A DNA stretch of 64,000 bases. Origin: Zoogloea dura. GTDB lineage: Bacteria; Pseudomonadota; Gammaproteobacteria; Burkholderiales; Rhodocyclaceae. The position numbers and the translations under genes were made by a program. Shown here in pieces: positions 1 through 64,000 of this stretch (positions are counted from its first letter, which is position 1; each line of letters starts with the position of its first letter). The notes under the pieces are model-generated. The model had not been told where the DNA came from and did not search any database. It saw only the letters and a list, made by a program, of their open reading frames with translations. Where the stretch lies: NCBI RefSeq assembly GCF_012927165.1, contig NZ_JABBGA010000008.1, positions 62,001 to 126,000 of the forward strand, given 5' to 3'.

Positions 1-873
1 GGCCCGTTCGATCTCGTCTTCGCTGAGGTCTTCCTGATCGCCCCGCTTGTTGCGTCCGAAGCCTTCCATCTGGGTGGTGAAGGCGTCGGCGGGCATGGTG
101 CGGGTCGACACGGTGTCGGGGGTGTCTTCCTGGTGATCGTCGTGCCAGGTCATGGCGATCAGGGACATGTTGTCGCACTGGGCGCCGCCGAGGGTCTCGG
201 CCTCGTTCATCAGCGCCGGGACGGCGTCCATGACCCGGCCGTCGGCCAGGGTGCGTACCAGGTCATCGGTCTCGAGGGGGCCCCAGACGCCATCCGAGCA
301 GATGGCTAGGACGTCGCCGTTCATGAGTGCGGTGCCCCGGGAGAACTCGATCTGGGGCGGATGGCTGCCGCCCAGGCAGCTGAAGATCCGGTTGCGTCCC
401 GGGTGCGAGGCTGCGGACTCGGCGTCGAGCAGGCCCTGGTCGAGCATCAGTTGCACTCGGGAGTGGTCGCGTGTCTGGGCCAGCAGGCGACCGCGCCGGA
501 TCAGGTACAGGCGTGAATCGCCGGCGTGGGCCCAGTGGGCGATGCCATCCTGGATCAGACAGGCCACGATGGTGGTGCGCGGGATGTCCGAGAGGTTCTT
601 GTCGAAGGCGTAGTCGAGGATCGCGTGGTGAGCATTGCTCAGCACCCGCGACAGGAAGAGCACCGGGTCGGCCACCTTGGGGCGGGCTTCCTGCTGAAAG
701 GACTGGGCGATGAACTGTACCGAGATCTGGGCTGCGATCTCGCCATAGAGGTGGCCGCCCATGCCGTCGGCCAGCACCAGCAGCAGGGCGTCCCGCGTGT
801 AGGAGTAGGCCACGCGATCCTGGTTGGTGCGTCGTTTGCCGATCCGGCTTTCCTGGAAAATGGTGAATCTCAT
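1..873 (-). CDS. PP2C-family Ser/Thr protein phosphatase (C-terminus beyond window)
   Basis: Metal-dependent PP2C phosphatase, expected to remove phosphates from Ser/Thr residues in the cytoplasm. The protein begins MRFTIFQESRIGKRRTNQD and shows the family metal-binding motifs in order: RRTNQD, DGMGGH, HAGDSRLYL, CSDGVWG and CDNMSL. At least 291 codons lie in the window; the PP2C domain is complete and an acidic, Glu/Asp-rich tail runs off the left edge. The start codon overlaps the stop codon of the upstream kinase gene in an ATGA, so the two are translationally coupled and very probably act on the same substrates. No membrane segment is seen. The family call is firm; the substrate is unknown. 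Confidence 0.88.
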   Translation of the reverse strand, partial: MRFTIFQESRIGKRRTNQDRVAYSYTRDALLLVLADGMGGHLYGEIAAQISVQFIAQSFQQEARPKVADPVLFLSRVLSNAHHAILDYAFDKNLSDIPRTTIVACLIQDGIAHWAHAGDSRLYLIRRGRLLAQTRDHSRVQLMLDQGLLDAESAASHPGRNRIFSCLGGSHPPQIEFSRGTALMNGDVLAICSDGVWGPLETDDLVRTLADGRVMDAVPALMNEAETLGGAQCDNMSLIAMTWHDDHQEDTPDTVSTRTMPADAFTTQMEGFGRNKRGDQEDLSEDEIERA

Positions 874-1829
874 GTACGACCCATCATGGTTTTGATGCGG
901 GAGCCCAGTCCCTCCAGCCAGCTCTTCTGCTGGGGCGGGGCTTCCCGATGGCGCTGGGCGAGGACCTTCTGCAAGGCAAAACAGCTTTGCGGGCGCTTCA
1001 GCGGATCCAGCTGGAGGCACCAGTCGATGGTCGCCAGGAAATGGGGGGAGTACTCGCCCGCCCAGGCCTTGACGGCGGGTTCGACCGTGTCATGTTTGAT
1101 GCGTTCGTCCGAGCGCTGCGGCGAGGTGCCGGCCAGGCAGGCATACATGCTGGCTCCGACGCTGTAGATGTCGCTCCAGGGGCCAAGGGACTCGCGGTTG
1201 CCGAATTGCTCCGGCGAGGCGAAACCGGGTGTGTACATCGGCTTCAGGATGGGGGTGTCGGACATCAGGGTCTGGCGGGCGGCGCCGAAGTCCAGCAGGA
1301 CCGGCGTGCCATCGTTGCGCAGGTAGATGTTCGACGGCTTGATGTCGAGGTGCAGCAGCTTGTGGGAATGGACTTCCCGCAGGCCGTTGAGCATGCGGGT
1401 GAACACGCCGCGGATGAAGCGCTCGCTGACCCCGCCCTTCTTGCCCTTGTTCTTCTGGATGTAGTCGTGCAGCGTCCGGCCCCGTTCGAACTGCATCACC
1501 ATATAGACGGTGCCGTTGGCGCGGAAGAAGTTGAGCACCCGCACCACGTTGGGATGCACCAGCTTGGCGAGCGCCCGGCCTTCTTCGAAGAAACACTTCA
1601 TGCCGTAGCGGAATGCGCCCTGGTGAGCCTCGGTGACGTGCGGCGTCACCTCGCCCTCACCGCGCAGGGCCAGGGAGTTGGGCAGGTATTCCTTGATGGC
1701 GACCGGCGTGCCGTCCTGGTCGTAGGCCAGGTAGACGATGGAAAAACCGCCCAGCGACAACTGTCGCTCGACCCGGTAATGGTCGAGCTGGAATCCGGAA
1801 GGAAGGGCGCAGTTTTGTTGAGTGGCCAT
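870..1829 (-). CDS. Serine/threonine protein kinase
   Basis: A 319-residue Hanks-type kinase. The glycine loop is LGGFSIVYLA (about residues 26-35), the ATP-anchoring lysine is in VAIKEYLP (Lys46), the catalytic loop is HLDIKPSN, the metal-binding motif is LLDFGAA, and the APE-like motif is FASPEQ. The catalytic loop reads HLD instead of HRD, so it is a non-RD kinase, a class often not controlled by activation-loop phosphorylation. There is no transmembrane segment or extracellular sensor domain, unlike PknB-type kinases; the C-terminus is a short basic tail. The ATG at 1829 is chosen because the kinase fold starts soon after; the open frame continues upstream but there it is antisense to yicC. 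It forms a coupled pair with the PP2C phosphatase. Confidence 0.88.
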   Translation of the reverse strand: MATQQNCALPSGFQLDHYRVERQLSLGGFSIVYLAYDQDGTPVAIKEYLPNSLALRGEGEVTPHVTEAHQGAFRYGMKCFFEEGRALAKLVHPNVVRVLNFFRANGTVYMVMQFERGRTLHDYIQKNKGKKGGVSERFIRGVFTRMLNGLREVHSHKLLHLDIKPSNIYLRNDGTPVLLDFGAARQTLMSDTPILKPMYTPGFASPEQFGNRESLGPWSDIYSVGASMYACLAGTSPQRSDERIKHDTVEPAVKAWAGEYSPHFLATIDWCLQLDPLKRPQSCFALQKVLAQRHREAPPQQKSWLEGLGSRIKTMMGRT

Positions 1830-1916
1830 CGGGCGGAGCGCTACACTTCGACTTTTGGTGGTGTTCGGGGGGGCTAGTTTACCCTTGGATCGCCGCGCTA
1901 TCTCGGGAAAAACAGG

Positions 1917-2783
1917 ATGATTCACAGCATGACGGGTTTTGCCGTCCAGACTCGCGATCTGGGCCGCGTAGCCTTGCACCTCGAACTGCGGAGCGTCAAT
2001 TCCCGCTACCTCGACCTCGCCTTCCGCATCAATGATGACCTGCGCCAGGCCGAACCGGCCCTGCGGGAAGCCATCACCGGCCGGCTCAGCCGCGGCAAGG
2101 TGGAGATTCGCTTCAATCTGCAGACGAAGGATAGCGCACCTCGCGACCTGTCGATCAATGCAGCCTTGCTGGAGCAGCTGCGCACGGCCCAGTCTGCGAT
2201 CCAGGCGGCCCTGCCGGCCGCGGCGCCGCTCAGTGTCGGCGAAGTGCTGCGCTGGCCGGGGATTCTGGCCGACGACAGCCTGGGCTTCGATGCCTTGCAG
2301 CCCGAGATCGGCCCCCTGATCCGCGTCGCCCTCGACGAGTTGGTTGCCAGCCGCCGCCGGGAGGGCGAGAAACTCGCCGAGATGATCCGAGGCCGCATCC
2401 TGCGCATGCGCGAGCTGGTGGCGACCGTGCAACCCCGCGTGCCGGCGCTGGTGACCGAATATCAGGAGAAGCTCGCCACCCGCCTGCGGGACGCGGCGGC
2501 CACCCTGGACGAAGACCGCATCCGCCTCGAAGTGGGCCTGTTCGCCCAGCGGGTGGACGTGGCCGAAGAATTGTCCCGCCTGAGCACCCACCTCGATGAG
2601 GTGGAGCGCATCCTGAAGGCCGGTGGCTCGGCCGGCAAGCGGCTCGACTTCCTGATGCAGGAGCTCAACCGCGAGGCCAACACCCTCGGCTCCAAGGCCA
2701 TGGCGGCAGACATGACGGCAGTGGCCGTCGAGCTGAAGCTGGCCATCGAGCAGATGCGCGAGCAGGTGCAAAACATCGAGTGA
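1917..2783 (+). CDS. yicC: YicC/YloC family endoribonuclease
   Basis: A 288-residue protein starting with the family signature MIHSMTGFA and ending in a conserved C-terminal domain (RLDFLMQELNREANTLGSKA). YicC proteins are RNA endonucleases; in E. coli YicC is linked to decay of the small RNA RyhB. Length and both conserved ends match the family. It is transcribed divergently from the kinase/phosphatase pair, with under 90 bp between the start codons, so both promoters lie in 1830-1916. The start is the ATG at 1917, immediately before the conserved N-terminus. Confidence 0.93.
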   Translation: MIHSMTGFAVQTRDLGRVALHLELRSVNSRYLDLAFRINDDLRQAEPALREAITGRLSRGKVEIRFNLQTKDSAPRDLSINAALLEQLRTAQSAIQAALPAAAPLSVGEVLRWPGILADDSLGFDALQPEIGPLIRVALDELVASRRREGEKLAEMIRGRILRMRELVATVQPRVPALVTEYQEKLATRLRDAAATLDEDRIRLEVGLFAQRVDVAEELSRLSTHLDEVERILKAGGSAGKRLDFLMQELNREANTLGSKAMAADMTAVAVELKLAIEQMREQVQNIE

Positions 2784-2886
2784 TTGATTCCGGGATGCTG
2801 TTGGCCATGTTTTCCTGTTGCCGGCTCAGGGCATCTGCTGGGATGGTGTGGGTGTGTCCATAAGTCATTTCGCCGGGGCCGGCGGG

Positions 2887-4863
2887 ATGGGCGTGTCGGC
2901 GGGGGATGTCCTGGCCTGGCAGGCCGATTTCGAGGCGGGTCGATTCATGTCTGCCGTGGAGCGGGCACGCCGGCTGGTCTCGAGCTGTCCGCGGGATGCG
3001 CGGGCCTGGCAGTTGCTGGGATTGGCCCTGGGGTTTGCAGGCGAGGCGGGCGAGGCCGAAGGCTGCCTTGAGGCGGCCTGCCGTCTCGACCGGAGCGATG
3101 CCGCCCTGTGGGACGCCCTGGGCGTGGTGCGCATGCGCGCCGGGCATCATGCTGAGGCAGCCCGTGCCTTCCGGCGCAGTCTGCAACTGGCGGCGGGGGT
3201 GGCCGCGGTGTGGGTGAACGCGTCCCAGAATGCACTGGCCGGTGGGGAGCCGGGCGACGCTCTGCGCTTTGCCGAGCGCGCGACCGGCCTGGCGCCCGGC
3301 TTGCCCCTGGCCCAGTTTGCGCGGGGCAATGCCTTGCATGCCGTTGGCCGGAGCGAGGAGGCGCTGGTGGCGCTGGCCGCGGCGCTGAGTCTCCAGCCGG
3401 GCCTGGCGATCGCCCACCAGAGCCGGGGTAATGTGCTGGCGGCGCTGGGCCGGCATCGGGAAGCTGCCGAGTGCCAGCGGCAGGCGCTGCAGTTCGACCC
3501 GACGTTGCAGCCGGCCCGGATCAATCTGTCTGCGCTCCTCTGCGTCCTCGGCGATACCGCCGGAGCGATCCGGGAGGCCCGGCTCGTGCTGGATCATGAC
3601 CTGACCGCTTTTGCTGCATGGAGCAACCTTCTTTACGCTCTGGTGCACGACGAGGCCAGCGGCGCGGCCGTGATTGATGCCGCCCACCGGGACTTCGGGC
3701 GCATGGCCGAGGCATGTTTCGGACTGCCAAAAGGCGGCTGGCGGGTGAGCCGGGAGCCGGGGCGACGCCTGCGTGTGGGGTTCGTTTCCGCGGATCTGCG
3801 CGATCATCCGGTGGCCCGCTTTCTGCTGCCGGTCTGGCGCCATCTCGATCGGGAGGGCTTCGCCATCCTGGCCTTCTCGGGTACTGCGGCGGACGATGCG
3901 GTGGCGGTCGAACTCCGCGGGCTGAGTGACGAATGGCACGAGGTGTCCCGCCTGTCCGACACCGCACTGGATGCACTGGTCCGCGAGCGCCGGGTGGACA
4001 TCCTGTTCGACCTGTCGGGTCATACAGCGGGCAACCGGCTGGCCGTGTTCGCCAGGAAGCCGGCACCGCTGCAGGTGACCTGGCTGGGCTATCCCGGCAC
4101 GACCGGCCTGTCGAGTATGGATATCCGGCTGGTGGATGCGACCCTGGCTCCGCCGGGGCGTTTCGATGCAGCCTTTGCCGAGCGGTTGTGTCATCTGCCC
4201 CAGGCCACCGCCTTTGAGCCGCCGGCCGGCTTGTCGCCCGTGGCGCCTGCGCCGTGCATGGCCCGGGGCCACATTACATTTGGCAGCTTCAACCGGGCGG
4301 GCAAGCTCACCGATGCCACGCTTGCCCTGTGGGGCCAGGTGCTGAGCAGCCTGCCGGATGCCCGCCTGCTGATCGCCGCAGTGACCGATGAAGGAGCTGC
4401 GGACGGGATCCGCCAGCGTCTTGCGGCGGAGGGCGTTCTGCCGGAGCGTCTGCGTTTCGCCGGACGCCTCAGCCTGCCGGACTACCTCGCCTTGCATGCC
4501 GAGGTGGATATCGCCTTGGATACCCAGCCGTTTTCGAGTGGCACCACGGCCAATTTCGCCCTGTGGATGGGCGTGCCGACCCTCACACTGAGTGGCGAGC
4601 GTTTTGTCCAGCGTCTGTGCGCCAGCCGTCTGGCGGCTGCTGGCCTGCCTGGTTTCATCGCCTGGAGCGATGAGGAGTTCGTGGCCAGGGCCTGCCATTG
4701 GGCTGCTCACCCCGCCGAACTGGCGGCCCTGCGTGACAGCCTGCGCGAGCGCATGACTGTCCAGGCCGAACGCCAGCCCGCTGAACTGACGCGAGCCCTC
4801 GAAGGCGTGCTGAGGGAGGCCTGGACAGCGTTCTGTGCGGCTCCGTCGGAGGAGGTGGAATGA
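2887..4863 (+). CDS. TPR / SPINDLY-like (GT41) glycosyltransferase
   Basis: About 658 residues. The N-terminal 270 or so residues form TPR-like helical repeats (ARAWQLLGLALGFAGEAGEA and similar). The C-terminal half is a GT41 O-GlcNAc-transferase/SPINDLY-type catalytic domain, with LGYPGTTG, FGSFNRAGKLT and LDTQPFSSGTTANFALWMG as recognisable blocks. Family members transfer a sugar from a nucleotide-sugar to Ser/Thr of proteins; bacterial ones modify surface or cytoplasmic proteins. The frame is open from a TTG at 2818; I chose the ATG at 2887 (preceded by GGCGGG), but the start is uncertain. The stop overlaps the next start (ATGA), so it is coupled to the dehydrogenase gene. The acceptor cannot be told from sequence. 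Confidence 0.85.
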   Translation: MGVSAGDVLAWQADFEAGRFMSAVERARRLVSSCPRDARAWQLLGLALGFAGEAGEAEGCLEAACRLDRSDAALWDALGVVRMRAGHHAEAARAFRRSLQLAAGVAAVWVNASQNALAGGEPGDALRFAERATGLAPGLPLAQFARGNALHAVGRSEEALVALAAALSLQPGLAIAHQSRGNVLAALGRHREAAECQRQALQFDPTLQPARINLSALLCVLGDTAGAIREARLVLDHDLTAFAAWSNLLYALVHDEASGAAVIDAAHRDFGRMAEACFGLPKGGWRVSREPGRRLRVGFVSADLRDHPVARFLLPVWRHLDREGFAILAFSGTAADDAVAVELRGLSDEWHEVSRLSDTALDALVRERRVDILFDLSGHTAGNRLAVFARKPAPLQVTWLGYPGTTGLSSMDIRLVDATLAPPGRFDAAFAERLCHLPQATAFEPPAGLSPVAPAPCMARGHITFGSFNRAGKLTDATLALWGQVLSSLPDARLLIAAVTDEGAADGIRQRLAAEGVLPERLRFAGRLSLPDYLALHAEVDIALDTQPFSSGTTANFALWMGVPTLTLSGERFVQRLCASRLAAAGLPGFIAWSDEEFVARACHWAAHPAELAALRDSLRERMTVQAERQPAELTRALEGVLREAWTAFCAAPSEEVE

Positions 4864-5792
4864 TCCTGTTGATGCCGGGTAACTGGCAGCCGAGCCCGGC
4901 GCATGTGCAGCGCCTCGAGGCCTTGGTAGGCGCGGGCCGGGTGGTGCAGGCCTTGAGTGAGGCGGAAGCCCTGGGGGCGGCCGGTTCTGCCGAGATCATC
5001 GTCGGTCATCGCTATCTGCGTCAGGTGTTGCCCCATGCGCCGCACCTGGCCTGGGTGCAGACCACCGCCGCGGGAATCGATCAGCTGCCCGTTGCCGAGC
5101 TTGCCGTGCGCGGGGTTCGCCTGACCCGCAATCCCATGAATGCCGAAGCGATAGCCCTTCATGCACTGGCCCTGCTGCTGGCCCTTGTGCGCCGCCTGCC
5201 CGAGGCCTTCGCCGCCCAAGGGCGAGGGCAATGGGCGGCGCCCATGGTGATGCAACGCCTGCCCCGTCAGGTGCTGCTGCTGGGGATGGGGGCCATCGGC
5301 CTGGCCCTTGCGCCGCGCTTGCGCGCGCTGGGCATCCGGGTGCTTGGCTGTGCCCGGCGGGCCACGCCGGAACGGCTGGCCGCCTGCGACGCCTTCGTGG
5401 GTGCGGACGCCTGGCGGGACGTGCTGGCGGAATGTGATGGGCTGGTCCTTGCCCTGCCTCTTGCGCCTGCTTCCGTCGGCCTGGTGGATGCCGCGGTACT
5501 GGCGCGCCTGGCGCCTGGTGCGCTACTGGTCAATGTGGCCCGGGCTGGTCTGGTCGTGCAGGCCGATCTGTTGTCCGCCCTCGGGAGTGGTCGGCTGGGT
5601 GGGGCTGCCCTGGATGTGCTGGACCCGGTGCCCCCCGTGGACGATGCCCTCTGGCGCGTACCGGGCCTGATCATCACGCCCAAGGTGGCGGCCTACCACC
5701 CGGACATGCAGCAGGACTTCGAGGTGTTCATGGAGGGCCAGCTCGCGCGCTACCTGCAGGGAGATCGGCTGGTCGCCGAGGTGGCGCCATGA
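4860..5792 (+). CDS. D-2-hydroxyacid dehydrogenase family protein (catalytic residues altered)
   Basis: A 310-residue D-isomer-specific 2-hydroxyacid dehydrogenase fold. The NAD-binding Rossmann motif is GMGAIG near residue 140, and the substrate Arg is present in NVARAGLV. The family normally has a catalytic His in a TPHxA/S motif; here the motif is TPKVAA with Lys at residue 275 (codon at 5682). The partner Glu in the DxFE motif is Asp (DVLDPVP). The protein may therefore bind NAD(H) and a substrate without normal hydride-transfer catalysis, or use different chemistry. It overlaps the genes on both sides by ATGA, forming one translational unit with the glycosyltransferase and the aldolase. 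Confidence 0.82.
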   Translation: MILLMPGNWQPSPAHVQRLEALVGAGRVVQALSEAEALGAAGSAEIIVGHRYLRQVLPHAPHLAWVQTTAAGIDQLPVAELAVRGVRLTRNPMNAEAIALHALALLLALVRRLPEAFAAQGRGQWAAPMVMQRLPRQVLLLGMGAIGLALAPRLRALGIRVLGCARRATPERLAACDAFVGADAWRDVLAECDGLVLALPLAPASVGLVDAAVLARLAPGALLVNVARAGLVVQADLLSALGSGRLGGAALDVLDPVPPVDDALWRVPGLIITPKVAAYHPDMQQDFEVFMEGQLARYLQGDRLVAEVAP

Positions 5793-6613
5793 GCTACGGT
5801 GATGCCTTCGTGCTGACCCTGTTCACCCGGGATGGGGCCGTGGCGCTTGCGGCTGACCGGGCGGGCATCGACCGGATCGGTGTGGACCTGGAGCGCCTGA
5901 ACAAGGATGAGCGCCAGGGCGGACTGGCTACCTGGATCTCCGATCACGCCGAGACCGACCTAGCCACCCTCGCCGGGCAGGTCTCCCCGGCGCGGCTGTT
6001 CGCCCGCTGCAATCCGATTCATGCAGGATCGGCTGACGAGATAGAGCGTCTTCTCGCCCTGGGCGCCCGGACGCTGATGCTGCCCTTCTTCCGCAGCGTC
6101 GATGAAGTCGCCCGCTTCGTGGACCTGGTGGCGGGGCGGGCCCACCCCGTGCCCTTGCTGGAAACCGCCGAGGCGGCCGCGGTGGCGGGGGCGATCTGCC
6201 GCATTCCGGGGCTGTCGGAGATCCACGTCGGGCTGAACGATCTGCGCCTTTCCCTGGGGTGGCCGACGCACTTCCATGTGCTGGTGTCCGGCCTGCTCGA
6301 AGCGTTGGCTGACACCATACTGGGGGCGGGCCTGGATCTGGCCGTGGGCGGTGTCGGCCGGGCCGGCGACAGGCATCTGCCCATCCCCGCCGACCTGGTC
6401 CTGGCTCAGTATCCCCGTCTCCGGGCGGGCGGAGCCCTGGTCTCGCGGGCCTTCTTTGCCGGCAGTGAGCCTCCTGAGCTGGCCCGCGATGTCCCTGCCC
6501 TGCGGCAGCGCCTCGACGAATACGCTGCGGCATCACCGGCCTGGCTGGCGGCCCGGCGCCGGGAGCTGGCGGAACGGGTGGGTGCACCGGAGGCGGGCGC
6601 CAGAAGGGGCTGA
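5789..6613 (+). CDS. HpcH/HpaI aldolase / citrate-lyase beta-like protein
   Basis: A 274-residue TIM-barrel of the HpcH/HpaI superfamily, whose members cleave or form C-C bonds in 2-keto-3-deoxy acids or acyl-CoA esters with a divalent metal. The substrate Arg lies in FARCNPIH, the first metal ligand Glu in PLLETAEA, and the second acidic ligand in HVGLNDLRLSLG. Length is typical of the short citrate-lyase-beta-like group. It is coupled to the dehydrogenase gene by an ATGA overlap. With the neighbours this suggests processing of a hydroxy- or keto-acid, but the substrate is unknown. Confidence 0.78.
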   Translation: MSYGDAFVLTLFTRDGAVALAADRAGIDRIGVDLERLNKDERQGGLATWISDHAETDLATLAGQVSPARLFARCNPIHAGSADEIERLLALGARTLMLPFFRSVDEVARFVDLVAGRAHPVPLLETAEAAAVAGAICRIPGLSEIHVGLNDLRLSLGWPTHFHVLVSGLLEALADTILGAGLDLAVGGVGRAGDRHLPIPADLVLAQYPRLRAGGALVSRAFFAGSEPPELARDVPALRQRLDEYAAASPAWLAARRRELAERVGAPEAGARRG

Positions 6614-6691
6614 GCGCGTCTGCGCCAGTGCCGGTGCACGTGGTATATACCCCGGCTGCCTGCCCATCCCTCACCCGCTCCGAGGTCGAAG

Positions 6692-8020
6692 ATGCTCGTC
6701 CTGTTGAAAGCCTTGGCCCGCCTGTCCGGCTGGTCGTCCCTGGTCTGCCGGCTGGCCGTCGTGATCCTGCGCAATCCACTGCGTCTGCTGGGGTGGAAGG
6801 CCTATGAGCGGTGGTTGCTCACGCTCCGCCTGCCCGTGGGGGGATTGGCACTGGCCAATGATCCGGCCATCGTCGAGGCGGTGTTGCGGAACCGGGACGG
6901 TGTGTTTCCCAAGAGCTCCCACCTCACGGCCATCCTGCGCCCCCTGATTGGTGAAGGGGTGTTCGGCCAGGGTGGTGGCGAGGCTGTGAAGGACATGCGT
7001 AAAGCCTATTTCCTGGCCCTGGCGGGAGTCCCGGGTGAGGAGGTGGAGCGTGTCTCACGCCGGCTCAGCCGGGAATACCTGGCGCGCTGGCAGGCGGCGC
7101 CGTCCGGTGTCGCAGTGCCGCGGGAGCTATCCAGGCTGACCATCGACATCGTTACCGAGTGTTTGCTCGGCGGTCGTTTCACGCCGGCCCAGAGCGAAGC
7201 CTTCGTGGATGCTTTCTTTACCTACCACCGACGGGCCAGCGCCTTCCTGCTGATGTGCTCCGGGAACGCGCTGCGGGACACGCCGGCACTGCTCGGTCGC
7301 ATGGAGCTGGAGCCGGTGGGGCTGAGCCTGCGGGAGATGATTCAGGAGCGTTTCGTTACGCCCTGGCTGGATCGGCCCGAGGCTGCCTGGCCACCTTTCC
7401 ATCGGCAGGTGCTGGATACCCTGCGTCGCACCTCCGGCGAGGTCGCCGATCGGGCAGTGCTGGAGGCGCGCCTGCTCGACGAGGTGGCGGTGATGATCCT
7501 CGCCGGGCACGAGACGACAGCCTCCGTGCTCAGCTGGTTGCTGTGGGAGCTGTCGGGTGGTGCGCTGCCGGATGGCGACCGTCCGCAGGCGGAGTCCGTC
7601 GATGCCCTGATCCAGGAGTCCCTGCGCCTCTATCCGCCGATCGCCTTCTTCCTGCGCGATGTGGAGGCGGTGACGGAGTTCCGCGGAAAGACACTGGCTG
7701 CGGGCAGTGCCATCCTCGTCTCCCCGTGGACACTGCAGCGCCACAAGGGCCTGTGGCAGGATGCCGAGCGCTTCTGCCCGGCACGTTGGCTGCGCAAGGA
7801 GGGCGCCGCCACCCACGACAGGAACACCTTCGTGCCCTTTGGTGGGGGCAGTCGCCTGTGCCCGGGCAAGCACTTCGCCGGGATCGAGATGCAGGCCATC
7901 GTGGAGGAGATTGTCTCCGGTGCCACACTCCGGCGGGTGGACTCCACGCCGCCACGGCCGCTCGGCGCATTGACCACCCGACCCCACTATGATTTCCGGC
8001 TGGCCTTCGGCGCGCCCTGA
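6692..8020 (+). CDS. Cytochrome P450
   Basis: A 442-residue P450 monooxygenase. The I-helix oxygen-activation motif is AGHETTAS, the K-helix ExxR is ESLRLYPP, and the heme-thiolate loop is FGGGSRLCPG, all canonical. The N-terminus is hydrophobic (LVCRLAVVIL) and may associate with the membrane, although bacterial P450s are generally soluble. The start ATG lies 78 nt after the aldolase stop, on the same strand, so it may be read from the same transcript. No ferredoxin or reductase gene is adjacent, so redox partners must be encoded elsewhere. The substrate cannot be predicted. Confidence 0.92.
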   Translation: MLVLLKALARLSGWSSLVCRLAVVILRNPLRLLGWKAYERWLLTLRLPVGGLALANDPAIVEAVLRNRDGVFPKSSHLTAILRPLIGEGVFGQGGGEAVKDMRKAYFLALAGVPGEEVERVSRRLSREYLARWQAAPSGVAVPRELSRLTIDIVTECLLGGRFTPAQSEAFVDAFFTYHRRASAFLLMCSGNALRDTPALLGRMELEPVGLSLREMIQERFVTPWLDRPEAAWPPFHRQVLDTLRRTSGEVADRAVLEARLLDEVAVMILAGHETTASVLSWLLWELSGGALPDGDRPQAESVDALIQESLRLYPPIAFFLRDVEAVTEFRGKTLAAGSAILVSPWTLQRHKGLWQDAERFCPARWLRKEGAATHDRNTFVPFGGGSRLCPGKHFAGIEMQAIVEEIVSGATLRRVDSTPPRPLGALTTRPHYDFRLAFGAP

Positions 8021-8133
8021 CAGCCCCGGTCTGGTGCGCCGGGGGGCGTCGCTGGCACAATGCGGGGCTTCGAACCGAGCACCGCCGGGCGGACCATCAC
8101 GGGTGTCCGCCGCGAGATAGAAAGCGCCATTCC

Positions 8134-8748
8134 ATGCCAGGTACCCTCTTCATCGTCACCGCGCCGTCGGGCGCCGGCAAGACCACCCTCGTCAGCGGCC
8201 TGCTGACCCGCGATCCGCTGGTCAGCCTGTCCGTGTCTTACGCCACCCGTGCGCCGCGGCCCGGGGAGGTCGACGGCCAGCACTACCACTTCGTGGATGT
8301 GCCGACCTTCCGCGCCTTGCGCGACAAGGGTGAATTCCTCGAGTGGGCCGAGGTCCATAACAACTATTACGCCACCTCCAAGACCTGGCTGGAATCCCAG
8401 ATCAGCTCGGGCAGGGACATCCTGCTCGAGATCGACTGGCAGGGGGCCCAGCAGGTGCGCAAGGTCTTTCCCCAGGCTGTCGGCGTGTTCATCCTGCCGC
8501 CCTCGGTCGAGGAGCTGGAGCGCCGTCTGCGCGGCCGCGGAACCGACAGTGAGGAGGTGATCGCCCGCCGGGTGCTGGGGGCCCGGGGAGAGATGCGCCA
8601 TGTGGCGGAGTTCGACTACGTTATAATCAACGAAGACCTGTCCGCGGCCCTTGATGATCTGGTGGCTGTGGTACGGGCGTCCCGGCTCCGCTACGCCAAC
8701 CAGGAGGCACGCAAGCCGGAGTTTTTCCATTACCTGGAACAGGACTGA
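8134..8748 (+). CDS. gmk: Guanylate kinase
   Basis: A 204-residue enzyme converting GMP and ATP to GDP and ADP. The P-loop is SGAGKTTL near the N-terminus, followed by the GMP-binding block ([14 protein letters not shown]) and the lid ([14 protein letters not shown]). Length matches bacterial Gmk. The rpoZ start follows one base after the stop, and spoT comes next, the standard proteobacterial gmk-rpoZ-spoT order that ties guanine nucleotide supply to (p)ppGpp metabolism. Confidence 0.97.
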
Positions 8749-8749
8749 T

Positions 8750-8965
8750 ATGGCCCGCGTTACTGTCGACGACTGTCTCAAACGAATCCCCAACCGCTTC
8801 CAGCTGACCCTGGCGGCGACCTATCGTGCCCGCCAGCTGACCGCCGGCGCCACCCCCCAGGTTGACCTGGACCGCCACGACAAGGACAAGCCCACCGTGA
8901 TCGCCCTGCGCGAGATTGCTGCCGGCAAGGTGGGCGCCGAAGTCCTCAACCGCGGTCAGGCCTGA
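8750..8965 (+). CDS. rpoZ: DNA-directed RNA polymerase omega subunit
   Basis: A 71-residue omega subunit ([20 protein letters not shown] at the N-terminus, then [16 protein letters not shown]). It helps assemble RNA polymerase by chaperoning beta-prime and contributes to the ppGpp site. It starts one base after the gmk stop and is followed 26 bp later by spoT. The ATG at 8750 is fixed by the conserved MARVTVDDC start. Confidence 0.96.
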
Positions 8966-8991
8966 CGGCCGCCCCGCGAGAGAGTGATGAC

Positions 8992-11202
8992 ATGGAATCC
9001 GCCGCGCCGATCCCGGTCAGTGGTAGCGGCGTTTTCCAGCCTCCCCCTTCCTGTGTGCTGCCTCTCGATTTCGGGCGCCTGCGTGCCCAGGTAGCGGCCT
9101 ATCTGCGGCCCGAGGATATCGGCCGCATCGAAGCCGCCTACCATTTCTCCGCCGACGCCCATCAGGGGCAGCTCCGCAAGAGCGGCGAACCCTACATTTC
9201 CCATCCCGTCGCCGTCGCCGAGATCCTCGCCGGCTGGCACCTGGACTCCCAGGCCCTGTGTGCGGCACTGCTGCACGATGTGATGGAAGACACCCACATC
9301 ACCAAGGCCGAGATCGCCGAGCGCTTCGGGCGCACCACGGCGGAGCTGGTGGATGGGGTGTCCAAGCTCGACAAGATCGAATTCCAGTCCCAGGAAGAGG
9401 CCCAGGCCGAGAACTTCCGCAAGATGCTGCTGGCCATGGCCAGCGACCTGCGGGTGATCCTCATCAAGCTGGCCGACCGTCTGCACAACATGCGGACCCT
9501 TGACCACATGCGGCCCGACAAGCGCCGCCGGATCGCCCGGGAAACCCAGGAAATCCACGCCCCCATCGCCAACCGGCTGGGGCTCAACAGCCTCTACCGC
9601 GAGCTGCAGGAACTGGCCTTCAAGCACCGCTACCCGATGCGTTTCGGGGTGCTCTCCAAGGCCATCCTGGCCGCCCGGGGCAACCGTCGCGAGGTGGTCG
9701 GCAAGATCCTGCTGGCCATCGAGGAGCGCCTGCCCCAATGGAACATCGAGGCCGAGGTACGGGGCCGCGAGAAGCACCTCTACAGCATCTACCGCAAGAT
9801 GTCCGAGAAGCGCCTGAGCTTCTCCCAAGTGCTGGACATCTACGGCTTCCGGGTCATCGTCCCCGACGTGCAGACCTGCTACCGGGCGCTCGGGGCGCTG
9901 CACGCCCTCTACAAGCCGGTGCCGGGCAAGTTCAAGGACTACATCGCCATTCCCAAGGCCAATGGCTACCAGTCCCTGCATACCACCCTGATCGGCCCCT
10001 TCGGTACGCCGGTGGAGGTACAGATCCGCACCCACGAGATGAACCACATTGCCGAGAGCGGCGTGGCATCCCACTGGCTGTACAAGGAAGACGAAAAGAC
10101 CCTGACCGAGCTGCAGCACAAGACCCACAGCTGGCTGCAGTCCCTGCTCGAACTGCAATCCACCTCGGGTGACTCCAGCGAGTTCCTGGAGCACGTCAAG
10201 GTCGATCTCTTCCCCGGCGAGGTGTATGCCTTCACCCCCAAGGGCAAGATCTTCGCCCTGCCGCGGGGCGCCACGGTGGTGGACTTCGCCTACGCGGTGC
10301 ATACCGACGTGGGCAATCGCTGCGTGGCCGGGCGCATCAACGGCGAGTTGATGCCCCTGCGCACAGAGCTGCACAACGGCGATCAGATCGAGATCATCAC
10401 CGCGGCCCATGCCAGCCCCAATCCGGCCTGGCTCAGCTACGTGCGTACCGGCAAGGCCCGTGCGCAGATCCGTCATTTTCTAAAGAACGCCCAGCAGGAG
10501 GAAGCCTCGACCCTCGGCGAGCGCCTGCTCAACCAGGCGCTGCGGCCTCACGGCCTGACCCTGGGGCAGGTCAGCATGTTTGCCTGGGACCGCTTCCTGA
10601 AGGAATTCACCCTCAACAACCGCCGTGAGCTGATGACCGACATCGGCCTCGGGCGTCGTCTGCCGGCCATCGTGGCGCGGCGCCTGGCCGAGATCCAGGA
10701 CGTGGAGTCCGGCCGGGCCGACGTGGTCAAGCCCAAGCCCGCCGGCGCCATCCTGATCCGTGGCACCGAGGGTGTGGCGGTGCAGCTGGCCCGCTGCTGC
10801 CGGCCGATCCCGGGCGATCCGATCGTCGGCATCATCCGCAAGGGGCAGGGCCTGGAAGTGCACATGCACGACTGTCCGCAGGCCCGCAAGCTGCGCAGCG
10901 AGCGTGACCGCTGGATCGACGTGGAATGGGAGGCGTCCACCGACCGCCTCTTCGACGTGACCCTCAAGCTGCTCACCCAGAATGTGCGCGGGGTGCTGGC
11001 CAAGGTGGCCAATGCCATCTCCGAGCAGGACTGCAACATCCAGAACGTCAGCACCGATGGCGACCAGGGCGCCTATTCCACCATCTACATCACGCTGCAG
11101 GTGACACACCGCCTGCATCTGGCCAAGGTCATCCGCGGCATGCGCAACATCCCCGAGGTGGTGCGCATCAACCGCCTGAAGGGTGACCAGAAAGCCGGCT
11201 GA
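8992..11202 (+). CDS. spoT: Bifunctional (p)ppGpp synthetase/hydrolase SpoT
   Basis: A 736-residue RelA/SpoT homologue. Domains in order: HD hydrolase (HDVMEDTHI around residue 95 with the intact HDxxED motif), synthetase domain (REKHLYSIYRKM and DIYGFRVIV), TGS domain, and C-terminal zinc-finger-like and ACT regions (RCCRPIPGDPIVG, NIQNVSTDGDQGAYSTIYI). The intact hydrolase motif indicates a true bifunctional enzyme rather than a synthetase-only RelA. It sets the stringent-response alarmone level and follows gmk-rpoZ on the same strand. Confidence 0.96.
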   Translation: MESAAPIPVSGSGVFQPPPSCVLPLDFGRLRAQVAAYLRPEDIGRIEAAYHFSADAHQGQLRKSGEPYISHPVAVAEILAGWHLDSQALCAALLHDVMEDTHITKAEIAERFGRTTAELVDGVSKLDKIEFQSQEEAQAENFRKMLLAMASDLRVILIKLADRLHNMRTLDHMRPDKRRRIARETQEIHAPIANRLGLNSLYRELQELAFKHRYPMRFGVLSKAILAARGNRREVVGKILLAIEERLPQWNIEAEVRGREKHLYSIYRKMSEKRLSFSQVLDIYGFRVIVPDVQTCYRALGALHALYKPVPGKFKDYIAIPKANGYQSLHTTLIGPFGTPVEVQIRTHEMNHIAESGVASHWLYKEDEKTLTELQHKTHSWLQSLLELQSTSGDSSEFLEHVKVDLFPGEVYAFTPKGKIFALPRGATVVDFAYAVHTDVGNRCVAGRINGELMPLRTELHNGDQIEIITAAHASPNPAWLSYVRTGKARAQIRHFLKNAQQEEASTLGERLLNQALRPHGLTLGQVSMFAWDRFLKEFTLNNRRELMTDIGLGRRLPAIVARRLAEIQDVESGRADVVKPKPAGAILIRGTEGVAVQLARCCRPIPGDPIVGIIRKGQGLEVHMHDCPQARKLRSERDRWIDVEWEASTDRLFDVTLKLLTQNVRGVLAKVANAISEQDCNIQNVSTDGDQGAYSTIYITLQVTHRLHLAKVIRGMRNIPEVVRINRLKGDQKAG

Positions 11203-11205
11203 GGC

Positions 11206-11214
11206 TGATAGAAT
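11206..11214 (+). promoter_or_regulatory. Extended -10 promoter candidate for the DUF3460 gene
   Basis: TG-A-TAGAAT just after the spoT stop matches an extended -10 element. No good -35 is seen at 17 bp. It would start transcription about 20 bp before the DUF3460 ribosome binding site (AAAGGGAG). Confidence 0.4.
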
Positions 11215-11239
11215 CCACGCCGCTAAAAGGGAGATCACA

Positions 11240-11428
11240 ATGGCAATCTACGAATCCGACCACACCAAGTTCATGCGCGAATGGATGGACAAGCATCCCG
11301 AAGAGCGCGAAGAGCAGAAGAAGGGCCGGGCCCTGTGGTGGGATAAGCCCCAGGACGCCGAGACCCAGCGCGAATACGCCGCCGGCAAGGTGCCCGCCAA
11401 GGCCTATCCCTACGCCACCGAGAGCTGA
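11240..11428 (+). CDS. DUF3460 family small protein
   Basis: A 62-residue charged, soluble protein (MAIYESDHTKFMREWMDKHP at the start; LWWDKPQD in the middle). It matches the short DUF3460 proteins that follow spoT in betaproteobacteria; the function is unknown. A strong ribosome binding site (AAAGGGAG) precedes the ATG at 11240. It lies between spoT and the exonuclease/GIY-YIG gene, 9 bp before the latter's TTG start. Confidence 0.82.
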   Translation: MAIYESDHTKFMREWMDKHPEEREEQKKGRALWWDKPQDAETQREYAAGKVPAKAYPYATES

Positions 11429-11437
11429 TCCACCGTC

Positions 11438-12856
11438 TTGCTCGCCCCCAAGCTCGCCTTCATCGACGTCGAGACCACCGGCGCCAACCCGGTCATCGAC
11501 CGGGTCACCGAAATCGCGATCCTGAGGGTCGAGAACGGCGAGCTGGTCGAACGCTGGTCCAGCCTGGTCAATCCAGGCATCCCCATTCCGGCCAACATCC
11601 AGGCATTCACCGGCATCACCGATGCCATGGTGGCGGATGCGCCGCCCTACGCGGCGGTGGCAGACCAGGTGCGGGCCCTGCTCGCAGACTGTGTGTTTGC
11701 CGCCCACAACGCCCGCTTCGACTACGGTTTCCTCAAGAACGAATTCCAGCGCATCGGCCAGGAATTCGACGCGCCGGTGCTGTGCACCGTCAAGCTGTCG
11801 CGCGCCCTGTTTCCCCAACATCACCGGCATGGCCTCGACGCCCTCATCGAGCGGCATGGCCTCACCTGTACAGCCCGTCACCGGGCGATGGGGGATACCG
11901 AGGCGCTGCACCAGTTCGCCGGCATGGTGGCGGGTCAGTTCGAGCGCGACGTGCTCGACATGGCCATCGTCAAGGCCATGAAGGCACCCAACCGGCCCGC
12001 GGGGCTGCCGGAAGGCGTGCTCGAAGGCATGCCCGAAGGGCCGGGTGTCTACCTGTTCTATGGTGAGAACGATCTGCCCCTGTACGTCGGTCGCAGCGTC
12101 AGCCTGCGTTCCCGGGTGATGAGCCATTTCTCCGGCGAAGCGCGCAAGGGCAAGGAGGCCAAGATCGCCCAGCAGGTGCGCCGGGTGGATTGGCGTGTCA
12201 CGGCAGGCGAGCTGGGCGCCCTGCTCCTCGAGTCGCAGCTGCTCCGGCAGCTCAAGCCCGCCGAGAATCGTCAGCCAAGCGAGACCGAGGCAGTCTTTGG
12301 TCTGCGCTACGATGCCGGCCGCCAGCGCGGCGCCGTGCTGTCGCGGGAGCCGCTCAACGGGGCCGATCCGCAGGCCTGGGGCGAGGTGTATGGCGCCTTC
12401 CGGGCGCGCAAGGAAGCCGACAACGCGCTGCGCGAGCTGGCTACCCTCTACAAGCTGTGCCCCCGCCGCATCGGTACCGAAGCCTGGGCCGAAGGCCCCT
12501 GCCTGGCCCATGCGGCGAAGCGTTGCGCTGGAGTCTGTGCCGGCAAGGAAAGCGCCGCCGAACACGACCAGCGCCTGCTCAAGGTGCTGGAAAGCCTGCG
12601 TCTCAAACGCTGGCCCTGGGCCGGGCCGGTCGCGGTGCATGAGCGGCATCCGGACACCGGCCGGGAGGCCTGGCATCTCCTCGACCGCTGGTGCCTGCTC
12701 GGCACTGTGGACGACGAGGCCGCACTGCAGACCTTGCGGGCGGTGCAACCTGCCGCCCGCTTTGATCTCGACACCTACCGCATCCTGCTGCGCTGGTTCG
12801 ACACGCCGGCCGGCAAGGCCGCCATTACGCCACTTGAGCCGCTGGAGCCGATTTAG
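11438..12856 (+). CDS. 3'-5' exonuclease fused to GIY-YIG endonuclease (Cho/UvrC-like)
   Basis: A 472-residue fusion. Residues about 5-170 are a DEDDh exonuclease related to DNA polymerase III epsilon (FIDVETTG, AHNARFDYGFL, HRAMGDTEA). Residues about 195-280 are a GIY-YIG nuclease domain (GPGVYLFYGENDLPLYVGRS, RVMSHF) of the UvrC/Cho type, followed by a Cys-containing region (LCPRRIG, KRCAGVCAGKE) like that of Cho. It probably acts in nucleotide excision repair. The start must be TTG at 11438, because the exonuclease fold begins at residue 4 and no other start codon is available. Its stop overlaps the stop of the convergent RND pump gene. Confidence 0.88.
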   Translation: MLAPKLAFIDVETTGANPVIDRVTEIAILRVENGELVERWSSLVNPGIPIPANIQAFTGITDAMVADAPPYAAVADQVRALLADCVFAAHNARFDYGFLKNEFQRIGQEFDAPVLCTVKLSRALFPQHHRHGLDALIERHGLTCTARHRAMGDTEALHQFAGMVAGQFERDVLDMAIVKAMKAPNRPAGLPEGVLEGMPEGPGVYLFYGENDLPLYVGRSVSLRSRVMSHFSGEARKGKEAKIAQQVRRVDWRVTAGELGALLLESQLLRQLKPAENRQPSETEAVFGLRYDAGRQRGAVLSREPLNGADPQAWGEVYGAFRARKEADNALRELATLYKLCPRRIGTEAWAEGPCLAHAAKRCAGVCAGKESAAEHDQRLLKVLESLRLKRWPWAGPVAVHERHPDTGREAWHLLDRWCLLGTVDDEAALQTLRAVQPAARFDLDTYRILLRWFDTPAGKAAITPLEPLEPI

Positions 12857-15800
12857 TCTGCCGAGCGGGCCAGCGCCCCGCTGCGCCGCCGTTCCCGCCA
12901 CCCCTCCACCAGCGAATACACCGCCGGCACCACCACCAGGGTGAGCAGGGTCGAGCTGACCATGCCGCCGATCACTGCGATGGCGAGGGGCTGGTTGGTC
13001 TCGTTGCCGGCACCGAATCCCAGCGCCGCGGGGGCCAGGGCCAGGATCACCGTGGCGGAGGTCATCAGCACCGGCCGCATGCGGATCGGGCAGGCGTTGC
13101 GCAGGGCCGCATCGACCTGCAGGCCTTCGGCGCGGCGCTGGTTGGTGAGGTCCACCAGCAGGATGGAGTTTTTTGCGACCAGGCCGATCAGCAGCACCAG
13201 GCCGATCATCGAGTAGATGTTGAGGGTCTGGCCTGTGGCCCACAGGGCCGCCACGCCACCGACGATCGCGAGGGGCTGGGCCAGCATCACGATTGCCGGC
13301 TGCAGGAAGCTGTTGAACTGGCTGGCCAGCACCATGTAGAGCAGGGTGAGGGCCAGGGCGAAGGTGAAACTCATGTATTTCTGAGTCTTGCCGAACTCCT
13401 CCGCCTGGCCGATCAGCTTGATCTGGTAGCCGGTGGGCAGCAGTTCGGTGGCGGCCGCCTTGACCACCTCCACGGCCTCGCCCAGCGGCAGGGTCGGCGT
13501 GGCATAGAAGGTGGCAGCGTACTGCAGGTCGAAACGCCCCACCACCGCCGGCCCGAGGGCCTCCTTGAAGCCGGCGACGCTGTCCAGGCGGACCAACTGG
13601 CCGGTCTTGTTGCGCAGGAAGATCTTCGACAGGTCGGAAGGCTGGGTGAAGCTGCCTTCCCGGGCCTTGACGCGGATGTCGTAGCGCTGGCCGTCGCCTG
13701 GCTCGTCGTTGAACTTGGCGATGTCCACTCCGCCGGTCAGCATGTTGATGGCGAGGGCCACGTCCTGGGTGGTCAGCCCTGCGTCGGCGATGCGCAGGCG
13801 ATCCGGGGCGAAGACCAGCTGCGGCAGGTCGAGCTGCAGATCGCTGTCCATGCGGCCGAGGCCGGGTACCGTGGCCAGCTTGCGCTGCAGGGCGACCGCA
13901 TGGCGGCCCAGCTCCTGAAGGTTGTCGCCGGTCAGCACGAACTGCAGGGGCTCGCCGCGCTGGCCCTGGACCATCGGGTAGGGCGCCGCAAAGACCCGCG
14001 CGCCGGCGATCTGGGCGAACTCCTTGCGCAGCAGCGGGATGATGTCCTGCTGCTTCAGCGTGCGTTCTTCCCGCGGCAGCATGCGAACCACCACCGTGCC
14101 CTGGTTCACCTGCCCGGCGCTGCCCAGGCCGATCAGGGCGAACTCGGAGCGGATTTCCGGATGGCGGTCGAGGATCGCCTCCACTTCACGCAGCTTGCTG
14201 TCGGTGTAGTCGATGCTGGAGCCCAACGGCGTGCGCAGGGAGACCAGGAAGCGGCCCTCGTCCTGCTCCGGCGTGAAGGCCTTGCCCACATTGGCGAAAA
14301 AGAAGGCGCTGGAGCCCACCACGGCGAGGGTCGCCAGCAGCACCCATATACGGTGGGTCAGAGCGCCTTCGAGCAGGCGCACATAGAGCGCATCCATGGC
14401 CTCGAAGAACCGGTCGAAGGCGCGGTAGACCGGCCCATGCTGCTTCTCCACCCGCAGGTAGCGCGAGCACAGCATGGGCGTGAGGGTGAGGGACACGAAG
14501 AGGGACACCAGCACTCCGAAGGTCACCACCAGCGCGAAGCTGCGGAAGAACTGGCCGATGATGCCGGAGATGAAGGCCACCGGCGCAAAGATGCAGACCA
14601 GCGAGAGGGTGGCCGCCATCACCGCGAAGACCACCTCGTTGCTGCCGTTGATGGCTGCCGAGACGGGGTCCGGATCGAGCTCTTCCCGATGGCGGAAGAT
14701 GTTCTCCAGCACCACGATGGCGTCGTCCACCACCACCCCGATGAGCAGCAGCAGGGCCAGCATGGTGAGGGAGTTGAGGGTGAAGCCCGCGAAGTAGATC
14801 ACCGCGATGGCGCCCATCAGCGAGACCGGGATGGCCAGCGCGATGATCAGGGTGGAGCGTACCGAGCGCAGGAAGAACCACACCACCAGCGAGGCCAGCA
14901 GGGTGCCTTCGATGAGGTGCTCCTTGAGGGAGTCCACAATCTCGAGGATGAACACGGCGTCGTTGGACACCACCGAGAGGCTCATGCCCGGCGGCAGAGC
15001 GGGGCGGAGATCCCGGTCCAGGCGTTCCTGGATGCGTTCGGTGATGGCTACGGTGTTGGCGTTGGCGATCTTGACCATGCCCAGGCCGACGGTGGTCTTG
15101 CCGTTGAAGCGGGCCAGCTGGCGGTTGTCGGTGAGGCCGTCCTCCACCTCGGCCACGTCGCCGAGGCGGATCGGGGCCTTGTCGCGCCAGGCGATCACCA
15201 TCTGCCGGAGCGCGTCCACCTGGTGGAATTCCAGGTCCAGCTTGACCAGGCTTTCGGTCTTCTGGCCGACCACGAAGCCGCCGGCCAGTTGCACGTGCTC
15301 CTTGGCGAAGGCGTCGCTGATGTCTTGCGCCGTGACGGTATGGGCGGCCATGCGGTCGGGCAGCAGGTTCACCCGGATGGTCCGGTCGCGGCGCCCGCCG
15401 AGGCGCACCTCGCCGACGCCGTCGATGGTCTCGAGGCGCTTCTTGAGCACGTTGATGGCGTACTGATTGAGCTGCTGCTGGGTGCGGTCGCCCTGCAGGG
15501 CCAGCCACATCACCGGCTGGGCGTTGGTTTCCACCTTGGCCACTACGGGAGGATCGACGTCCTTGGGCAGGCGCCGCAATACCTGGTTGACCTTGGACTG
15601 GACTTCGTTGAAGGCCACGTCCACCTTCTTCTCGAGGTTGAAGGTGATGTTGACCACCGACACACCCGGCGACGAGGTGGATTGCACGTGCTCGATGCCC
15701 GGCGTGCTGTTGATGGCCGACTCGATGACGTTGGTGATGCTCGAGTCGACGATGTCCGGGTTGGCACCCTTCAGGGTGGTGGTGATCGAGATCACCGGGA

Positions 15801-15924
15801 ATTCGATGTAAGGAAAGCGGTCCATGCCGATCCGCTGGTAGCCGATCACCCCGACCAGCACCAGCACGGCGCTCATCATCCACGCCAGCACATGGCGTTT
15901 GATGGACAGTTCGGGCAGGGTCAT
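12853..15924 (-). CDS. RND-family efflux permease (HAE1-type)
   Basis: A 1023-residue inner-membrane RND transporter of the hydrophobe/amphiphile efflux group. It has the N-terminal helix MTLPELSIKRHVLAWMMSAVL, two large periplasmic loops, and membrane blocks with the proton-relay region (VVDDAIVVLENIFRHRE). It would pump drugs or metabolites by proton antiport with the adaptor encoded just upstream (4-bp overlap at 15921-15924) and an outer-membrane channel encoded elsewhere. It is the last gene of a minus-strand run lptM-lysA-adaptor-pump. Its TAA overlaps the TAG of the convergent nuclease gene. Confidence 0.94.
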   Translation of the reverse strand: MTLPELSIKRHVLAWMMSAVLVLVGVIGYQRIGMDRFPYIEFPVISITTTLKGANPDIVDSSITNVIESAINSTPGIEHVQSTSSPGVSVVNITFNLEKKVDVAFNEVQSKVNQVLRRLPKDVDPPVVAKVETNAQPVMWLALQGDRTQQQLNQYAINVLKKRLETIDGVGEVRLGGRRDRTIRVNLLPDRMAAHTVTAQDISDAFAKEHVQLAGGFVVGQKTESLVKLDLEFHQVDALRQMVIAWRDKAPIRLGDVAEVEDGLTDNRQLARFNGKTTVGLGMVKIANANTVAITERIQERLDRDLRPALPPGMSLSVVSNDAVFILEIVDSLKEHLIEGTLLASLVVWFFLRSVRSTLIIALAIPVSLMGAIAVIYFAGFTLNSLTMLALLLLIGVVVDDAIVVLENIFRHREELDPDPVSAAINGSNEVVFAVMAATLSLVCIFAPVAFISGIIGQFFRSFALVVTFGVLVSLFVSLTLTPMLCSRYLRVEKQHGPVYRAFDRFFEAMDALYVRLLEGALTHRIWVLLATLAVVGSSAFFFANVGKAFTPEQDEGRFLVSLRTPLGSSIDYTDSKLREVEAILDRHPEIRSEFALIGLGSAGQVNQGTVVVRMLPREERTLKQQDIIPLLRKEFAQIAGARVFAAPYPMVQGQRGEPLQFVLTGDNLQELGRHAVALQRKLATVPGLGRMDSDLQLDLPQLVFAPDRLRIADAGLTTQDVALAINMLTGGVDIAKFNDEPGDGQRYDIRVKAREGSFTQPSDLSKIFLRNKTGQLVRLDSVAGFKEALGPAVVGRFDLQYAATFYATPTLPLGEAVEVVKAAATELLPTGYQIKLIGQAEEFGKTQKYMSFTFALALTLLYMVLASQFNSFLQPAIVMLAQPLAIVGGVAALWATGQTLNIYSMIGLVLLIGLVAKNSILLVDLTNQRRAEGLQVDAALRNACPIRMRPVLMTSATVILALAPAALGFGAGNETNQPLAIAVIGGMVSSTLLTLVVVPAVYSLVEGWRERRRSGALARSAD

Positions 15925-17048
15925 GGCCTGGCTGGCGCCGGAGTGCGGGGTGCTGCGCCCTTCACGGTGACGGCGGCGGCATCGGTCAGGAAACCCGCGC
16001 CGTCCTCGGCCAGGGTTTCACCGGCGCTCAGGCCCTTGACGATCTCCACCAGGCCGTCACGCTTGACCCCGGCTTCGACAACGCGCTGGCTGGCCTTGCC
16101 GTCGGCGATGACGTACACCACCTTGCCTGCCGGGCGCAGCACCACGCTCTGTTCAGGGACCACCACGGCAGCCGGCTTGCTGCCGGTGATCACCGACGCA
16201 TTCACGGTGCCGCCCGACAGCAGCGCATCCTCGTTGTCCACCCGGACCAGCACGTCCAGGGCCCGGCTGCTGTCATTGATGGTCGGCTTCACGTCCTCGA
16301 CGCGGCCGCGGATGACCCGCCCGGGGGTGTGAGGCAGGCTCAGGCGTACCGGTTGCCCTGCACGGATGCGGCCGGCAGCCGATTCGGGAAAGGGCAGGTG
16401 GGCGCGCAGGATGCGGTTCGAGACGAGGCGGAACAGCGGGTCGCCGACCTTGACGTAATCCCCGACCGACACAATCTGGGTTTCGATCACGCCATCTGCT
16501 GGCGCGACCACCCGGGTGCGGCCGAGGTTGTTGCGGGTGGCCTGGCTGCGCGCCCGTGCGTTGCCCAACTGGGCGCGCAGCGCGTCGCGCTGGGCCAGGC
16601 TGTCTTCCGCTCCATTGCGGGCGATGAAGCCCTTTGCGACGAGGTCCTGCTGGCGTGCGGCAAACCGCTCGGCCTGGGCGACGAGGGCCTCCAGGCGGGC
16701 AATTTCGGCGGCGTCGGCGCCACCCTGGATCTCGAAATCGCTGGCGTCCAGCTCGGCCAGGCGCTGCCCCTTGCGGACCCGCTCGCCGCTGTGGGCCAGC
16801 ACGTGGGTCACGCGGCCGGCCACTTCGGCGCCGATCTTCGGGTCGATCAGCGCCTCGAGTGTGCCGAGGGTGTCCTCGGTGACGTCCAGCGCCATGCTGC
16901 GGGCACTGGTGGTGGTGATCAGGGTGGGAGGCGGACTGGCAGGTTTGGAGGCGGACGGGGTGTCGGGCTTGCTGGAGCAGCCCGCCAGGCCGATGGCAAG
17001 AATAAGGGCAACCCGGGGGGTGAAACGCTTGATCTTGGCCATCGGCAT
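15921..17048 (-). CDS. RND efflux periplasmic adaptor (membrane-fusion protein), lipoprotein
   Basis: A 375-residue HlyD-like adaptor. The N-terminus carries a lipoprotein signal (ALILAIGLAGCSSKPD; lipidation Cys in the lipobox LAGC). Then come the biotinyl-lipoyl half-motifs (GAEVAGRVTHVLAHSGERVR, RTRVVAPADGVIETQIVSVG) flanking a coiled-coil hairpin, and a beta-barrel. It would bridge the RND pump to an outer-membrane channel. Two ATG codons at 17048 and 17042 are possible starts. It overlaps the pump gene by 4 bp and begins 13 bp after lysA, so it may be cotranscribed with lysA. Confidence 0.93.
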   Translation of the reverse strand: MPMAKIKRFTPRVALILAIGLAGCSSKPDTPSASKPASPPPTLITTTSARSMALDVTEDTLGTLEALIDPKIGAEVAGRVTHVLAHSGERVRKGQRLAELDASDFEIQGGADAAEIARLEALVAQAERFAARQQDLVAKGFIARNGAEDSLAQRDALRAQLGNARARSQATRNNLGRTRVVAPADGVIETQIVSVGDYVKVGDPLFRLVSNRILRAHLPFPESAAGRIRAGQPVRLSLPHTPGRVIRGRVEDVKPTINDSSRALDVLVRVDNEDALLSGGTVNASVITGSKPAAVVVPEQSVVLRPAGKVVYVIADGKASQRVVEAGVKRDGLVEIVKGLSAGETLAEDGAGFLTDAAAVTVKGAAPRTPAPARP

Positions 17049-17061
17049 GTCGGCAGTGAGG

Positions 17062-18324
17062 TCAGGGCAGGGGGCGTTCGCCCTTCAGCAGATGTTCGAG
17101 CGTCTCGCGCTCACGGATCAGGTGGACCGTGTCACCGTCCACCAGCACCTCGGCGGCCCGCGGCCGGGTGTTGTAGTTGGAGCTCATGGTCATGCCGTAG
17201 GCGCCGGCCGACAGCAGGGCAAGCAGGTCGCCGGTGGCCACCGACAGGTCCCGGTCGTGGCCCAGGAAGTCGCCGCTCTCGCAGATGGGGCCGACCACCT
17301 CGTAGCGGGTCGCGGGCAGGTCCCGGGGGGCGACGGCGACGATCTCGTGGTAGGCGTCGTAGAGGGCCGGGCGGGCCAGGTCGTTCATGGCCGCGTCGAT
17401 GATGGCGAAGTTCTTCTCGACGCCGGGCTTGAGGTATTCGATGCGGGTCAGCAGCAGCCCCGCATTACCCACCAGCGAGCGGCCCGGTTCGAAGCACAGG
17501 GCTTCTTCGCGACCGGCGAAGCAGGCCAGCAGCGGCTTGAGGTAGTCGGTGGGGGTGGGCGGCTCCTCGTCCCGGTAGCGGATGCCGAGGCCGCCGCCCA
17601 GGTCGATGTGGTCGAGCTTGATGCCTTCGCTGGCCAGCTGGTCAACCAGGCCGAGGATCTTCTCGGCGGCTTCGGTCATGGGGGCCGGGTCGAGGAGCTG
17701 GGAGCCGATGTGGCAGTCGATGCCGCTGATCTCGATGTGCGGCAGGGAGGCTGCCTTGCGGTAGAGGTCTAGGGCTTCGGTGAAGGCCACGCCGAACTTG
17801 TTGCCGCGCAGGCCGGTGGAGATATAGGGGTGGGTGTTGGGATTGACGTCCGGATTGACCCGGAAGGCGATCGGCGCGCGCTTGCCCAGGCTGCTGGCGA
17901 CTTCGTTGAGGCGGTCGAGTTCGGCGGCGGATTCCACGTTGAAGCAGCCGATGCCGGTCTCGAGGGCGTAGCGCATCTCGTCGACGCTCTTGCCGACGCC
18001 CGAGAAGATGACCTTGCCCGGGTCGCCACCGGCTGCCAGCACGCGGGCCAGCTCGCCGCCCGAGACGATGTCGAAACCGGCGCCGAGCCTGGCGAAGACG
18101 GACAGGATGCCGAGGTTGGAGTTGGCCTTGACGGCGTAGCAGACCAGCGCTTTGCGCTGCCCCAGGGCCTGTTGATAGCTCTCGTAGGCTGCGGTGAGGG
18201 CGGCGCGGGAGTAGACGTAGGTCGGGGTGCCGAAGCGGGCAGCGATATCGGCCAGCGCGACACCTTCAAGGGTCAGGCCGGCGGGGCCGGCTTGCAGCGT
18301 CGGCACGGGCAGGGCGGTGGTCAT
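17062..18324 (-). CDS. lysA: Diaminopimelate decarboxylase
   Basis: A 420-residue PLP enzyme (alanine-racemase-like fold III) that decarboxylates meso-diaminopimelate to L-lysine, the last step of lysine synthesis. The PLP lysine is in CYAVKANSN, the phosphate/substrate region in HIDLGGGLGIRY, and the active-site block in FEPGRSLVGNAG. Length matches LysA. The start codon overlaps the stop of lptM (ATGA). The lptM-lysA / cyaY arrangement is a conserved proteobacterial neighbourhood. Confidence 0.97.
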   Translation of the reverse strand: MTTALPVPTLQAGPAGLTLEGVALADIAARFGTPTYVYSRAALTAAYESYQQALGQRKALVCYAVKANSNLGILSVFARLGAGFDIVSGGELARVLAAGGDPGKVIFSGVGKSVDEMRYALETGIGCFNVESAAELDRLNEVASSLGKRAPIAFRVNPDVNPNTHPYISTGLRGNKFGVAFTEALDLYRKAASLPHIEISGIDCHIGSQLLDPAPMTEAAEKILGLVDQLASEGIKLDHIDLGGGLGIRYRDEEPPTPTDYLKPLLACFAGREEALCFEPGRSLVGNAGLLLTRIEYLKPGVEKNFAIIDAAMNDLARPALYDAYHEIVAVAPRDLPATRYEVVGPICESGDFLGHDRDLSVATGDLLALLSAGAYGMTMSSNYNTRPRAAEVLVDGDTVHLIRERETLEHLLKGERPLP

Positions 18325-18509
18325 TGGGCGGGGTCCTGGGATGCGGGTTTGTTATGATCTGCCTGGGCCGACCGGGCAGGAGCCGGTGCGGTTTCGGCCG
18401 GTTTGGCCGCGGGCTTGGGAATCTGCGGATAGTAGAGCGGACCCTTGATGCCACAGCCAGCCAGCAGGAGTGCGCCGCACGCGGCGAAAGTGAGGGCGAG
18501 GGTTCGCAT
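18321..18509 (-). CDS. lptM: LPS translocon maturation chaperone LptM-like lipoprotein
   Basis: A 62-residue lipoprotein: signal MRTLALTFAACGALLLAGC, then the conserved GIKGPLYYP motif directly after the lipidation Cys, then a Pro/Ala-rich tail. LptM (YifL) assists maturation of the LptDE LPS translocon at the outer membrane in E. coli. The signal peptide starts at the ATG at 18509, although the frame opens slightly upstream. It is coupled to lysA and lies divergently from cyaY. Confidence 0.88.
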   Translation of the reverse strand: MRTLALTFAACGALLLAGCGIKGPLYYPQIPKPAAKPAETAPAPARSAQADHNKPASQDPAQ

Positions 18510-18556
18510 GGGTTTCGCGCAAAAACGCAAATGTTAACAGAACAAGGGTTCAGACG

Positions 18557-18877
18557 ATGAATGAAGCGGATTTCAATGCCCTGGCGGATGCAGAACTGGA
18601 TCGCCTGGAGGGTTTGCTCGACGCCTGTACGGCAGAGATCGATTACGAGGTGAAGCCCGGCGGCATCATCGAGGTGGAGTTCGAAAGCGGCACCAAGATC
18701 ATCGTCAACCGCCACAGCGCGGCCCGCGAGATCTGGCTGGCGGCCAAGTCCGGTGGCTTCCACTTCCGTCCCGAGGCCGGCCGCTGGGTCGGCACCCGGG
18801 ATGGGGCGGATTTCTATGCCGTACTGTCCCGCTGCATGTCGGAGCAGGCCGGCGAGTCGGTTACGCTGGCGGGCTGA
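18557..18877 (+). CDS. cyaY: Frataxin homologue CyaY
   Basis: A 106-residue CyaY. The acidic N-terminal helix (MNEADFNALADAELDRLEGL) and the beta-sheet blocks GGIIEVEFESGTKIIVNRHS and REIWLAAKSGGFHFR are characteristic. It regulates iron supply and cysteine desulfurase in Fe-S cluster assembly. It is divergent from lptM-lysA, and its 3' end overlaps the 3' end of convergent mrcA by 17 bp. Confidence 0.95.
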   Translation: MNEADFNALADAELDRLEGLLDACTAEIDYEVKPGGIIEVEFESGTKIIVNRHSAAREIWLAAKSGGFHFRPEAGRWVGTRDGADFYAVLSRCMSEQAGESVTLAG

Positions 18878-21161
18878 CCGGCTTGCTGGGCGGCGCCGCT
18901 TCCTCGGAGGGGGCGCTGGCGGGCTCGGGAGGCGCTTCCGGCGGAGCTGCCGGCAGGTTTTCCTGGTAGATCATTTCGTCGTTGCCGCCACCCGCAGGCT
19001 GGATGCGGATCAGGCCGCCCGGCGGTGTCGGGTAGGTTTCCGGCACGCCCTCCAGCGCCTTGCGCATGTAGTTGATCCACATAGGGAGCGCTGCTGCGCC
19101 GCCGGTCTCGCCGCTGCCCAGCTTGCGCGGCTGGTCGAAACCGATCCAGGCCACGGCGGCCACGGTGGGCTGGTAGCCGCAGAACCAGGCGTCCACGTAC
19201 TCGTTGGTGGTGCCGGTCTTGCCGGCCAGGTCGCCACGCTTGAGCACCAGCGCCTTGGTGGCTGTGCCCCGGCGCACCACATCCTTCATTACCGAGTCCA
19301 TCAGGTAAGCGTTGCGTTCGTCGATGGCCCGTTCTGCGGTTTCACCGGCTACCGGCGGGTCCACCCGGGCCAGCACATTCCCGGCCTCGTCGCGGATCTC
19401 CTTCACCAGGTAGGGCTCCACCCGGTAGCCGCCGTTGGCGAAGACAGAGTAGCCGCGCAGCATCTGCCAAGGCGTCACCGAGCCGGCACCTAGCGCCATG
19501 GTCAGGTAGGCCGGGTGACGTTCCGCATCAAAGCCGAACTTGGTGATGTAGTCCTGGGCGTAGCGCGGGCCGATGGACTTGAGCAGGCGGATCGACACCA
19601 TGTTCTTGGAGCGGGCCAGGGCCGAGCGGATGGACATCGGTCCATCATATTTCCCGTCGTAGTTTTTCGGTTCCCAGGCTTGGCTGCCTGTTTCTCCAGC
19701 CGGAAAGGAGAGAGGGGAGTCGTCCACGATGCTGCTTGGGCCATAGCCCTTCTCGAAGGCGGCCGAGTAGATGAAGGGCTTGAAGCTCGAGCCGGGCTGG
19801 CGCCATGCCTGGGTGGCGTGGTTGAACTTGTTGCGGTTGAAGTCGAAGCCGCCGGCCAGGGCGCGTATGGCCCCCGTGCGCGGGTCGGCGGCGACCAGCG
19901 CGCCTTCGACATCGGGCAGCTGGGTGATCTCCCAGCGATTGTCCTGGCGGTTGATGCGGACGATGGCGCCGACCCGGATGCGCTTGTTGGGGGGCGCCTT
20001 GTCGCTGAGCATGGAGGCCGCGAAACGCAGGCCGTCGCCGCTCAGGCGGATGCTCTCGCCGTAGCGATATACGGTGACGGCTCCGCCGCCGGCCTGGATT
20101 ACGATGGCAGCCAGCATGTCGTCATAGTCGGGCGTCTCGGAGAGAATCTCGTCCATCGACTCGGTTTGCTGGGTGTTCAGGCGCGCCGGGTCGGCATAGC
20201 TCTCGGCGCCTCGATAACCGTGACGGCGATCGTAGTCCATGATGCCGCGCCGCAGGGCCCGGTGGGCTGCCTCCTGCTCGGTCTTGATGATGGTGGTGAT
20301 GACCTTGATGCCACGGGTGTAGGTCTCTTCCTTGTACTGCTCGTAGGCGATCTGGCGCGCCATTTCGGCCACGTAGTCGGCACTGCCGCCGAAGTCGGCT
20401 GAGCTGCTGGCCACCTTGAGCGGGGTCTCCATGGCCTTGTGCTGTTGCTCTTCGGTGATGAAGCCCAGTTCGGTCATCCGGCGCAGCACATATTGCTGGC
20501 GCAGGGCGGCGCGCTTGGGGTTGACCACCGGGTTGTAGGCCGAGGGGGCCTTGGGCAGGCCGGCTAGCATGGCGGCTTCCGGAATGCTCAGGTCGCGGAT
20601 GGATTTGCCGAAATAGGTATGGGATGCGACGGCAAAGCCATAGGCCCGACGGCCCAGGAATATCTGGTTGATGTAGACCTCGAGGATCTGGTCCTTGGTG
20701 AGGTTCTGTTCGATCTTGAAGGCCAGCAGGATCTCGTAGAGCTTGCGGGAGATCGTCTTCTCACGGGTCAGGAAGAAGTTGCGGGCGACCTGCATGGTGA
20801 TCGTCGATGCGCCCTGGCGCTTGCCACCGGTGGCGAGGTTGGCGCCTGCTGCGCGGAGGATGCCGAGGAAGTCCACGCCGGAGTGCTGGTAGAAGCGATC
20901 ATCCTCGGCGGCCAGGATGGCGTGCTTGAGCACCTCGGGGACCTCCTGGATGCGGATGAAGGCACGCCGCTCCTCGCCATATTCGCCGATGAGCTCACCG
21001 TCCGCCGTGTATACGCGCAGCGGGATCTTGGGGTGATAGTCGGTCAGTGACTCCAGGGACGGGAGTGTCGGCCAGGCGAACGCCACGGCCAGAGCCAGAA
21101 TGGCGGCGCCGATGGCGATCAGGCCGAGAAGTGCAATGAAAGGGTAGAGTACCCAGCGCAT
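18861..21161 (-). CDS. mrcA: Penicillin-binding protein 1A (bifunctional peptidoglycan synthase)
   Basis: A 766-residue class A PBP. One N-terminal membrane anchor (FIALLGLIAIGAAILALAVA) is followed by the GT51 glycosyltransferase domain (AAEDDRFYQHSGVD; GASTITMQVARNFFL), an insert domain, and a transpeptidase with SSFK, SKN and KTGTTNEYVDAW motifs. The C-terminal tail is rich in Pro/Ala/Glu. It polymerises and crosslinks peptidoglycan in the periplasm. It is divergent from pilMNOPQ, a common betaproteobacterial arrangement. Confidence 0.96.
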   Translation of the reverse strand: MRWVLYPFIALLGLIAIGAAILALAVAFAWPTLPSLESLTDYHPKIPLRVYTADGELIGEYGEERRAFIRIQEVPEVLKHAILAAEDDRFYQHSGVDFLGILRAAGANLATGGKRQGASTITMQVARNFFLTREKTISRKLYEILLAFKIEQNLTKDQILEVYINQIFLGRRAYGFAVASHTYFGKSIRDLSIPEAAMLAGLPKAPSAYNPVVNPKRAALRQQYVLRRMTELGFITEEQQHKAMETPLKVASSSADFGGSADYVAEMARQIAYEQYKEETYTRGIKVITTIIKTEQEAAHRALRRGIMDYDRRHGYRGAESYADPARLNTQQTESMDEILSETPDYDDMLAAIVIQAGGGAVTVYRYGESIRLSGDGLRFAASMLSDKAPPNKRIRVGAIVRINRQDNRWEITQLPDVEGALVAADPRTGAIRALAGGFDFNRNKFNHATQAWRQPGSSFKPFIYSAAFEKGYGPSSIVDDSPLSFPAGETGSQAWEPKNYDGKYDGPMSIRSALARSKNMVSIRLLKSIGPRYAQDYITKFGFDAERHPAYLTMALGAGSVTPWQMLRGYSVFANGGYRVEPYLVKEIRDEAGNVLARVDPPVAGETAERAIDERNAYLMDSVMKDVVRRGTATKALVLKRGDLAGKTGTTNEYVDAWFCGYQPTVAAVAWIGFDQPRKLGSGETGGAAALPMWINYMRKALEGVPETYPTPPGGLIRIQPAGGGNDEMIYQENLPAAPPEAPPEPASAPSEEAAPPSKPVSPPA

Positions 21162-21274
21162 ATCGGGAGGCGGTAAGCGGAGAAAAGTCCTGCATTATAC
21201 GAGCCCGGGCGTTTTGCGGCTCTGTGCATGACCGGGTGCTTTTTCCGGTGCTTGCTTTACACCTGTCATTGTTG

Positions 21275-21304
21275 TTGTTAGGATTTCAAGTAGATTGTTG
21301 TAAT
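21275..21304 (+). promoter_or_regulatory. Sigma70-type promoter candidate for pilM
   Basis: TTGTTA, 18-bp spacer, TGTAAT within an AT-rich stretch in the mrcA-pilM gap. The expected start of transcription is about 25-30 bp before the pilM GTG at 21338. Confidence 0.45.
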
Positions 21305-21337
21305 TGCGTCTAACGTAAAGAATTTTCAGGATTTTTT

Positions 21338-22414
21338 GTGATCGACCTCTCCTTTCTCAGCCCCAGGGCACGTCCTTTGATCGGCGTCGACATTTCGTCG
21401 TCATCGGTCAAGATGGTCGAGTTGTCCGCCGCATCCGGGGGGGGGTACCGGGTCGAGCGCTACGCGGTCGAGTCGCTGCCCCGCGAGGCGGTTTCCGACG
21501 GAAACATTGCCAACCTCGATGCGGTCTCCGAAGCGATCCGCCGGGGGTGGCGGCGCCTCGGGACCAGCACCAAGTTCGTTGCTCTGGCCCTGCCTGCATC
21601 GGCTGTGATCACCAAGAAGATCATCCTGCCCGCGGGTCTGCGTGATCAGGAACTCGAGGTGCAGGTCGAATCCGAGGCCAATCAGTACATTCCGTTTGCC
21701 CTCGATGAAGTCAATCTGGATTTTCAGGTCATCGGGCCGGCCGCGTCGGGTGCCGACGAGGATGAGGTGCTGATCGCGGCATCCCGCAAGGAAAAGGTCG
21801 AGGATCGGGTGGCTGCTGCCGAGGCCGCGGGCCTGAAGGCGCTGGTCATGGATGTGGAGTCCTACGCGTCCTTGTCGGCCTTCGAGCTGGTCCAGGCGGA
21901 TCTTCCCGAAGGGGGCCAGGACAAGATCATCGCGTTGGTCGATGCGGGTGCCAATGTCATGAATGTCTCGGTGCTGCGCAATGGTGTGCAGGTTTACGCC
22001 CGGGAGCAGGCTTTCGGGGGCTTCCTGCTCACCCAGGATGTCATGCGCCACTTCGGTATGTCCCTCGAAGAGGCCGAGAGCGGCAAGCGCACCGGTTCCC
22101 TGCCTGAGAGTTACGAGACCGAATTGCTCCGTCCCTTCATGGATGCGCTGGCCCTCGAGGTGTCGCGGGCCCTGCAGTTCTTCTTTACCTCAACCCAGTT
22201 CAATCAGGTTGATCACATCGTTCTGGCGGGCGGCTGTGCGGTCATCCCGGGTCTCGCCGAGACCGTGGCCGGGCGTACCCAGGTCGATACCCACATTGCG
22301 AATCCCTTCTCCGGAATGAGCCTGAGCTCCAAGATCCGTCCCAAGAATCTGGCTGCAGATGCGCCCGCCTTGCTGGTGGCCTGTGGCCTTGCCCTGCGGA
22401 GGTTTGACTTGTGA
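21338..22414 (+). CDS. pilM: Type IV pilus inner-membrane platform protein PilM
   Basis: A 358-residue actin-like (FtsA-fold) cytoplasmic protein: GVDISSSSVKMVELS at the N-terminus is the phosphate-1 loop and IVLAGGCAVIPGLAETV the adenosine loop. PilM binds the N-terminus of PilN and links the cytoplasmic motor to the PilNOP alignment complex. It starts with GTG at 21338; the stop overlaps the pilN GTG start. First gene of the pilMNOPQ operon. Confidence 0.95.
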   Translation: MIDLSFLSPRARPLIGVDISSSSVKMVELSAASGGGYRVERYAVESLPREAVSDGNIANLDAVSEAIRRGWRRLGTSTKFVALALPASAVITKKIILPAGLRDQELEVQVESEANQYIPFALDEVNLDFQVIGPAASGADEDEVLIAASRKEKVEDRVAAAEAAGLKALVMDVESYASLSAFELVQADLPEGGQDKIIALVDAGANVMNVSVLRNGVQVYAREQAFGGFLLTQDVMRHFGMSLEEAESGKRTGSLPESYETELLRPFMDALALEVSRALQFFFTSTQFNQVDHIVLAGGCAVIPGLAETVAGRTQVDTHIANPFSGMSLSSKIRPKNLAADAPALLVACGLALRRFDL

Positions 22415-23007
22415 TCCGCATCAACCTCCTTCCCCACCGGGAAGAAAAGCGCAAGGCCCGGCGCCAGCAGTTCATCCTGTTGTCTGCGTTGATGGCGCTC
22501 GCCGGCCTGGTGGTGTGGTTCATCGGGCATACCCTCATCGCGGGTTATGTGGATGGTCAGGATGCCAAGAATGCCTTCCTGAAACAGGAAATTGCCGCTC
22601 TCGACAAGGACATCGTGGAGATCAAGGGCTTGAGGGAGCAGGCGGAGGCCCTGTTGTCGCGCAAACAGGTCATCGAGTCGTTGCAGACCAACCGTACCGA
22701 GACCGTGCTGGTCTTCAATGAACTGGCCCGCCAGCTTCCCGAGGGTGTCTATCTCAAGGCGCTCAAGCAGACGGGGCCGCGCATCAATCTGGTTGGTTAT
22801 GCCCAGTCCAATGCCCGTGTCTCCAACCTGATGCGCAACCTTGAAGCCTCGCCTCATCTCCAGAGCGCCGATCTCGTCGAGGTGAAGGCTGCGGTGTTGA
22901 ATACTCGCAGGGTCAGCGAGTTCAGCCTCAATGTGAGCGTGGAGCGTGCCAAGGCACAGGACGGGATCGAGGCCAAAGGTGCCGCCGGTCCGGGAGGTAA
23001 GCCGTAA
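22411..23007 (+). CDS. pilN: Type IV pilus assembly protein PilN
   Basis: A 198-residue bitopic membrane protein: a conserved cytoplasmic N-terminus (MIRINLLPHREEKRKARRQQ) that binds PilM, one transmembrane helix (FILLSALMALAGLVVWFIG), a coiled coil and a periplasmic ferredoxin-like domain. It starts at GTG 22411, overlapping the pilM stop, and its stop overlaps the pilO ATG. Confidence 0.95.
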   Translation: MIRINLLPHREEKRKARRQQFILLSALMALAGLVVWFIGHTLIAGYVDGQDAKNAFLKQEIAALDKDIVEIKGLREQAEALLSRKQVIESLQTNRTETVLVFNELARQLPEGVYLKALKQTGPRINLVGYAQSNARVSNLMRNLEASPHLQSADLVEVKAAVLNTRRVSEFSLNVSVERAKAQDGIEAKGAAGPGGKP

Positions 23008-23684
23008 TGGGCTTCAAGGATTCGCTCGAAAATCTGCGTTCGCTGGACATGCAGGCGCTGCTCAGGGATTTCCAGGGCCTGGACCCCAATGATCCAGGCC
23101 AGTGGCCGTTGTTGCCGCGGATCGCAACCCTGGTCGCCCTTTTCGCCGCCATTGTCGCCGGTGGCTGGTGGTTTGACTGGAGCGATCAGCTTGCCGGGCT
23201 CGAGGCCAAGGAGAAGGAGGAGCTCACGCTCAAGGAAGACTGGCTGACCAAGAAGCGGCAGGCCGTCAATCTGGCTGAGTATCGTCGTCAGCTCAGTGAG
23301 ATCGACCGTCAGTTCGGCGCCTTGCTCAAGCAGTTGCCCAACCGCTCCGAAATAGAATCCCTGCTTGCTGACATCAACCAGGCGGGGTTGGGCCGGGGGC
23401 TTCAGTTCGAGCTGTTCAAGCCGGGCTCGGAGGGTTCAAAGGATTTCTATGCGGAGTTGCCCATCGCCGTGCGGGTCACCGGCAATTACCATGATCTTGG
23501 TGAGTTCGTCAGTGATGTCGCCAAGATGCCGCGCATCGTGACCCTCAACGACATTGCCATCGAAACAGGCAAGGACGGTAACCTCAAGTTCGATGCCACG
23601 GCGGTGACCTACCGGTACCTGGACGATGAGGAAGTTGCCAGGATCCGCAGGGAAAAAGCCAAGGAAAAGGCGGGCAAGAAGTGA
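23007..23684 (+). CDS. pilO: Type IV pilus assembly protein PilO
   Basis: A 225-residue partner of PilN: short cytoplasmic N-terminus, one transmembrane helix (IATLVALFAAIVAGGWWFDW), a coiled coil and a periplasmic domain (FKPGSEGSKDFYAELPIAVR). It heterodimerises with PilN and contacts PilP. Start and stop codons overlap the flanking genes, so the operon is tightly coupled. Confidence 0.95.
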   Translation: MGFKDSLENLRSLDMQALLRDFQGLDPNDPGQWPLLPRIATLVALFAAIVAGGWWFDWSDQLAGLEAKEKEELTLKEDWLTKKRQAVNLAEYRRQLSEIDRQFGALLKQLPNRSEIESLLADINQAGLGRGLQFELFKPGSEGSKDFYAELPIAVRVTGNYHDLGEFVSDVAKMPRIVTLNDIAIETGKDGNLKFDATAVTYRYLDDEEVARIRREKAKEKAGKK

Positions 23685-24214
23685 GGATGATGCGACTGAC
23701 GCTGGTGGTTCCGGCCATGGTCATGCTGGCCTTGGCCGGATGTTCGGACCAGCAGGATGATCTCCGGACCTGGATGGCGGAAGCCTCCAGGGATCTCAAG
23801 CCCAATCTCAAGCCCCTTCCCCCGATCCAGAAAGCGGTTGAGGTGAGCTACGAAGGGGCTTCGCTGGTGGACCCTTTCCGTCCTGCCAAGCTGGAACCCG
23901 ACAAGAAAGGGGGGCAGTTTGCTCCCGATGCAAACCGGCGGCGTGAGCCGCTTGAGTCCTATCCGCTGGAGTCCCTGAAGATGGTCGGAGTCCTGATGAA
24001 GGGTGGTCAGGCCCACGCGATCGTTGTCGTGGACAAGACCTTGCACCAGGTCCGGGTCGGTAACTACCTCGGGCAGAACTATGGTCGCATTACCGCGATT
24101 GCCGAATCCGAAATCACTCTGAAAGAGCTCGTCGAGGACGCCGGTGGCGAATGGACCGAGCGCATCAGTACGCTGCAACTGCAGGAGCAGGCGCCTCAGG
24201 AGGCGAAGAAATGA
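23681..24214 (+). CDS. pilP: Type IV pilus lipoprotein PilP
   Basis: A 177-residue inner-membrane lipoprotein: signal with lipobox LAGC (VVPAMVMLALAGCSDQQDD), an extended linker, and a C-terminal beta-sandwich (ESLKMVGVLMKGGQAHAIVV). It bridges PilNO to the secretin PilQ. The start is GTG at 23681, overlapping the pilO stop. Confidence 0.94.
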   Translation: MRMMRLTLVVPAMVMLALAGCSDQQDDLRTWMAEASRDLKPNLKPLPPIQKAVEVSYEGASLVDPFRPAKLEPDKKGGQFAPDANRRREPLESYPLESLKMVGVLMKGGQAHAIVVVDKTLHQVRVGNYLGQNYGRITAIAESEITLKELVEDAGGEWTERISTLQLQEQAPQEAKK

Positions 24215-26385
24215 AAATGGGACGTTGTAGCGTCAGATTTGGCGCATGGGTCGTGGTTGCCGTGCTGGGTGCTGTTTTTCCCGTCGCCCCCTTGCTTGCA
24301 CAGGCACCGCAGGCAGAGGCAGTCACGGGCAACCGGATTGAAAAGATCATTGCGGCAGAGCAAGGCGGGAACATTGTCCTGAAGCTCACCATGGCGCAGC
24401 CGCTGGCTGCACCGCCGGGTAGCTTCAGTGTTGCCAGTCCGGCACGCATCGCGTTCGACTTTCCCGATACGGGCAATGGCCTGGGGCGGAACAGTCAGGC
24501 GCTCAATACGGGTGATCTGCGCAGCGTGAATGTCGTGCAGGTGGCGGATCGCACCCGGCTGGTCCTGAACCTGTCCAAGATCTACCCCTATGAAACACGC
24601 CTGGAAGGTCGGGATGTCTACATCACGCTGGCGACCAGTCAGTTGAGGGATGTCTCCGCCGCGGCAACCCAGTCGGCCCAGTTTGCCCCGCCCGCAGCCG
24701 TGGGTGAGCGGCACGCCGTCCGGGACATCAACTTCCGGCGTGGCAAGGATGGTGAGGGGCGCCTGGTGGTGGACCTGTCCGATCCGAACGCTGGGATCGA
24801 TATCCGTCAGCAGGGCAGCAGCCTGATTGTCGATTTCCTCAAGACCGATGTTCCGGAGCAGCTCCGTCGCAAGCTCGACGTTGTCGATTTCGGTACGCCG
24901 GTGTCGTCGGTGGTGACCCAGGCGCAGGGCGGCAACACGCGCATGACGGTGACGCCCCGCGGCCTCTGGGAGCACAACGCCTACCAGAGCGACAACCAGT
25001 TCGTGCTCGAGGTGAAGCCGGTCAGGGAAGATCCGAACAAGCTGGTGCAGGGTACGGGCAAGCTGCGCTTCGGAGGAGAGAAGCTCTCTCTCAACTTCCA
25101 GAATATTGATGTGCGTTCGGTGCTGCAGGTGATTGCCGACTTCACCAATTTCAACATCATCACCAGTGATTCGGTGCAGGGCAACCTGACCCTCCGTCTC
25201 AAGGATGTGCCCTGGGATCAGGCGCTCGACATCATTCTGCAGGCTCGTGGACTGGACATGCGCAAGAACGGCAACGTGATCTGGATCGCGCCGAGGGATG
25301 AGCTTGCTGCGCGTGAGAAGCTCGATCTCGAATCCAAGGCGCAGATTGGTGATCTTGAGCCCCTGCGTACTGAGAGTTTCCAGATCAACTATCACAAGGC
25401 CAAGAGTGTTGCGGAGTTTCTCAAGAGCAAGGATCAAAGCGTGCTCTCCAAACGTGGAAGCGTGGTGCCGGATGAGCGCAGCAACAAGCTCTTCGTCAAC
25501 GACGTGGCTTCGCGGTTGGAAGAGTTGCGTCGCCTGATCGCCGAAATCGACGTGGAAGTACGTCAGGTCCTGATCGAAGCCCAGATTGTCGAAGCCACCG
25601 ATACCTTCACCCGTAACCTCGGCGTGCGCCTTGGTTTTGGGGGGAAGACAGGCGGGCTGTTGGGCAAGACCGAGGATGGTGTTTCGGTGTACCGGAATAC
25701 CTTCGGATCAGGCACGCTTAATTCGACGGGCTACCAGGCCGGGCAAATCATTACCATGCCCAATTTCAATGAGTCTCTGGGCGTCAACCTGCCGGCCTCC
25801 ACGATCAACGGCAAGCAGGCAGGAGCTTTTTCCCTGGCCTTGTGGAACAGCGCGGCAACCCGTTTCATTGATATGGAGGTCTCGGCGCTGGAAGCGGATG
25901 GTCGGGGCAAGGTGGTGTCCAGACCCCGCGTCATGACGGCAGACAAGGTTGAAGCACTCATCGAACAAGGGACCGAGGTGCCGTTCCAGACCCAGGGTGG
26001 TGGAACGACCGCACCTACGGTGTCGTTCAAGAAAGCCAACCTCGCCCTCAAAGTGAAGCCGCAGATCACTCCGGACGGCAAGGTGATGATGAGCATCGAG
26101 GTAAACAAGGACCAGCCGCGTTATGACCGTCCCGTTGCGAACGGCAACGTGCCCATTGATACCAAGCATGTAAAGACCGAAGTCGTGGTTGAAAATGGCG
26201 GCACGATCGTCATTGGTGGCATCTACACACAGGATGTTTCCAACAATACGGTTAAGATTCCGGTCCTCGGCGATCTGCCGGTGCTTGGCTATCTGTTCCG
26301 AAGCAATGAGAGAACCGACAACAAAACCGAGTTGCTCGTCTTCATTACGCCCCGCATCATCAACGAACAGTTGGGATTGCGCTGA
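24211..26385 (+). CDS. pilQ: Type IV pilus secretin PilQ
   Basis: A 724-residue outer-membrane secretin: signal peptide (VVVAVLGAVFPVAPLLAQA), two AMIN domains in the first 270 or so residues, an STN/N0 domain (LSLNFQNIDVRSVLQVIADF), an N1 domain, and the secretin channel (KTELLVFITPRIINEQLGLR at the end). The ATG at 24211 overlaps the pilP stop; the frame is open further upstream but a start there would place extra residues before the signal peptide. It forms the pore for pilus extrusion and DNA uptake. Confidence 0.96.
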   Translation: MKMGRCSVRFGAWVVVAVLGAVFPVAPLLAQAPQAEAVTGNRIEKIIAAEQGGNIVLKLTMAQPLAAPPGSFSVASPARIAFDFPDTGNGLGRNSQALNTGDLRSVNVVQVADRTRLVLNLSKIYPYETRLEGRDVYITLATSQLRDVSAAATQSAQFAPPAAVGERHAVRDINFRRGKDGEGRLVVDLSDPNAGIDIRQQGSSLIVDFLKTDVPEQLRRKLDVVDFGTPVSSVVTQAQGGNTRMTVTPRGLWEHNAYQSDNQFVLEVKPVREDPNKLVQGTGKLRFGGEKLSLNFQNIDVRSVLQVIADFTNFNIITSDSVQGNLTLRLKDVPWDQALDIILQARGLDMRKNGNVIWIAPRDELAAREKLDLESKAQIGDLEPLRTESFQINYHKAKSVAEFLKSKDQSVLSKRGSVVPDERSNKLFVNDVASRLEELRRLIAEIDVEVRQVLIEAQIVEATDTFTRNLGVRLGFGGKTGGLLGKTEDGVSVYRNTFGSGTLNSTGYQAGQIITMPNFNESLGVNLPASTINGKQAGAFSLALWNSAATRFIDMEVSALEADGRGKVVSRPRVMTADKVEALIEQGTEVPFQTQGGGTTAPTVSFKKANLALKVKPQITPDGKVMMSIEVNKDQPRYDRPVANGNVPIDTKHVKTEVVVENGGTIVIGGIYTQDVSNNTVKIPVLGDLPVLGYLFRSNERTDNKTELLVFITPRIINEQLGLR

Positions 26386-26410
26386 TACACCGGCCTGAAT
26401 GGAATAACCC

Positions 26411-28480
26411 ATGCTTGACTTCCTTACCGCGGGCGTGCGCTCGCATGCCCGCCTTCTCGTACCGGCCTTTGCCGCCCTTGCGCTTGCCAGCTGTGGTGGC
26501 GGTGGAGGCGGAGGCAGCAGCAATACGGGCTGCCCTGGCGGCTTCCTGACCTGTAGCGGGTCGGGCACCGACACGACTGCCCAGGCGCCCAAGTTCACCC
26601 TGGCCCTCGTGGATGCGGGGACGGGGGCGGTCAGCAACAATCTGACTTCCGGAAAACCCCTGACCGTCAGGGCCTTGCTGCTGACTGCAGCGGGGGCGCC
26701 GCTTGCCAACAAGGTCGTGACCTTCACGACCAATAGCGCTCTGGCCACATTCGATCCCGCCTCCGGTACGCGCCTGACCGACGCCAACGGCTATACCACG
26801 ATCACCCTGCTGGCTGCCGACCTGTCCTCAAGCGGGGCAGCGGAAGTCAGTGCAACAGTCGATGTGAGCGGTACCGCGGTAACCCAGAAAGTGGCCTACA
26901 GCGTCAGCCCTGGCGTCGTGACCCTTTCCGGGCTTGCTGCCAACACCACTTCCCTGAGCGCGTACGGAAGTACTTCGGTGTCCGTGCAGGTTTATTTCAA
27001 CGGCAGCCTGAGTCCGACGCCGCTCACCGTCAATTTCGCTTCCGGCTGTGCCAGCAACGGCAAGGCCAACCTTACCAGCAGTGTTTCCACGGTGAATGGC
27101 ATTGCCACGGCCACGTACACCGACAAGGGTTGCGCGGGCACGGACACCATCACGGCGACGGTGCAGGGGGCCAGTGCCCAGACGACCATTGCCGTGGCCG
27201 CCCCCAAGGCATCCAACATCGGCTATGTCTCCGCCGCGCCGTCGTCCATCGTGCTGGCAGGTACCGGCGGCGGAGGTTTGAGCTCGGATTCCGTCGTCAC
27301 CTTCAAGGTGGTTGATAGCACCAATACGCCTGTGGCATCCAAGTCGGTCAGCTTCGATTTGTCCACCCGGGTAGGGGGTATCAAGCTCAATGGGCAGACC
27401 TCCGGCACTGTCCAGGCAACCTCCGATTCGTCGGGCCTGGTCAGCGTGACCGTGTCCGCCGGCTCCGTGCCGACCCCGGTCTGGGTGACTGCGACGCTGG
27501 TTGAAGACCCGACGATCAAGACCCAGTCCACCAACCTCACCATTTCCACTGGCCGCCCGACCCAGGACCGCTTCTCCCTGTCTGTCGGCACCTTCAACAT
27601 CGAAGGCTGGAACCGTGATGGCACCCGCACCACGGCCACGGTCTACGCCTTTGACCGCCTCGGTAACCCGGTGGCCGACGGCACGGTGGTCAACTTCATC
27701 AGCGAAGGCGCGGGCATCGACCCCTCCTGCACGACTGCGGCCGGTTCCTGCTCGGTGAACATCACCAGCGGAGAGCTGCGTCCCCGTGTCGATAGCGAGC
27801 CGTCGTCTTTCGGTGTAACCGCCGGTCGGGTGACCATCCTGGCCTACGCCCAGGGCGAGGAGAGCTTTGACGACGCGAACACGAACAACGTTTTCGATGC
27901 GGGCGAAACCTTCCGCGACTTGGGCGATGCCTTTGTGGATAACAACGAAAACAAGGGGTGGTCTTCAGGTGAGCGCGAGATCCAGTTCAGCTCGGCGAAC
28001 ACTGCCGCCTGCCCGTCCTATCCGTCCGACGGCCGCTATTACAACGCCCCTTACAAGGCCAGTACCTGCGATGGTGTCTGGGGTGCTGCCCATGTCCGTC
28101 GCAACATCGTCATCACGCTGTCGAGTTTTGCGATTGGAACCTTGACGCCTTCCGTCTTCTCCATGCCCGCCCTGCCGGCCTGCACGGGCAGCTTCACCTT
28201 CCGTCTGTCCGATGTGAACAACAACCCGATGCCGGCGGGCGCAAGTCTTTCCGCCGTGTCGGGTGTGACCTATCAGAACGACACCGGTGAAACCGTGAAG
28301 GCGAGCGTCTCCATTCCCCAGGGCAACGAAACTGTGCCCAACACGAATGCGCCGGGTGGTACCTTCCACACCATCGTGGTCGAAGGCACCAAGTGCACCA
28401 CCAAGCCGGTTGGTTCAGTCACCATCAACGTGACCTCTCCGAGCGGTGATGCCAGCGCCAGGACCATCACGATCAATTGA
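26411..28480 (+). CDS. Ig-like (Big_1-type) repeat lipoprotein with paired calcium-binding loops
   Basis: A 689-residue exported protein. The N-terminus is a lipoprotein signal (ALALASCGGGGGGGSSN; Gly-rich spacer after the lipid Cys). Several Ig-like beta domains of the bacterial invasin/intimin type follow (NKVVTFTTNSALATFDPASG; TDANGYTTITLLA). Near residues 488-499 and 510-521 are two 12-residue EF-hand-like loops, DANTNNVFDAGE and DNNENKGWSSGE. It starts 25 bp after pilQ and lies before aroK, two genes that are normally adjacent, so it is probably cotranscribed with the pilus operon. A surface adhesin or pilus-associated role is inference only. Confidence 0.82.
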   Translation: MLDFLTAGVRSHARLLVPAFAALALASCGGGGGGGSSNTGCPGGFLTCSGSGTDTTAQAPKFTLALVDAGTGAVSNNLTSGKPLTVRALLLTAAGAPLANKVVTFTTNSALATFDPASGTRLTDANGYTTITLLAADLSSSGAAEVSATVDVSGTAVTQKVAYSVSPGVVTLSGLAANTTSLSAYGSTSVSVQVYFNGSLSPTPLTVNFASGCASNGKANLTSSVSTVNGIATATYTDKGCAGTDTITATVQGASAQTTIAVAAPKASNIGYVSAAPSSIVLAGTGGGGLSSDSVVTFKVVDSTNTPVASKSVSFDLSTRVGGIKLNGQTSGTVQATSDSSGLVSVTVSAGSVPTPVWVTATLVEDPTIKTQSTNLTISTGRPTQDRFSLSVGTFNIEGWNRDGTRTTATVYAFDRLGNPVADGTVVNFISEGAGIDPSCTTAAGSCSVNITSGELRPRVDSEPSSFGVTAGRVTILAYAQGEESFDDANTNNVFDAGETFRDLGDAFVDNNENKGWSSGEREIQFSSANTAACPSYPSDGRYYNAPYKASTCDGVWGAAHVRRNIVITLSSFAIGTLTPSVFSMPALPACTGSFTFRLSDVNNNPMPAGASLSAVSGVTYQNDTGETVKASVSIPQGNETVPNTNAPGGTFHTIVVEGTKCTTKPVGSVTINVTSPSGDASARTITIN

Positions 28481-28529
28481 CGACTGCTTCGGGGATCAGC
28501 GACGGTGCCCCGGCAGCAGGGGGCGGAGC

Positions 28530-29057
28530 ATGAATCACCCGAGATGTATCGTACTGGTCGGCATGCCCGGGTCGGGCAAGACGACCGTGGGGCGCGAGCT
28601 GGCCAAGCGCCTCGGACTCCGGTTCATGGACAGCGATCACGAGATCGAGGTCCGGACCGGGGTCAAGATTCCGACCATCTTCGAGATCGAGGGTGAAGAG
28701 GGTTTTCGCAAGCGGGAAACCCACACCCTTGACGAACTGACCCACGAATCCGGCATGGTGCTGGCGACCGGTGGTGGCGCAGTCATCAAACCCGAGAACC
28801 GTGCCCTGCTGTCCAGCCGGGGTGTGGTCATCTATCTCAATGTGCCGCCCCATGTGCTGTGGGAGCGGACCCGTCATGACCGAAGCCGGCCCTTGCTGCA
28901 GGTGCCCGATCCCCGGGGGCGTCTCCAACAGTTGTTCGTGGCTCGCGACCCGCTCTACCGGGAGGCTGCCCATGTCATCGTCGAGGGTGGGCGGGGTACG
29001 CCCCATGCCATGGTGAGGATGATCGAGAAAGAGCTGCAAACCCTATGCGAACACTGA
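28530..29057 (+). CDS. aroK: Shikimate kinase
   Basis: A 175-residue kinase phosphorylating shikimate at the 3-OH. The Walker A is [11 protein letters not shown], the shikimate-binding Asp is in FMDSDHEIE, and the adenine/lid region is [10 protein letters not shown]. The ATG at 28530 is preceded by GGGCGGAG; the frame extends upstream but without conserved sequence. It overlaps aroB by 13 bp. The pilQ-aroK-aroB order is classical, here with one gene inserted. Confidence 0.96.
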
Positions 29058-30127
29058 ACGTCGAGCTTGCCGAGCGCAGCTATTCCATCCGTATCGGAAG
29101 CGGTCTGCTGGGCGATGCCCGGCTGATCCTGCCCTACCTGAAGACCAAACGGGCGGCCGTGATCACCAACGAGGTGGTCGGTCCGCTGTATCTGGATGCC
29201 TTCGCGGCAGGCTTGGAGGATGCTGGCATCCGGGTGACCCGTATCGTCCTGCCTGATGGTGAAGCCCACAAGGACTGGCCGACCCTCAACCTGATCTTCG
29301 ATCGCCTGCTTGCCGAGCGCTGTGATCGCAGCACCACCCTGATCGCCCTGGGGGGCGGGGTGGTGGGCGACATGGTCGGCTTTGCCGCGGCCACCTACCA
29401 GCGGGGCGTCCCCTTCATCCAGGTACCCACCACCTTGCTGTCCCAGGTGGATTCCTCCGTGGGGGGCAAGACCGCCATCAACCACCCGCTGGGCAAGAAC
29501 ATGATCGGTGCCTTCTACCAGCCGCGCCTGGTCCTGGCCGATACCAAGGTGCTCGACACCCTGCCCGACCGGGAGTTGAAGGCCGGCCTGGCGGAAGTCA
29601 TCAAGTACGGCCTGATCCGCGATCTGCCCTTCTTGGAATGGATTGAAGCCCATCTGGAGCGCCTGCTGGCCCGCGAGCCGGAGGCCCTAGCCGAGGCGGT
29701 CGAGCGTTCCTGCCGCAACAAGGCCGAGGTGGTGGCTGCCGACGAGACCGAGCAGGGCGAGCGGGCCACGCTCAACCTGGGGCATACCTTCGGGCATGCC
29801 ATCGAGACAGGCATGGGCTACGGTGCCTGGCTGCACGGCGAGGCGGTGGCGGCGGGCACCATCATGGCGGCCGATCTGTCGCGCCGCCTGGGCTGGCTGT
29901 CCGATGCCGACGTTAATCGTGTCCGGCGCATCCACGAGCGGGCTGGCCTGCCCGTAGCCGGGCCGGTGCTCGGTGCCGAGCGCTACCTGGAGCTGATGTC
30001 CCACGACAAGAAGGTGTCCGACGGTACCTTGCGCCTGGTGCTGCTCAAGGCCGTTGGCAAGGCGGTGATCAGTGCCGAGGCCGCGCCCGAGCAGATGCGC
30101 GCGACCATAAACGCCTGCTGCGCCTAG
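29045..30127 (+). CDS. aroB: 3-dehydroquinate synthase
   Basis: A 360-residue NAD- and Zn-dependent enzyme making 3-dehydroquinate from DAHP in the shikimate pathway. [20 protein letters not shown] is the NAD region; the metal ligands are in [19 protein letters not shown] and WLHGEAVA. It overlaps aroK and is followed by dgt, in the usual aroK-aroB-dgt order. Confidence 0.97.
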
Positions 30128-30137
30128 CGCCGTGCCC

Positions 30138-31262
30138 ATGTACGTTCTGGCGCCCTACGCAGTCACCGAGGCCAATTCCCGCGGGCGCCGGATTTCCGAA
30201 GCAGCCCCCACCGCCCGGGGCGAATTCCAGCGGGACCGGGACCGGATTGTCCATTGCACGGCGTTTCGCCGTCTTGAATACAAGACCCAGGTCTTCGTGA
30301 ACCACGAAGGCGACCTTTTCCGGACCCGCCTGACCCACAGCATCGAAGTGGCCCAGATCACCCGCACCATCGCGCGGGCCCTGCGCCTCAATGAGGACCT
30401 GGCCGAGGCCGTGGCTCTTGCCCACGACCTTGGGCACACCCCGTTCGGCCACGCAGGCCAGGACGCCCTGAATGCCTGCATGAAGGATCTGGGGGGCTTC
30501 GAGCACAACCTGCAGTCCCTGCGCATCGTCGACCTGCTGGAAGAGAGTTACGCCGAGTTCAACGGCCTCAACCTGATGCACGAGACCCGCGAAGGTATCC
30601 TCAAGCATTGTTCGCCCAAGAACGCGCAGCTTCTCGGTGATGTCGGCGAGCGCTTCCTGCAGGGCCGGCAGCCCTCCGTGGAAGCCCAGCTGGCCAACCT
30701 GGCTGACGAGATCGCCTACAACAACCATGACGTGGATGACGGCCTGCGCTCCGGGCTCATCACGCTTGAGCAGTTGCAGGAGGTGCCGGTCTTCGCCCGC
30801 CAGCGGCGGGTCGTGGAGGCGGCCTACCCCGGGATTTCGGGGCGCAAGCTCATCCACGAGACCATCAGGCGCATGATCAACCTGATGGCCGTGGACCTGA
30901 TCGAGCAGACCCGCAGCAACATCGCTGCCAGCGGGATCGACAGCCTGGATGACGTGCACCGGGCTCCCCGGCTGGTGGCCTACAGCGAAGCCATGCTCCC
31001 CGAGCTGAGAACGCTCAAGGTCTTTCTTCGGGAGAGCCTGTATCACCATTACCAGGTGCTGCGCATGACCGACAAGGCCCGGCGCATCATCCACGACCTC
31101 TTCGGGGCCTTCATGAACGACCCGCGTCTGCTGCCACCGCAGTACCAGCTCATGGCCAGGTCTGACACCCCTCGGGCCATTGCCGACTACATCGCCGGGA
31201 TGACCGATCGGTACGCCATGCGGGAACATCGCCGCCTTTTTGCCGTCGGCGAGATCCACTGA
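30138..31262 (+). CDS. dgt: Deoxyguanosinetriphosphate triphosphohydrolase-like protein
   Basis: About 374 residues. An HD-domain dNTPase of the Dgt type 2 group: [19 protein letters not shown] and the metal-binding [16 protein letters not shown] near residue 95. It hydrolyses dNTPs to deoxynucleosides and triphosphate. Start is ATG at 30138; a GTG 6 bp upstream is an alternative. It follows aroB closely, so it is likely cotranscribed with it. Confidence 0.93.
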
Positions 31263-31329
31263 ACCCCTGCCTGCCGTTTCCCTGCAGGTCTCCACGGGCC
31301 CCGCTTCCATGCGGCGGCGCAAAAAAACC

Positions 31330-31359
31330 TTGAAGAACCAAGGCCTGGAGCGGTATATT
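31330..31359 (+). promoter_or_regulatory. Sigma70-type promoter candidate for gltBD
   Basis: TTGAAG, 18-bp spacer, TATATT, a good match to the consensus, lying 170 bp before gltB. It would give a leader RNA of about 160 nt containing the hairpin at 31409-31439. Confidence 0.6.
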
Positions 31360-31408
31360 CGACCCTCGCCCAATGTGTTTGAACGGTCTCCTCGTCGGGA
31401 TCGAAGGT

Positions 31409-31439
31409 AGCCGGCTGGCCGGAAGCCGCCGGCTTTTTC
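31409..31439 (+). terminator. Terminator-like hairpin in the gltB leader
   Basis: AGCCGGC (31409-31415) pairs with GCCGGCT (31428-31434) across a 12-nt loop and is followed by TTTTT. It sits between the promoter candidate and gltB, so it is either an attenuator, the 3' end of a short RNA of about 75 nt, or a terminator for dgt with another gltB promoter downstream. Confidence 0.55.
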
Positions 31440-31529
31440 ACGGTTCGGACGGGGCGATTTCCGCAGTTTGAAGGTCCGGTGCTACAGGAATGTAGGTGCC
31501 GGGTTTGTGTTGTGTCGAGGAAAAACAAG

Positions 31530-36206
<4,677 letters not shown>

Positions 36207-36207
36207 C

Positions 36208-37671
36208 ATGGGCAAGCCAACTGGATTTCTCGAGTACCAGCGTCTCTCCGAGGCCTATGCCCCGGTCGAACAGCGTCTCAAGCACTACAAGGAGTTCGTC
36301 GATCACCTGAGCGACGACGAGGCGGCCAAGCAGGGCGCCCGTTGCATGGATTGCGGCGTGCCTTTCTGCAACAGCGGCTGCCCGGTGAACAACATCATTC
36401 CCGACTGGAATGACCTGGTGTATCGCGGCGCCTGGAAGGAAGCGATCGAGGTTCTGCACTCGACCAACAACTTCCCTGACTTCACCGGCCGCATCTGCCC
36501 GGCCCCCTGTGAAGCCGCGTGCACGCTCAACATCAACACCGAAGCCGTGGGCATCAAGTCCATCGAGCACGCCATCATCGACAAGGCCTGGGAGAACGGC
36601 TGGGTCAAGCCCCAGCCCGCCGCCGTCAAGACCGGCAAGAAGGTGGCCGTGGTCGGTTCCGGCCCCGCCGGCCTGGCCGCTGCCCAGCAGCTGGCCCGCG
36701 TCGGCCACGACGTGACGGTGTTCGAGAAGAGCTCCCGCATCGGCGGCCTGCTGCGCTATGGCATCCCCGACTTCAAGATGGAGAAGTCCCACATCGATCG
36801 TCGCGTCGAGCAGATGCAGGCCGAAGGCGTCAGCTTCCGCACCAAGGTGTGTGTGGGTGCCAAGCCGGCAGCCACCGGCATCAACGACGATGCGGTCGAG
36901 GTGATCTCCGCCGAGCAGCTCAAGTCCGAGTTCGACGCGGTGATCCTCGCCGCCGGTTCCGAAGTGCCGCGTGACCTGCCCGTCCCGGGCCGCGAACTGT
37001 CGGGTATCCACTTCGCGCTGGAGCTGCTGGTTCCGCAGAACAAGGAAGTGGCCGGCGACGACAAGAACCCCATCTCCGCCACCGGCAAGCACGTCATCGT
37101 GATCGGCGGCGGCGACACCGGTTCCGACTGCGTGGGCACCTCCAACCGTCACGGCGCCAAGTCCGTGACCCAGTTCGAAGTGATGCCCGAGCCGCCGAAG
37201 GAAGAGAATCGTCCGCTGACCTGGCCTTACTGGCCGATCAAGATGCGCACCTCGTCCTCCCACGAGGAAGGCTGCAGCCGCGAATTCGCGGTGTCCACCA
37301 AGGAGTTCATCGGCGAGAACGGCAAGGTCAAGGCCCTGCGCACCGTCGAGCTCGAATGGAAGGACGGCAAGCCGAGCGAGGTCGCCGGTTCCGAGCGCGA
37401 GCTGCCGGCCGATCTGGTCCTGTTCGCGATGGGCTTCACCAACCCGGTGGCGTCCCTGCTCGAAGCCTTCGGCGTCGACAAGGATGGTCGCGGCAATGCC
37501 AAGGCCACTACCGATGGTGAAGGCTGCTACGCCACCAACGTGGCCAAGGTCTTTGCCGCCGGTGACGTCCGCCGCGGCCAGTCCCTGGTGGTGTGGGCCA
37601 TCCGCGAAGGCCGTCAGGCCGCCCGCGAGGTGGACAACTTCCTGATGGGCAGCACCGTCCTGCCCCGCTGA
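36208..37671 (+). CDS. gltD: Glutamate synthase small subunit
   Basis: A 487-residue GOGAT beta subunit, passing electrons from NADPH to GltB. N-terminal Fe-S ligands are in [17 protein letters not shown] and [12 protein letters not shown]; the FAD site is [14 protein letters not shown]; the NADPH site is [15 protein letters not shown]. The start follows the gltB stop by one base, so the subunits are coupled. A strong terminator lies just after the stop. Confidence 0.97.
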
Positions 37672-37692
37672 AGCCTCCTCCGCTCCACAAAG

Positions 37693-37716
37693 AAGCCCGC
37701 AATTGCGGGCTTTTTT
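37693..37716 (+). terminator. Intrinsic terminator after gltD, possibly bidirectional
   Basis: GCCCGC, AATT loop, GCGGGC, then TTTTTT, with AA before the stem. The reverse strand reads stem then TTCTTTG, so it may also end the convergent ackA transcript, about 75 bp from the ackA stop. Confidence 0.85.
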
Positions 37717-37740
37717 GTTTTTCGGAGAGGAGGGGACGGG

Positions 37741-37767
37741 CGTGGGCGGCTGAAGCCGCCCCTACAC
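37741..37767. repeat. REP-like palindrome
   Basis: GGGCGGCT-GA-AGCCGCCC within a CGTG...CACG frame, in the gltD-ackA gap. The reverse complement (GTAGGGGCGGCTTCAGCCGCC) looks like the REP-type palindromes common in intergenic gaps of proteobacteria. Only one copy is seen in the window. Confidence 0.4.
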
Positions 37768-37785
37768 GCGCCCTGCCCTCTATCC

Positions 37786-38982
37786 TTACAGCCCCAGCAG
37801 GTTCACCGTGTGGTGGCCGATCATCCATTCCTCGTTGGTCGGGACCACCAAGACTTCGATCTTGCTGTCCCGGGCGTGGATGCGGGTGGCGTGGCGTTCG
37901 TTGGCGGCGGGGTAGAGTGACAGGCCGGTCCAGGCCAGCCATTCGGCGATGCGGGCGCGCACGGCCGCGGCGTGCTCGCCGATGCCGCCGGTGAACACCA
38001 GTGCGTCGAGACCGCCGGCCGCCATGCTGAGCTGGCCGATCATGCAGGCCGCCCGGTAGCAGAACAGTTCGATGGCTTCCTTTGCGGACTCCTCGTCGGA
38101 TTCCAGCAGGGCGCGCATGTCCTGGCTGATGCCGGACACGCCGAGCAGGCCCGACTGCTTGTAGAGCAGGTTGCTCAGGGCCTTGGCGTCCATGCCCTTC
38201 TGTTCGACCAGGTGCAGGATCACGCCGGGGTCCAGGCTGCCGGTGCGGGTGCCCATCATCAGGCCATCCACCGCAGTAAAGCCCATGCTGGTATCGCGGG
38301 ACTGGCCGTCGCGCAGGGCACACATGCTGGCGCCGTTGCCCAGGTGGGCGACGACGATGGGCCCGTGGGATTTCTCTTCGCCCAGCAGGTCGGGCAACTG
38401 GCGCGCCACGAACTCGTAGGACAGGCCGTGGAAGCCGTAGCGCTTGATGCCCTCGTTGGTCAGCGCGCGGGGGATCGGGAAGTGGCGCGCCACCGGCAGA
38501 CGGGTGCGGTGGAAGGCGGTGTCGAAGCATCCCACCTGGCGCACATCGGGCATCAGGCCGAAGAGCAGCTTGATGGCGCGCAGGTTGTGCGGCTGGTGCA
38601 GGGGCGCCAGGGGGATCAGGGTTTCCAGCTCGGCGACCACTTCCGGGGTCAGCACCACCGGGGCGCCGTAGTGGTCGCCGCCGTGCACGATGCGATGGCC
38701 GGCGGCGACGATGTCCACGCCCGGGCTATGGCGGTTGATCCACTCGAAGATGAACTCCAGGGCCACCCGATGCTGGCCGTTCTGGTCGGTGCCCTCGGGC
38801 ACGCTCAGGGCTTCGGTGAAGCGCTCGCCGGTGTTGGTGTCCTTGGCGTGCATCAGCGGCTCGGCGCCGATGCCTTCGACCTGGCCGGACAGGCGCGGCG
38901 TGTCGGCCAGCCGCGGGGTCATGGGGAAGAGGGCGAACTTGAGGCTGGAAGAGCCAGCGTTGAGGATGAGGACGGCTTTCAT
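37786..38982 (-). CDS. ackA: Acetate kinase
   Basis: A 398-residue ASKHA-fold kinase interconverting acetyl phosphate and acetate with ADP/ATP. Motifs: LNAGSSSLKFALF, GHRIVHGGDHY, AHLGNGASMCALRDGQSRDT and FTGGIGEHAAAVRA. The start codon overlaps the stop of the upstream MaoC-Pta gene (ATGA), so the two successive enzymes of the Pta-AckA route are coupled. Confidence 0.96.
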   Translation of the reverse strand: MKAVLILNAGSSSLKFALFPMTPRLADTPRLSGQVEGIGAEPLMHAKDTNTGERFTEALSVPEGTDQNGQHRVALEFIFEWINRHSPGVDIVAAGHRIVHGGDHYGAPVVLTPEVVAELETLIPLAPLHQPHNLRAIKLLFGLMPDVRQVGCFDTAFHRTRLPVARHFPIPRALTNEGIKRYGFHGLSYEFVARQLPDLLGEEKSHGPIVVAHLGNGASMCALRDGQSRDTSMGFTAVDGLMMGTRTGSLDPGVILHLVEQKGMDAKALSNLLYKQSGLLGVSGISQDMRALLESDEESAKEAIELFCYRAACMIGQLSMAAGGLDALVFTGGIGEHAAAVRARIAEWLAWTGLSLYPAANERHATRIHARDSKIEVLVVPTNEEWMIGHHTVNLLGL

Positions 38983-40391
38983 TGACGGGTCACCAGACGA
39001 CGGTTGTGGGCCATGAGCTGGGCAATGGCGCAGGAGGCGGTACGGGTTTCGGCGGTGTCGGCGCGGCTGGTGAGCACGATGGGCACGCGGGCACCCAGCA
39101 CCACGCCGGCCATCAGGGCGTCGGCGAGGTATTCGAGCTGCTTGGCCATCATGTTGCCGGACTCGAGGTCGGGCACCACCAGGATGTCGGCCTGGCCGGC
39201 CACCGCGGAGCGGATGCCCTTGGTCTTGGCGGCGACCAGCGACACGGCGTTGTCGAAGGCCAACGGGCCGTCGAGCAGGCCGCCGGTGATCTGGCCGCGG
39301 TCGGCCATCTTGCACAGGGCGGCGGCATCAAGGGTGGAGCGGATCTTCTCGTTGACCGTCTCCACGGCGGACAGGATGGCGACCTTGGGTTCGCGCACGC
39401 CCATCATGATCGCCAGCTCGATGGCGTTCTGGATGATGTGCACCTTGTCGGCCAGGCTTGGCTCGATGTTGATGGCCGCGTCGGTGATCAACAGCGGGTG
39501 CGGGTAGGTCGGCACGTCGGCCATGAACACATGGGACAGGCGCCGGGAGGTACGCAGGCCGGTGTCTTTGGCGACCACCTCGCTCATCAGCTCGTCGGTG
39601 TGCAGGGAGCCCTTCATCAGGGCTTCCACCTCGCCGCAGCGCGCCAGGCGCACGGCGGTCTCGGCCGAGGCGTGGCTGTGGGGCACGTCGACGATGCGCA
39701 CGCCGCGCAGATCGATGTGCTCGCGCTCGGCGACCTCGCGGATCTTGTTCTCCGGACCGACCAGCACCGGGATCACCAGGCCGGCATCGCGGGCCTGGAT
39801 GGGGCCGCGCAGGGACTCGGTGTCGCAGGGGTGGGCCACCGCAATGGGGATCGGCTCCATGCCGCGGGTCATCTCGAGTACATGCAGGTAGCGCTGCTGC
39901 CGGTCGGAGATGGTGATGCCAGGCAAGGCCATGCGCAGACGCTTGATCTTCTCGGTGGGCGCCATCACCTCGGCAGTCCCGTCGATGACCTTCAGGCCAT
40001 CCTGGTTGACGCACAGGCAGTCGAGCAGCAGGTGATGATTGTGTTCGAAGCGTTTGGTACAGGTGATGGTGACGGTGAGCGTGTCGCCGATCGTGACAGG
40101 GCGCCAGAACTTGAGCGTCTGGCCCACATACACGGTGCCCGGCCCCGGAAACTCGGTGCCGAGAATCGAGGAGATCAGCACGCTGCCCCACATGGAGTGC
40201 CCCACCACCTCGCGGAACTGGCTCGAACGGGCGAACTCGGGGTCTACGTGGGTCGGGTTGACGTCCCCGGACATGACGGCGAAGAGGTGAATGTCCTCGG
40301 GTCGGAGTGTCCGCACCAATTGGGCAGAGTCGCCGATGGCGATCTCGTCAAACGTTCGGTTCTGGATGAAATCCATTGTGTCGGTTGTCAT
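38979..40391 (-). CDS. Fused MaoC-like hydratase / phosphate acetyltransferase
   Basis: A 470-residue fusion. Residues about 10-140 are a MaoC hotdog hydratase-like domain (FAVMSGDVNPTHVDPEFA carries the Asp/His active-site pattern). The remainder is a phosphotransacetylase/butyryltransferase-like domain (DVPHSHASAETAVRLARCGE; LSAVETVNEKIRSTLDAAAL; ADILVVPDLESGNMMAKQLE). Family members convert acyl-CoA to acyl phosphate, so it feeds AckA. The N-terminal domain could add hydration of enoyl-CoA or bind acyl-CoA. ATG at 40391; a second ATG lies 15 bp in. It is divergent from glmU. Confidence 0.9.
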   Translation of the reverse strand: MTTDTMDFIQNRTFDEIAIGDSAQLVRTLRPEDIHLFAVMSGDVNPTHVDPEFARSSQFREVVGHSMWGSVLISSILGTEFPGPGTVYVGQTLKFWRPVTIGDTLTVTITCTKRFEHNHHLLLDCLCVNQDGLKVIDGTAEVMAPTEKIKRLRMALPGITISDRQQRYLHVLEMTRGMEPIPIAVAHPCDTESLRGPIQARDAGLVIPVLVGPENKIREVAEREHIDLRGVRIVDVPHSHASAETAVRLARCGEVEALMKGSLHTDELMSEVVAKDTGLRTSRRLSHVFMADVPTYPHPLLITDAAINIEPSLADKVHIIQNAIELAIMMGVREPKVAILSAVETVNEKIRSTLDAAALCKMADRGQITGGLLDGPLAFDNAVSLVAAKTKGIRSAVAGQADILVVPDLESGNMMAKQLEYLADALMAGVVLGARVPIVLTSRADTAETRTASCAIAQLMAHNRRLVTRQ

Positions 40392-40549
40392 GTCGGGTCC
40401 TGAGGTTGCATTGCAGCATGCGTCATTCTACGGAAAGCGCAACCTGCAACTTTAGTATTAGATCAAAGGCGTGTTGCGCTGCGTCAGTCCCACATCAATG
40501 TGGCGGGATGTAATCCGAGAACTTCGCCGCAAGTCGCTAAAAATGCCCA

Positions 40550-40558
40550 TGCTAGAAT
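40550..40558 (+). promoter_or_regulatory. Extended -10 promoter candidate for glmU
   Basis: TG-C-TAGAAT, about 40 bp before the glmU ATG, matches an extended -10 element. No convincing -35 is visible. Confidence 0.45.
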
Positions 40559-40596
40559 CGGCCCGGTCAAAATTCAAACCGCATTCAAGGGCTCCT

Positions 40597-41961
40597 ATGG
40601 AAGTGATCGTCCTCGCCGCCGGACAAGGCAAGCGCATGCGTTCGGTGTTGCCGAAGGTCCTGCAACCCCTGGCCGCCAGGCCCATGCTGGCCCATGTGCT
40701 GGATACCGCACGGGCCCTGGACGCCCGCCGCATCGTGGTGGTGTATGGCCATGGTGGCGAGGTGGTGCGTGAAGCCCTCGCCGCGCCCGATCTCGCCTGG
40801 GCCCGCCAGGATCCGCCGCAGGGCACCGGTCATGCGGTGCAACAGGCGATGCCCCTGGTGGAGGATGGCGACATCGCCCTCATCCTCTACGGCGACGTGC
40901 CCCTGATCGGTCAGGCCAGCCTGCGCCGCCTCAGCGCCGCCGCGAGCGACCGCAGCCTGGCGCTCCTCACCGTCGAGATGGCCGACCCCACCGGCTATGG
41001 CCGCATCCTGCGCGACGCGGCCGGCAAGGTCACCCGCATCGTCGAGGAGAAGGACGCCACGCCCGAGGAGCGCCGCGTCACCGAGGTGAACACCGGCATC
41101 CTGGCTGCCCCGGTGGCGCGCCTGCGCCAGTGGCTTGCCAATCTCAAGAACAACAACGCCCAGGGCGAGTACTACCTCACCGACATCATCGCCATGGCGG
41201 TGGCTGACGGCCTGGAAGTCATCACCACCCGGCCCGACGCCTTCGAGGAAACCCTTGGCGTCAATAACAAGACGCAGCTCGCCGAGCTGGAGCGCATCCA
41301 CCAGCGCAACACAGCCCGCCGCCTCACCGACGAGGGCGTCACCGTGATCGACCCGGCACGCCTCGACGTGCGCGGCAATCTGGTGTGTGGGCATGACGTG
41401 GAAATCGACATCAACTGCATCTTCGAAGGTGACGTGGAGCTGGGCGACGGCGTGCGCATCGGCGCCAACTGCATCATCCGCAACGCGAAGATCGGCGCCG
41501 GCACGCGCATCGCCGCCTTTTCGCAGATCGAAGACACGGTGATGGGCGAGGCCTGCGTGATCGGCCCCTACGCCCGCACCCGCCCGGGCACCGTGCTCGG
41601 TACCGACGTGCACCTGGGCAACTTCGTCGAAGTGAAGAACAGTGTCATCGCCGACCACTCCAAGGCCAACCACCTGGCCTACGTGGGCGATGCCGACATC
41701 GGCCAGCGGGTCAACGTGGGCGCGGGCACCATCACCTGCAACTACGACGGTGCCAACAAGTTCCGCACCATCATCGAGGACGATGTCTTCATCGGCTCCG
41801 ACACCCAGCTGGTCGCCCCGGTCCGTGTCGGCCGTGGTGCCACGCTGGGCGCCGGCACCACGCTCACCAAGGATGCACCGGCCGAGCAGCTCACCGTATC
41901 CCGCGCCCGCCAGCTCAGCCTGGCCGGCTGGAAGCGCCCCGTGAAGGTCAAGAAAGCCTGA
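40597..41961 (+). CDS. glmU: Bifunctional UDP-GlcNAc pyrophosphorylase / glucosamine-1-P acetyltransferase
   Basis: A 454-residue GlmU. The uridyltransferase domain starts [20 protein letters not shown]; the left-handed beta-helix acetyltransferase domain spans about residues 250-440 ([38 protein letters not shown]). It makes UDP-GlcNAc for peptidoglycan and LPS. The ATG at 40597 is fixed by the conserved MEVIVLAAG; the frame is open further upstream. It is followed 60 bp later by glmS, the first committed enzyme of the same pathway. Confidence 0.97.
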
Positions 41962-42021
41962 TTTCCGTTGTTGTGTCCGGCCTGGCCAGCGTGGCCGGGC
42001 CCTAACAAGAGGTCTACGAAC

Positions 42022-43860
<1,839 letters not shown>

Positions 43861-43907
43861 GCGGGCTGGTGGGCCTGTTGCGGTCCACAACACGCATGCA
43901 CCAGATC

Positions 43908-43937
43908 GACGCCCGGCTTGCCGGGCGTCGTCATTTT
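43908..43937 (+). terminator. Intrinsic terminator candidate after glmS
   Basis: A 9-bp stem GACGCCCGG / CCGGGCGTC with a CTTG loop, followed by GTCATTTTC; the T-run is short and interrupted. Confidence 0.6.
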
Positions 43938-44040
43938 CAGGCTTCCACTCCGCCACGAAACAATGCGTTACCCGATGCCACAGACCTTCCGGCTCATCAG
44001 TGCTATTTGTTGAACAGGTATCAACGGAAGGAGTCTGGAG

Positions 44041-44346
44041 ATGAAACGTTCACTTTTTGCCCTCATTTGTGGTTTCTGCCTGCTTGGCGTTGCGCTGGCC
44101 GACGAGGCCGCCACCAGCAAGCCTGAATCGACCGGCGAGCCCGCCAGCGAATCGGCTGTTCAGCGCATCGAACGGGGTGTTGATGCGGCGGGACACGGCA
44201 TCAAGCGTGGCGCGGAAGCCGCTGCCCATGGGATCAAGCGTGGCGTGGAAGCCACCGGCCGCGGCATCCGGCGCGGTGCCGAAGCCACCAGCGAGGTCCT
44301 GCACAAGGTAGCGGACAAGATCAGCCCGTCGTCGTCGGGCGACTGA
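44041..44346 (+). CDS. Small exported protein with 11-residue repeats
   Basis: A 101-residue protein not assigned to a known family. Signal peptide MKRSLFALICGFCLLGVALA, cut probably after ALA. The mature part contains consecutive 11-residue units, RGVDAAGHGIK, RGAEAAAHGIK, RGVEATGRGIR and RGAEATSEVLH, predicted to form an amphipathic helix as in synuclein, apolipoprotein or LEA-type 11-mers. The ATG at 44041 follows GGAAGGAGTCTGGAG. A periplasmic or membrane-surface role is inferred. It stands alone between glmS and the DUF2058 gene. Confidence 0.75.
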   Translation: MKRSLFALICGFCLLGVALADEAATSKPESTGEPASESAVQRIERGVDAAGHGIKRGAEAAAHGIKRGVEATGRGIRRGAEATSEVLHKVADKISPSSSGD

Positions 44347-44444
44347 TCCGGGGCGCTGTCCGCCAGAGGCTTTTTGCTATGCTGCTGCCTTTGCCCAGCC
44401 AATGCACGCCGCCGGGCAGGTGGATCTCATTTACGGAGTGGCAG

Positions 44445-44981
44445 ATGGCCTCTTTGCAGGAACAGTTTTTGAAAGCCGGCCTGGTCAATAAAAACAAGGT
44501 CAAGCAGACCAACCAGGAAAAGGCCAAGCAGAAAAAGATCGAGCGCCGGACCGGCACCGAGAGCGTCGATGAGGTACGCCTTGCGGTGCTCGAGGCGCAG
44601 CGCAAGGATGCGGAGCGCTCCCGCGAACTCAACGCCCAGCGCGATGCCGCCGCCGCCCAGAAGGCAATCGCGGCGCAGATCGTCCAGATGGTCAAGCAAA
44701 GCCGTCAGAGCAAGGGCTCGGGCGACATTGCCTACAACTTCACCCACGACAACAAGATCAAACGGGTCTATGTGTCTGCTCAGGTGCAGTCACACATCGC
44801 GGCCGGGCACCTGGTCATCGTCTGCCAGGGGGAGACCACCGAATTGGTGCCGAGCGTGATCGCCGACAAGATCGCCGAGCGCAATCCCTCCCTGGTCGTG
44901 CGGGTCACCAAGACCAGCGCCGCGACCGACGAGGACGATCCCTATGCCGCGTTCCAGGTTCCTGACGACATGATGTGGTAG
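44445..44981 (+). CDS. DUF2058 family protein
   Basis: A 178-residue protein with a highly charged N-terminal helical region (FLKAGLVNKNKVKQTNQEKA; Lys/Glu/Gln-rich, coiled-coil-like) and a compact C-terminal domain (IAYNFTHDNKIKRVYVSAQV; ending FQVPDDMMW). This fits the DUF2058 (YaiL-like) proteins, annotated as nucleoprotein or polynucleotide-associated. The ATG at 44445 follows GGAGTGGCAG. Function unproven. Confidence 0.82.
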   Translation: MASLQEQFLKAGLVNKNKVKQTNQEKAKQKKIERRTGTESVDEVRLAVLEAQRKDAERSRELNAQRDAAAAQKAIAAQIVQMVKQSRQSKGSGDIAYNFTHDNKIKRVYVSAQVQSHIAAGHLVIVCQGETTELVPSVIADKIAERNPSLVVRVTKTSAATDEDDPYAAFQVPDDMMW

Positions 44982-45003
44982 CTCCACCGGTCCGATTGGG
45001 CTG

Positions 45004-45372
45004 CTACTCCGCGACGATCAGGAACTCCCCCTGCCGGTACTTCGGCAGGCGCAACGCAACCAGTTGATGGGAGCGTGCCAGGGCGGCCCGGAGTTCCTCG
45101 CCGCTCATGGGATAGGGGGCCTCCATGGCGACCCAGCGGGCCCGGGCTAGGTACGGGGCAGGGCGGATGCCGGGCCGGTCGGTGAAGCCCAGGAAGAGGT
45201 CGTCGTCGACCTTGAAGGCCAGCTTGCTCTTTCCCTTGTCGATCAAATCCACGATGGCGAACATCTTGTTGCCGGCGATCGAGAAGACCCGGTTGTTGCC
45301 CCATTTGATGGATTCGCAGGCGCCGGGCAGCGCCCGGCAGAAGGCGGCGACCTCTTCAGGTGTCATCGGCAT
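45004..45372 (-). CDS. MmcQ/YjbR family protein
   Basis: A 122-residue MmcQ/YjbR-like domain (CyaY-like fold): PGACESIKWGNNRVFSIAGN, KLAFKVDDD, and the RARWVAMEAP block near residue 80. Members are called DNA-binding by structural similarity only. It lies 47 bp after the GST gene on the same strand, so it is probably cotranscribed with it. The start MPMTPEEV is typical; the second Met is an alternative. Confidence 0.87.
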   Translation of the reverse strand: MPMTPEEVAAFCRALPGACESIKWGNNRVFSIAGNKMFAIVDLIDKGKSKLAFKVDDDLFLGFTDRPGIRPAPYLARARWVAMEAPYPMSGEELRAALARSHQLVALRLPKYRQGEFLIVAE

Positions 45373-45419
45373 GTTTCAGTCTCTTCTGGCAAGACGCAGG
45401 GGCATCGGGACGGGGTGGG

Positions 45420-46043
45420 TCACTGCTGTGGCAGCGGCAGCGGGGCCATGTCCGTGAAGCCGGGGATTGCCGCCACGCGACCCAGCCAGGCCTGGATGTG
45501 CGGATAGGGCGAGAGATCGATCCCTCCTTCTGGCGCATGGGCGATGTAGGCATGGCAGGCCAGGTCTGCCAGGGTAGGGTGGGGGGCCGCGAGGAAAAGG
45601 CGCCCGGCCAGATGGCCTTCCATGAAATTGAACAGCCGGGCCGCAATGGCCTTGGCGCTGTCCAGATTGCCGGCCATGTTCCATTGGCTCACCGCCCTGG
45701 CCGTGGCCGGACCGAAACGCACTTCCGCCGATGCGATCGACAGCCAGCGCTGTACTTCCGCGCGGGTCCTCGGATCGCGGGGCAGCCAGGGGCTGTCCGG
45801 CGCGTATTTTTCCACCAGGTAGATGAGGATTGCGGTGCTGTCGCAGATCACCGTGTCTTCGTCCTGCAGCACCGGAATCTGCCCCAGGGGGTTCAGGGCC
45901 AGGAACTCGGGTGTCCGGCGCACGTCAACCGTGGCCGTAACGTAGTTGTAGGGCAGGCCCAGCAGTTTGAGCAGCACCTCTACCCGGTGGGCATGGCCCG
46001 AAGGTGGGGTTCCATAAAGGGTGATCGACGGGGCGCGGTTCAT
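45420..46043 (-). CDS. Glutathione S-transferase family protein
   Basis: A 207-residue GST. Residues about 6-85 are the thioredoxin-fold N-terminal domain (ITLYGTPPSGHAHRVEVLLK; NPLGQIPVLQDED with the cis-Pro; CDSTAILIYL), followed by an all-helical C-terminal domain. The Ser in GTPPSGHAHR is the likely glutathione-activating residue. Substrate unknown. It is divergent from katG, which could put both under oxidative-stress control. Confidence 0.92.
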   Translation of the reverse strand: MNRAPSITLYGTPPSGHAHRVEVLLKLLGLPYNYVTATVDVRRTPEFLALNPLGQIPVLQDEDTVICDSTAILIYLVEKYAPDSPWLPRDPRTRAEVQRWLSIASAEVRFGPATARAVSQWNMAGNLDSAKAIAARLFNFMEGHLAGRLFLAAPHPTLADLACHAYIAHAPEGGIDLSPYPHIQAWLGRVAAIPGFTDMAPLPLPQQ

Positions 46044-46131
46044 CGGGCTTCCTTTCGTCTTGAGGGCTGATCATGCTGAATGGTTTCGATCGGTATGGCA
46101 ACCATGGCCGGGCAGGCTCCACGCGGTGGCG

Positions 46132-46168
46132 ATAGCAGAGCCCCATCATCGTCATTGGATGAATTCAA
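46132..46168. promoter_or_regulatory. Weak OxyR-type site upstream of katG
   Basis: Four tetranucleotides spaced by 7 bp each: ATAG, CCAT, ATTG, TCAA. This is the OxyR spacing pattern (ATAG-N7-CTAT-N7-ATAG-N7-CTAT), but the last element matches poorly. It lies about 80 bp before the katG start in the divergent gap with the GST gene. Confidence 0.3.
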
Positions 46169-46194
46169 TAGAAGTAAGGATGGGGCATGGCTAA

Positions 46195-48450
<2,256 letters not shown>

Positions 48451-48494
48451 TCCTGGACGAGGTGTTCCGGAGGGCCGGGTGGAGTGTTGCCATC

Positions 48495-48514
48495 GGCACT
48501 CCGGAGTGCCTTTC
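48495..48514 (+). terminator. Terminator candidate after katG
   Basis: GGCACT-CCGG-AGTGCC, a 6-bp stem, followed by TTTCC; the T-run is weak. It lies between katG and the convergent gene at 48527. Confidence 0.4.
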
Positions 48515-48526
48515 CAGGAGGTCGGC

Positions 48527-49138
48527 TCAGATCGTGTACCCCAGTTGTGCGGATGCGCGGGCTCGCAGCGCCTTGATGGCTTCGCGCGCGGCTGTTTCGC
48601 CGGACAGATCCGTCAGCTCCAGCGCTTCCCCGTAGACCCGGTAGCCCGGGTTGCTGTCGCATGGCGCCACGGATCCGAAGGGGGGATAGCCTGTTCCATT
48701 CCACACCTGGTAGTACCAGTTGGTGTTTTCCTGCGCGTCCCCGTCGCACAGGAAGAAATAGATGCGTAATTCGCTGTGGCTTTGCTCGGGGCTGAGTATC
48801 GGTTTCTCATCCACGCCATTGCCGCTGTCGCTGCACACCCAGACGTCGATGAGCAGGTCGCCTGCGCGGTGCTGGTTGGCCGGGTCGTCCTGGCCGTTGT
48901 AACGCAGCCACAGTACCGATACGTCATTGAAGGGCAGCAGACGCGCACCCCCGGAATTGTCCAGCTCCAGGCCGTTCAGGCTGCGTGGTGGTTTGTTGCG
49001 GAAGTGCTGGTGATAGTGGACGGCACCCAGCTCGGTGCGGATGAAGGCGAGCAGTTCGAGGATGCGCTGCTGGTAGTCGGCCAGCAGGCGATAGGCCTTG
49101 CGGACATCGAGCAGGGCCGCGTCGAGCGGGGTTGTCAT
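48527..49138 (-). CDS. Uncharacterised protein, partner of a nuclease-like gene
   Basis: A 203-residue soluble protein that I do not recognise. The N-terminus is helical (LDVRKAYRLLADYQQRILEL), followed by a beta-rich part with acidic and aromatic clusters (WLRYNGQDDPANQHR, LRIYFFLCDGDAQEN, NWYYQVWNGTGYPP). No signal peptide or membrane segment. The start codon overlaps the stop of the upstream PD-(D/E)XK-like gene (ATGA), so the two are made together and probably work as a complex. No mobile element is adjacent. Confidence 0.7.
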   Translation of the reverse strand: MTTPLDAALLDVRKAYRLLADYQQRILELLAFIRTELGAVHYHQHFRNKPPRSLNGLELDNSGGARLLPFNDVSVLWLRYNGQDDPANQHRAGDLLIDVWVCSDSGNGVDEKPILSPEQSHSELRIYFFLCDGDAQENTNWYYQVWNGTGYPPFGSVAPCDSNPGYRVYGEALELTDLSGETAAREAIKALRARASAQLGYTI

Positions 49139-49947
49139 GGGCGGAGGCTCCAGATGGTGGGCGGAAAGCTGGCACGGGCAAGGCCGGGGGCGGGTAGTCC
49201 AGCAAGGGAATGGTTCAGTACCGGGGGGCTCGGGGCTGCGGCGCTGAAGACGCTGCCGAGGGGGCAGGTGGTGACCCGGATGTCGGCCGCGCCAAGCTGG
49301 GCCAGCCAGCGCGGGGCGTGGGTGCGCAGCCCGTGCCAGGCGTAGGTGGCGGCGATGTCTTCGAGCAGGCGGTGCAGTCCGGGCTGGCTGTCTGCCGGGG
49401 CGGTGGAGATGGTGGATTCGAGCGCCAGGTAGAGTTGGTTCCAGCTGCGGCATACCAGTTCGTAATCCACGACAGCGTCGCCCAGCGCGGCTTCGATCTG
49501 CGCGCCCAGTTGCCCTGCGGCGGCTTCGGTGTACTCCGACAGGCCGCCCAGGGTGAGCAGCACGGGGCGGTGCAGTTCCCCGCTGCAGGTGCCGGCGATG
49601 AGCTCCCGGGCCAATTGTTGTGCGTACTGCTGCAGGCCGTGATCGTGGCGCTTGGCCTCCACCAGCAGGCAGCGTTCGCAGCCATGGAGCACTACGTCCG
49701 GTTCCACACGTGTGCCGGCCATGTACCAGGATGGCCAGAACTGGATCTCCGTCAGTGGGCCGGGGGGCTCGTCGAGGTTCAGCAACTGGTCAAGGAAGGT
49801 CTCGAGCAGCGGGTCGGGCAGGTAGGCCAGGCGCTCGAATACGGTGGCGGTGAGCACGTCTTCGGCGCCGCCGGCCTCACCGAGCACCAGTTGCTTGCCT
49901 GCAAGGCCGGTGCCTCGGCGCTTGCCGTTGAGTACTGCAGAAAGCAT
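49135..49947 (-). CDS. PD-(D/E)XK nuclease-like protein
   Basis: A 270-residue protein. Near residues 80-100 it reads RVEPDVVLHGCERCLLVEAK, matching the PD-x(n)-ExK core of PD-(D/E)XK nucleases (Asp84, Glu97, Lys99); a glutamate in helix A (FERLAYLPD, Glu38) and a following Gln helix (HGLQQYAQQL) fit the fold. Specificity is unknown. The rest has no recognised domain. The ATG at 49947 is chosen from the open frame because upstream residues look non-coding. It is coupled to the downstream 203-residue protein and divergent from the cupin gene. It could act in DNA repair, defence or RNA processing; the call rests on the motif only. Confidence 0.65.
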   Translation of the reverse strand: MLSAVLNGKRRGTGLAGKQLVLGEAGGAEDVLTATVFERLAYLPDPLLETFLDQLLNLDEPPGPLTEIQFWPSWYMAGTRVEPDVVLHGCERCLLVEAKRHDHGLQQYAQQLARELIAGTCSGELHRPVLLTLGGLSEYTEAAAGQLGAQIEAALGDAVVDYELVCRSWNQLYLALESTISTAPADSQPGLHRLLEDIAATYAWHGLRTHAPRWLAQLGAADIRVTTCPLGSVFSAAAPSPPVLNHSLAGLPAPGLARASFPPTIWSLRP

Positions 49948-50143
49948 TTCGTCTCCCGATCCAGTGTGGCCGCCCGCCACGCCGACAGGGGGTATACCGC
50001 AAATCGGACTGTGCCGTGTTGATCGGCCTGGGTGCGAGGTAGGAAAGCCTCGCACGCAATGCGGCAGGAAAGGCTTGACGGCAGTTCCGCCTCTGGCACT
50101 ATCGGGGGAACCGATAAACCTATTCTCCTTGGGGTCATTCAGC

Positions 50144-50470
50144 GTGTGGAAAGTATTCAACCTCAGTGAGCTAAAGCACCGGGTCGCAGGCAGTCAGCCG
50201 GCGATTTTCGAATTCCTGCGCAGTTCGCAGATGTCCTGTGCACTCTACCGCCTGCCGGCCGGGGCCCGGGACATGCAGGCGCCGCATTTCGAGGATGAGC
50301 TCTACATGGTCCTGGAAGGCCACGCCCGCCTGCGCGTCGACGGCCAGGAACAGGATGTGGGGCCGGGCATGGTGCTGTTCGTGAGCGCGACCACCGAGCA
50401 TTCCTTCTTCGACATCAAGGAAGACCTGACCCTGATGGCCATGTTCGGGCCCTCGGGCGGGATGGCCTGA
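50144..50470 (+). CDS. Cupin-domain protein
   Basis: A 108-residue single-cupin protein. The conserved beta-barrel motifs are APHFEDELYMVLEGHARLRV (metal-type motif 1 with His and Glu ligands) and VSATTEHSFFDIKEDLTLM (motif 2). The function of such small cupins varies. The start is GTG at 50144, after CCTTGGGG; there is no ATG near. A terminator at 50524 follows. Confidence 0.82.
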   Translation: MWKVFNLSELKHRVAGSQPAIFEFLRSSQMSCALYRLPAGARDMQAPHFEDELYMVLEGHARLRVDGQEQDVGPGMVLFVSATTEHSFFDIKEDLTLMAMFGPSGGMA

Positions 50471-50523
50471 GCCAAGCCTCCGGGCGCGGTTTTCCCCGTC
50501 CCGGCGCAGCCCCCGCGATATCG

Positions 50524-50557
50524 GAAGCCCGGCACTTCGCCGGGCTTCTGCCTTTTC
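50524..50557 (+). terminator. Terminator after the cupin gene
   Basis: A 10-bp perfect stem GAAGCCCGGC / GCCGGGCTTC with loop ACTTC, followed by TGCCTTTTCTG. Confidence 0.7.
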
Positions 50558-50585
50558 TGCGTACCGCTTGCGCATCCTCGCTTCA

Positions 50586-50614
50586 TTGCAAACCTACCAA
50601 CTAGTAGATAATAT
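50586..50614 (+). promoter_or_regulatory. Promoter with TetR-type operator in its spacer (SoxYZ-like gene)
   Basis: TTGCAA, exactly 17 bp, TAATAT. The spacer (50592-50608) holds ACCTACCAACTAGTAG, nearly the same half-palindrome as at 53609-53630. A repressor bound here would block the promoter of the SoxYZ-like gene. The likely binder is the TetR protein encoded at 52454. Confidence 0.65.
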
Positions 50615-50706
50615 TCCTGCGTCAGGACAGCCCCGGCAAGCCGGACGATTTCTTCGCCGGCCCCAGACCCATAGCGGGGCGTTACCACGACCAAGGAGGA
50701 GATGCG

Positions 50707-51477
50707 ATGAGAGTCGCAGCAATGATGGCGGCGGTGCTCGCTGCGACGGTGCTGGCCGTGCCGGCCGGCAGGGCCGCCGAGCGCGGCGCCGACCCCCTGG
50801 GCTCGCCGCGCTGGGAGGACATGGCGCGCAGCCTGTTGTCCGGCGAGGCTTATGTGTTCGATGCGCGGGTGAAGGTTGAGGCGCCCGACCTCGCAGAAAA
50901 CCCCATGCTCGTCCCGGTCACGGTCGATGCCACGGCCTTGCCCGATGTGAAGGAGGTGCTGGTCTTTGCGGACTTCAACCCCATCCTCGAGATCCTGCGC
51001 TTCCACCCGGAGGCCACCAGCGCCTACCTCGGCTTCCGGGTCAAGCTGCAGCAGTCCTCGCCCTTGCGGGCCGCGGCGAGAACCGCCGACGGCGTGTGGC
51101 ATGTGGGCGGCACGCTGGTGAATACCGCCGGCGGCGGCTGCACCGCGCCCTCTGTCGGGTCGACCTCGACCGAATGGCAGAGACGCCTCAACGAAGTCAC
51201 GGCGCGTGCCTGGAGCGAAGGGCCGATGTCCGGCCGGGTCCGCCTGCGCATCATCCACCCGATGGACACCGGGCTGATTGCTGGCATCCCGGCCTTCCAC
51301 CTCGAGGCGCTGACCCTCCGGGATGAGGCCGGCACGCCCCTGATGCGCCTGGAGATCTCCCAGCCGGTCAGCGAGAACCCGGTGTTCACGCTGTATCGTG
51401 GCAAGCGCGACGGTGCCCTGCAGGCTGCCGGGCGGGACAACAACGGCAACACCTTCGACGTCCGGATTGCACCATGA
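50707..51477 (+). CDS. Quinoprotein dehydrogenase-associated SoxYZ-like carrier protein
   Basis: A 256-residue exported protein: signal peptide MRVAAMMAAVLAATVLAVPA, then a SoxY-like region with a Cys in GGGCTAPS (Cys145, equivalent to the SoxY swinging-arm thiol, but internal rather than C-terminal), then a SoxZ-like beta-sandwich (RLRIIHPMDTGLIAG to the end). This matches the fused SoxYZ-like carriers usually found with PQQ-alcohol dehydrogenases. Its biochemical role is not established. The start follows AAGGAGGAG. It overlaps the MBL hydrolase gene (ATGA). Confidence 0.88.
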   Translation: MRVAAMMAAVLAATVLAVPAGRAAERGADPLGSPRWEDMARSLLSGEAYVFDARVKVEAPDLAENPMLVPVTVDATALPDVKEVLVFADFNPILEILRFHPEATSAYLGFRVKLQQSSPLRAAARTADGVWHVGGTLVNTAGGGCTAPSVGSTSTEWQRRLNEVTARAWSEGPMSGRVRLRIIHPMDTGLIAGIPAFHLEALTLRDEAGTPLMRLEISQPVSENPVFTLYRGKRDGALQAAGRDNNGNTFDVRIAP

Positions 51478-52418
51478 AGCGCCTCATCCTTGCCCTGCTG
51501 GCCTGTGTCTCCCTGGCGGCCCGCGCCGATGATTTCGACTACCGGCTGGTGCCGCAGGCGGTGGCGCCCGACGTGTATGTGTTCGTTGGCAAGACCGAGG
51601 ATTTCGACACGCGGAATGGCGGCAACATCGTCAATACCGGCTTCATCGTTGCGCCGCAGGGCGTGGTGGTGGTCGACACCGGCCCGTCGCTGCGCTATGG
51701 CCGGCAAATGCGCGAAGCCATCGCCCGGGTGACCGACAAGCCGGTGCTGCTGGCGATCAACACCCACCACCATCCCGACCACTTCCTGGGCAACCAGGCA
51801 TTCTCCGACGTGCCGCTCGGCAGCCTGGCGGAGGTGCAGCGGGGGATCGCCAGCGAGGGCAATGCCTTTGCCGAGAACCTGTTCCGCATGAGCGGCGACT
51901 GGATGTCGGGTACCGAGGTCGTGGTGCCGACCCGGACCCTGCAGGCCGGGCCCCTGGAGGTGGGGGGGCGGCGCCTGCGCGTGCTGGCCCTCGACGGGCA
52001 TACCGGGGCCGACCTGGCACTGTTCGACGAAGGCAGTGGCGTCCTGTTCGCCGGTGACCTGGTCTTCAACGACCGGGCGCCGACCACGCCCCATGCCCGG
52101 GTGGCGCGCTGGCTGGCCTCCCTGGACACGCTTGATGCCATGCTGGCCGGCGGCGGCGTGAAGGTGCTGGTGCCCGGGCACGGGGCGGTGTCCGGCAACG
52201 CGGCGCCGATCCGGCGTACCCGTGACTGGCTGGAGTGGCTGTCCGGCTCCCTGCGTCAGGCGGCGGCCGAGGGCCTGGACATGAACGAAGTCCTCGCCCG
52301 GCCCCTGCCGGAGCGCTACAAGGCGCTGCCGGTGGCGCCCGCCGAGTATCGGCGCTCGGTGGGGCACCTGCTGCCGGGCATCGAAGCCGAGGCCCTGGGG
52401 GCGGGCCATGTTCATTGA
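51474..52418 (+). CDS. Quinoprotein relay zinc metallohydrolase (MBL-fold, exported)
   Basis: A 314-residue metallo-beta-lactamase-fold protein with signal peptide MKRLILALLACVSLAARA. The zinc motif HxHxDH is His98-His100-Asp102-His103 in NTHHHPDHFLGN; further ligands are likely in LDGHTGADLALF and GDLVFND. It resembles the metallohydrolase found with SoxYZ-like carriers, related to SoxH. It overlaps the SoxYZ-like gene by 4 bp and is followed 35 bp later by a TetR gene on the same strand. The substrate is unknown; a thiol ester or thiol adduct on the SoxYZ carrier is a guess. Confidence 0.88.
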   Translation: MKRLILALLACVSLAARADDFDYRLVPQAVAPDVYVFVGKTEDFDTRNGGNIVNTGFIVAPQGVVVVDTGPSLRYGRQMREAIARVTDKPVLLAINTHHHPDHFLGNQAFSDVPLGSLAEVQRGIASEGNAFAENLFRMSGDWMSGTEVVVPTRTLQAGPLEVGGRRLRVLALDGHTGADLALFDEGSGVLFAGDLVFNDRAPTTPHARVARWLASLDTLDAMLAGGGVKVLVPGHGAVSGNAAPIRRTRDWLEWLSGSLRQAAAEGLDMNEVLARPLPERYKALPVAPAEYRRSVGHLLPGIEAEALGAGHVH

Positions 52419-52453
52419 TGTCCGGCGGGGCGCGGGATGATAGCCTTCGCTCC

Positions 52454-53038
52454 ATGACCGCTCCAACCCGCTCCCAATTGCTGGCCGAGGCCGAGTACCT
52501 GATCCGTCGTTCCGGCTACTCGGCCTTCAGCTACGCCCACCTGACCGACAAGATCGGCATCACCAAGGCCAGCATCCACTACCACTTTCCCACCAAGCAG
52601 CGCCTCGCCGAAGAGGTCGTCGAGGTCGCCATGGCGCGCTTCGCCGCTGCCCTGGCCGACATCGAGGCCGGGCCGGGCGATGCGCCGGCACGCCTGCGGC
52701 AGTATGCCGAGCTGTTTCTGGATGGCTTCGACGAGCAGTTGCGTCCCCTGTGCTGTGCCCTGTCGGCCGAGCTGGCGGCGCTGCCGGACTCCCTCCATAC
52801 CCGCACCCGGGCCTACTTCGAGCTGCATCTGGCCTGGCTGGGCCGGATCGTCGGGGCCGGCTGCGCGGCCGGCCAGTTGCGCTGGGCAGGGGGCGCCGAC
52901 GCCCTGGCGGCCCTGATCCTGAGCACCCTCGAAGGCGGCAGCCTGGTGGCCCGCGCCATGCAGTCCCGGGCCCTGGCCCTGGACGGCTTTGCGCAGGTGC
53001 TGGCCCTGGCGCTTCCGCCGGCCGGCGCGGACGCCTAG
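52454..53038 (+). CDS. TetR/AcrR family transcriptional regulator
   Basis: A 194-residue TetR protein. The DNA-binding helix-turn-helix is in residues about 25-55 (HLTDKIGITKASIHYHFPTK), followed by a helical ligand-binding domain with two adjacent Cys (LRPLCCALSAEL), which might sense a thiol-reactive compound. It is the last gene after the SoxYZ-like and MBL genes. It is the best candidate to bind the two operators at 50592 and 53609. Its stop overlaps that of the convergent DsrE-like gene in a CTAG. Confidence 0.9.
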   Translation: MTAPTRSQLLAEAEYLIRRSGYSAFSYAHLTDKIGITKASIHYHFPTKQRLAEEVVEVAMARFAAALADIEAGPGDAPARLRQYAELFLDGFDEQLRPLCCALSAELAALPDSLHTRTRAYFELHLAWLGRIVGAGCAAGQLRWAGGADALAALILSTLEGGSLVARAMQSRALALDGFAQVLALALPPAGADA

Positions 53039-53538
53039 AACAGGGGGACCAGCCTGTAGCCCTGCGTCTGGTAGCCGATCAGGGAGATGAAGCCGTCGGC
53101 CACCAGGCTCAGCCCGGGCAGCAGGGTGTTGTCGTCGATCCGAAGGACCCGCGTGGCGATGGCGCAGACCTCGTGGCGCACGCCCAGGTCGGCCAGCTCC
53201 TTGACCAGCATGGCGATGGACTCCAACGCGTCCTGGTGATCCAGCTCGAGCGAGCTGTCCGGCTTGCTGGTCAGGAAGCGCACGGTCGGCCCGATGTACA
53301 CGATGATGAGATCGGGCCTGACGCCCTGGCGCAGCATGCCGCCATGGGTTTCCTTGATGATGCTCAGGTAGAAGGCGGTCTTGCGGGGATCGTTGAAATC
53401 GATCAGGAAGATCCCCTTGCCCTCCGTCACGCCGCGCAGGGCGGCGGCGTCATTGGGGGGGGCCGCCGGGGCGGGAGAACTGGCGAGGAGGGGAACGAGT
53501 GCCGCCAGCAGGCGCAGCCAGGGAGGGATCGGACGCAT
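53035..53538 (-). CDS. DsrE family protein, exported
   Basis: A 167-residue protein with signal peptide (LRLLAALVPLLASSPAPAAP) and a DsrE-fold domain: GIFLIDFNDPRKTAFYLSII, DLIIVYIGPTVRFL, and LADLGVRHEVCAIATRVLRI containing the likely active-site Cys. DsrE-family proteins handle sulfur in relay systems. The ATG at 53538 is chosen because the signal peptide starts there; the open frame continues upstream across the promoter. It has its own promoter/operator matching that of the SoxYZ-like gene. Its export is consistent with a periplasmic sulfur-transfer role. Confidence 0.82.
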   Translation of the reverse strand: MRPIPPWLRLLAALVPLLASSPAPAAPPNDAAALRGVTEGKGIFLIDFNDPRKTAFYLSIIKETHGGMLRQGVRPDLIIVYIGPTVRFLTSKPDSSLELDHQDALESIAMLVKELADLGVRHEVCAIATRVLRIDDNTLLPGLSLVADGFISLIGYQTQGYRLVPLF

Positions 53539-53605
53539 GGGAGTCTCCGGGCCGGAGCGTGGCAAGAGTCGGGCGAATCCGGTTCCACGGCGAAGGCCGG
53601 TGCTG

Positions 53606-53634
53606 AATATACCTACCAACTGGTAGGTATTCAA
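53606..53634 (-). promoter_or_regulatory. Promoter of the DsrE-like gene with TetR-type operator in its spacer
   Basis: On the minus strand: TTGAAT (53634-53629), exactly 17 bp, TATATT (53611-53606). A perfect 10-bp palindrome, ATACCTACCA-AC-TGGTAGGTAT (53609-53630), fills the spacer, the arrangement of a repressor-blocked promoter. Confidence 0.75.
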
Positions 53635-53674
53635 TCCAGGCTGGCTTGCTCAGCCTCAGGTCATGCGGACGAAC

Positions 53675-54058
53675 TCAGTTGCCGCGCCTGGGGCTGCCGT
53701 GGTGTTCCCGCAGCCCCCTGGCGGGCGCCTTCTGAGCAGAGTCGCCGCGGTGGGCCATCAGCGCACGTGCGCCGCCCTCCGGCACGGCCTGCATGTCCTT
53801 GATGTGGATGTTGTTCCACAGCAGCTGGACGGTGGCCGGGCATAGATTGAGCAGGGTGCCGGCGGCGCCGTCCACCGTGATGGCCACGGTCTCGCCGACG
53901 GCCAGGGGGACTTGCTGCCAGTCACCATCGGCGCCCTGCCAGCCGACACTGCCAGGGCCGTCGTCGCCGAGGGCGGTCCGGTAGATATGCACCTTGGTCT
54001 GGATTTCTCCGGCGGCCACCTGGCGGTAGCTGTCGGGCGGGAGGTTCTGGACGGTCAA
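53675..54058 (-). CDS. Uncharacterised short protein
   Basis: A 127-residue protein of unknown function, supported as a gene by a strong ribosome binding site (AAAGGAG, 6 nt before the ATG) and an AT-rich upstream region. It has a beta-rich body with few charges (VGWQGADGDWQQVPLAVGET, AITVDGAAGTLLNLC, QLLWNNIHIKDMQAV) and a basic Gly/Arg-rich tail. No signal peptide. It lies between the DsrE-like gene and the cyanophycinase-like gene. Confidence 0.6.
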   Translation of the reverse strand: MTVQNLPPDSYRQVAAGEIQTKVHIYRTALGDDGPGSVGWQGADGDWQQVPLAVGETVAITVDGAAGTLLNLCPATVQLLWNNIHIKDMQAVPEGGARALMAHRGDSAQKAPARGLREHHGSPRRGN

Positions 54059-54302
54059 GGTGAATCTCCTTTTGCGGGATTAATTGCGACGGATTATGTA
54101 TTTCGTATTTTCAGGGCAAGGCTAGGGGCGGAGGTGGTTGATGTCAATTGCATCGTCGCCCGCTTTGGGCTTTGGGGCCGCTTTCCCTTCCACCGGATGC
54201 CCCGAAAGGGCGGGCGGATCGGCGTGTCCGCAGGGCTAGAATGGTGCGTTCAGGTCCGGCCCGATGCTGCCGTTCAGTGCATCCGATCACGAGGAGGCAA
54301 TC

Positions 54303-55430
54303 ATGAAAAAGAATCCGACCAGGCCCGCCATGTCCGGGCATCCGCAAGGCCAGGGCAGGCCGAGGACGGCCCTGCGGGCCGTGCTGCTGGCCACGGCGCT
54401 GCTGTCGGCGGGCCTGGTCACGCCGGCGCTGGCGGCCAACAAGGCCAGACTGAGCACTTACGACCATGGCAAGCCGGTCGATTACCTGCCCTGTGGCGCC
54501 TATGCCCTGCCCACCCGGGCGGCGGTGCTGATGGGCGGCGGGCTGGACGTCAAGGAGGCCTTCCGCTGGATGATCGAGCGCATGGCTGACTGCGGCAGCG
54601 GCCTGACCGGCCGGCCCGGCAACCTGCTGGTGATCCGTGCCGGCGGCAATCCGGCCTACGACAGCTTCATCTACAAGCTCGGCAAGCTGGCTGCGGTGCA
54701 GACAGTGGTGGTCCCCACGGTCGACGCCGCCAACAGCACCGAACTCGAAGGCTACATCCGCAAGGCGGGGGCGATCTGGTTCACCGGCGGCGACCAGGGC
54801 GACTACTACAACTTCTGGAAGGGCACCCTGCTCGAGCGCGTGCTGTCCGACCACGTCCGGACCTACGGCATCCCTGTCGGCGGCACCAGCGCCGGGATGA
54901 TGATCCTGAGCCAGTACGCCTACATCGCCTCCCCCTCCACCATCACCTCGGCCGAGGCCCTGGCCGATCCCTTCAAGCCCGATGCGGTGACCATCAAGCG
55001 GGATTTCTGGACCTACGGCACGCCCTTCGAGCCCCTGTCCGGCACGGTCACCGACTCCCACTTCGACGCCCGGGACCGCATGGGGCGGTTGCTAACCTTC
55101 CTGGCGCGGGTGATCGGCGACGGCTGGAGCTCCGCCGCCACCGCCCGGGCCATCGGGGTGGACCAGGAGACCGCCCTGCTGATGAGCACCACGCCCGGCT
55201 CCGCCGGTGCGCCCTCGGTGACCCTCAGGACCGTCGCCAATCCGGGTGTGGATGGTGCCGCCTACCTGCTCAGGGCCGCCAGCAATTCCAGCCTGGTGCT
55301 GGCGCCCGGGCTGCCGCTCACCTTCACCCGCGTGCAGGTTCGCAAGCTGCCGGCCATCAGCGCGCCGTCCACCTACGAGCTCAATGTGGATGGCGGGCAG
55401 CTGTCATCGTCCACCGGCAGCACCTACTGA
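54303..55430 (+). CDS. Exported cyanophycinase-like S51 peptidase
   Basis: A 375-residue peptidase. A basic N-terminus and hydrophobic signal (LRAVLLATALLSAGLVTPALAA) target it out of the cytoplasm. The catalytic region has the S51 nucleophile in VGGTSAGMMILS; TDSHFDARDRMGRLL matches the cyanophycinase TDxHFxxRxRxxRL motif. Cyanophycinases cut the Asp-Arg polymer into dipeptides. No cyanophycin synthetase is present here, so it probably digests external polymer. The start ATG at 54303 follows GAGGAGG; an in-frame ATG at 54264 is upstream. Confidence 0.85.
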   Translation: MKKNPTRPAMSGHPQGQGRPRTALRAVLLATALLSAGLVTPALAANKARLSTYDHGKPVDYLPCGAYALPTRAAVLMGGGLDVKEAFRWMIERMADCGSGLTGRPGNLLVIRAGGNPAYDSFIYKLGKLAAVQTVVVPTVDAANSTELEGYIRKAGAIWFTGGDQGDYYNFWKGTLLERVLSDHVRTYGIPVGGTSAGMMILSQYAYIASPSTITSAEALADPFKPDAVTIKRDFWTYGTPFEPLSGTVTDSHFDARDRMGRLLTFLARVIGDGWSSAATARAIGVDQETALLMSTTPGSAGAPSVTLRTVANPGVDGAAYLLRAASNSSLVLAPGLPLTFTRVQVRKLPAISAPSTYELNVDGGQLSSSTGSTY

Positions 55431-55442
55431 GTCTGAAGGCGC

Positions 55443-56222
55443 TCACAGGGTGAGCACCAGGCCTGCATCGAAGCGCGGATTTTCCAGCTCCAGCGGCCCG
55501 TCGGGGTGGGCCCGGCGGGCGTAGCCCCGGGGGTTGCACACCACCCGGGTGGCGCCGATGCGGTAGTCGAAGCTGTCGTGGGTGTGGCCGTGCAGCCACA
55601 GGGCCGGCTGCCAGCGCAGGATGTGGGCGTCCAGGTCGGACACGAAGCAGGCATTCACCGGCGAGCCGGCAAACTGCGGGGCGACGCTGCGCAGGCTCGG
55701 CGCGAAGTGGGTGATCACCACCGTGGGCCCCGGGTGGGGGCGGGCGAAGCACGCCTCCAGCCACTCCACCGACTCCAGGAACAGCAGCTGGGAAAGCGCC
55801 GGCGAGAAGGTCTCGGGAAAGTCCGGCGCCACCCGGATCCGCGTGTAGTCGCGGGTGAAGCCCAGCGCCGCCTGCACCCCCTGCAGGCGTGCCGCCTCGC
55901 TGTCGAAGATGCGGAAGTCCGACCACAGGGTGCAGCCCAGGAAGCGCACGCCCTGGTGGACCCACTCGCCGCGCTCCAGCACCCGCAGCGGGCTGCCCGC
56001 GGCCAGCCGGCCCAGCTCCAGCCGGGTGCTGAGCAGATCGCTGCCGTAGAACTCGTGATTGCCCGCCACGTAGAGCGTGGGCCGGGGCGTCGCGCGCGCC
56101 CACTCGATGGCCTGCGCCGGCCGGCCGAGGTCGCCCGCCAGCACGATGACATCCGCCTCCACCTGCGGAAAGGGCATCGGCGCGGCGGACAGGTGGAGGT
56201 CGGAGAGAAGGGCGATGCGCAT
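55443..56222 (-). CDS. Metallophosphoesterase
   Basis: A 259-residue calcineurin-like phosphoesterase. The family metal motifs are in order: SDLHLS, VLAGDLGRP, VAGNHEFYG, VITHFAPS and HGHTHDSFDY. The substrate is unknown; similarity to UDP-2,3-diacylglucosamine hydrolases is weak. The ATG at 56222 begins the fold (MRIALLSDLHLS). It is convergent with the cyanophycinase-like gene, 12 bp apart. Confidence 0.9.
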   Translation of the reverse strand: MRIALLSDLHLSAAPMPFPQVEADVIVLAGDLGRPAQAIEWARATPRPTLYVAGNHEFYGSDLLSTRLELGRLAAGSPLRVLERGEWVHQGVRFLGCTLWSDFRIFDSEAARLQGVQAALGFTRDYTRIRVAPDFPETFSPALSQLLFLESVEWLEACFARPHPGPTVVITHFAPSLRSVAPQFAGSPVNACFVSDLDAHILRWQPALWLHGHTHDSFDYRIGATRVVCNPRGYARRAHPDGPLELENPRFDAGLVLTL

Positions 56223-56496
56223 GGCGGAAGGTGCTCCAGGTGAGGGGCGGTGGGTGTGCGGGCATGCTAACTGCGCGGGCGGCCCACCACCAGCCGCACG
56301 ACTGGCCATCGAGCAGGTCCAAGCAGGGAAAACCCGAGCCTCTCCCGCGCTGTCCGCTGCGCCGGTGGAGAGCGGAAACAGGATCTTCTCCTCACCCGCC
56401 AGCGTGTCCTGCTTGCGGCTTGTGCGCCTGTCACATAGGGTTAAACAAAGGAGAGGGGCGGGTTTCCGTGGCGAGTGCGGACAAGGGGGCTGAACC

Positions 56497-57054
56497 GTGA
56501 AATTGCATGTGTTGCCTATCGTCATCATGCTGGCGGGCTGCGCCAGCATGCTGCCCACGTCGCGGCAGGACGTGAAGAACAACTGGGAGGATTTCGAGCA
56601 GGCCAAGCACGCCTACGACCGCATCGTGCCTTACCAGACCGACATGGCCACGGTGCGCGAGCTGGGTTTCGATCCGGCGGTCACGCCCAACGTGCAGATC
56701 CTCAACCACTCCCAGGTGGTGCGCGCGGTGCTGCCCTCGCCGCTGCAGGAGCGGGCGGCGATTCCACCCGGCATCCTCGACTGCATGAAGGCCCAGGACG
56801 GCTGCGTCGGCTACTTCATGGAGCCCAGCCGCATCGACCGCAAGCGGGTGGGCAATTTCATGCTCGACTTCCTCAACTTCAAGCGCGACACCCTGACCAC
56901 CGGCTGGAAGTTCGGCGCCCTGATCGTGGTGGTCAACGACAAGGTGGTCTTCAAGCAGTGGAGCGGCCGCCCGCGCATCGAAGAGACCGAACTGCGCTCC
57001 AACCCCCTGGGGCCGCTGCAAGGCCTGGGCGAGGGGCTGCGGCCCACGCCCTGA
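56497..57054 (+). CDS. Uncharacterised lipoprotein
   Basis: A 185-residue lipoprotein with a short signal, MKLHVLPIVIMLAGCASMLP (lipobox LAGC). The mature protein starts with a helical DVKNNWEDFEQAKHAYDRI and later shows a conserved-looking block, GWKFGALIVVVNDKVVFKQW. No family recognised. It is followed by a 305-bp tract of degenerate repeats. Confidence 0.75.
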   Translation: MKLHVLPIVIMLAGCASMLPTSRQDVKNNWEDFEQAKHAYDRIVPYQTDMATVRELGFDPAVTPNVQILNHSQVVRAVLPSPLQERAAIPPGILDCMKAQDGCVGYFMEPSRIDRKRVGNFMLDFLNFKRDTLTTGWKFGALIVVVNDKVVFKQWSGRPRIEETELRSNPLGPLQGLGEGLRPTP

Positions 57055-57359
57055 GCGGTGGGGACCCCGGAAGTTCAGCTCCGGGAGCAACCGGTTCCCT
57101 CCGGAGCGAAGCGAGTTCCTCACGGCGCGAAATGAGTTCCCCTCCGGGGCCGCTCCATCTGGATTCAGAGGGGAACATGTTGGGCTCGGTGCCGAACGTG
57201 TTTCCCTCCGGGCGAAGTGAGTTCACCGCGGAAGGAAACAGGTTCGGTTCCGGAGCCAGACCCACTGGCCTCAGCGGGAACAGCTTCAGTCCGGAGGGAC
57301 ACTCACCGGGCTCCGGGCCGAACCCGCTGCCCCCCGGAGCCGAACCGGCCTGCCCGGGT
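57055..57359. repeat. Non-coding tract of degenerate GGTTCCG/CGGAACC-type repeats
   Basis: No gene seen. A 26-bp unit at 57094-57119 (TTCCCTCCGGAGCGAAGCGA core) recurs at 57200-57227 with small changes, and shorter inverted units (GAACATGTT, GAAACAGGTTCGGTTCCG, GGGAACAGCTTC) fill the rest. Open frames run through on both strands without starts or codon-usage signs of a gene. The tract separates the lipoprotein gene from the MFS gene. Confidence 0.55.
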
Positions 57360-58583
57360 TCAGGCCGGTATGGCCGGCACGGCCGGGCGCAGGATCTCCC
57401 GGTCATCGATGGGGTAGTGCAGGGCGGCGGCGATCACCCCGAGGGCGATGCCGCTCAGCCAGATCAGGTCGTAGGAACGGGTCGCCTCGAACACATAGCC
57501 GCCCAGCCACACCCCGAAGAAGGCGCCCAGCTGGTGGCCGAAGAAGACGAAGCCGAACAGGGTGGTGATGTAGCGGACTCCGAAGACCTGGGACACCAGG
57601 CCGTTGGTGAGCGGCACCGTGCCCAGCCACAGAAAGCCCATCACTGCGCAGAACAGGTAGAGGCTGGCCGGGCTGAGGGGCAGCAGCACGAACAGCGCCA
57701 TGGCGGCCGCCCGCAGCAGGTACAGGATGCACAGCAGGTGCTTGCGCCGGTAGCGGCCGCCGAGCAGCCCGCACACATAGGTGCCGGCCACGTTGGCGAG
57801 GGCGATGGTGGCCAGGCCGGCAACGGCCGTGCCGGCCGACAAGCCCTTGTCCTGCACGTAGGCGGGCAGGTGCGAGGCGATGAAGGCGAGTTGGAAGCCG
57901 CAGGCCAGGAAACCGAAGTTGAGCAGCCAGAAGCCCCGGTGGCCGAAGGCCTCGGCCAGGGCGGCGCGCAGGCTCTGGCCGGAACCGGCGGACGGGTCCT
58001 GGCCGGGCCGGTCGTGCAGGGGAAGGGCACAGGGCAGCAGCAGCGCGCAGAGCAGGGCCAGCGCGCCGAGGGCGCCCATCCAGCCGAGCTGGTCGATCAG
58101 GCCCTGGGCGCCGGGCACCAGGAAGAACTGGCCCAGGCCCCCCACCGCGCCGGCCAGGCCGAGGGCCCAGCTGCGCTGCTCCGCCGGCACCAGGCGGCTC
58201 AGGGCCCCGTACACCACGCCGAAGGAGGTGGCCGACAGGGCCACGCCGATGCCCACGCCCGCCGTCAGGTTGAAGCCCGCCAGGGAATCGGCGCCGGCCA
58301 TGCCGTACAGCCCCAGGCCGTACAGGGCCAGCCCGCCGGCGATGACCCGGCGGGCACCGAAGCGGTCGGCGATCATCCCGGTGAAGGGCTGGGCCAGGCC
58401 CCACACCAGGTTCTGCAGGGCGATGGCGAAGCCGAAGGCCTCCCGCGACCAGCCCCGGTCCAGCGTGACCGGCACCAGGAAGATGCCCTGGGCGTGGCGT
58501 ACGCCGAGGGCCAGGCCCATCACCAGGCCCCCGGCCACCACCAGCATCCAGGGCTTGGTGAGGGTGTTCGAACTATTTGTCAT
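57360..58583 (-). CDS. MFS transporter
   Basis: A 407-residue major facilitator with about 12 hydrophobic segments (LVVAGGLVMGLALGVRHAQG first). The conserved MFS loop is in GMIADRFGARRVIAGG. The family resembles OFA/YbfB-type transporters; the substrate is unknown. It is divergent from a LysR gene, so that regulator likely controls it. ATG at 58583. Confidence 0.93.
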   Translation of the reverse strand: MTNSSNTLTKPWMLVVAGGLVMGLALGVRHAQGIFLVPVTLDRGWSREAFGFAIALQNLVWGLAQPFTGMIADRFGARRVIAGGLALYGLGLYGMAGADSLAGFNLTAGVGIGVALSATSFGVVYGALSRLVPAEQRSWALGLAGAVGGLGQFFLVPGAQGLIDQLGWMGALGALALLCALLLPCALPLHDRPGQDPSAGSGQSLRAALAEAFGHRGFWLLNFGFLACGFQLAFIASHLPAYVQDKGLSAGTAVAGLATIALANVAGTYVCGLLGGRYRRKHLLCILYLLRAAAMALFVLLPLSPASLYLFCAVMGFLWLGTVPLTNGLVSQVFGVRYITTLFGFVFFGHQLGAFFGVWLGGYVFEATRSYDLIWLSGIALGVIAAALHYPIDDREILRPAVPAIPA

Positions 58584-58611
58584 GGCTTTCTCGCATTCGA
58601 TTGGGTAAAGT

Positions 58612-58634
58612 GAAGCCGCTTCTGTTGCGGCTTC
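58612..58634. promoter_or_regulatory. Inverted repeat in the MFS-LysR divergent gap
   Basis: GAAGCCGC, loop TTCTGTT, GCGGCTTC: a perfect 8-bp repeat. It may be an operator or a hairpin in the 5' leader of the MFS gene. Confidence 0.35.
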
Positions 58635-58671
58635 TTCTGCCTTGATTAGAGTGGCTCGCAAGCCGGGCTTC

Positions 58672-58688
58672 AAACCACTTTTTGGTTT
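58672..58688. promoter_or_regulatory. LysR-type operator candidate
   Basis: AAACCA-CTTTT-TGGTTT, a 17-bp dyad about 20 bp before the LysR ATG, fitting autoregulation and control of the divergent MFS gene. Confidence 0.4.
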
Positions 58689-58708
58689 CTTTCGTATGAG
58701 GTGATTGC

Positions 58709-59650
58709 ATGTCAATCGGTCTGGCCCGACTTCCCTCCCTGGATCTGATCCGGGGCTTTGTAGCGGTGGGGCGGCGCATGAGCATCACCCTGGCCGCCCA
58801 GGACCTGTGCCTCACCCAGTCGGCGGTGAGCCGCCAGGTGCTGGCCCTGGAGGACATGCTCGGCGTGCGCCTGCTGCTGCGCGGGCATCGCGCCATCTCC
58901 TTCACGCCGGAGGGCGAGCGCCTGTTCCGCTGCGCCGACGGGGCGATCAGCGACCTGCAGGACGTGGTGGGCGTGCTCCGCGGCGGTGCCGCGGCCCGCC
59001 CGGTGACGGTGAGCACCAGCATCGGTGTCGCCGGCCTGTGGCTGATGCCGCGCCTTGGGGACTTCCTGCAGGCGCATCCGGGCATCGATGTGCGCCTGTC
59101 GGCAAGCAACCGGGTGGCCGACCTGAAGGTGGACGGGCTGGACATGGCGGTGCGCTACTGCCCGCCCGAGACAGCGCCCGAGGGCGCCCAGCGGCTCTTC
59201 GGCGAGACCATCGCGCCGGTCGCCCATCCCTCCCTGGGGCTGTCCGGCACCCTGGATCTGGCTGCACTGGAAAGCCGGGTGCTGCTGGAGTTCGACGGGG
59301 AATACCGCCCCTGGCTGCGCTGGAGCGAGTGGCTGGCCAGCCAGGGCTGGGACGCGCTGAAGCCCCGCGGCGTGCTGCGCTTCAACCAGTACGACCAGCT
59401 GGTGCAGGCCGCCATTGCCGGCCAGGGGGTGGCCCTGGGGCGGCTCGAGCTGATCGGGCAGGCCCTGGCCGATGGCCGCCTGTGCCGCCTCGATACGCCC
59501 CGGCCGGGGCCGGCCAGCCCCAATGCCTTCTGGCTGCTGCGTGCCGAAGCCGCGGCGCGGCCGGAGGTGGAGGAGGTGGCCAGGTGGATCGTTGCGGAGG
59601 CTGCTGCTACAGGTCAGGAAGCGCTTGGCCGAGAAGAAAAGGGCAGCTGA
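58709..59650 (+). CDS. LysR family transcriptional regulator (GcvA-like)
   Basis: A 313-residue LysR protein. The helix-turn-helix is in MSITLAAQDLCLTQSAVSRQ; the GcvA-type FTPEGERLF motif follows, then a periplasmic-binding-like effector domain (VSTSIGVAGLWLMPRLGDFL). The start follows GAGGTG. It is divergent from the MFS gene, its probable target. Confidence 0.93.
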   Translation: MSIGLARLPSLDLIRGFVAVGRRMSITLAAQDLCLTQSAVSRQVLALEDMLGVRLLLRGHRAISFTPEGERLFRCADGAISDLQDVVGVLRGGAAARPVTVSTSIGVAGLWLMPRLGDFLQAHPGIDVRLSASNRVADLKVDGLDMAVRYCPPETAPEGAQRLFGETIAPVAHPSLGLSGTLDLAALESRVLLEFDGEYRPWLRWSEWLASQGWDALKPRGVLRFNQYDQLVQAAIAGQGVALGRLELIGQALADGRLCRLDTPRPGPASPNAFWLLRAEAAARPEVEEVARWIVAEAAATGQEALGREEKGS

Positions 59651-59680
59651 CCGGCGGGAGGGGAGGGGGGCAGATGCCGG

Positions 59681-59842
59681 TCAGCCGCAAAAGCTCAGGG
59701 TGCTCAGCCACGCCAACAGGTTGTCGGGGGCCAGCCAGGCCCGGAAGCCGCCGTACAGGGCGGCCAGCAGCAGGGCCGCCCCGATCAGCCGGGCAAGGCC
59801 GGCGAGGGGGCTGAAGCGCCTGAGCGGGTTCCGGGTGTGCAT
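59681..59842 (-). CDS. Small single-span membrane protein
   Basis: A 53-residue protein: basic N-terminus (MHTRNPLRRF), one transmembrane helix (LIGAALLLAALYGGFRAWL) and a short hydrophobic tail. There is a possible alternative start 9 bp upstream (MQP). No family recognised; the gene call rests on the helix and coding character only. Confidence 0.5.
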   Translation of the reverse strand: MHTRNPLRRFSPLAGLARLIGAALLLAALYGGFRAWLAPDNLLAWLSTLSFCG

Positions 59843-60090
59843 GGGCTGCATTCGAACGCGTCGGGCGTGCTGTGACAAACGGAAAAAGAGCATGGCTCGC
59901 ATGCCTTGGAGGAATGGTCGGGAAAATCCTCCCCCCGCTTTTTCACCGTGGCCGTCTGGCATGCGAACGGCGCATGTGAATCCTGAGAATTTCCCGTTTG
60001 ATGGGGCTTCGCATTCCGAATTCAAATGGGGGCACCCGGCGCGGGCTGACCGCGGCGGGCTTCTCCAATCCGATTTTTGCGGAGGTTCCC

Positions 60091-61026
60091 ATGTCCCTGG
60101 CCATCGATCCCGTTCCCGTGTCCGTCCGCCACGCTGCTGGCGGCCGTCCGTCCCACTCCCCTGGCCTGCGGCCTGCCTTCTCGCCTGCCACGCCCCGGGT
60201 CCCCGGGGTGGACGCCGGGCTCGACTACCTGCAGCCCATGACCGGCCGGCCGGTCAATTACCTCTACGAGCCGCCGCCGGGCACGCCCTGGGAGAACTGC
60301 GCCTACGCTGCGCGGGTGATGCACATCGCCGATGCCAGGGCCATCGCCGCGCGGCCGTCGGTGGACCGCGAGGGCTACGAGCTGTGGGAGGCGCCCTCGG
60401 CGTTGCCCGACTTCCATGACCATGAGGCGATCCGCCGCGATTACTACCCGGAGATGGCCGAGCTGGCCTGCTGGGTGACCGGCGCCCGGGAGGCCTTCGT
60501 GTTCGATCACCTGGTGCGGCGCCGTGAGGCGGGGCGGCCGCCCCTGGGCTTCGGCCGGATGGGCGACGGCAGCCGCCCGGCCGCGGTGAGCCGGGTCCAT
60601 AACGACTACAGCGAGGCCTCCGGCCGCGCCCGCCTCGACAAGGTCGTTACCGACGCGGCCCGGCGGGCCGGGGTGGAGCGCTTTGCCATCATCAATGTCT
60701 GGCGCTCCATCGCCGGACCCGTGATGGATACGCCCCTCGCCGTCTGCGATGCCCGCTCGGTGCTGGCCGATGACCTGGTGCCGGCCGAGATCCGCTACCC
60801 GGACCGGGTCGGCGAGATCTACCTGCTCCACCATGCGGCCCGCCACCGCTGGGCCTTCTACCCGGAGATGGACCGCCACGAAGCCCTGGTCTTCAAGCAG
60901 TACGACTCGCGGGTGAATGGCGTGGCCCGCTTCACCCCCCATGCCGCCTTCGACCTGCCGGCTGTGCCGGCCGACGCGCCCCTGCGCCAGAGCATCGAAG
61001 TGCGCTGCCTGGTGCTGTTCGATTGA
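60091..61026 (+). CDS. CmcJ/NvfI family oxidoreductase-like protein
   Basis: A 311-residue protein matching the CmcJ/NvfI group, related to fungal AsaB/GA4-desaturase-like proteins and to cephamycin CmcJ. Diagnostic blocks are RPVNYLYEPPPGTPWENCAY, SRVHNDYSEASGRARL (possible metal or substrate His), INVWRSIAGPVMDTPLAVCD and VFKQYDSRVNGVARFTPHAA. The reaction in bacteria is unknown. The ATG at 60091 follows GCGGAGG. It is followed 35 bp later by the DsbA-fold isomerase gene, probably in one operon. Confidence 0.82.
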   Translation: MSLAIDPVPVSVRHAAGGRPSHSPGLRPAFSPATPRVPGVDAGLDYLQPMTGRPVNYLYEPPPGTPWENCAYAARVMHIADARAIAARPSVDREGYELWEAPSALPDFHDHEAIRRDYYPEMAELACWVTGAREAFVFDHLVRRREAGRPPLGFGRMGDGSRPAAVSRVHNDYSEASGRARLDKVVTDAARRAGVERFAIINVWRSIAGPVMDTPLAVCDARSVLADDLVPAEIRYPDRVGEIYLLHHAARHRWAFYPEMDRHEALVFKQYDSRVNGVARFTPHAAFDLPAVPADAPLRQSIEVRCLVLFD

Positions 61027-61061
61027 GCCGCCTCCATTCCCCCCCGATCCAGGGAGAAACC

Positions 61062-61679
61062 ATGAATACCGAAACCCATGCGCCGGCCCTCGAGTTCTGG
61101 TTCGAGTTCGGCAGCAACTACAGCTATCTCAGCGTGATGCGCATCGAGGCGGCGGCCGCCCGCCAGGGGGTGCGCGTCCTGTGGAAGCCCTTCCTGCTCG
61201 GCCCGATCTTCCGGGCCCTGGGCATGGACAACTCGCCCTTCGTGCTGCAGAAGGAGAAGGGGGCCTACATGTGGCAGGACATGGTCCGCGAGTGTCGCAA
61301 GTACGGCCTGCCCTGGCAGCGCCCCAGTGTCTTTCCGCGCCTCGGTGTGCTGCCCCTGCGGGTGGCCCTGGCCGGTGAAGGCGAGCCCTGGGTGGGCGCC
61401 TTCTGCCAGGCGGTGATGCAGCTCAATTTCGTGCATGACCAGGACATCAACAGCGAGGCTGCCCTGGCACCGCTGCTGGAGGGCCTCGGCCTGCCGGCCG
61501 CGGAGATCCTGGCCGCCGCCGGCAGCGACGCCGTCAAGGCCCGCCTGCGTGCCCACACCGACGAAGCCCGCGCCCGCGGCGTCTTCGGCGCACCGACCTT
61601 CTTTATGGGGGAGGAGATGTTCTGGGGCAACGACCGGCTGGACGACGCCCTGGCCTTCGCAGCCCCTACCCGGCCTTGA
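61062..61679 (+). CDS. 2-hydroxychromene-2-carboxylate isomerase / DsbA-family protein
   Basis: A 205-residue thioredoxin-fold kappa-GST-like protein. The CXXC of DsbA is absent; the N-terminal loop reads EFGSNYSYLSVMRIE, with a Ser where the isomerase active site lies. The C-terminus has the cis-Pro block GVFGAPTFFMGEEMFWGNDR. Such enzymes use glutathione to isomerise aromatic ring-cleavage intermediates, but annotation by family is broad. The start at 61062 follows AGGGAG; the frame opens earlier, overlapping the previous gene. Its 3' end overlaps that of the convergent LysR gene by 14 bp. Confidence 0.88.
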   Translation: MNTETHAPALEFWFEFGSNYSYLSVMRIEAAAARQGVRVLWKPFLLGPIFRALGMDNSPFVLQKEKGAYMWQDMVRECRKYGLPWQRPSVFPRLGVLPLRVALAGEGEPWVGAFCQAVMQLNFVHDQDINSEAALAPLLEGLGLPAAEILAAAGSDAVKARLRAHTDEARARGVFGAPTFFMGEEMFWGNDRLDDALAFAAPTRP

Positions 61680-62598
61680 TCTGCCGCCCGCACTCGCTGA
61701 GCAGGCGGCGGATCCAGCGGTGGGCGGGGGTGAGGTGGTTGCGCTCGTGCCACAGCAGGTAGAAGCGCATGTCCGGAAAGGGGATGGGCGAGGGCAGGAT
61801 GGCCAGGGGCAGCAGGTCGGCGTAGAAGCGGGCGAAATGGCGGGTGGTGGTGAACACCAGGTCGCTGTTCAGCAGCAGGTAGGGGGCGGTGGTGAAGGAC
61901 TGCACCACCACCCGTTCGTCCCGGTTGATGCGGTGGGTGGCCAGCATGGTATCCACCACGCCGCGCTGGCTGATCGAGTAGGGCATCGGCACGATGTGGG
62001 CGGCGCGCTGGTAGTCCTCGGCGCTCAGGCCCTTGCGGGCCAGCGGGTGGCTGGCCGCCACCAGGCACACCACCTCGTCCTCCAGCAGCATCGACAGGTG
62101 CATGCGGTGGGGCGGTTCCGGCCAGTTGCCGATCACCACGTCCAGGTCGCCCTCGGCCAGGGAGCGCTCGAAGTCGAAGCTCGGCCCCAGCGACTGCAGG
62201 CTCAGGCGCACCTGGGGCGCTTCCTTGCGGATCCGCTCCACCACCCCGGCCATGAAGATCGGCGCCAGGTAGTCCGGTGCACCGATGCGGAACTCGTAGC
62301 GGCTGGTCTGCGGGTCGAAGGATTCCGGCGAGAAGGTCATCCGGTCGATCTCGGCCAGCGCGCCCTTGGCGTGGGAGAGCAGGGTGAGGGCCCGCTCGGT
62401 GGGCACCATGCCGCTCTTCTCCCGCACCAGCAGCGGGTCGCCGAGGATCTGGCGAAGGCGCTTGAGGGCCAGGCTGACCGCCGGCTGCGACTGGTTCAGC
62501 TTGAGGGCCGTGCGCGACACGCTGCGCTCGGTGACCAGCAGGCACAGCATGCGCAGCAGGTAGGTGTCGAGTTGGTCTTCGCTTCGTCGGCTGCTCAT
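61666..62598 (-). CDS. LysR family transcriptional regulator near urate genes
   Basis: A 310-residue LysR protein: helix-turn-helix SVSRTALKLNQSQPAVSLAL, then KRLRQILGDPLLVREKSGMV, and a co-inducer domain. It is divergent from hydroxyisourate hydrolase and PuuD, so it is the likely regulator of urate breakdown. It has a short N-terminal extension (MSSRRSEDQ) before the HTH. Confidence 0.9.
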   Translation of the reverse strand: MSSRRSEDQLDTYLLRMLCLLVTERSVSRTALKLNQSQPAVSLALKRLRQILGDPLLVREKSGMVPTERALTLLSHAKGALAEIDRMTFSPESFDPQTSRYEFRIGAPDYLAPIFMAGVVERIRKEAPQVRLSLQSLGPSFDFERSLAEGDLDVVIGNWPEPPHRMHLSMLLEDEVVCLVAASHPLARKGLSAEDYQRAAHIVPMPYSISQRGVVDTMLATHRINRDERVVVQSFTTAPYLLLNSDLVFTTTRHFARFYADLLPLAILPSPIPFPDMRFYLLWHERNHLTPAHRWIRRLLSECGRQIKAG

Positions 62599-62652
62599 CG
62601 GGGGCTCGCAGGGGGGGGCCGGGGGGCCAGGAAAATATCAGAAACTATATAC

Positions 62653-62664
62653 GGCTTATAAGCC
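62653..62664. promoter_or_regulatory. LysR-type operator candidate in the divergent gap
   Basis: The perfect palindrome GGCTTATAAGCC is flanked by ATAT on both sides (ATATAC...CATAT), between the LysR and hydroxyisourate hydrolase genes. It is the only strong dyad in this gap. Confidence 0.45.
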
Positions 62665-62738
62665 CATATCCGATTTCTTAAGCGCGCCTCGCCCTACACT
62701 CGTCTCCATCCAATACAAGCACAACAAGGAGACAGACC

Positions 62739-63089
62739 ATGGGACGACTGACCACCCACGTGCTCGACACGGCCAACGGCCGGCCGGGCAACGGCATCGC
62801 GGTGACCCTGTTCCGCATCGACGGCGGGCGCCGCGAGCTGCTGCGCACCCTCACCAACCACGATGGCCGCTGCGACCAGCCCCTGCTGCAGGGTGAGGCC
62901 CTCGAGGCCGGCAGCTACGAGCTGGTCTTTGCCGCCGGCGACTACTTCCGCAGCCTCGGTGCGGCCCTTCCCGAGCCCCTGTTCGTCGATGAGGTGGTGC
63001 TGCGCTTCGGCATCGCCGACCCGTCCCAGCACTACCACGTGCCCCTGCTGGTCTCCCCGTGGAGCTACTCCACCTACCGCGGCAGCTGA
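62739..63089 (+). CDS. uraH: 5-Hydroxyisourate hydrolase (transthyretin-like)
   Basis: A 116-residue HIU hydrolase converting 5-hydroxyisourate to OHCU in urate degradation. The family marks are present: GRLTTHVLDTANGRPGNGIA, HYHVPLLVSPWSYSTYRGS, with the C-terminal YRGS tetrapeptide of true HIU hydrolases. The start follows AAGGAGAC. PuuD, which makes its substrate, follows 34 bp later. Confidence 0.96.
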   Translation: MGRLTTHVLDTANGRPGNGIAVTLFRIDGGRRELLRTLTNHDGRCDQPLLQGEALEAGSYELVFAAGDYFRSLGAALPEPLFVDEVVLRFGIADPSQHYHVPLLVSPWSYSTYRGS

Positions 63090-63123
63090 GCCCCGCCGCC
63101 TTTCCGCAAGAGACTGACGAGAC

Positions 63124-64000
63124 ATGGAAACCTATCTCCTCGACTGGGCCAACCTGCTGCTGCGCTGGCTCCACCTGATCACCGGCATCGCCTGGATCGG
63201 TGCATCCTTCTACTTCGTGATGCTCGACAACTCCCTGAGGCCGCCGAAGAAGGCCGCCGATGGCGAGCGCGGCGTCTTCGGCGAGCTGTGGGCCGTGCAT
63301 GGCGGCGGCTTCTACTGCAGCCAGAAATTCCTCACCGGGCCGAAGGGCGAACCCCTCAGCGACGACCTCCACTGGTCCAAGTGGGAGGCCTACACCACCT
63401 GGCTGTCGGGCATGAGCCTGCTGGTGGTGGTGTACTGGATCGGCGCTTCCAGCTACCTCATCGACAAGCAGGTGCTGGACATCGGCCAGGGCGCGGCGAT
63501 CGGCCTGTCGGTGGGCTTCCTGGCGGTCGGCTGGGTGGTGTATGACTTCCTGTGCCGCACGCTGATGGGCCGCGACGGCCTGCTCGCCGTGCTGGTCTTC
63601 ATCTTCGTGGTGGCCTGCGACTGGCTGCTGCACCAGGTGTTCTCGGCCCGCGGCGCCTACATCCACGTGGGGGCCATGCTCGGCACCATGATGGTGGCCA
63701 ATGTCTTCATCCACATCATTCCCGGCCAGAAGCGCATGGTCGAGCAGATCCGCGCCGGCCTGCCGGTGGACACCCGCCCCGGCCAGGTGGGCAAGCAGCG
63801 CTCGGTGCACAACACCTACTTCACGCTGCCGGTGCTGTTCATCATGATCAGCAACCACTACCCGATGACCTATTCCCACCCCCACGGCTGGCTGATCCTG
63901 GTGGTGATGATGCTGGCCGGCGTGCTGATCCGTCAGTTCTTCGTGCTGCGCCACCGGGGCCAGGTGAAGTGGTGGCTGCCCGCCGCCGGGGTGGCCCTGC
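63124..64000 (+). CDS. puuD: Urate hydroxylase PuuD (C-terminus beyond window)
   Basis: At least 292 residues of a membrane protein with about eight hydrophobic segments (LRWLHLITGIAWIGASFYFV; LSGMSLLVVVYWIGASSYLI; GAMLGTMMVANVFIHIIPGQ). This fits the membrane domain of PuuD, which oxidises urate to 5-hydroxyisourate and carries a C-terminal cytochrome c domain that would lie past the right edge. The start follows AGAGACTGACGAGAC. It is in an operon with the hydroxyisourate hydrolase gene. Confidence 0.92.
   Translation, partial: METYLLDWANLLLRWLHLITGIAWIGASFYFVMLDNSLRPPKKAADGERGVFGELWAVHGGGFYCSQKFLTGPKGEPLSDDLHWSKWEAYTTWLSGMSLLVVVYWIGASSYLIDKQVLDIGQGAAIGLSVGFLAVGWVVYDFLCRTLMGRDGLLAVLVFIFVVACDWLLHQVFSARGAYIHVGAMLGTMMVANVFIHIIPGQKRMVEQIRAGLPVDTRPGQVGKQRSVHNTYFTLPVLFIMISNHYPMTYSHPHGWLILVVMMLAGVLIRQFFVLRHRGQVKWWLPAAGVAL

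Follow-up and report, generated by a model that had tools for sequence, protein, structure and literature searches.

Matching palindromes in two promoter spacers point to a local TetR regulon around a SoxYZ/metallohydrolase pair and a convergent dsrE gene in Zoogloea dura

We asked whether two matching palindromes, found at two promoters in a 64,000-nt stretch of Zoogloea dura DNA (the window), belong to the TetR-family gene that lies between them, and what a regulon wired in this way would control. The profile scores bear out the four genes named in the initial annotation: a fused SoxYZ-like carrier (50707..51477, plus strand; TIGR04557, 215.5 bits, cut-off 140), an MBL-fold hydrolase (51474..52418, plus strand; TIGR04558, quinoprotein relay zinc metallohydrolase 1, 418.3 bits, cut-off 300), a TetR-family regulator with TetR_N and TetR_C_13 domains (52454..53038, plus strand; PF00440, 35.9 bits, cut-off 24), and a DsrE-like protein (53035..53538, minus strand; PF02635, 34.9 bits, cut-off 22.7). 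The carrier does not score as the true SoxY/SoxZ of Sox thiosulfate oxidation (70.8 bits vs. 125, and 22.1 vs. 76). The dsrE gene is convergent with tetR, and the gene ends overlap by 4 bp. A TTG start at 53634 was rejected for the dsrE reading frame, which would then run through the second palindrome; ATG at 53538 was preferred because GGAG precedes it and the start is common to the orthologous loci L019 and L020. Cys125 is the sole invariant cysteine of the DsrE-like protein in 11 aligned rows, and a role in sulfur transfer is putative.

Upstream of the carrier gene, and following a terminator-like stem-loop (50522..50550, plus strand) after a cupin gene, the predicted SoxYZ promoter TTGCAA-N17-TAATAT (50586..50614, plus strand) has its −35 hexamer at 50586-50591, a 17-bp spacer at 50592-50608 that contains ACCTACCAACTAGTAG, and its −10 hexamer at 50609-50614. 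Predicted operator 1, ACCTACCAACTAGTAGAT (50592..50609, plus strand), is an imperfect palindrome, with 6 of 8 arm pairs matching as judged by eye. The dsrE promoter TTGAAT-N17-TATATT (53606..53634, minus strand) has its −35 at 53634-53629 and its −10 at 53611-53606, again with a 17-bp spacer, and predicted operator 2, ACCTACCAGTTGGTAGGT (53611..53628, minus strand), has perfect arms. Around this second spacer, ATACCTACCA-GT-TGGTAGGTAT forms two 10-bp arms about 2 bp; the arms match, and its earlier description as a perfect 10-bp palindrome is therefore correct. The coordinates likewise confirm that both palindromes lie exactly inside 17-bp spacers and in the same register, the last T of the 18-mer being the first T of the −10 at both sites. 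A palindrome overlapping the regulator's own promoter, as is typical of TetR-family regulators, is thus present at the level of sequence. The promoters themselves are of uneven quality: a sigma-70-like scan of 50400-53900 returned one match, the dsrE promoter, and the SoxYZ promoter has 8 of 12 consensus matches where the scan threshold was 9. The SoxYZ −35 (TTGCAA) is weak, with 4/6 matches (3/6 in four of the ten SoxYZ promoters compared), and the hexamer at N17 was not −35-like in three of six dsrE promoters (L021, L022, and L024).

Might the palindromes be conserved promoter sequence or mRNA structure rather than protein-binding sites? Their overlap with the −10 hexamer in all 16 module sites would suit such an explanation. 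However, no other stretch of either the SoxYZ or the dsrE promoter is as conserved as the operator (identity across orthologous promoters 0.90 and 0.89; flanks 0.32-0.46), and the whole 18-bp palindrome is conserved while the −35 varies (0.56-0.57). Furthermore, the palindrome ends at the −10 and is therefore not transcribed from its own promoter, and like palindromes adjoin other genes in other phyla. We regard this explanation as highly improbable, and treat the palindromes below as predicted binding sites.

In the window, ACCTACCANNNGGTAGGT at ≤3 mismatches gave six matches, representing three places each read on both strands (shuffled sequences: mean 0.5 matches, 0/100 reaching six); the third place (29165) is an unrelated 3-mismatch match. 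In the 5.83-Mb genome, CCTACCAACTNGTAG was found at two places with no mismatch and at none with one, so that the search for further copies proposed in the initial annotation returned the core at 0-1 mismatch only at the two module sites. At two mismatches there were 14 further matches, not counting the opposite-strand reading of operator 2, and the reversed control pattern was commoner genome-wide (45) than the pattern itself (17). Five looser palindromes occur elsewhere in the genome, none of them within any promoter. Among 23 Zoogloea genomes, the exact core occurred in six, which are the six with an orthologue of this TetR, and all eight matches were at the module (reversed control: one match). 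Among 395 genomes of the family, the core was present in six, with seven matches at the module in five genomes and one elsewhere (G342, which lacks the half-site bases flanking the core and has no module gene within 11 kb); the reversed control gave 15 matches by our own count.

Of the 23 Zoogloea genomes, the six with the TetR and the motif are also those with a DsrE orthologue, and a seventh (G019) carries a DsrE relative of 27% identity. Orthologous genomes share ancestry, and the co-occurrence therefore does not represent six independent events. Site 2 was present in all six loci where dsrE is convergent; it was absent from the three loci where dsrE was not found and from the one where dsrE lies on the TetR strand, a distribution that favors the proposal that dsrE is co-controlled with the carrier and the hydrolase. 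Elsewhere in the family, DsrE relatives of 29-35% identity from six genomes were not beside SoxYZ, MBL, or TetR genes in the 2.1-3.5 kb examined. An order-level search for the TetR returned, besides the window's own, a match in 1 of 399 genomes (40% identity).

Palindromes of the same kind also accompany more distant TetRs. A like palindrome was found upstream of the relative's own gene in 8 of 12 cases (score reached by ≤5/300 shuffles), and the remaining four upstream regions had no convincing site. Thirteen loci entered this comparison, L035 being left out as too short upstream; one of the eight positives (L032) depends on a guessed gene start, the TetR gene ends in L031 and L032 were guessed, and a site at 6006 in L034 was left uncounted because the chosen start lies above it. 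Downstream of the TetRs, 2 of 13 regions (L036 and L093) had a site reached by ≤5/300 shuffles. In 14 sites picked by hand beside other TetRs, a −10 in register with at least four matches was seen in eight and both hexamers in four. Genome G152, whose TetR is 40% identical, carries two sites, one without mismatch and one with a single mismatch. In G516 (63% TetR identity), the operator lies between the TetR gene and an EamA-like gene, and no SoxYZ or DsrE match was found in the 3.6 kb searched, and therefore the TetR is not tied to this cargo.

Position alone does not prove binding by the neighboring TetR, and genome G000 holds other TetR-like genes (37 first-look candidates), so another TetR-family protein might bind the sites; or the TetR might be an activator instead of the repressor of both promoters. 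Against this, the exact core is missing from all 17 Zoogloea genomes without this TetR, each of which has first-look TetR candidates and 13 of which have a PQQ-side SoxYZ copy, and the palindromes upstream of 8 of 12 relatives point the same way. An operator inside the −35/−10 spacer also fits repression better than activation. We consider such alternatives improbable. The assignment of the palindromes to the neighboring TetR, made in the initial annotation, is supported by sequence comparison (co-occurrence in 6/23 genomes, conservation, and the 8/12 relatives) and not by proximity alone, as is the two-promoter regulon. Comparison of genomes establishes that one type of predicted operator lies in the spacer of the promoter serving SoxYZ-MBL-TetR and in that of the convergent dsrE promoter, and that it is co-inherited with the TetR. 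With the same motif at both promoters, the carrier, the metallohydrolase, DsrE, and the TetR appear to be controlled together, and the module is very probably a local, self-regulating TetR regulon of two promoters. Wiring of this kind is ordinary.

We propose that a TetR dimer on each operator would block RNA polymerase at both promoters and thereby limit synthesis of the TetR itself, and that a ligand, or modification of the conserved Cys100, would free it from the DNA and turn on all four genes. The AlphaFold model of the TetR (mean pLDDT 87.1) has the all-helical TetR fold, with the recognition helix near residues 38-44. Its nearest structural match is 2g7s (TM 0.87-0.89), followed by 3on4 and NemR (4yze). 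The structural-genomics TetRs 2g7s (Agrobacterium) and 3on4 (Legionella) are the closest solved relatives in sequence and fold, but share only 28-31% identity with the module TetR, and their entry titles give no function. NemR of Escherichia coli is a TetR-family sensor of electrophiles and HOCl, with C106 as the sensor cysteine. It resembles the module TetR in fold, in having a Cys close to where the same helix begins, and in an upstream palindrome, TAGACC-N4-GGTCTA, in the spacer of TTGCAC-N17-TACACT; however, identity is 25% over 114 aa, the half-site in nemR upstream DNA is GACC vs. CTACC here (not a NemR-type operator), C106 aligns with Pro98, two residues before Cys100, and the neighboring genes differ. 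The sulfane-sulfur repressors SoxR and sHdrR, which regulate thiosulfate oxidation (PMC12423496), are a known case of repressors acting on sulfur genes; they belong to the ArsR family, not TetR, and serve a true Sox thiosulfate system. CssR of Corynebacterium was set aside, its operator as given in the excerpt being TAA(G)TG-N13-CA(G)TTA, as was PMC10304680, in whose retrieved passages the TetR motif follows an AAAC..GTTT pattern and CTACC/GGTAG occur as primer letters.

The module contains a second copy of the SoxYZ/metallohydrolase pair known as the 'quinoprotein relay', one with no PQQ link. In G000, another SoxYZ/MBL copy adjoins a PQQ dehydrogenase, and the module pair is its paralogue, a relationship not noticed in the initial annotation. 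Like the pair defined by TIGR04557/TIGR04558 (PP_2677/PP_2678 of Pseudomonas putida), the module genes are adjacent and both exceed the family cut-offs; unlike that pair, they have no nearby PQQ dehydrogenase, fall in a separate clade, and are joined to TetR and DsrE with TetR-type operators. A single PQQ dehydrogenase query gave no match at E 1e-3, either in the window or in 12 stretches of 10-18 kb taken from nine other genomes. In the SoxYZ tree, the module SoxYZ lies in a clade apart from the genus's PQQ-linked copies; 9 of 40 rows were left out (three resembling true SoxY/SoxZ, at 27-34% identity, and six duplicates of other loci), and every non-TetR row was labeled PQQ, though the 2.5 kb of one such row, L061, reveal no PQQ dehydrogenase. 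For the carrier and the SoxH-like hydrolase that accompany PQQ dehydrogenases, section 15 of PMC12997753 reports minimal phenotypes in the conditions used there and suggests disulfide formation, stabilization of the cofactor, or protection of PQQ as possible roles.

The carrier, the hydrolase, and DsrE with its one invariant Cys, all predicted to be exported from signal peptides called by eye, may work together in the periplasm as a relay that handles sulfur or thiols. This relay would be an inducible paralogue of the pair adjoining PQQ dehydrogenases. It is quite possible, at somewhat less than an even chance, that the module still helps to mature or protect PQQ dehydrogenases that the cell makes elsewhere. 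Its induction would then follow alcohol or aldehyde metabolism, and the module would not be a PQQ-independent response to sulfur or thiols; this reading is compatible with the regulon. The family scores of SoxYZ and MBL agree with it, as do the closest copy outside the TetR group, which adjoins a PQQ dehydrogenase (G009), and the suggestion in section 15 of PMC12997753 that PP_2677/PP_2678 serve PQQ enzymes; the missing dehydrogenase in the stretches searched, the other copy beside one in G000, and the partnership with DsrE weigh against it. A more specific proposal, doubtful as it stands, is that Cys100 lets the TetR respond to reactive sulfur or to electrophiles, that the genes under its control make up a dedicated periplasmic sulfur relay, independent of PQQ and derived by recruitment of the quinoprotein accessory pair, in which DsrE would pass sulfur to or from SoxYZ and the metallohydrolase would release it, and that a TetR class with the CTACC half-site spans phyla.

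A literature search returned no match to 14-16-base operator strings, and a looser search with operator letters gave, among the matches listed, no 12- or 14-base strings and no title on a TetR regulator. Neither a TetR linked with SoxYZ, quinoprotein, DsrE, or metallohydrolase nor a characterized member of the CTACC half-site class was found among the matches listed. The shared operator offers a handle on a TetR class. The module presents a carrier pair freed from the dehydrogenase, partnered with DsrE, and given its own switch; the carrier/hydrolase pair beside PQQ dehydrogenases has no settled function, and the inducer of the TetR would tell what the pair responds to.

The genome that carries the window (5.83 Mb, 83 contigs) encodes a SoxYZ-like fusion (50707-51477), an MBL-fold hydrolase (51474-52418) and a TetR regulator (52454-53038) on the plus strand, with a convergent dsrE on the minus strand (53035-53538). 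The first two pass the family models TIGR04557 (quinoprotein relay SoxYZ-like carrier) and TIGR04558 (zinc metallohydrolase 1, SoxH-like), respectively, and the TetR gene lies within the module as initially annotated. Matching operators had also been proposed inside both promoter spacers in the same register, and this holds: operator 1 (50592-50609) lies within the 17-bp spacer of TTGCAA-TAATAT before SoxYZ, operator 2 (53611-53628) within the 17-bp spacer of TTGAAT-TATATT before dsrE, and their register relative to the hexamers is identical. The minus-strand palindrome, described as a perfect 10-bp repeat, indeed has two perfect 10-bp arms; in operator 1, 6/8 arm pairs match. Promoter-overlapping TetR operators are standard.

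The operator count in the window was reached by none of 100 shuffles. The initial annotation had called for a genome search for further motif copies, and at 0-1 mismatch these were confined to the module: CCTACCAACTNGTAG matched exactly at operators 1 and 2 only and nowhere with one mismatch. Two mismatches gave 15 matches (one being operator 2 on the opposite strand), for a total of 17, compared with 45 for the reversed pattern used to gauge chance. The looser CTACY-N4-RGTAG occurs at seven places; at all five outside the module, hexamers in register match at no more than 2/6 positions.

TetR orthologues (63-100% identity) were found in 6 of 23 genus genomes (G000, the genome of the window, and G004, G010, G011, G014, and G022), and the DsrE orthologue (65-100%) in the same six; G019 has a DsrE relative at 27%. 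The exact operator core CTACCAACTRGTAG occurs in the identical set, with 8/8 matches at the module (reversed control: one match). Among 395 family genomes, a set that leaves out G014, the core had eight matches in six genomes, seven at the module (five genomes) and one elsewhere (G342), the last without flanking half-site bases and with no module gene within 11 kb; the reversed control gave 15 matches by hand count. G516 carries a TetR at 63% without the exact core; its site, GCCTACCTATTGGTAGGT, separates TetR from an EamA-like gene, and neither SoxYZ nor DsrE was found in the 3.6 kb searched. The comparison shows one putative operator type at both promoters, inherited together with TetR.

Conservation is concentrated in the operator. 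Across 10 SoxYZ promoters, identity per column was 0.90 in the 18-bp operator, 0.57 in the -35 and 0.32-0.33 in the flanks; across six DsrE promoters, it was 0.89, 0.56, and 0.34-0.46, respectively. A -10 with four or five matches stands in the same register in 16/16 promoters; the -35 is not kept (the N17 hexamer before dsrE is GTACAT in loci L021, L022, and L024). The second site tracks dsrE: a convergent dsrE with site 2 is present in the window, L019, L020, L021, L022, and L024, and L023, L025, and L026 have neither a dsrE match nor a second site in 12.6 kb. In L033 (G014; module at 1943-6240), dsrE is on the TetR strand and the single site precedes SoxYZ; two genes that by eye look AhpD-like and EamA-like separate MBL from TetR there. 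The G022 module is split across two contigs, L021 (TetR and dsrE) and L087 (SoxYZ and its site), counted as one locus. DsrE has a single invariant cysteine, C125 (11 rows). The window also encodes a cyanophycinase-like peptidase (S51) that appears to carry a signal peptide (54303-55430; TIGR02069, 62.5 bits, under the cut-off of 126.6) and a 734-aa ORF (46246-48450) resembling, by eye, a KatG-type catalase-peroxidase; the latter ORF occurs upstream of the module in L020 too.

The SoxYZ-like carrier itself is widespread, with TIGR04557 matches in 23/23 genus genomes, 22 of them over the cut-off (G008 is below it; G005 and G007 have matches solely near it, with an internal stop). A PQQ dehydrogenase adjoins SoxYZ in 20 of 30 loci (at most 3.7 kb examined per locus), these copies showing 56-61% identity in 19 loci and 66.5% in G009 (L038). 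No PQQ dehydrogenase was found beside six TetR-site SoxYZ copies within the same distance, nor in the window or 12 stretches of nine other module-bearing genomes. In the SoxYZ tree (31 rows), a branch with support 94/92, just under the program's star, separates the 10 TetR-site copies from the rest. The G009 copy neighbors this group on a long branch; it is the closest SoxYZ outside the group and adjoins a PQQ dehydrogenase (L038, L088), and the exact core is absent from the G009 genome. Its module is possibly an intermediate between the TetR-linked and PQQ-linked kinds. In the portions consulted, PMC12997753 links the SoxYZ/SoxH pair to PQQ alcohol dehydrogenases without settling what the pair does, and PMC11582611 places a Hyphomicrobium Sox(YZ)-SoxH ensemble under PQQ-dependent alcohol catabolism. 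Among the literature matches listed, none described a regulon in which a TetR controls the SoxYZ/SoxH pair together with DsrE.

Upstream regions of 12 TetRs (21-63% identity) included eight having a site with at most two mismatches, reached by at most 5 of 300 shuffles (for one, L032, the gene start was guessed); the other four had no such site. In G152 (TetR at 40%), one site precedes TetR, and a second, perfect site separates TetR from an SDR-like gene. Register is looser beside these relatives: among 14 sites chosen by hand, the -10 had at least four matches in eight, and both hexamers did in four. The neighbouring genes, identified by eye, are SDR, OsmC-like, amine-oxidase-like, and EamA-like; this class of operator thus appears to go with the TetR class rather than with the sulfur cargo. 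CTACC-type palindromes also lie near distant relatives in L027, L028, L030, L034, L036, L093, and L095, from hosts including Paenibacillus, Legionellales, and a spirochaete MAG; an SDR-like gene adjoins four of the seven (L027, L028, L034, and L093).

Since Cys100 of TetR is invariant in nine close orthologues and in nine rows of a mixed set, we would guess at thiol sensing by the protein; Cys100 is absent from some distant relatives. E. coli nemR has the same upstream layout, an operator overlapping the promoter. The NemR cysteine lies two positions earlier than Cys100. The palindrome before nemR (L104:1988-2016) sits inside a TTGCAC-N17-TACACT spacer. TetR dimers commonly repress through promoter occlusion. 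By such a mechanism, TetR would repress its own synthesis and all four genes would be induced together; the SoxYZ, MBL and DsrE proteins are probably exported, and the module may serve a sulfur or thiol role.
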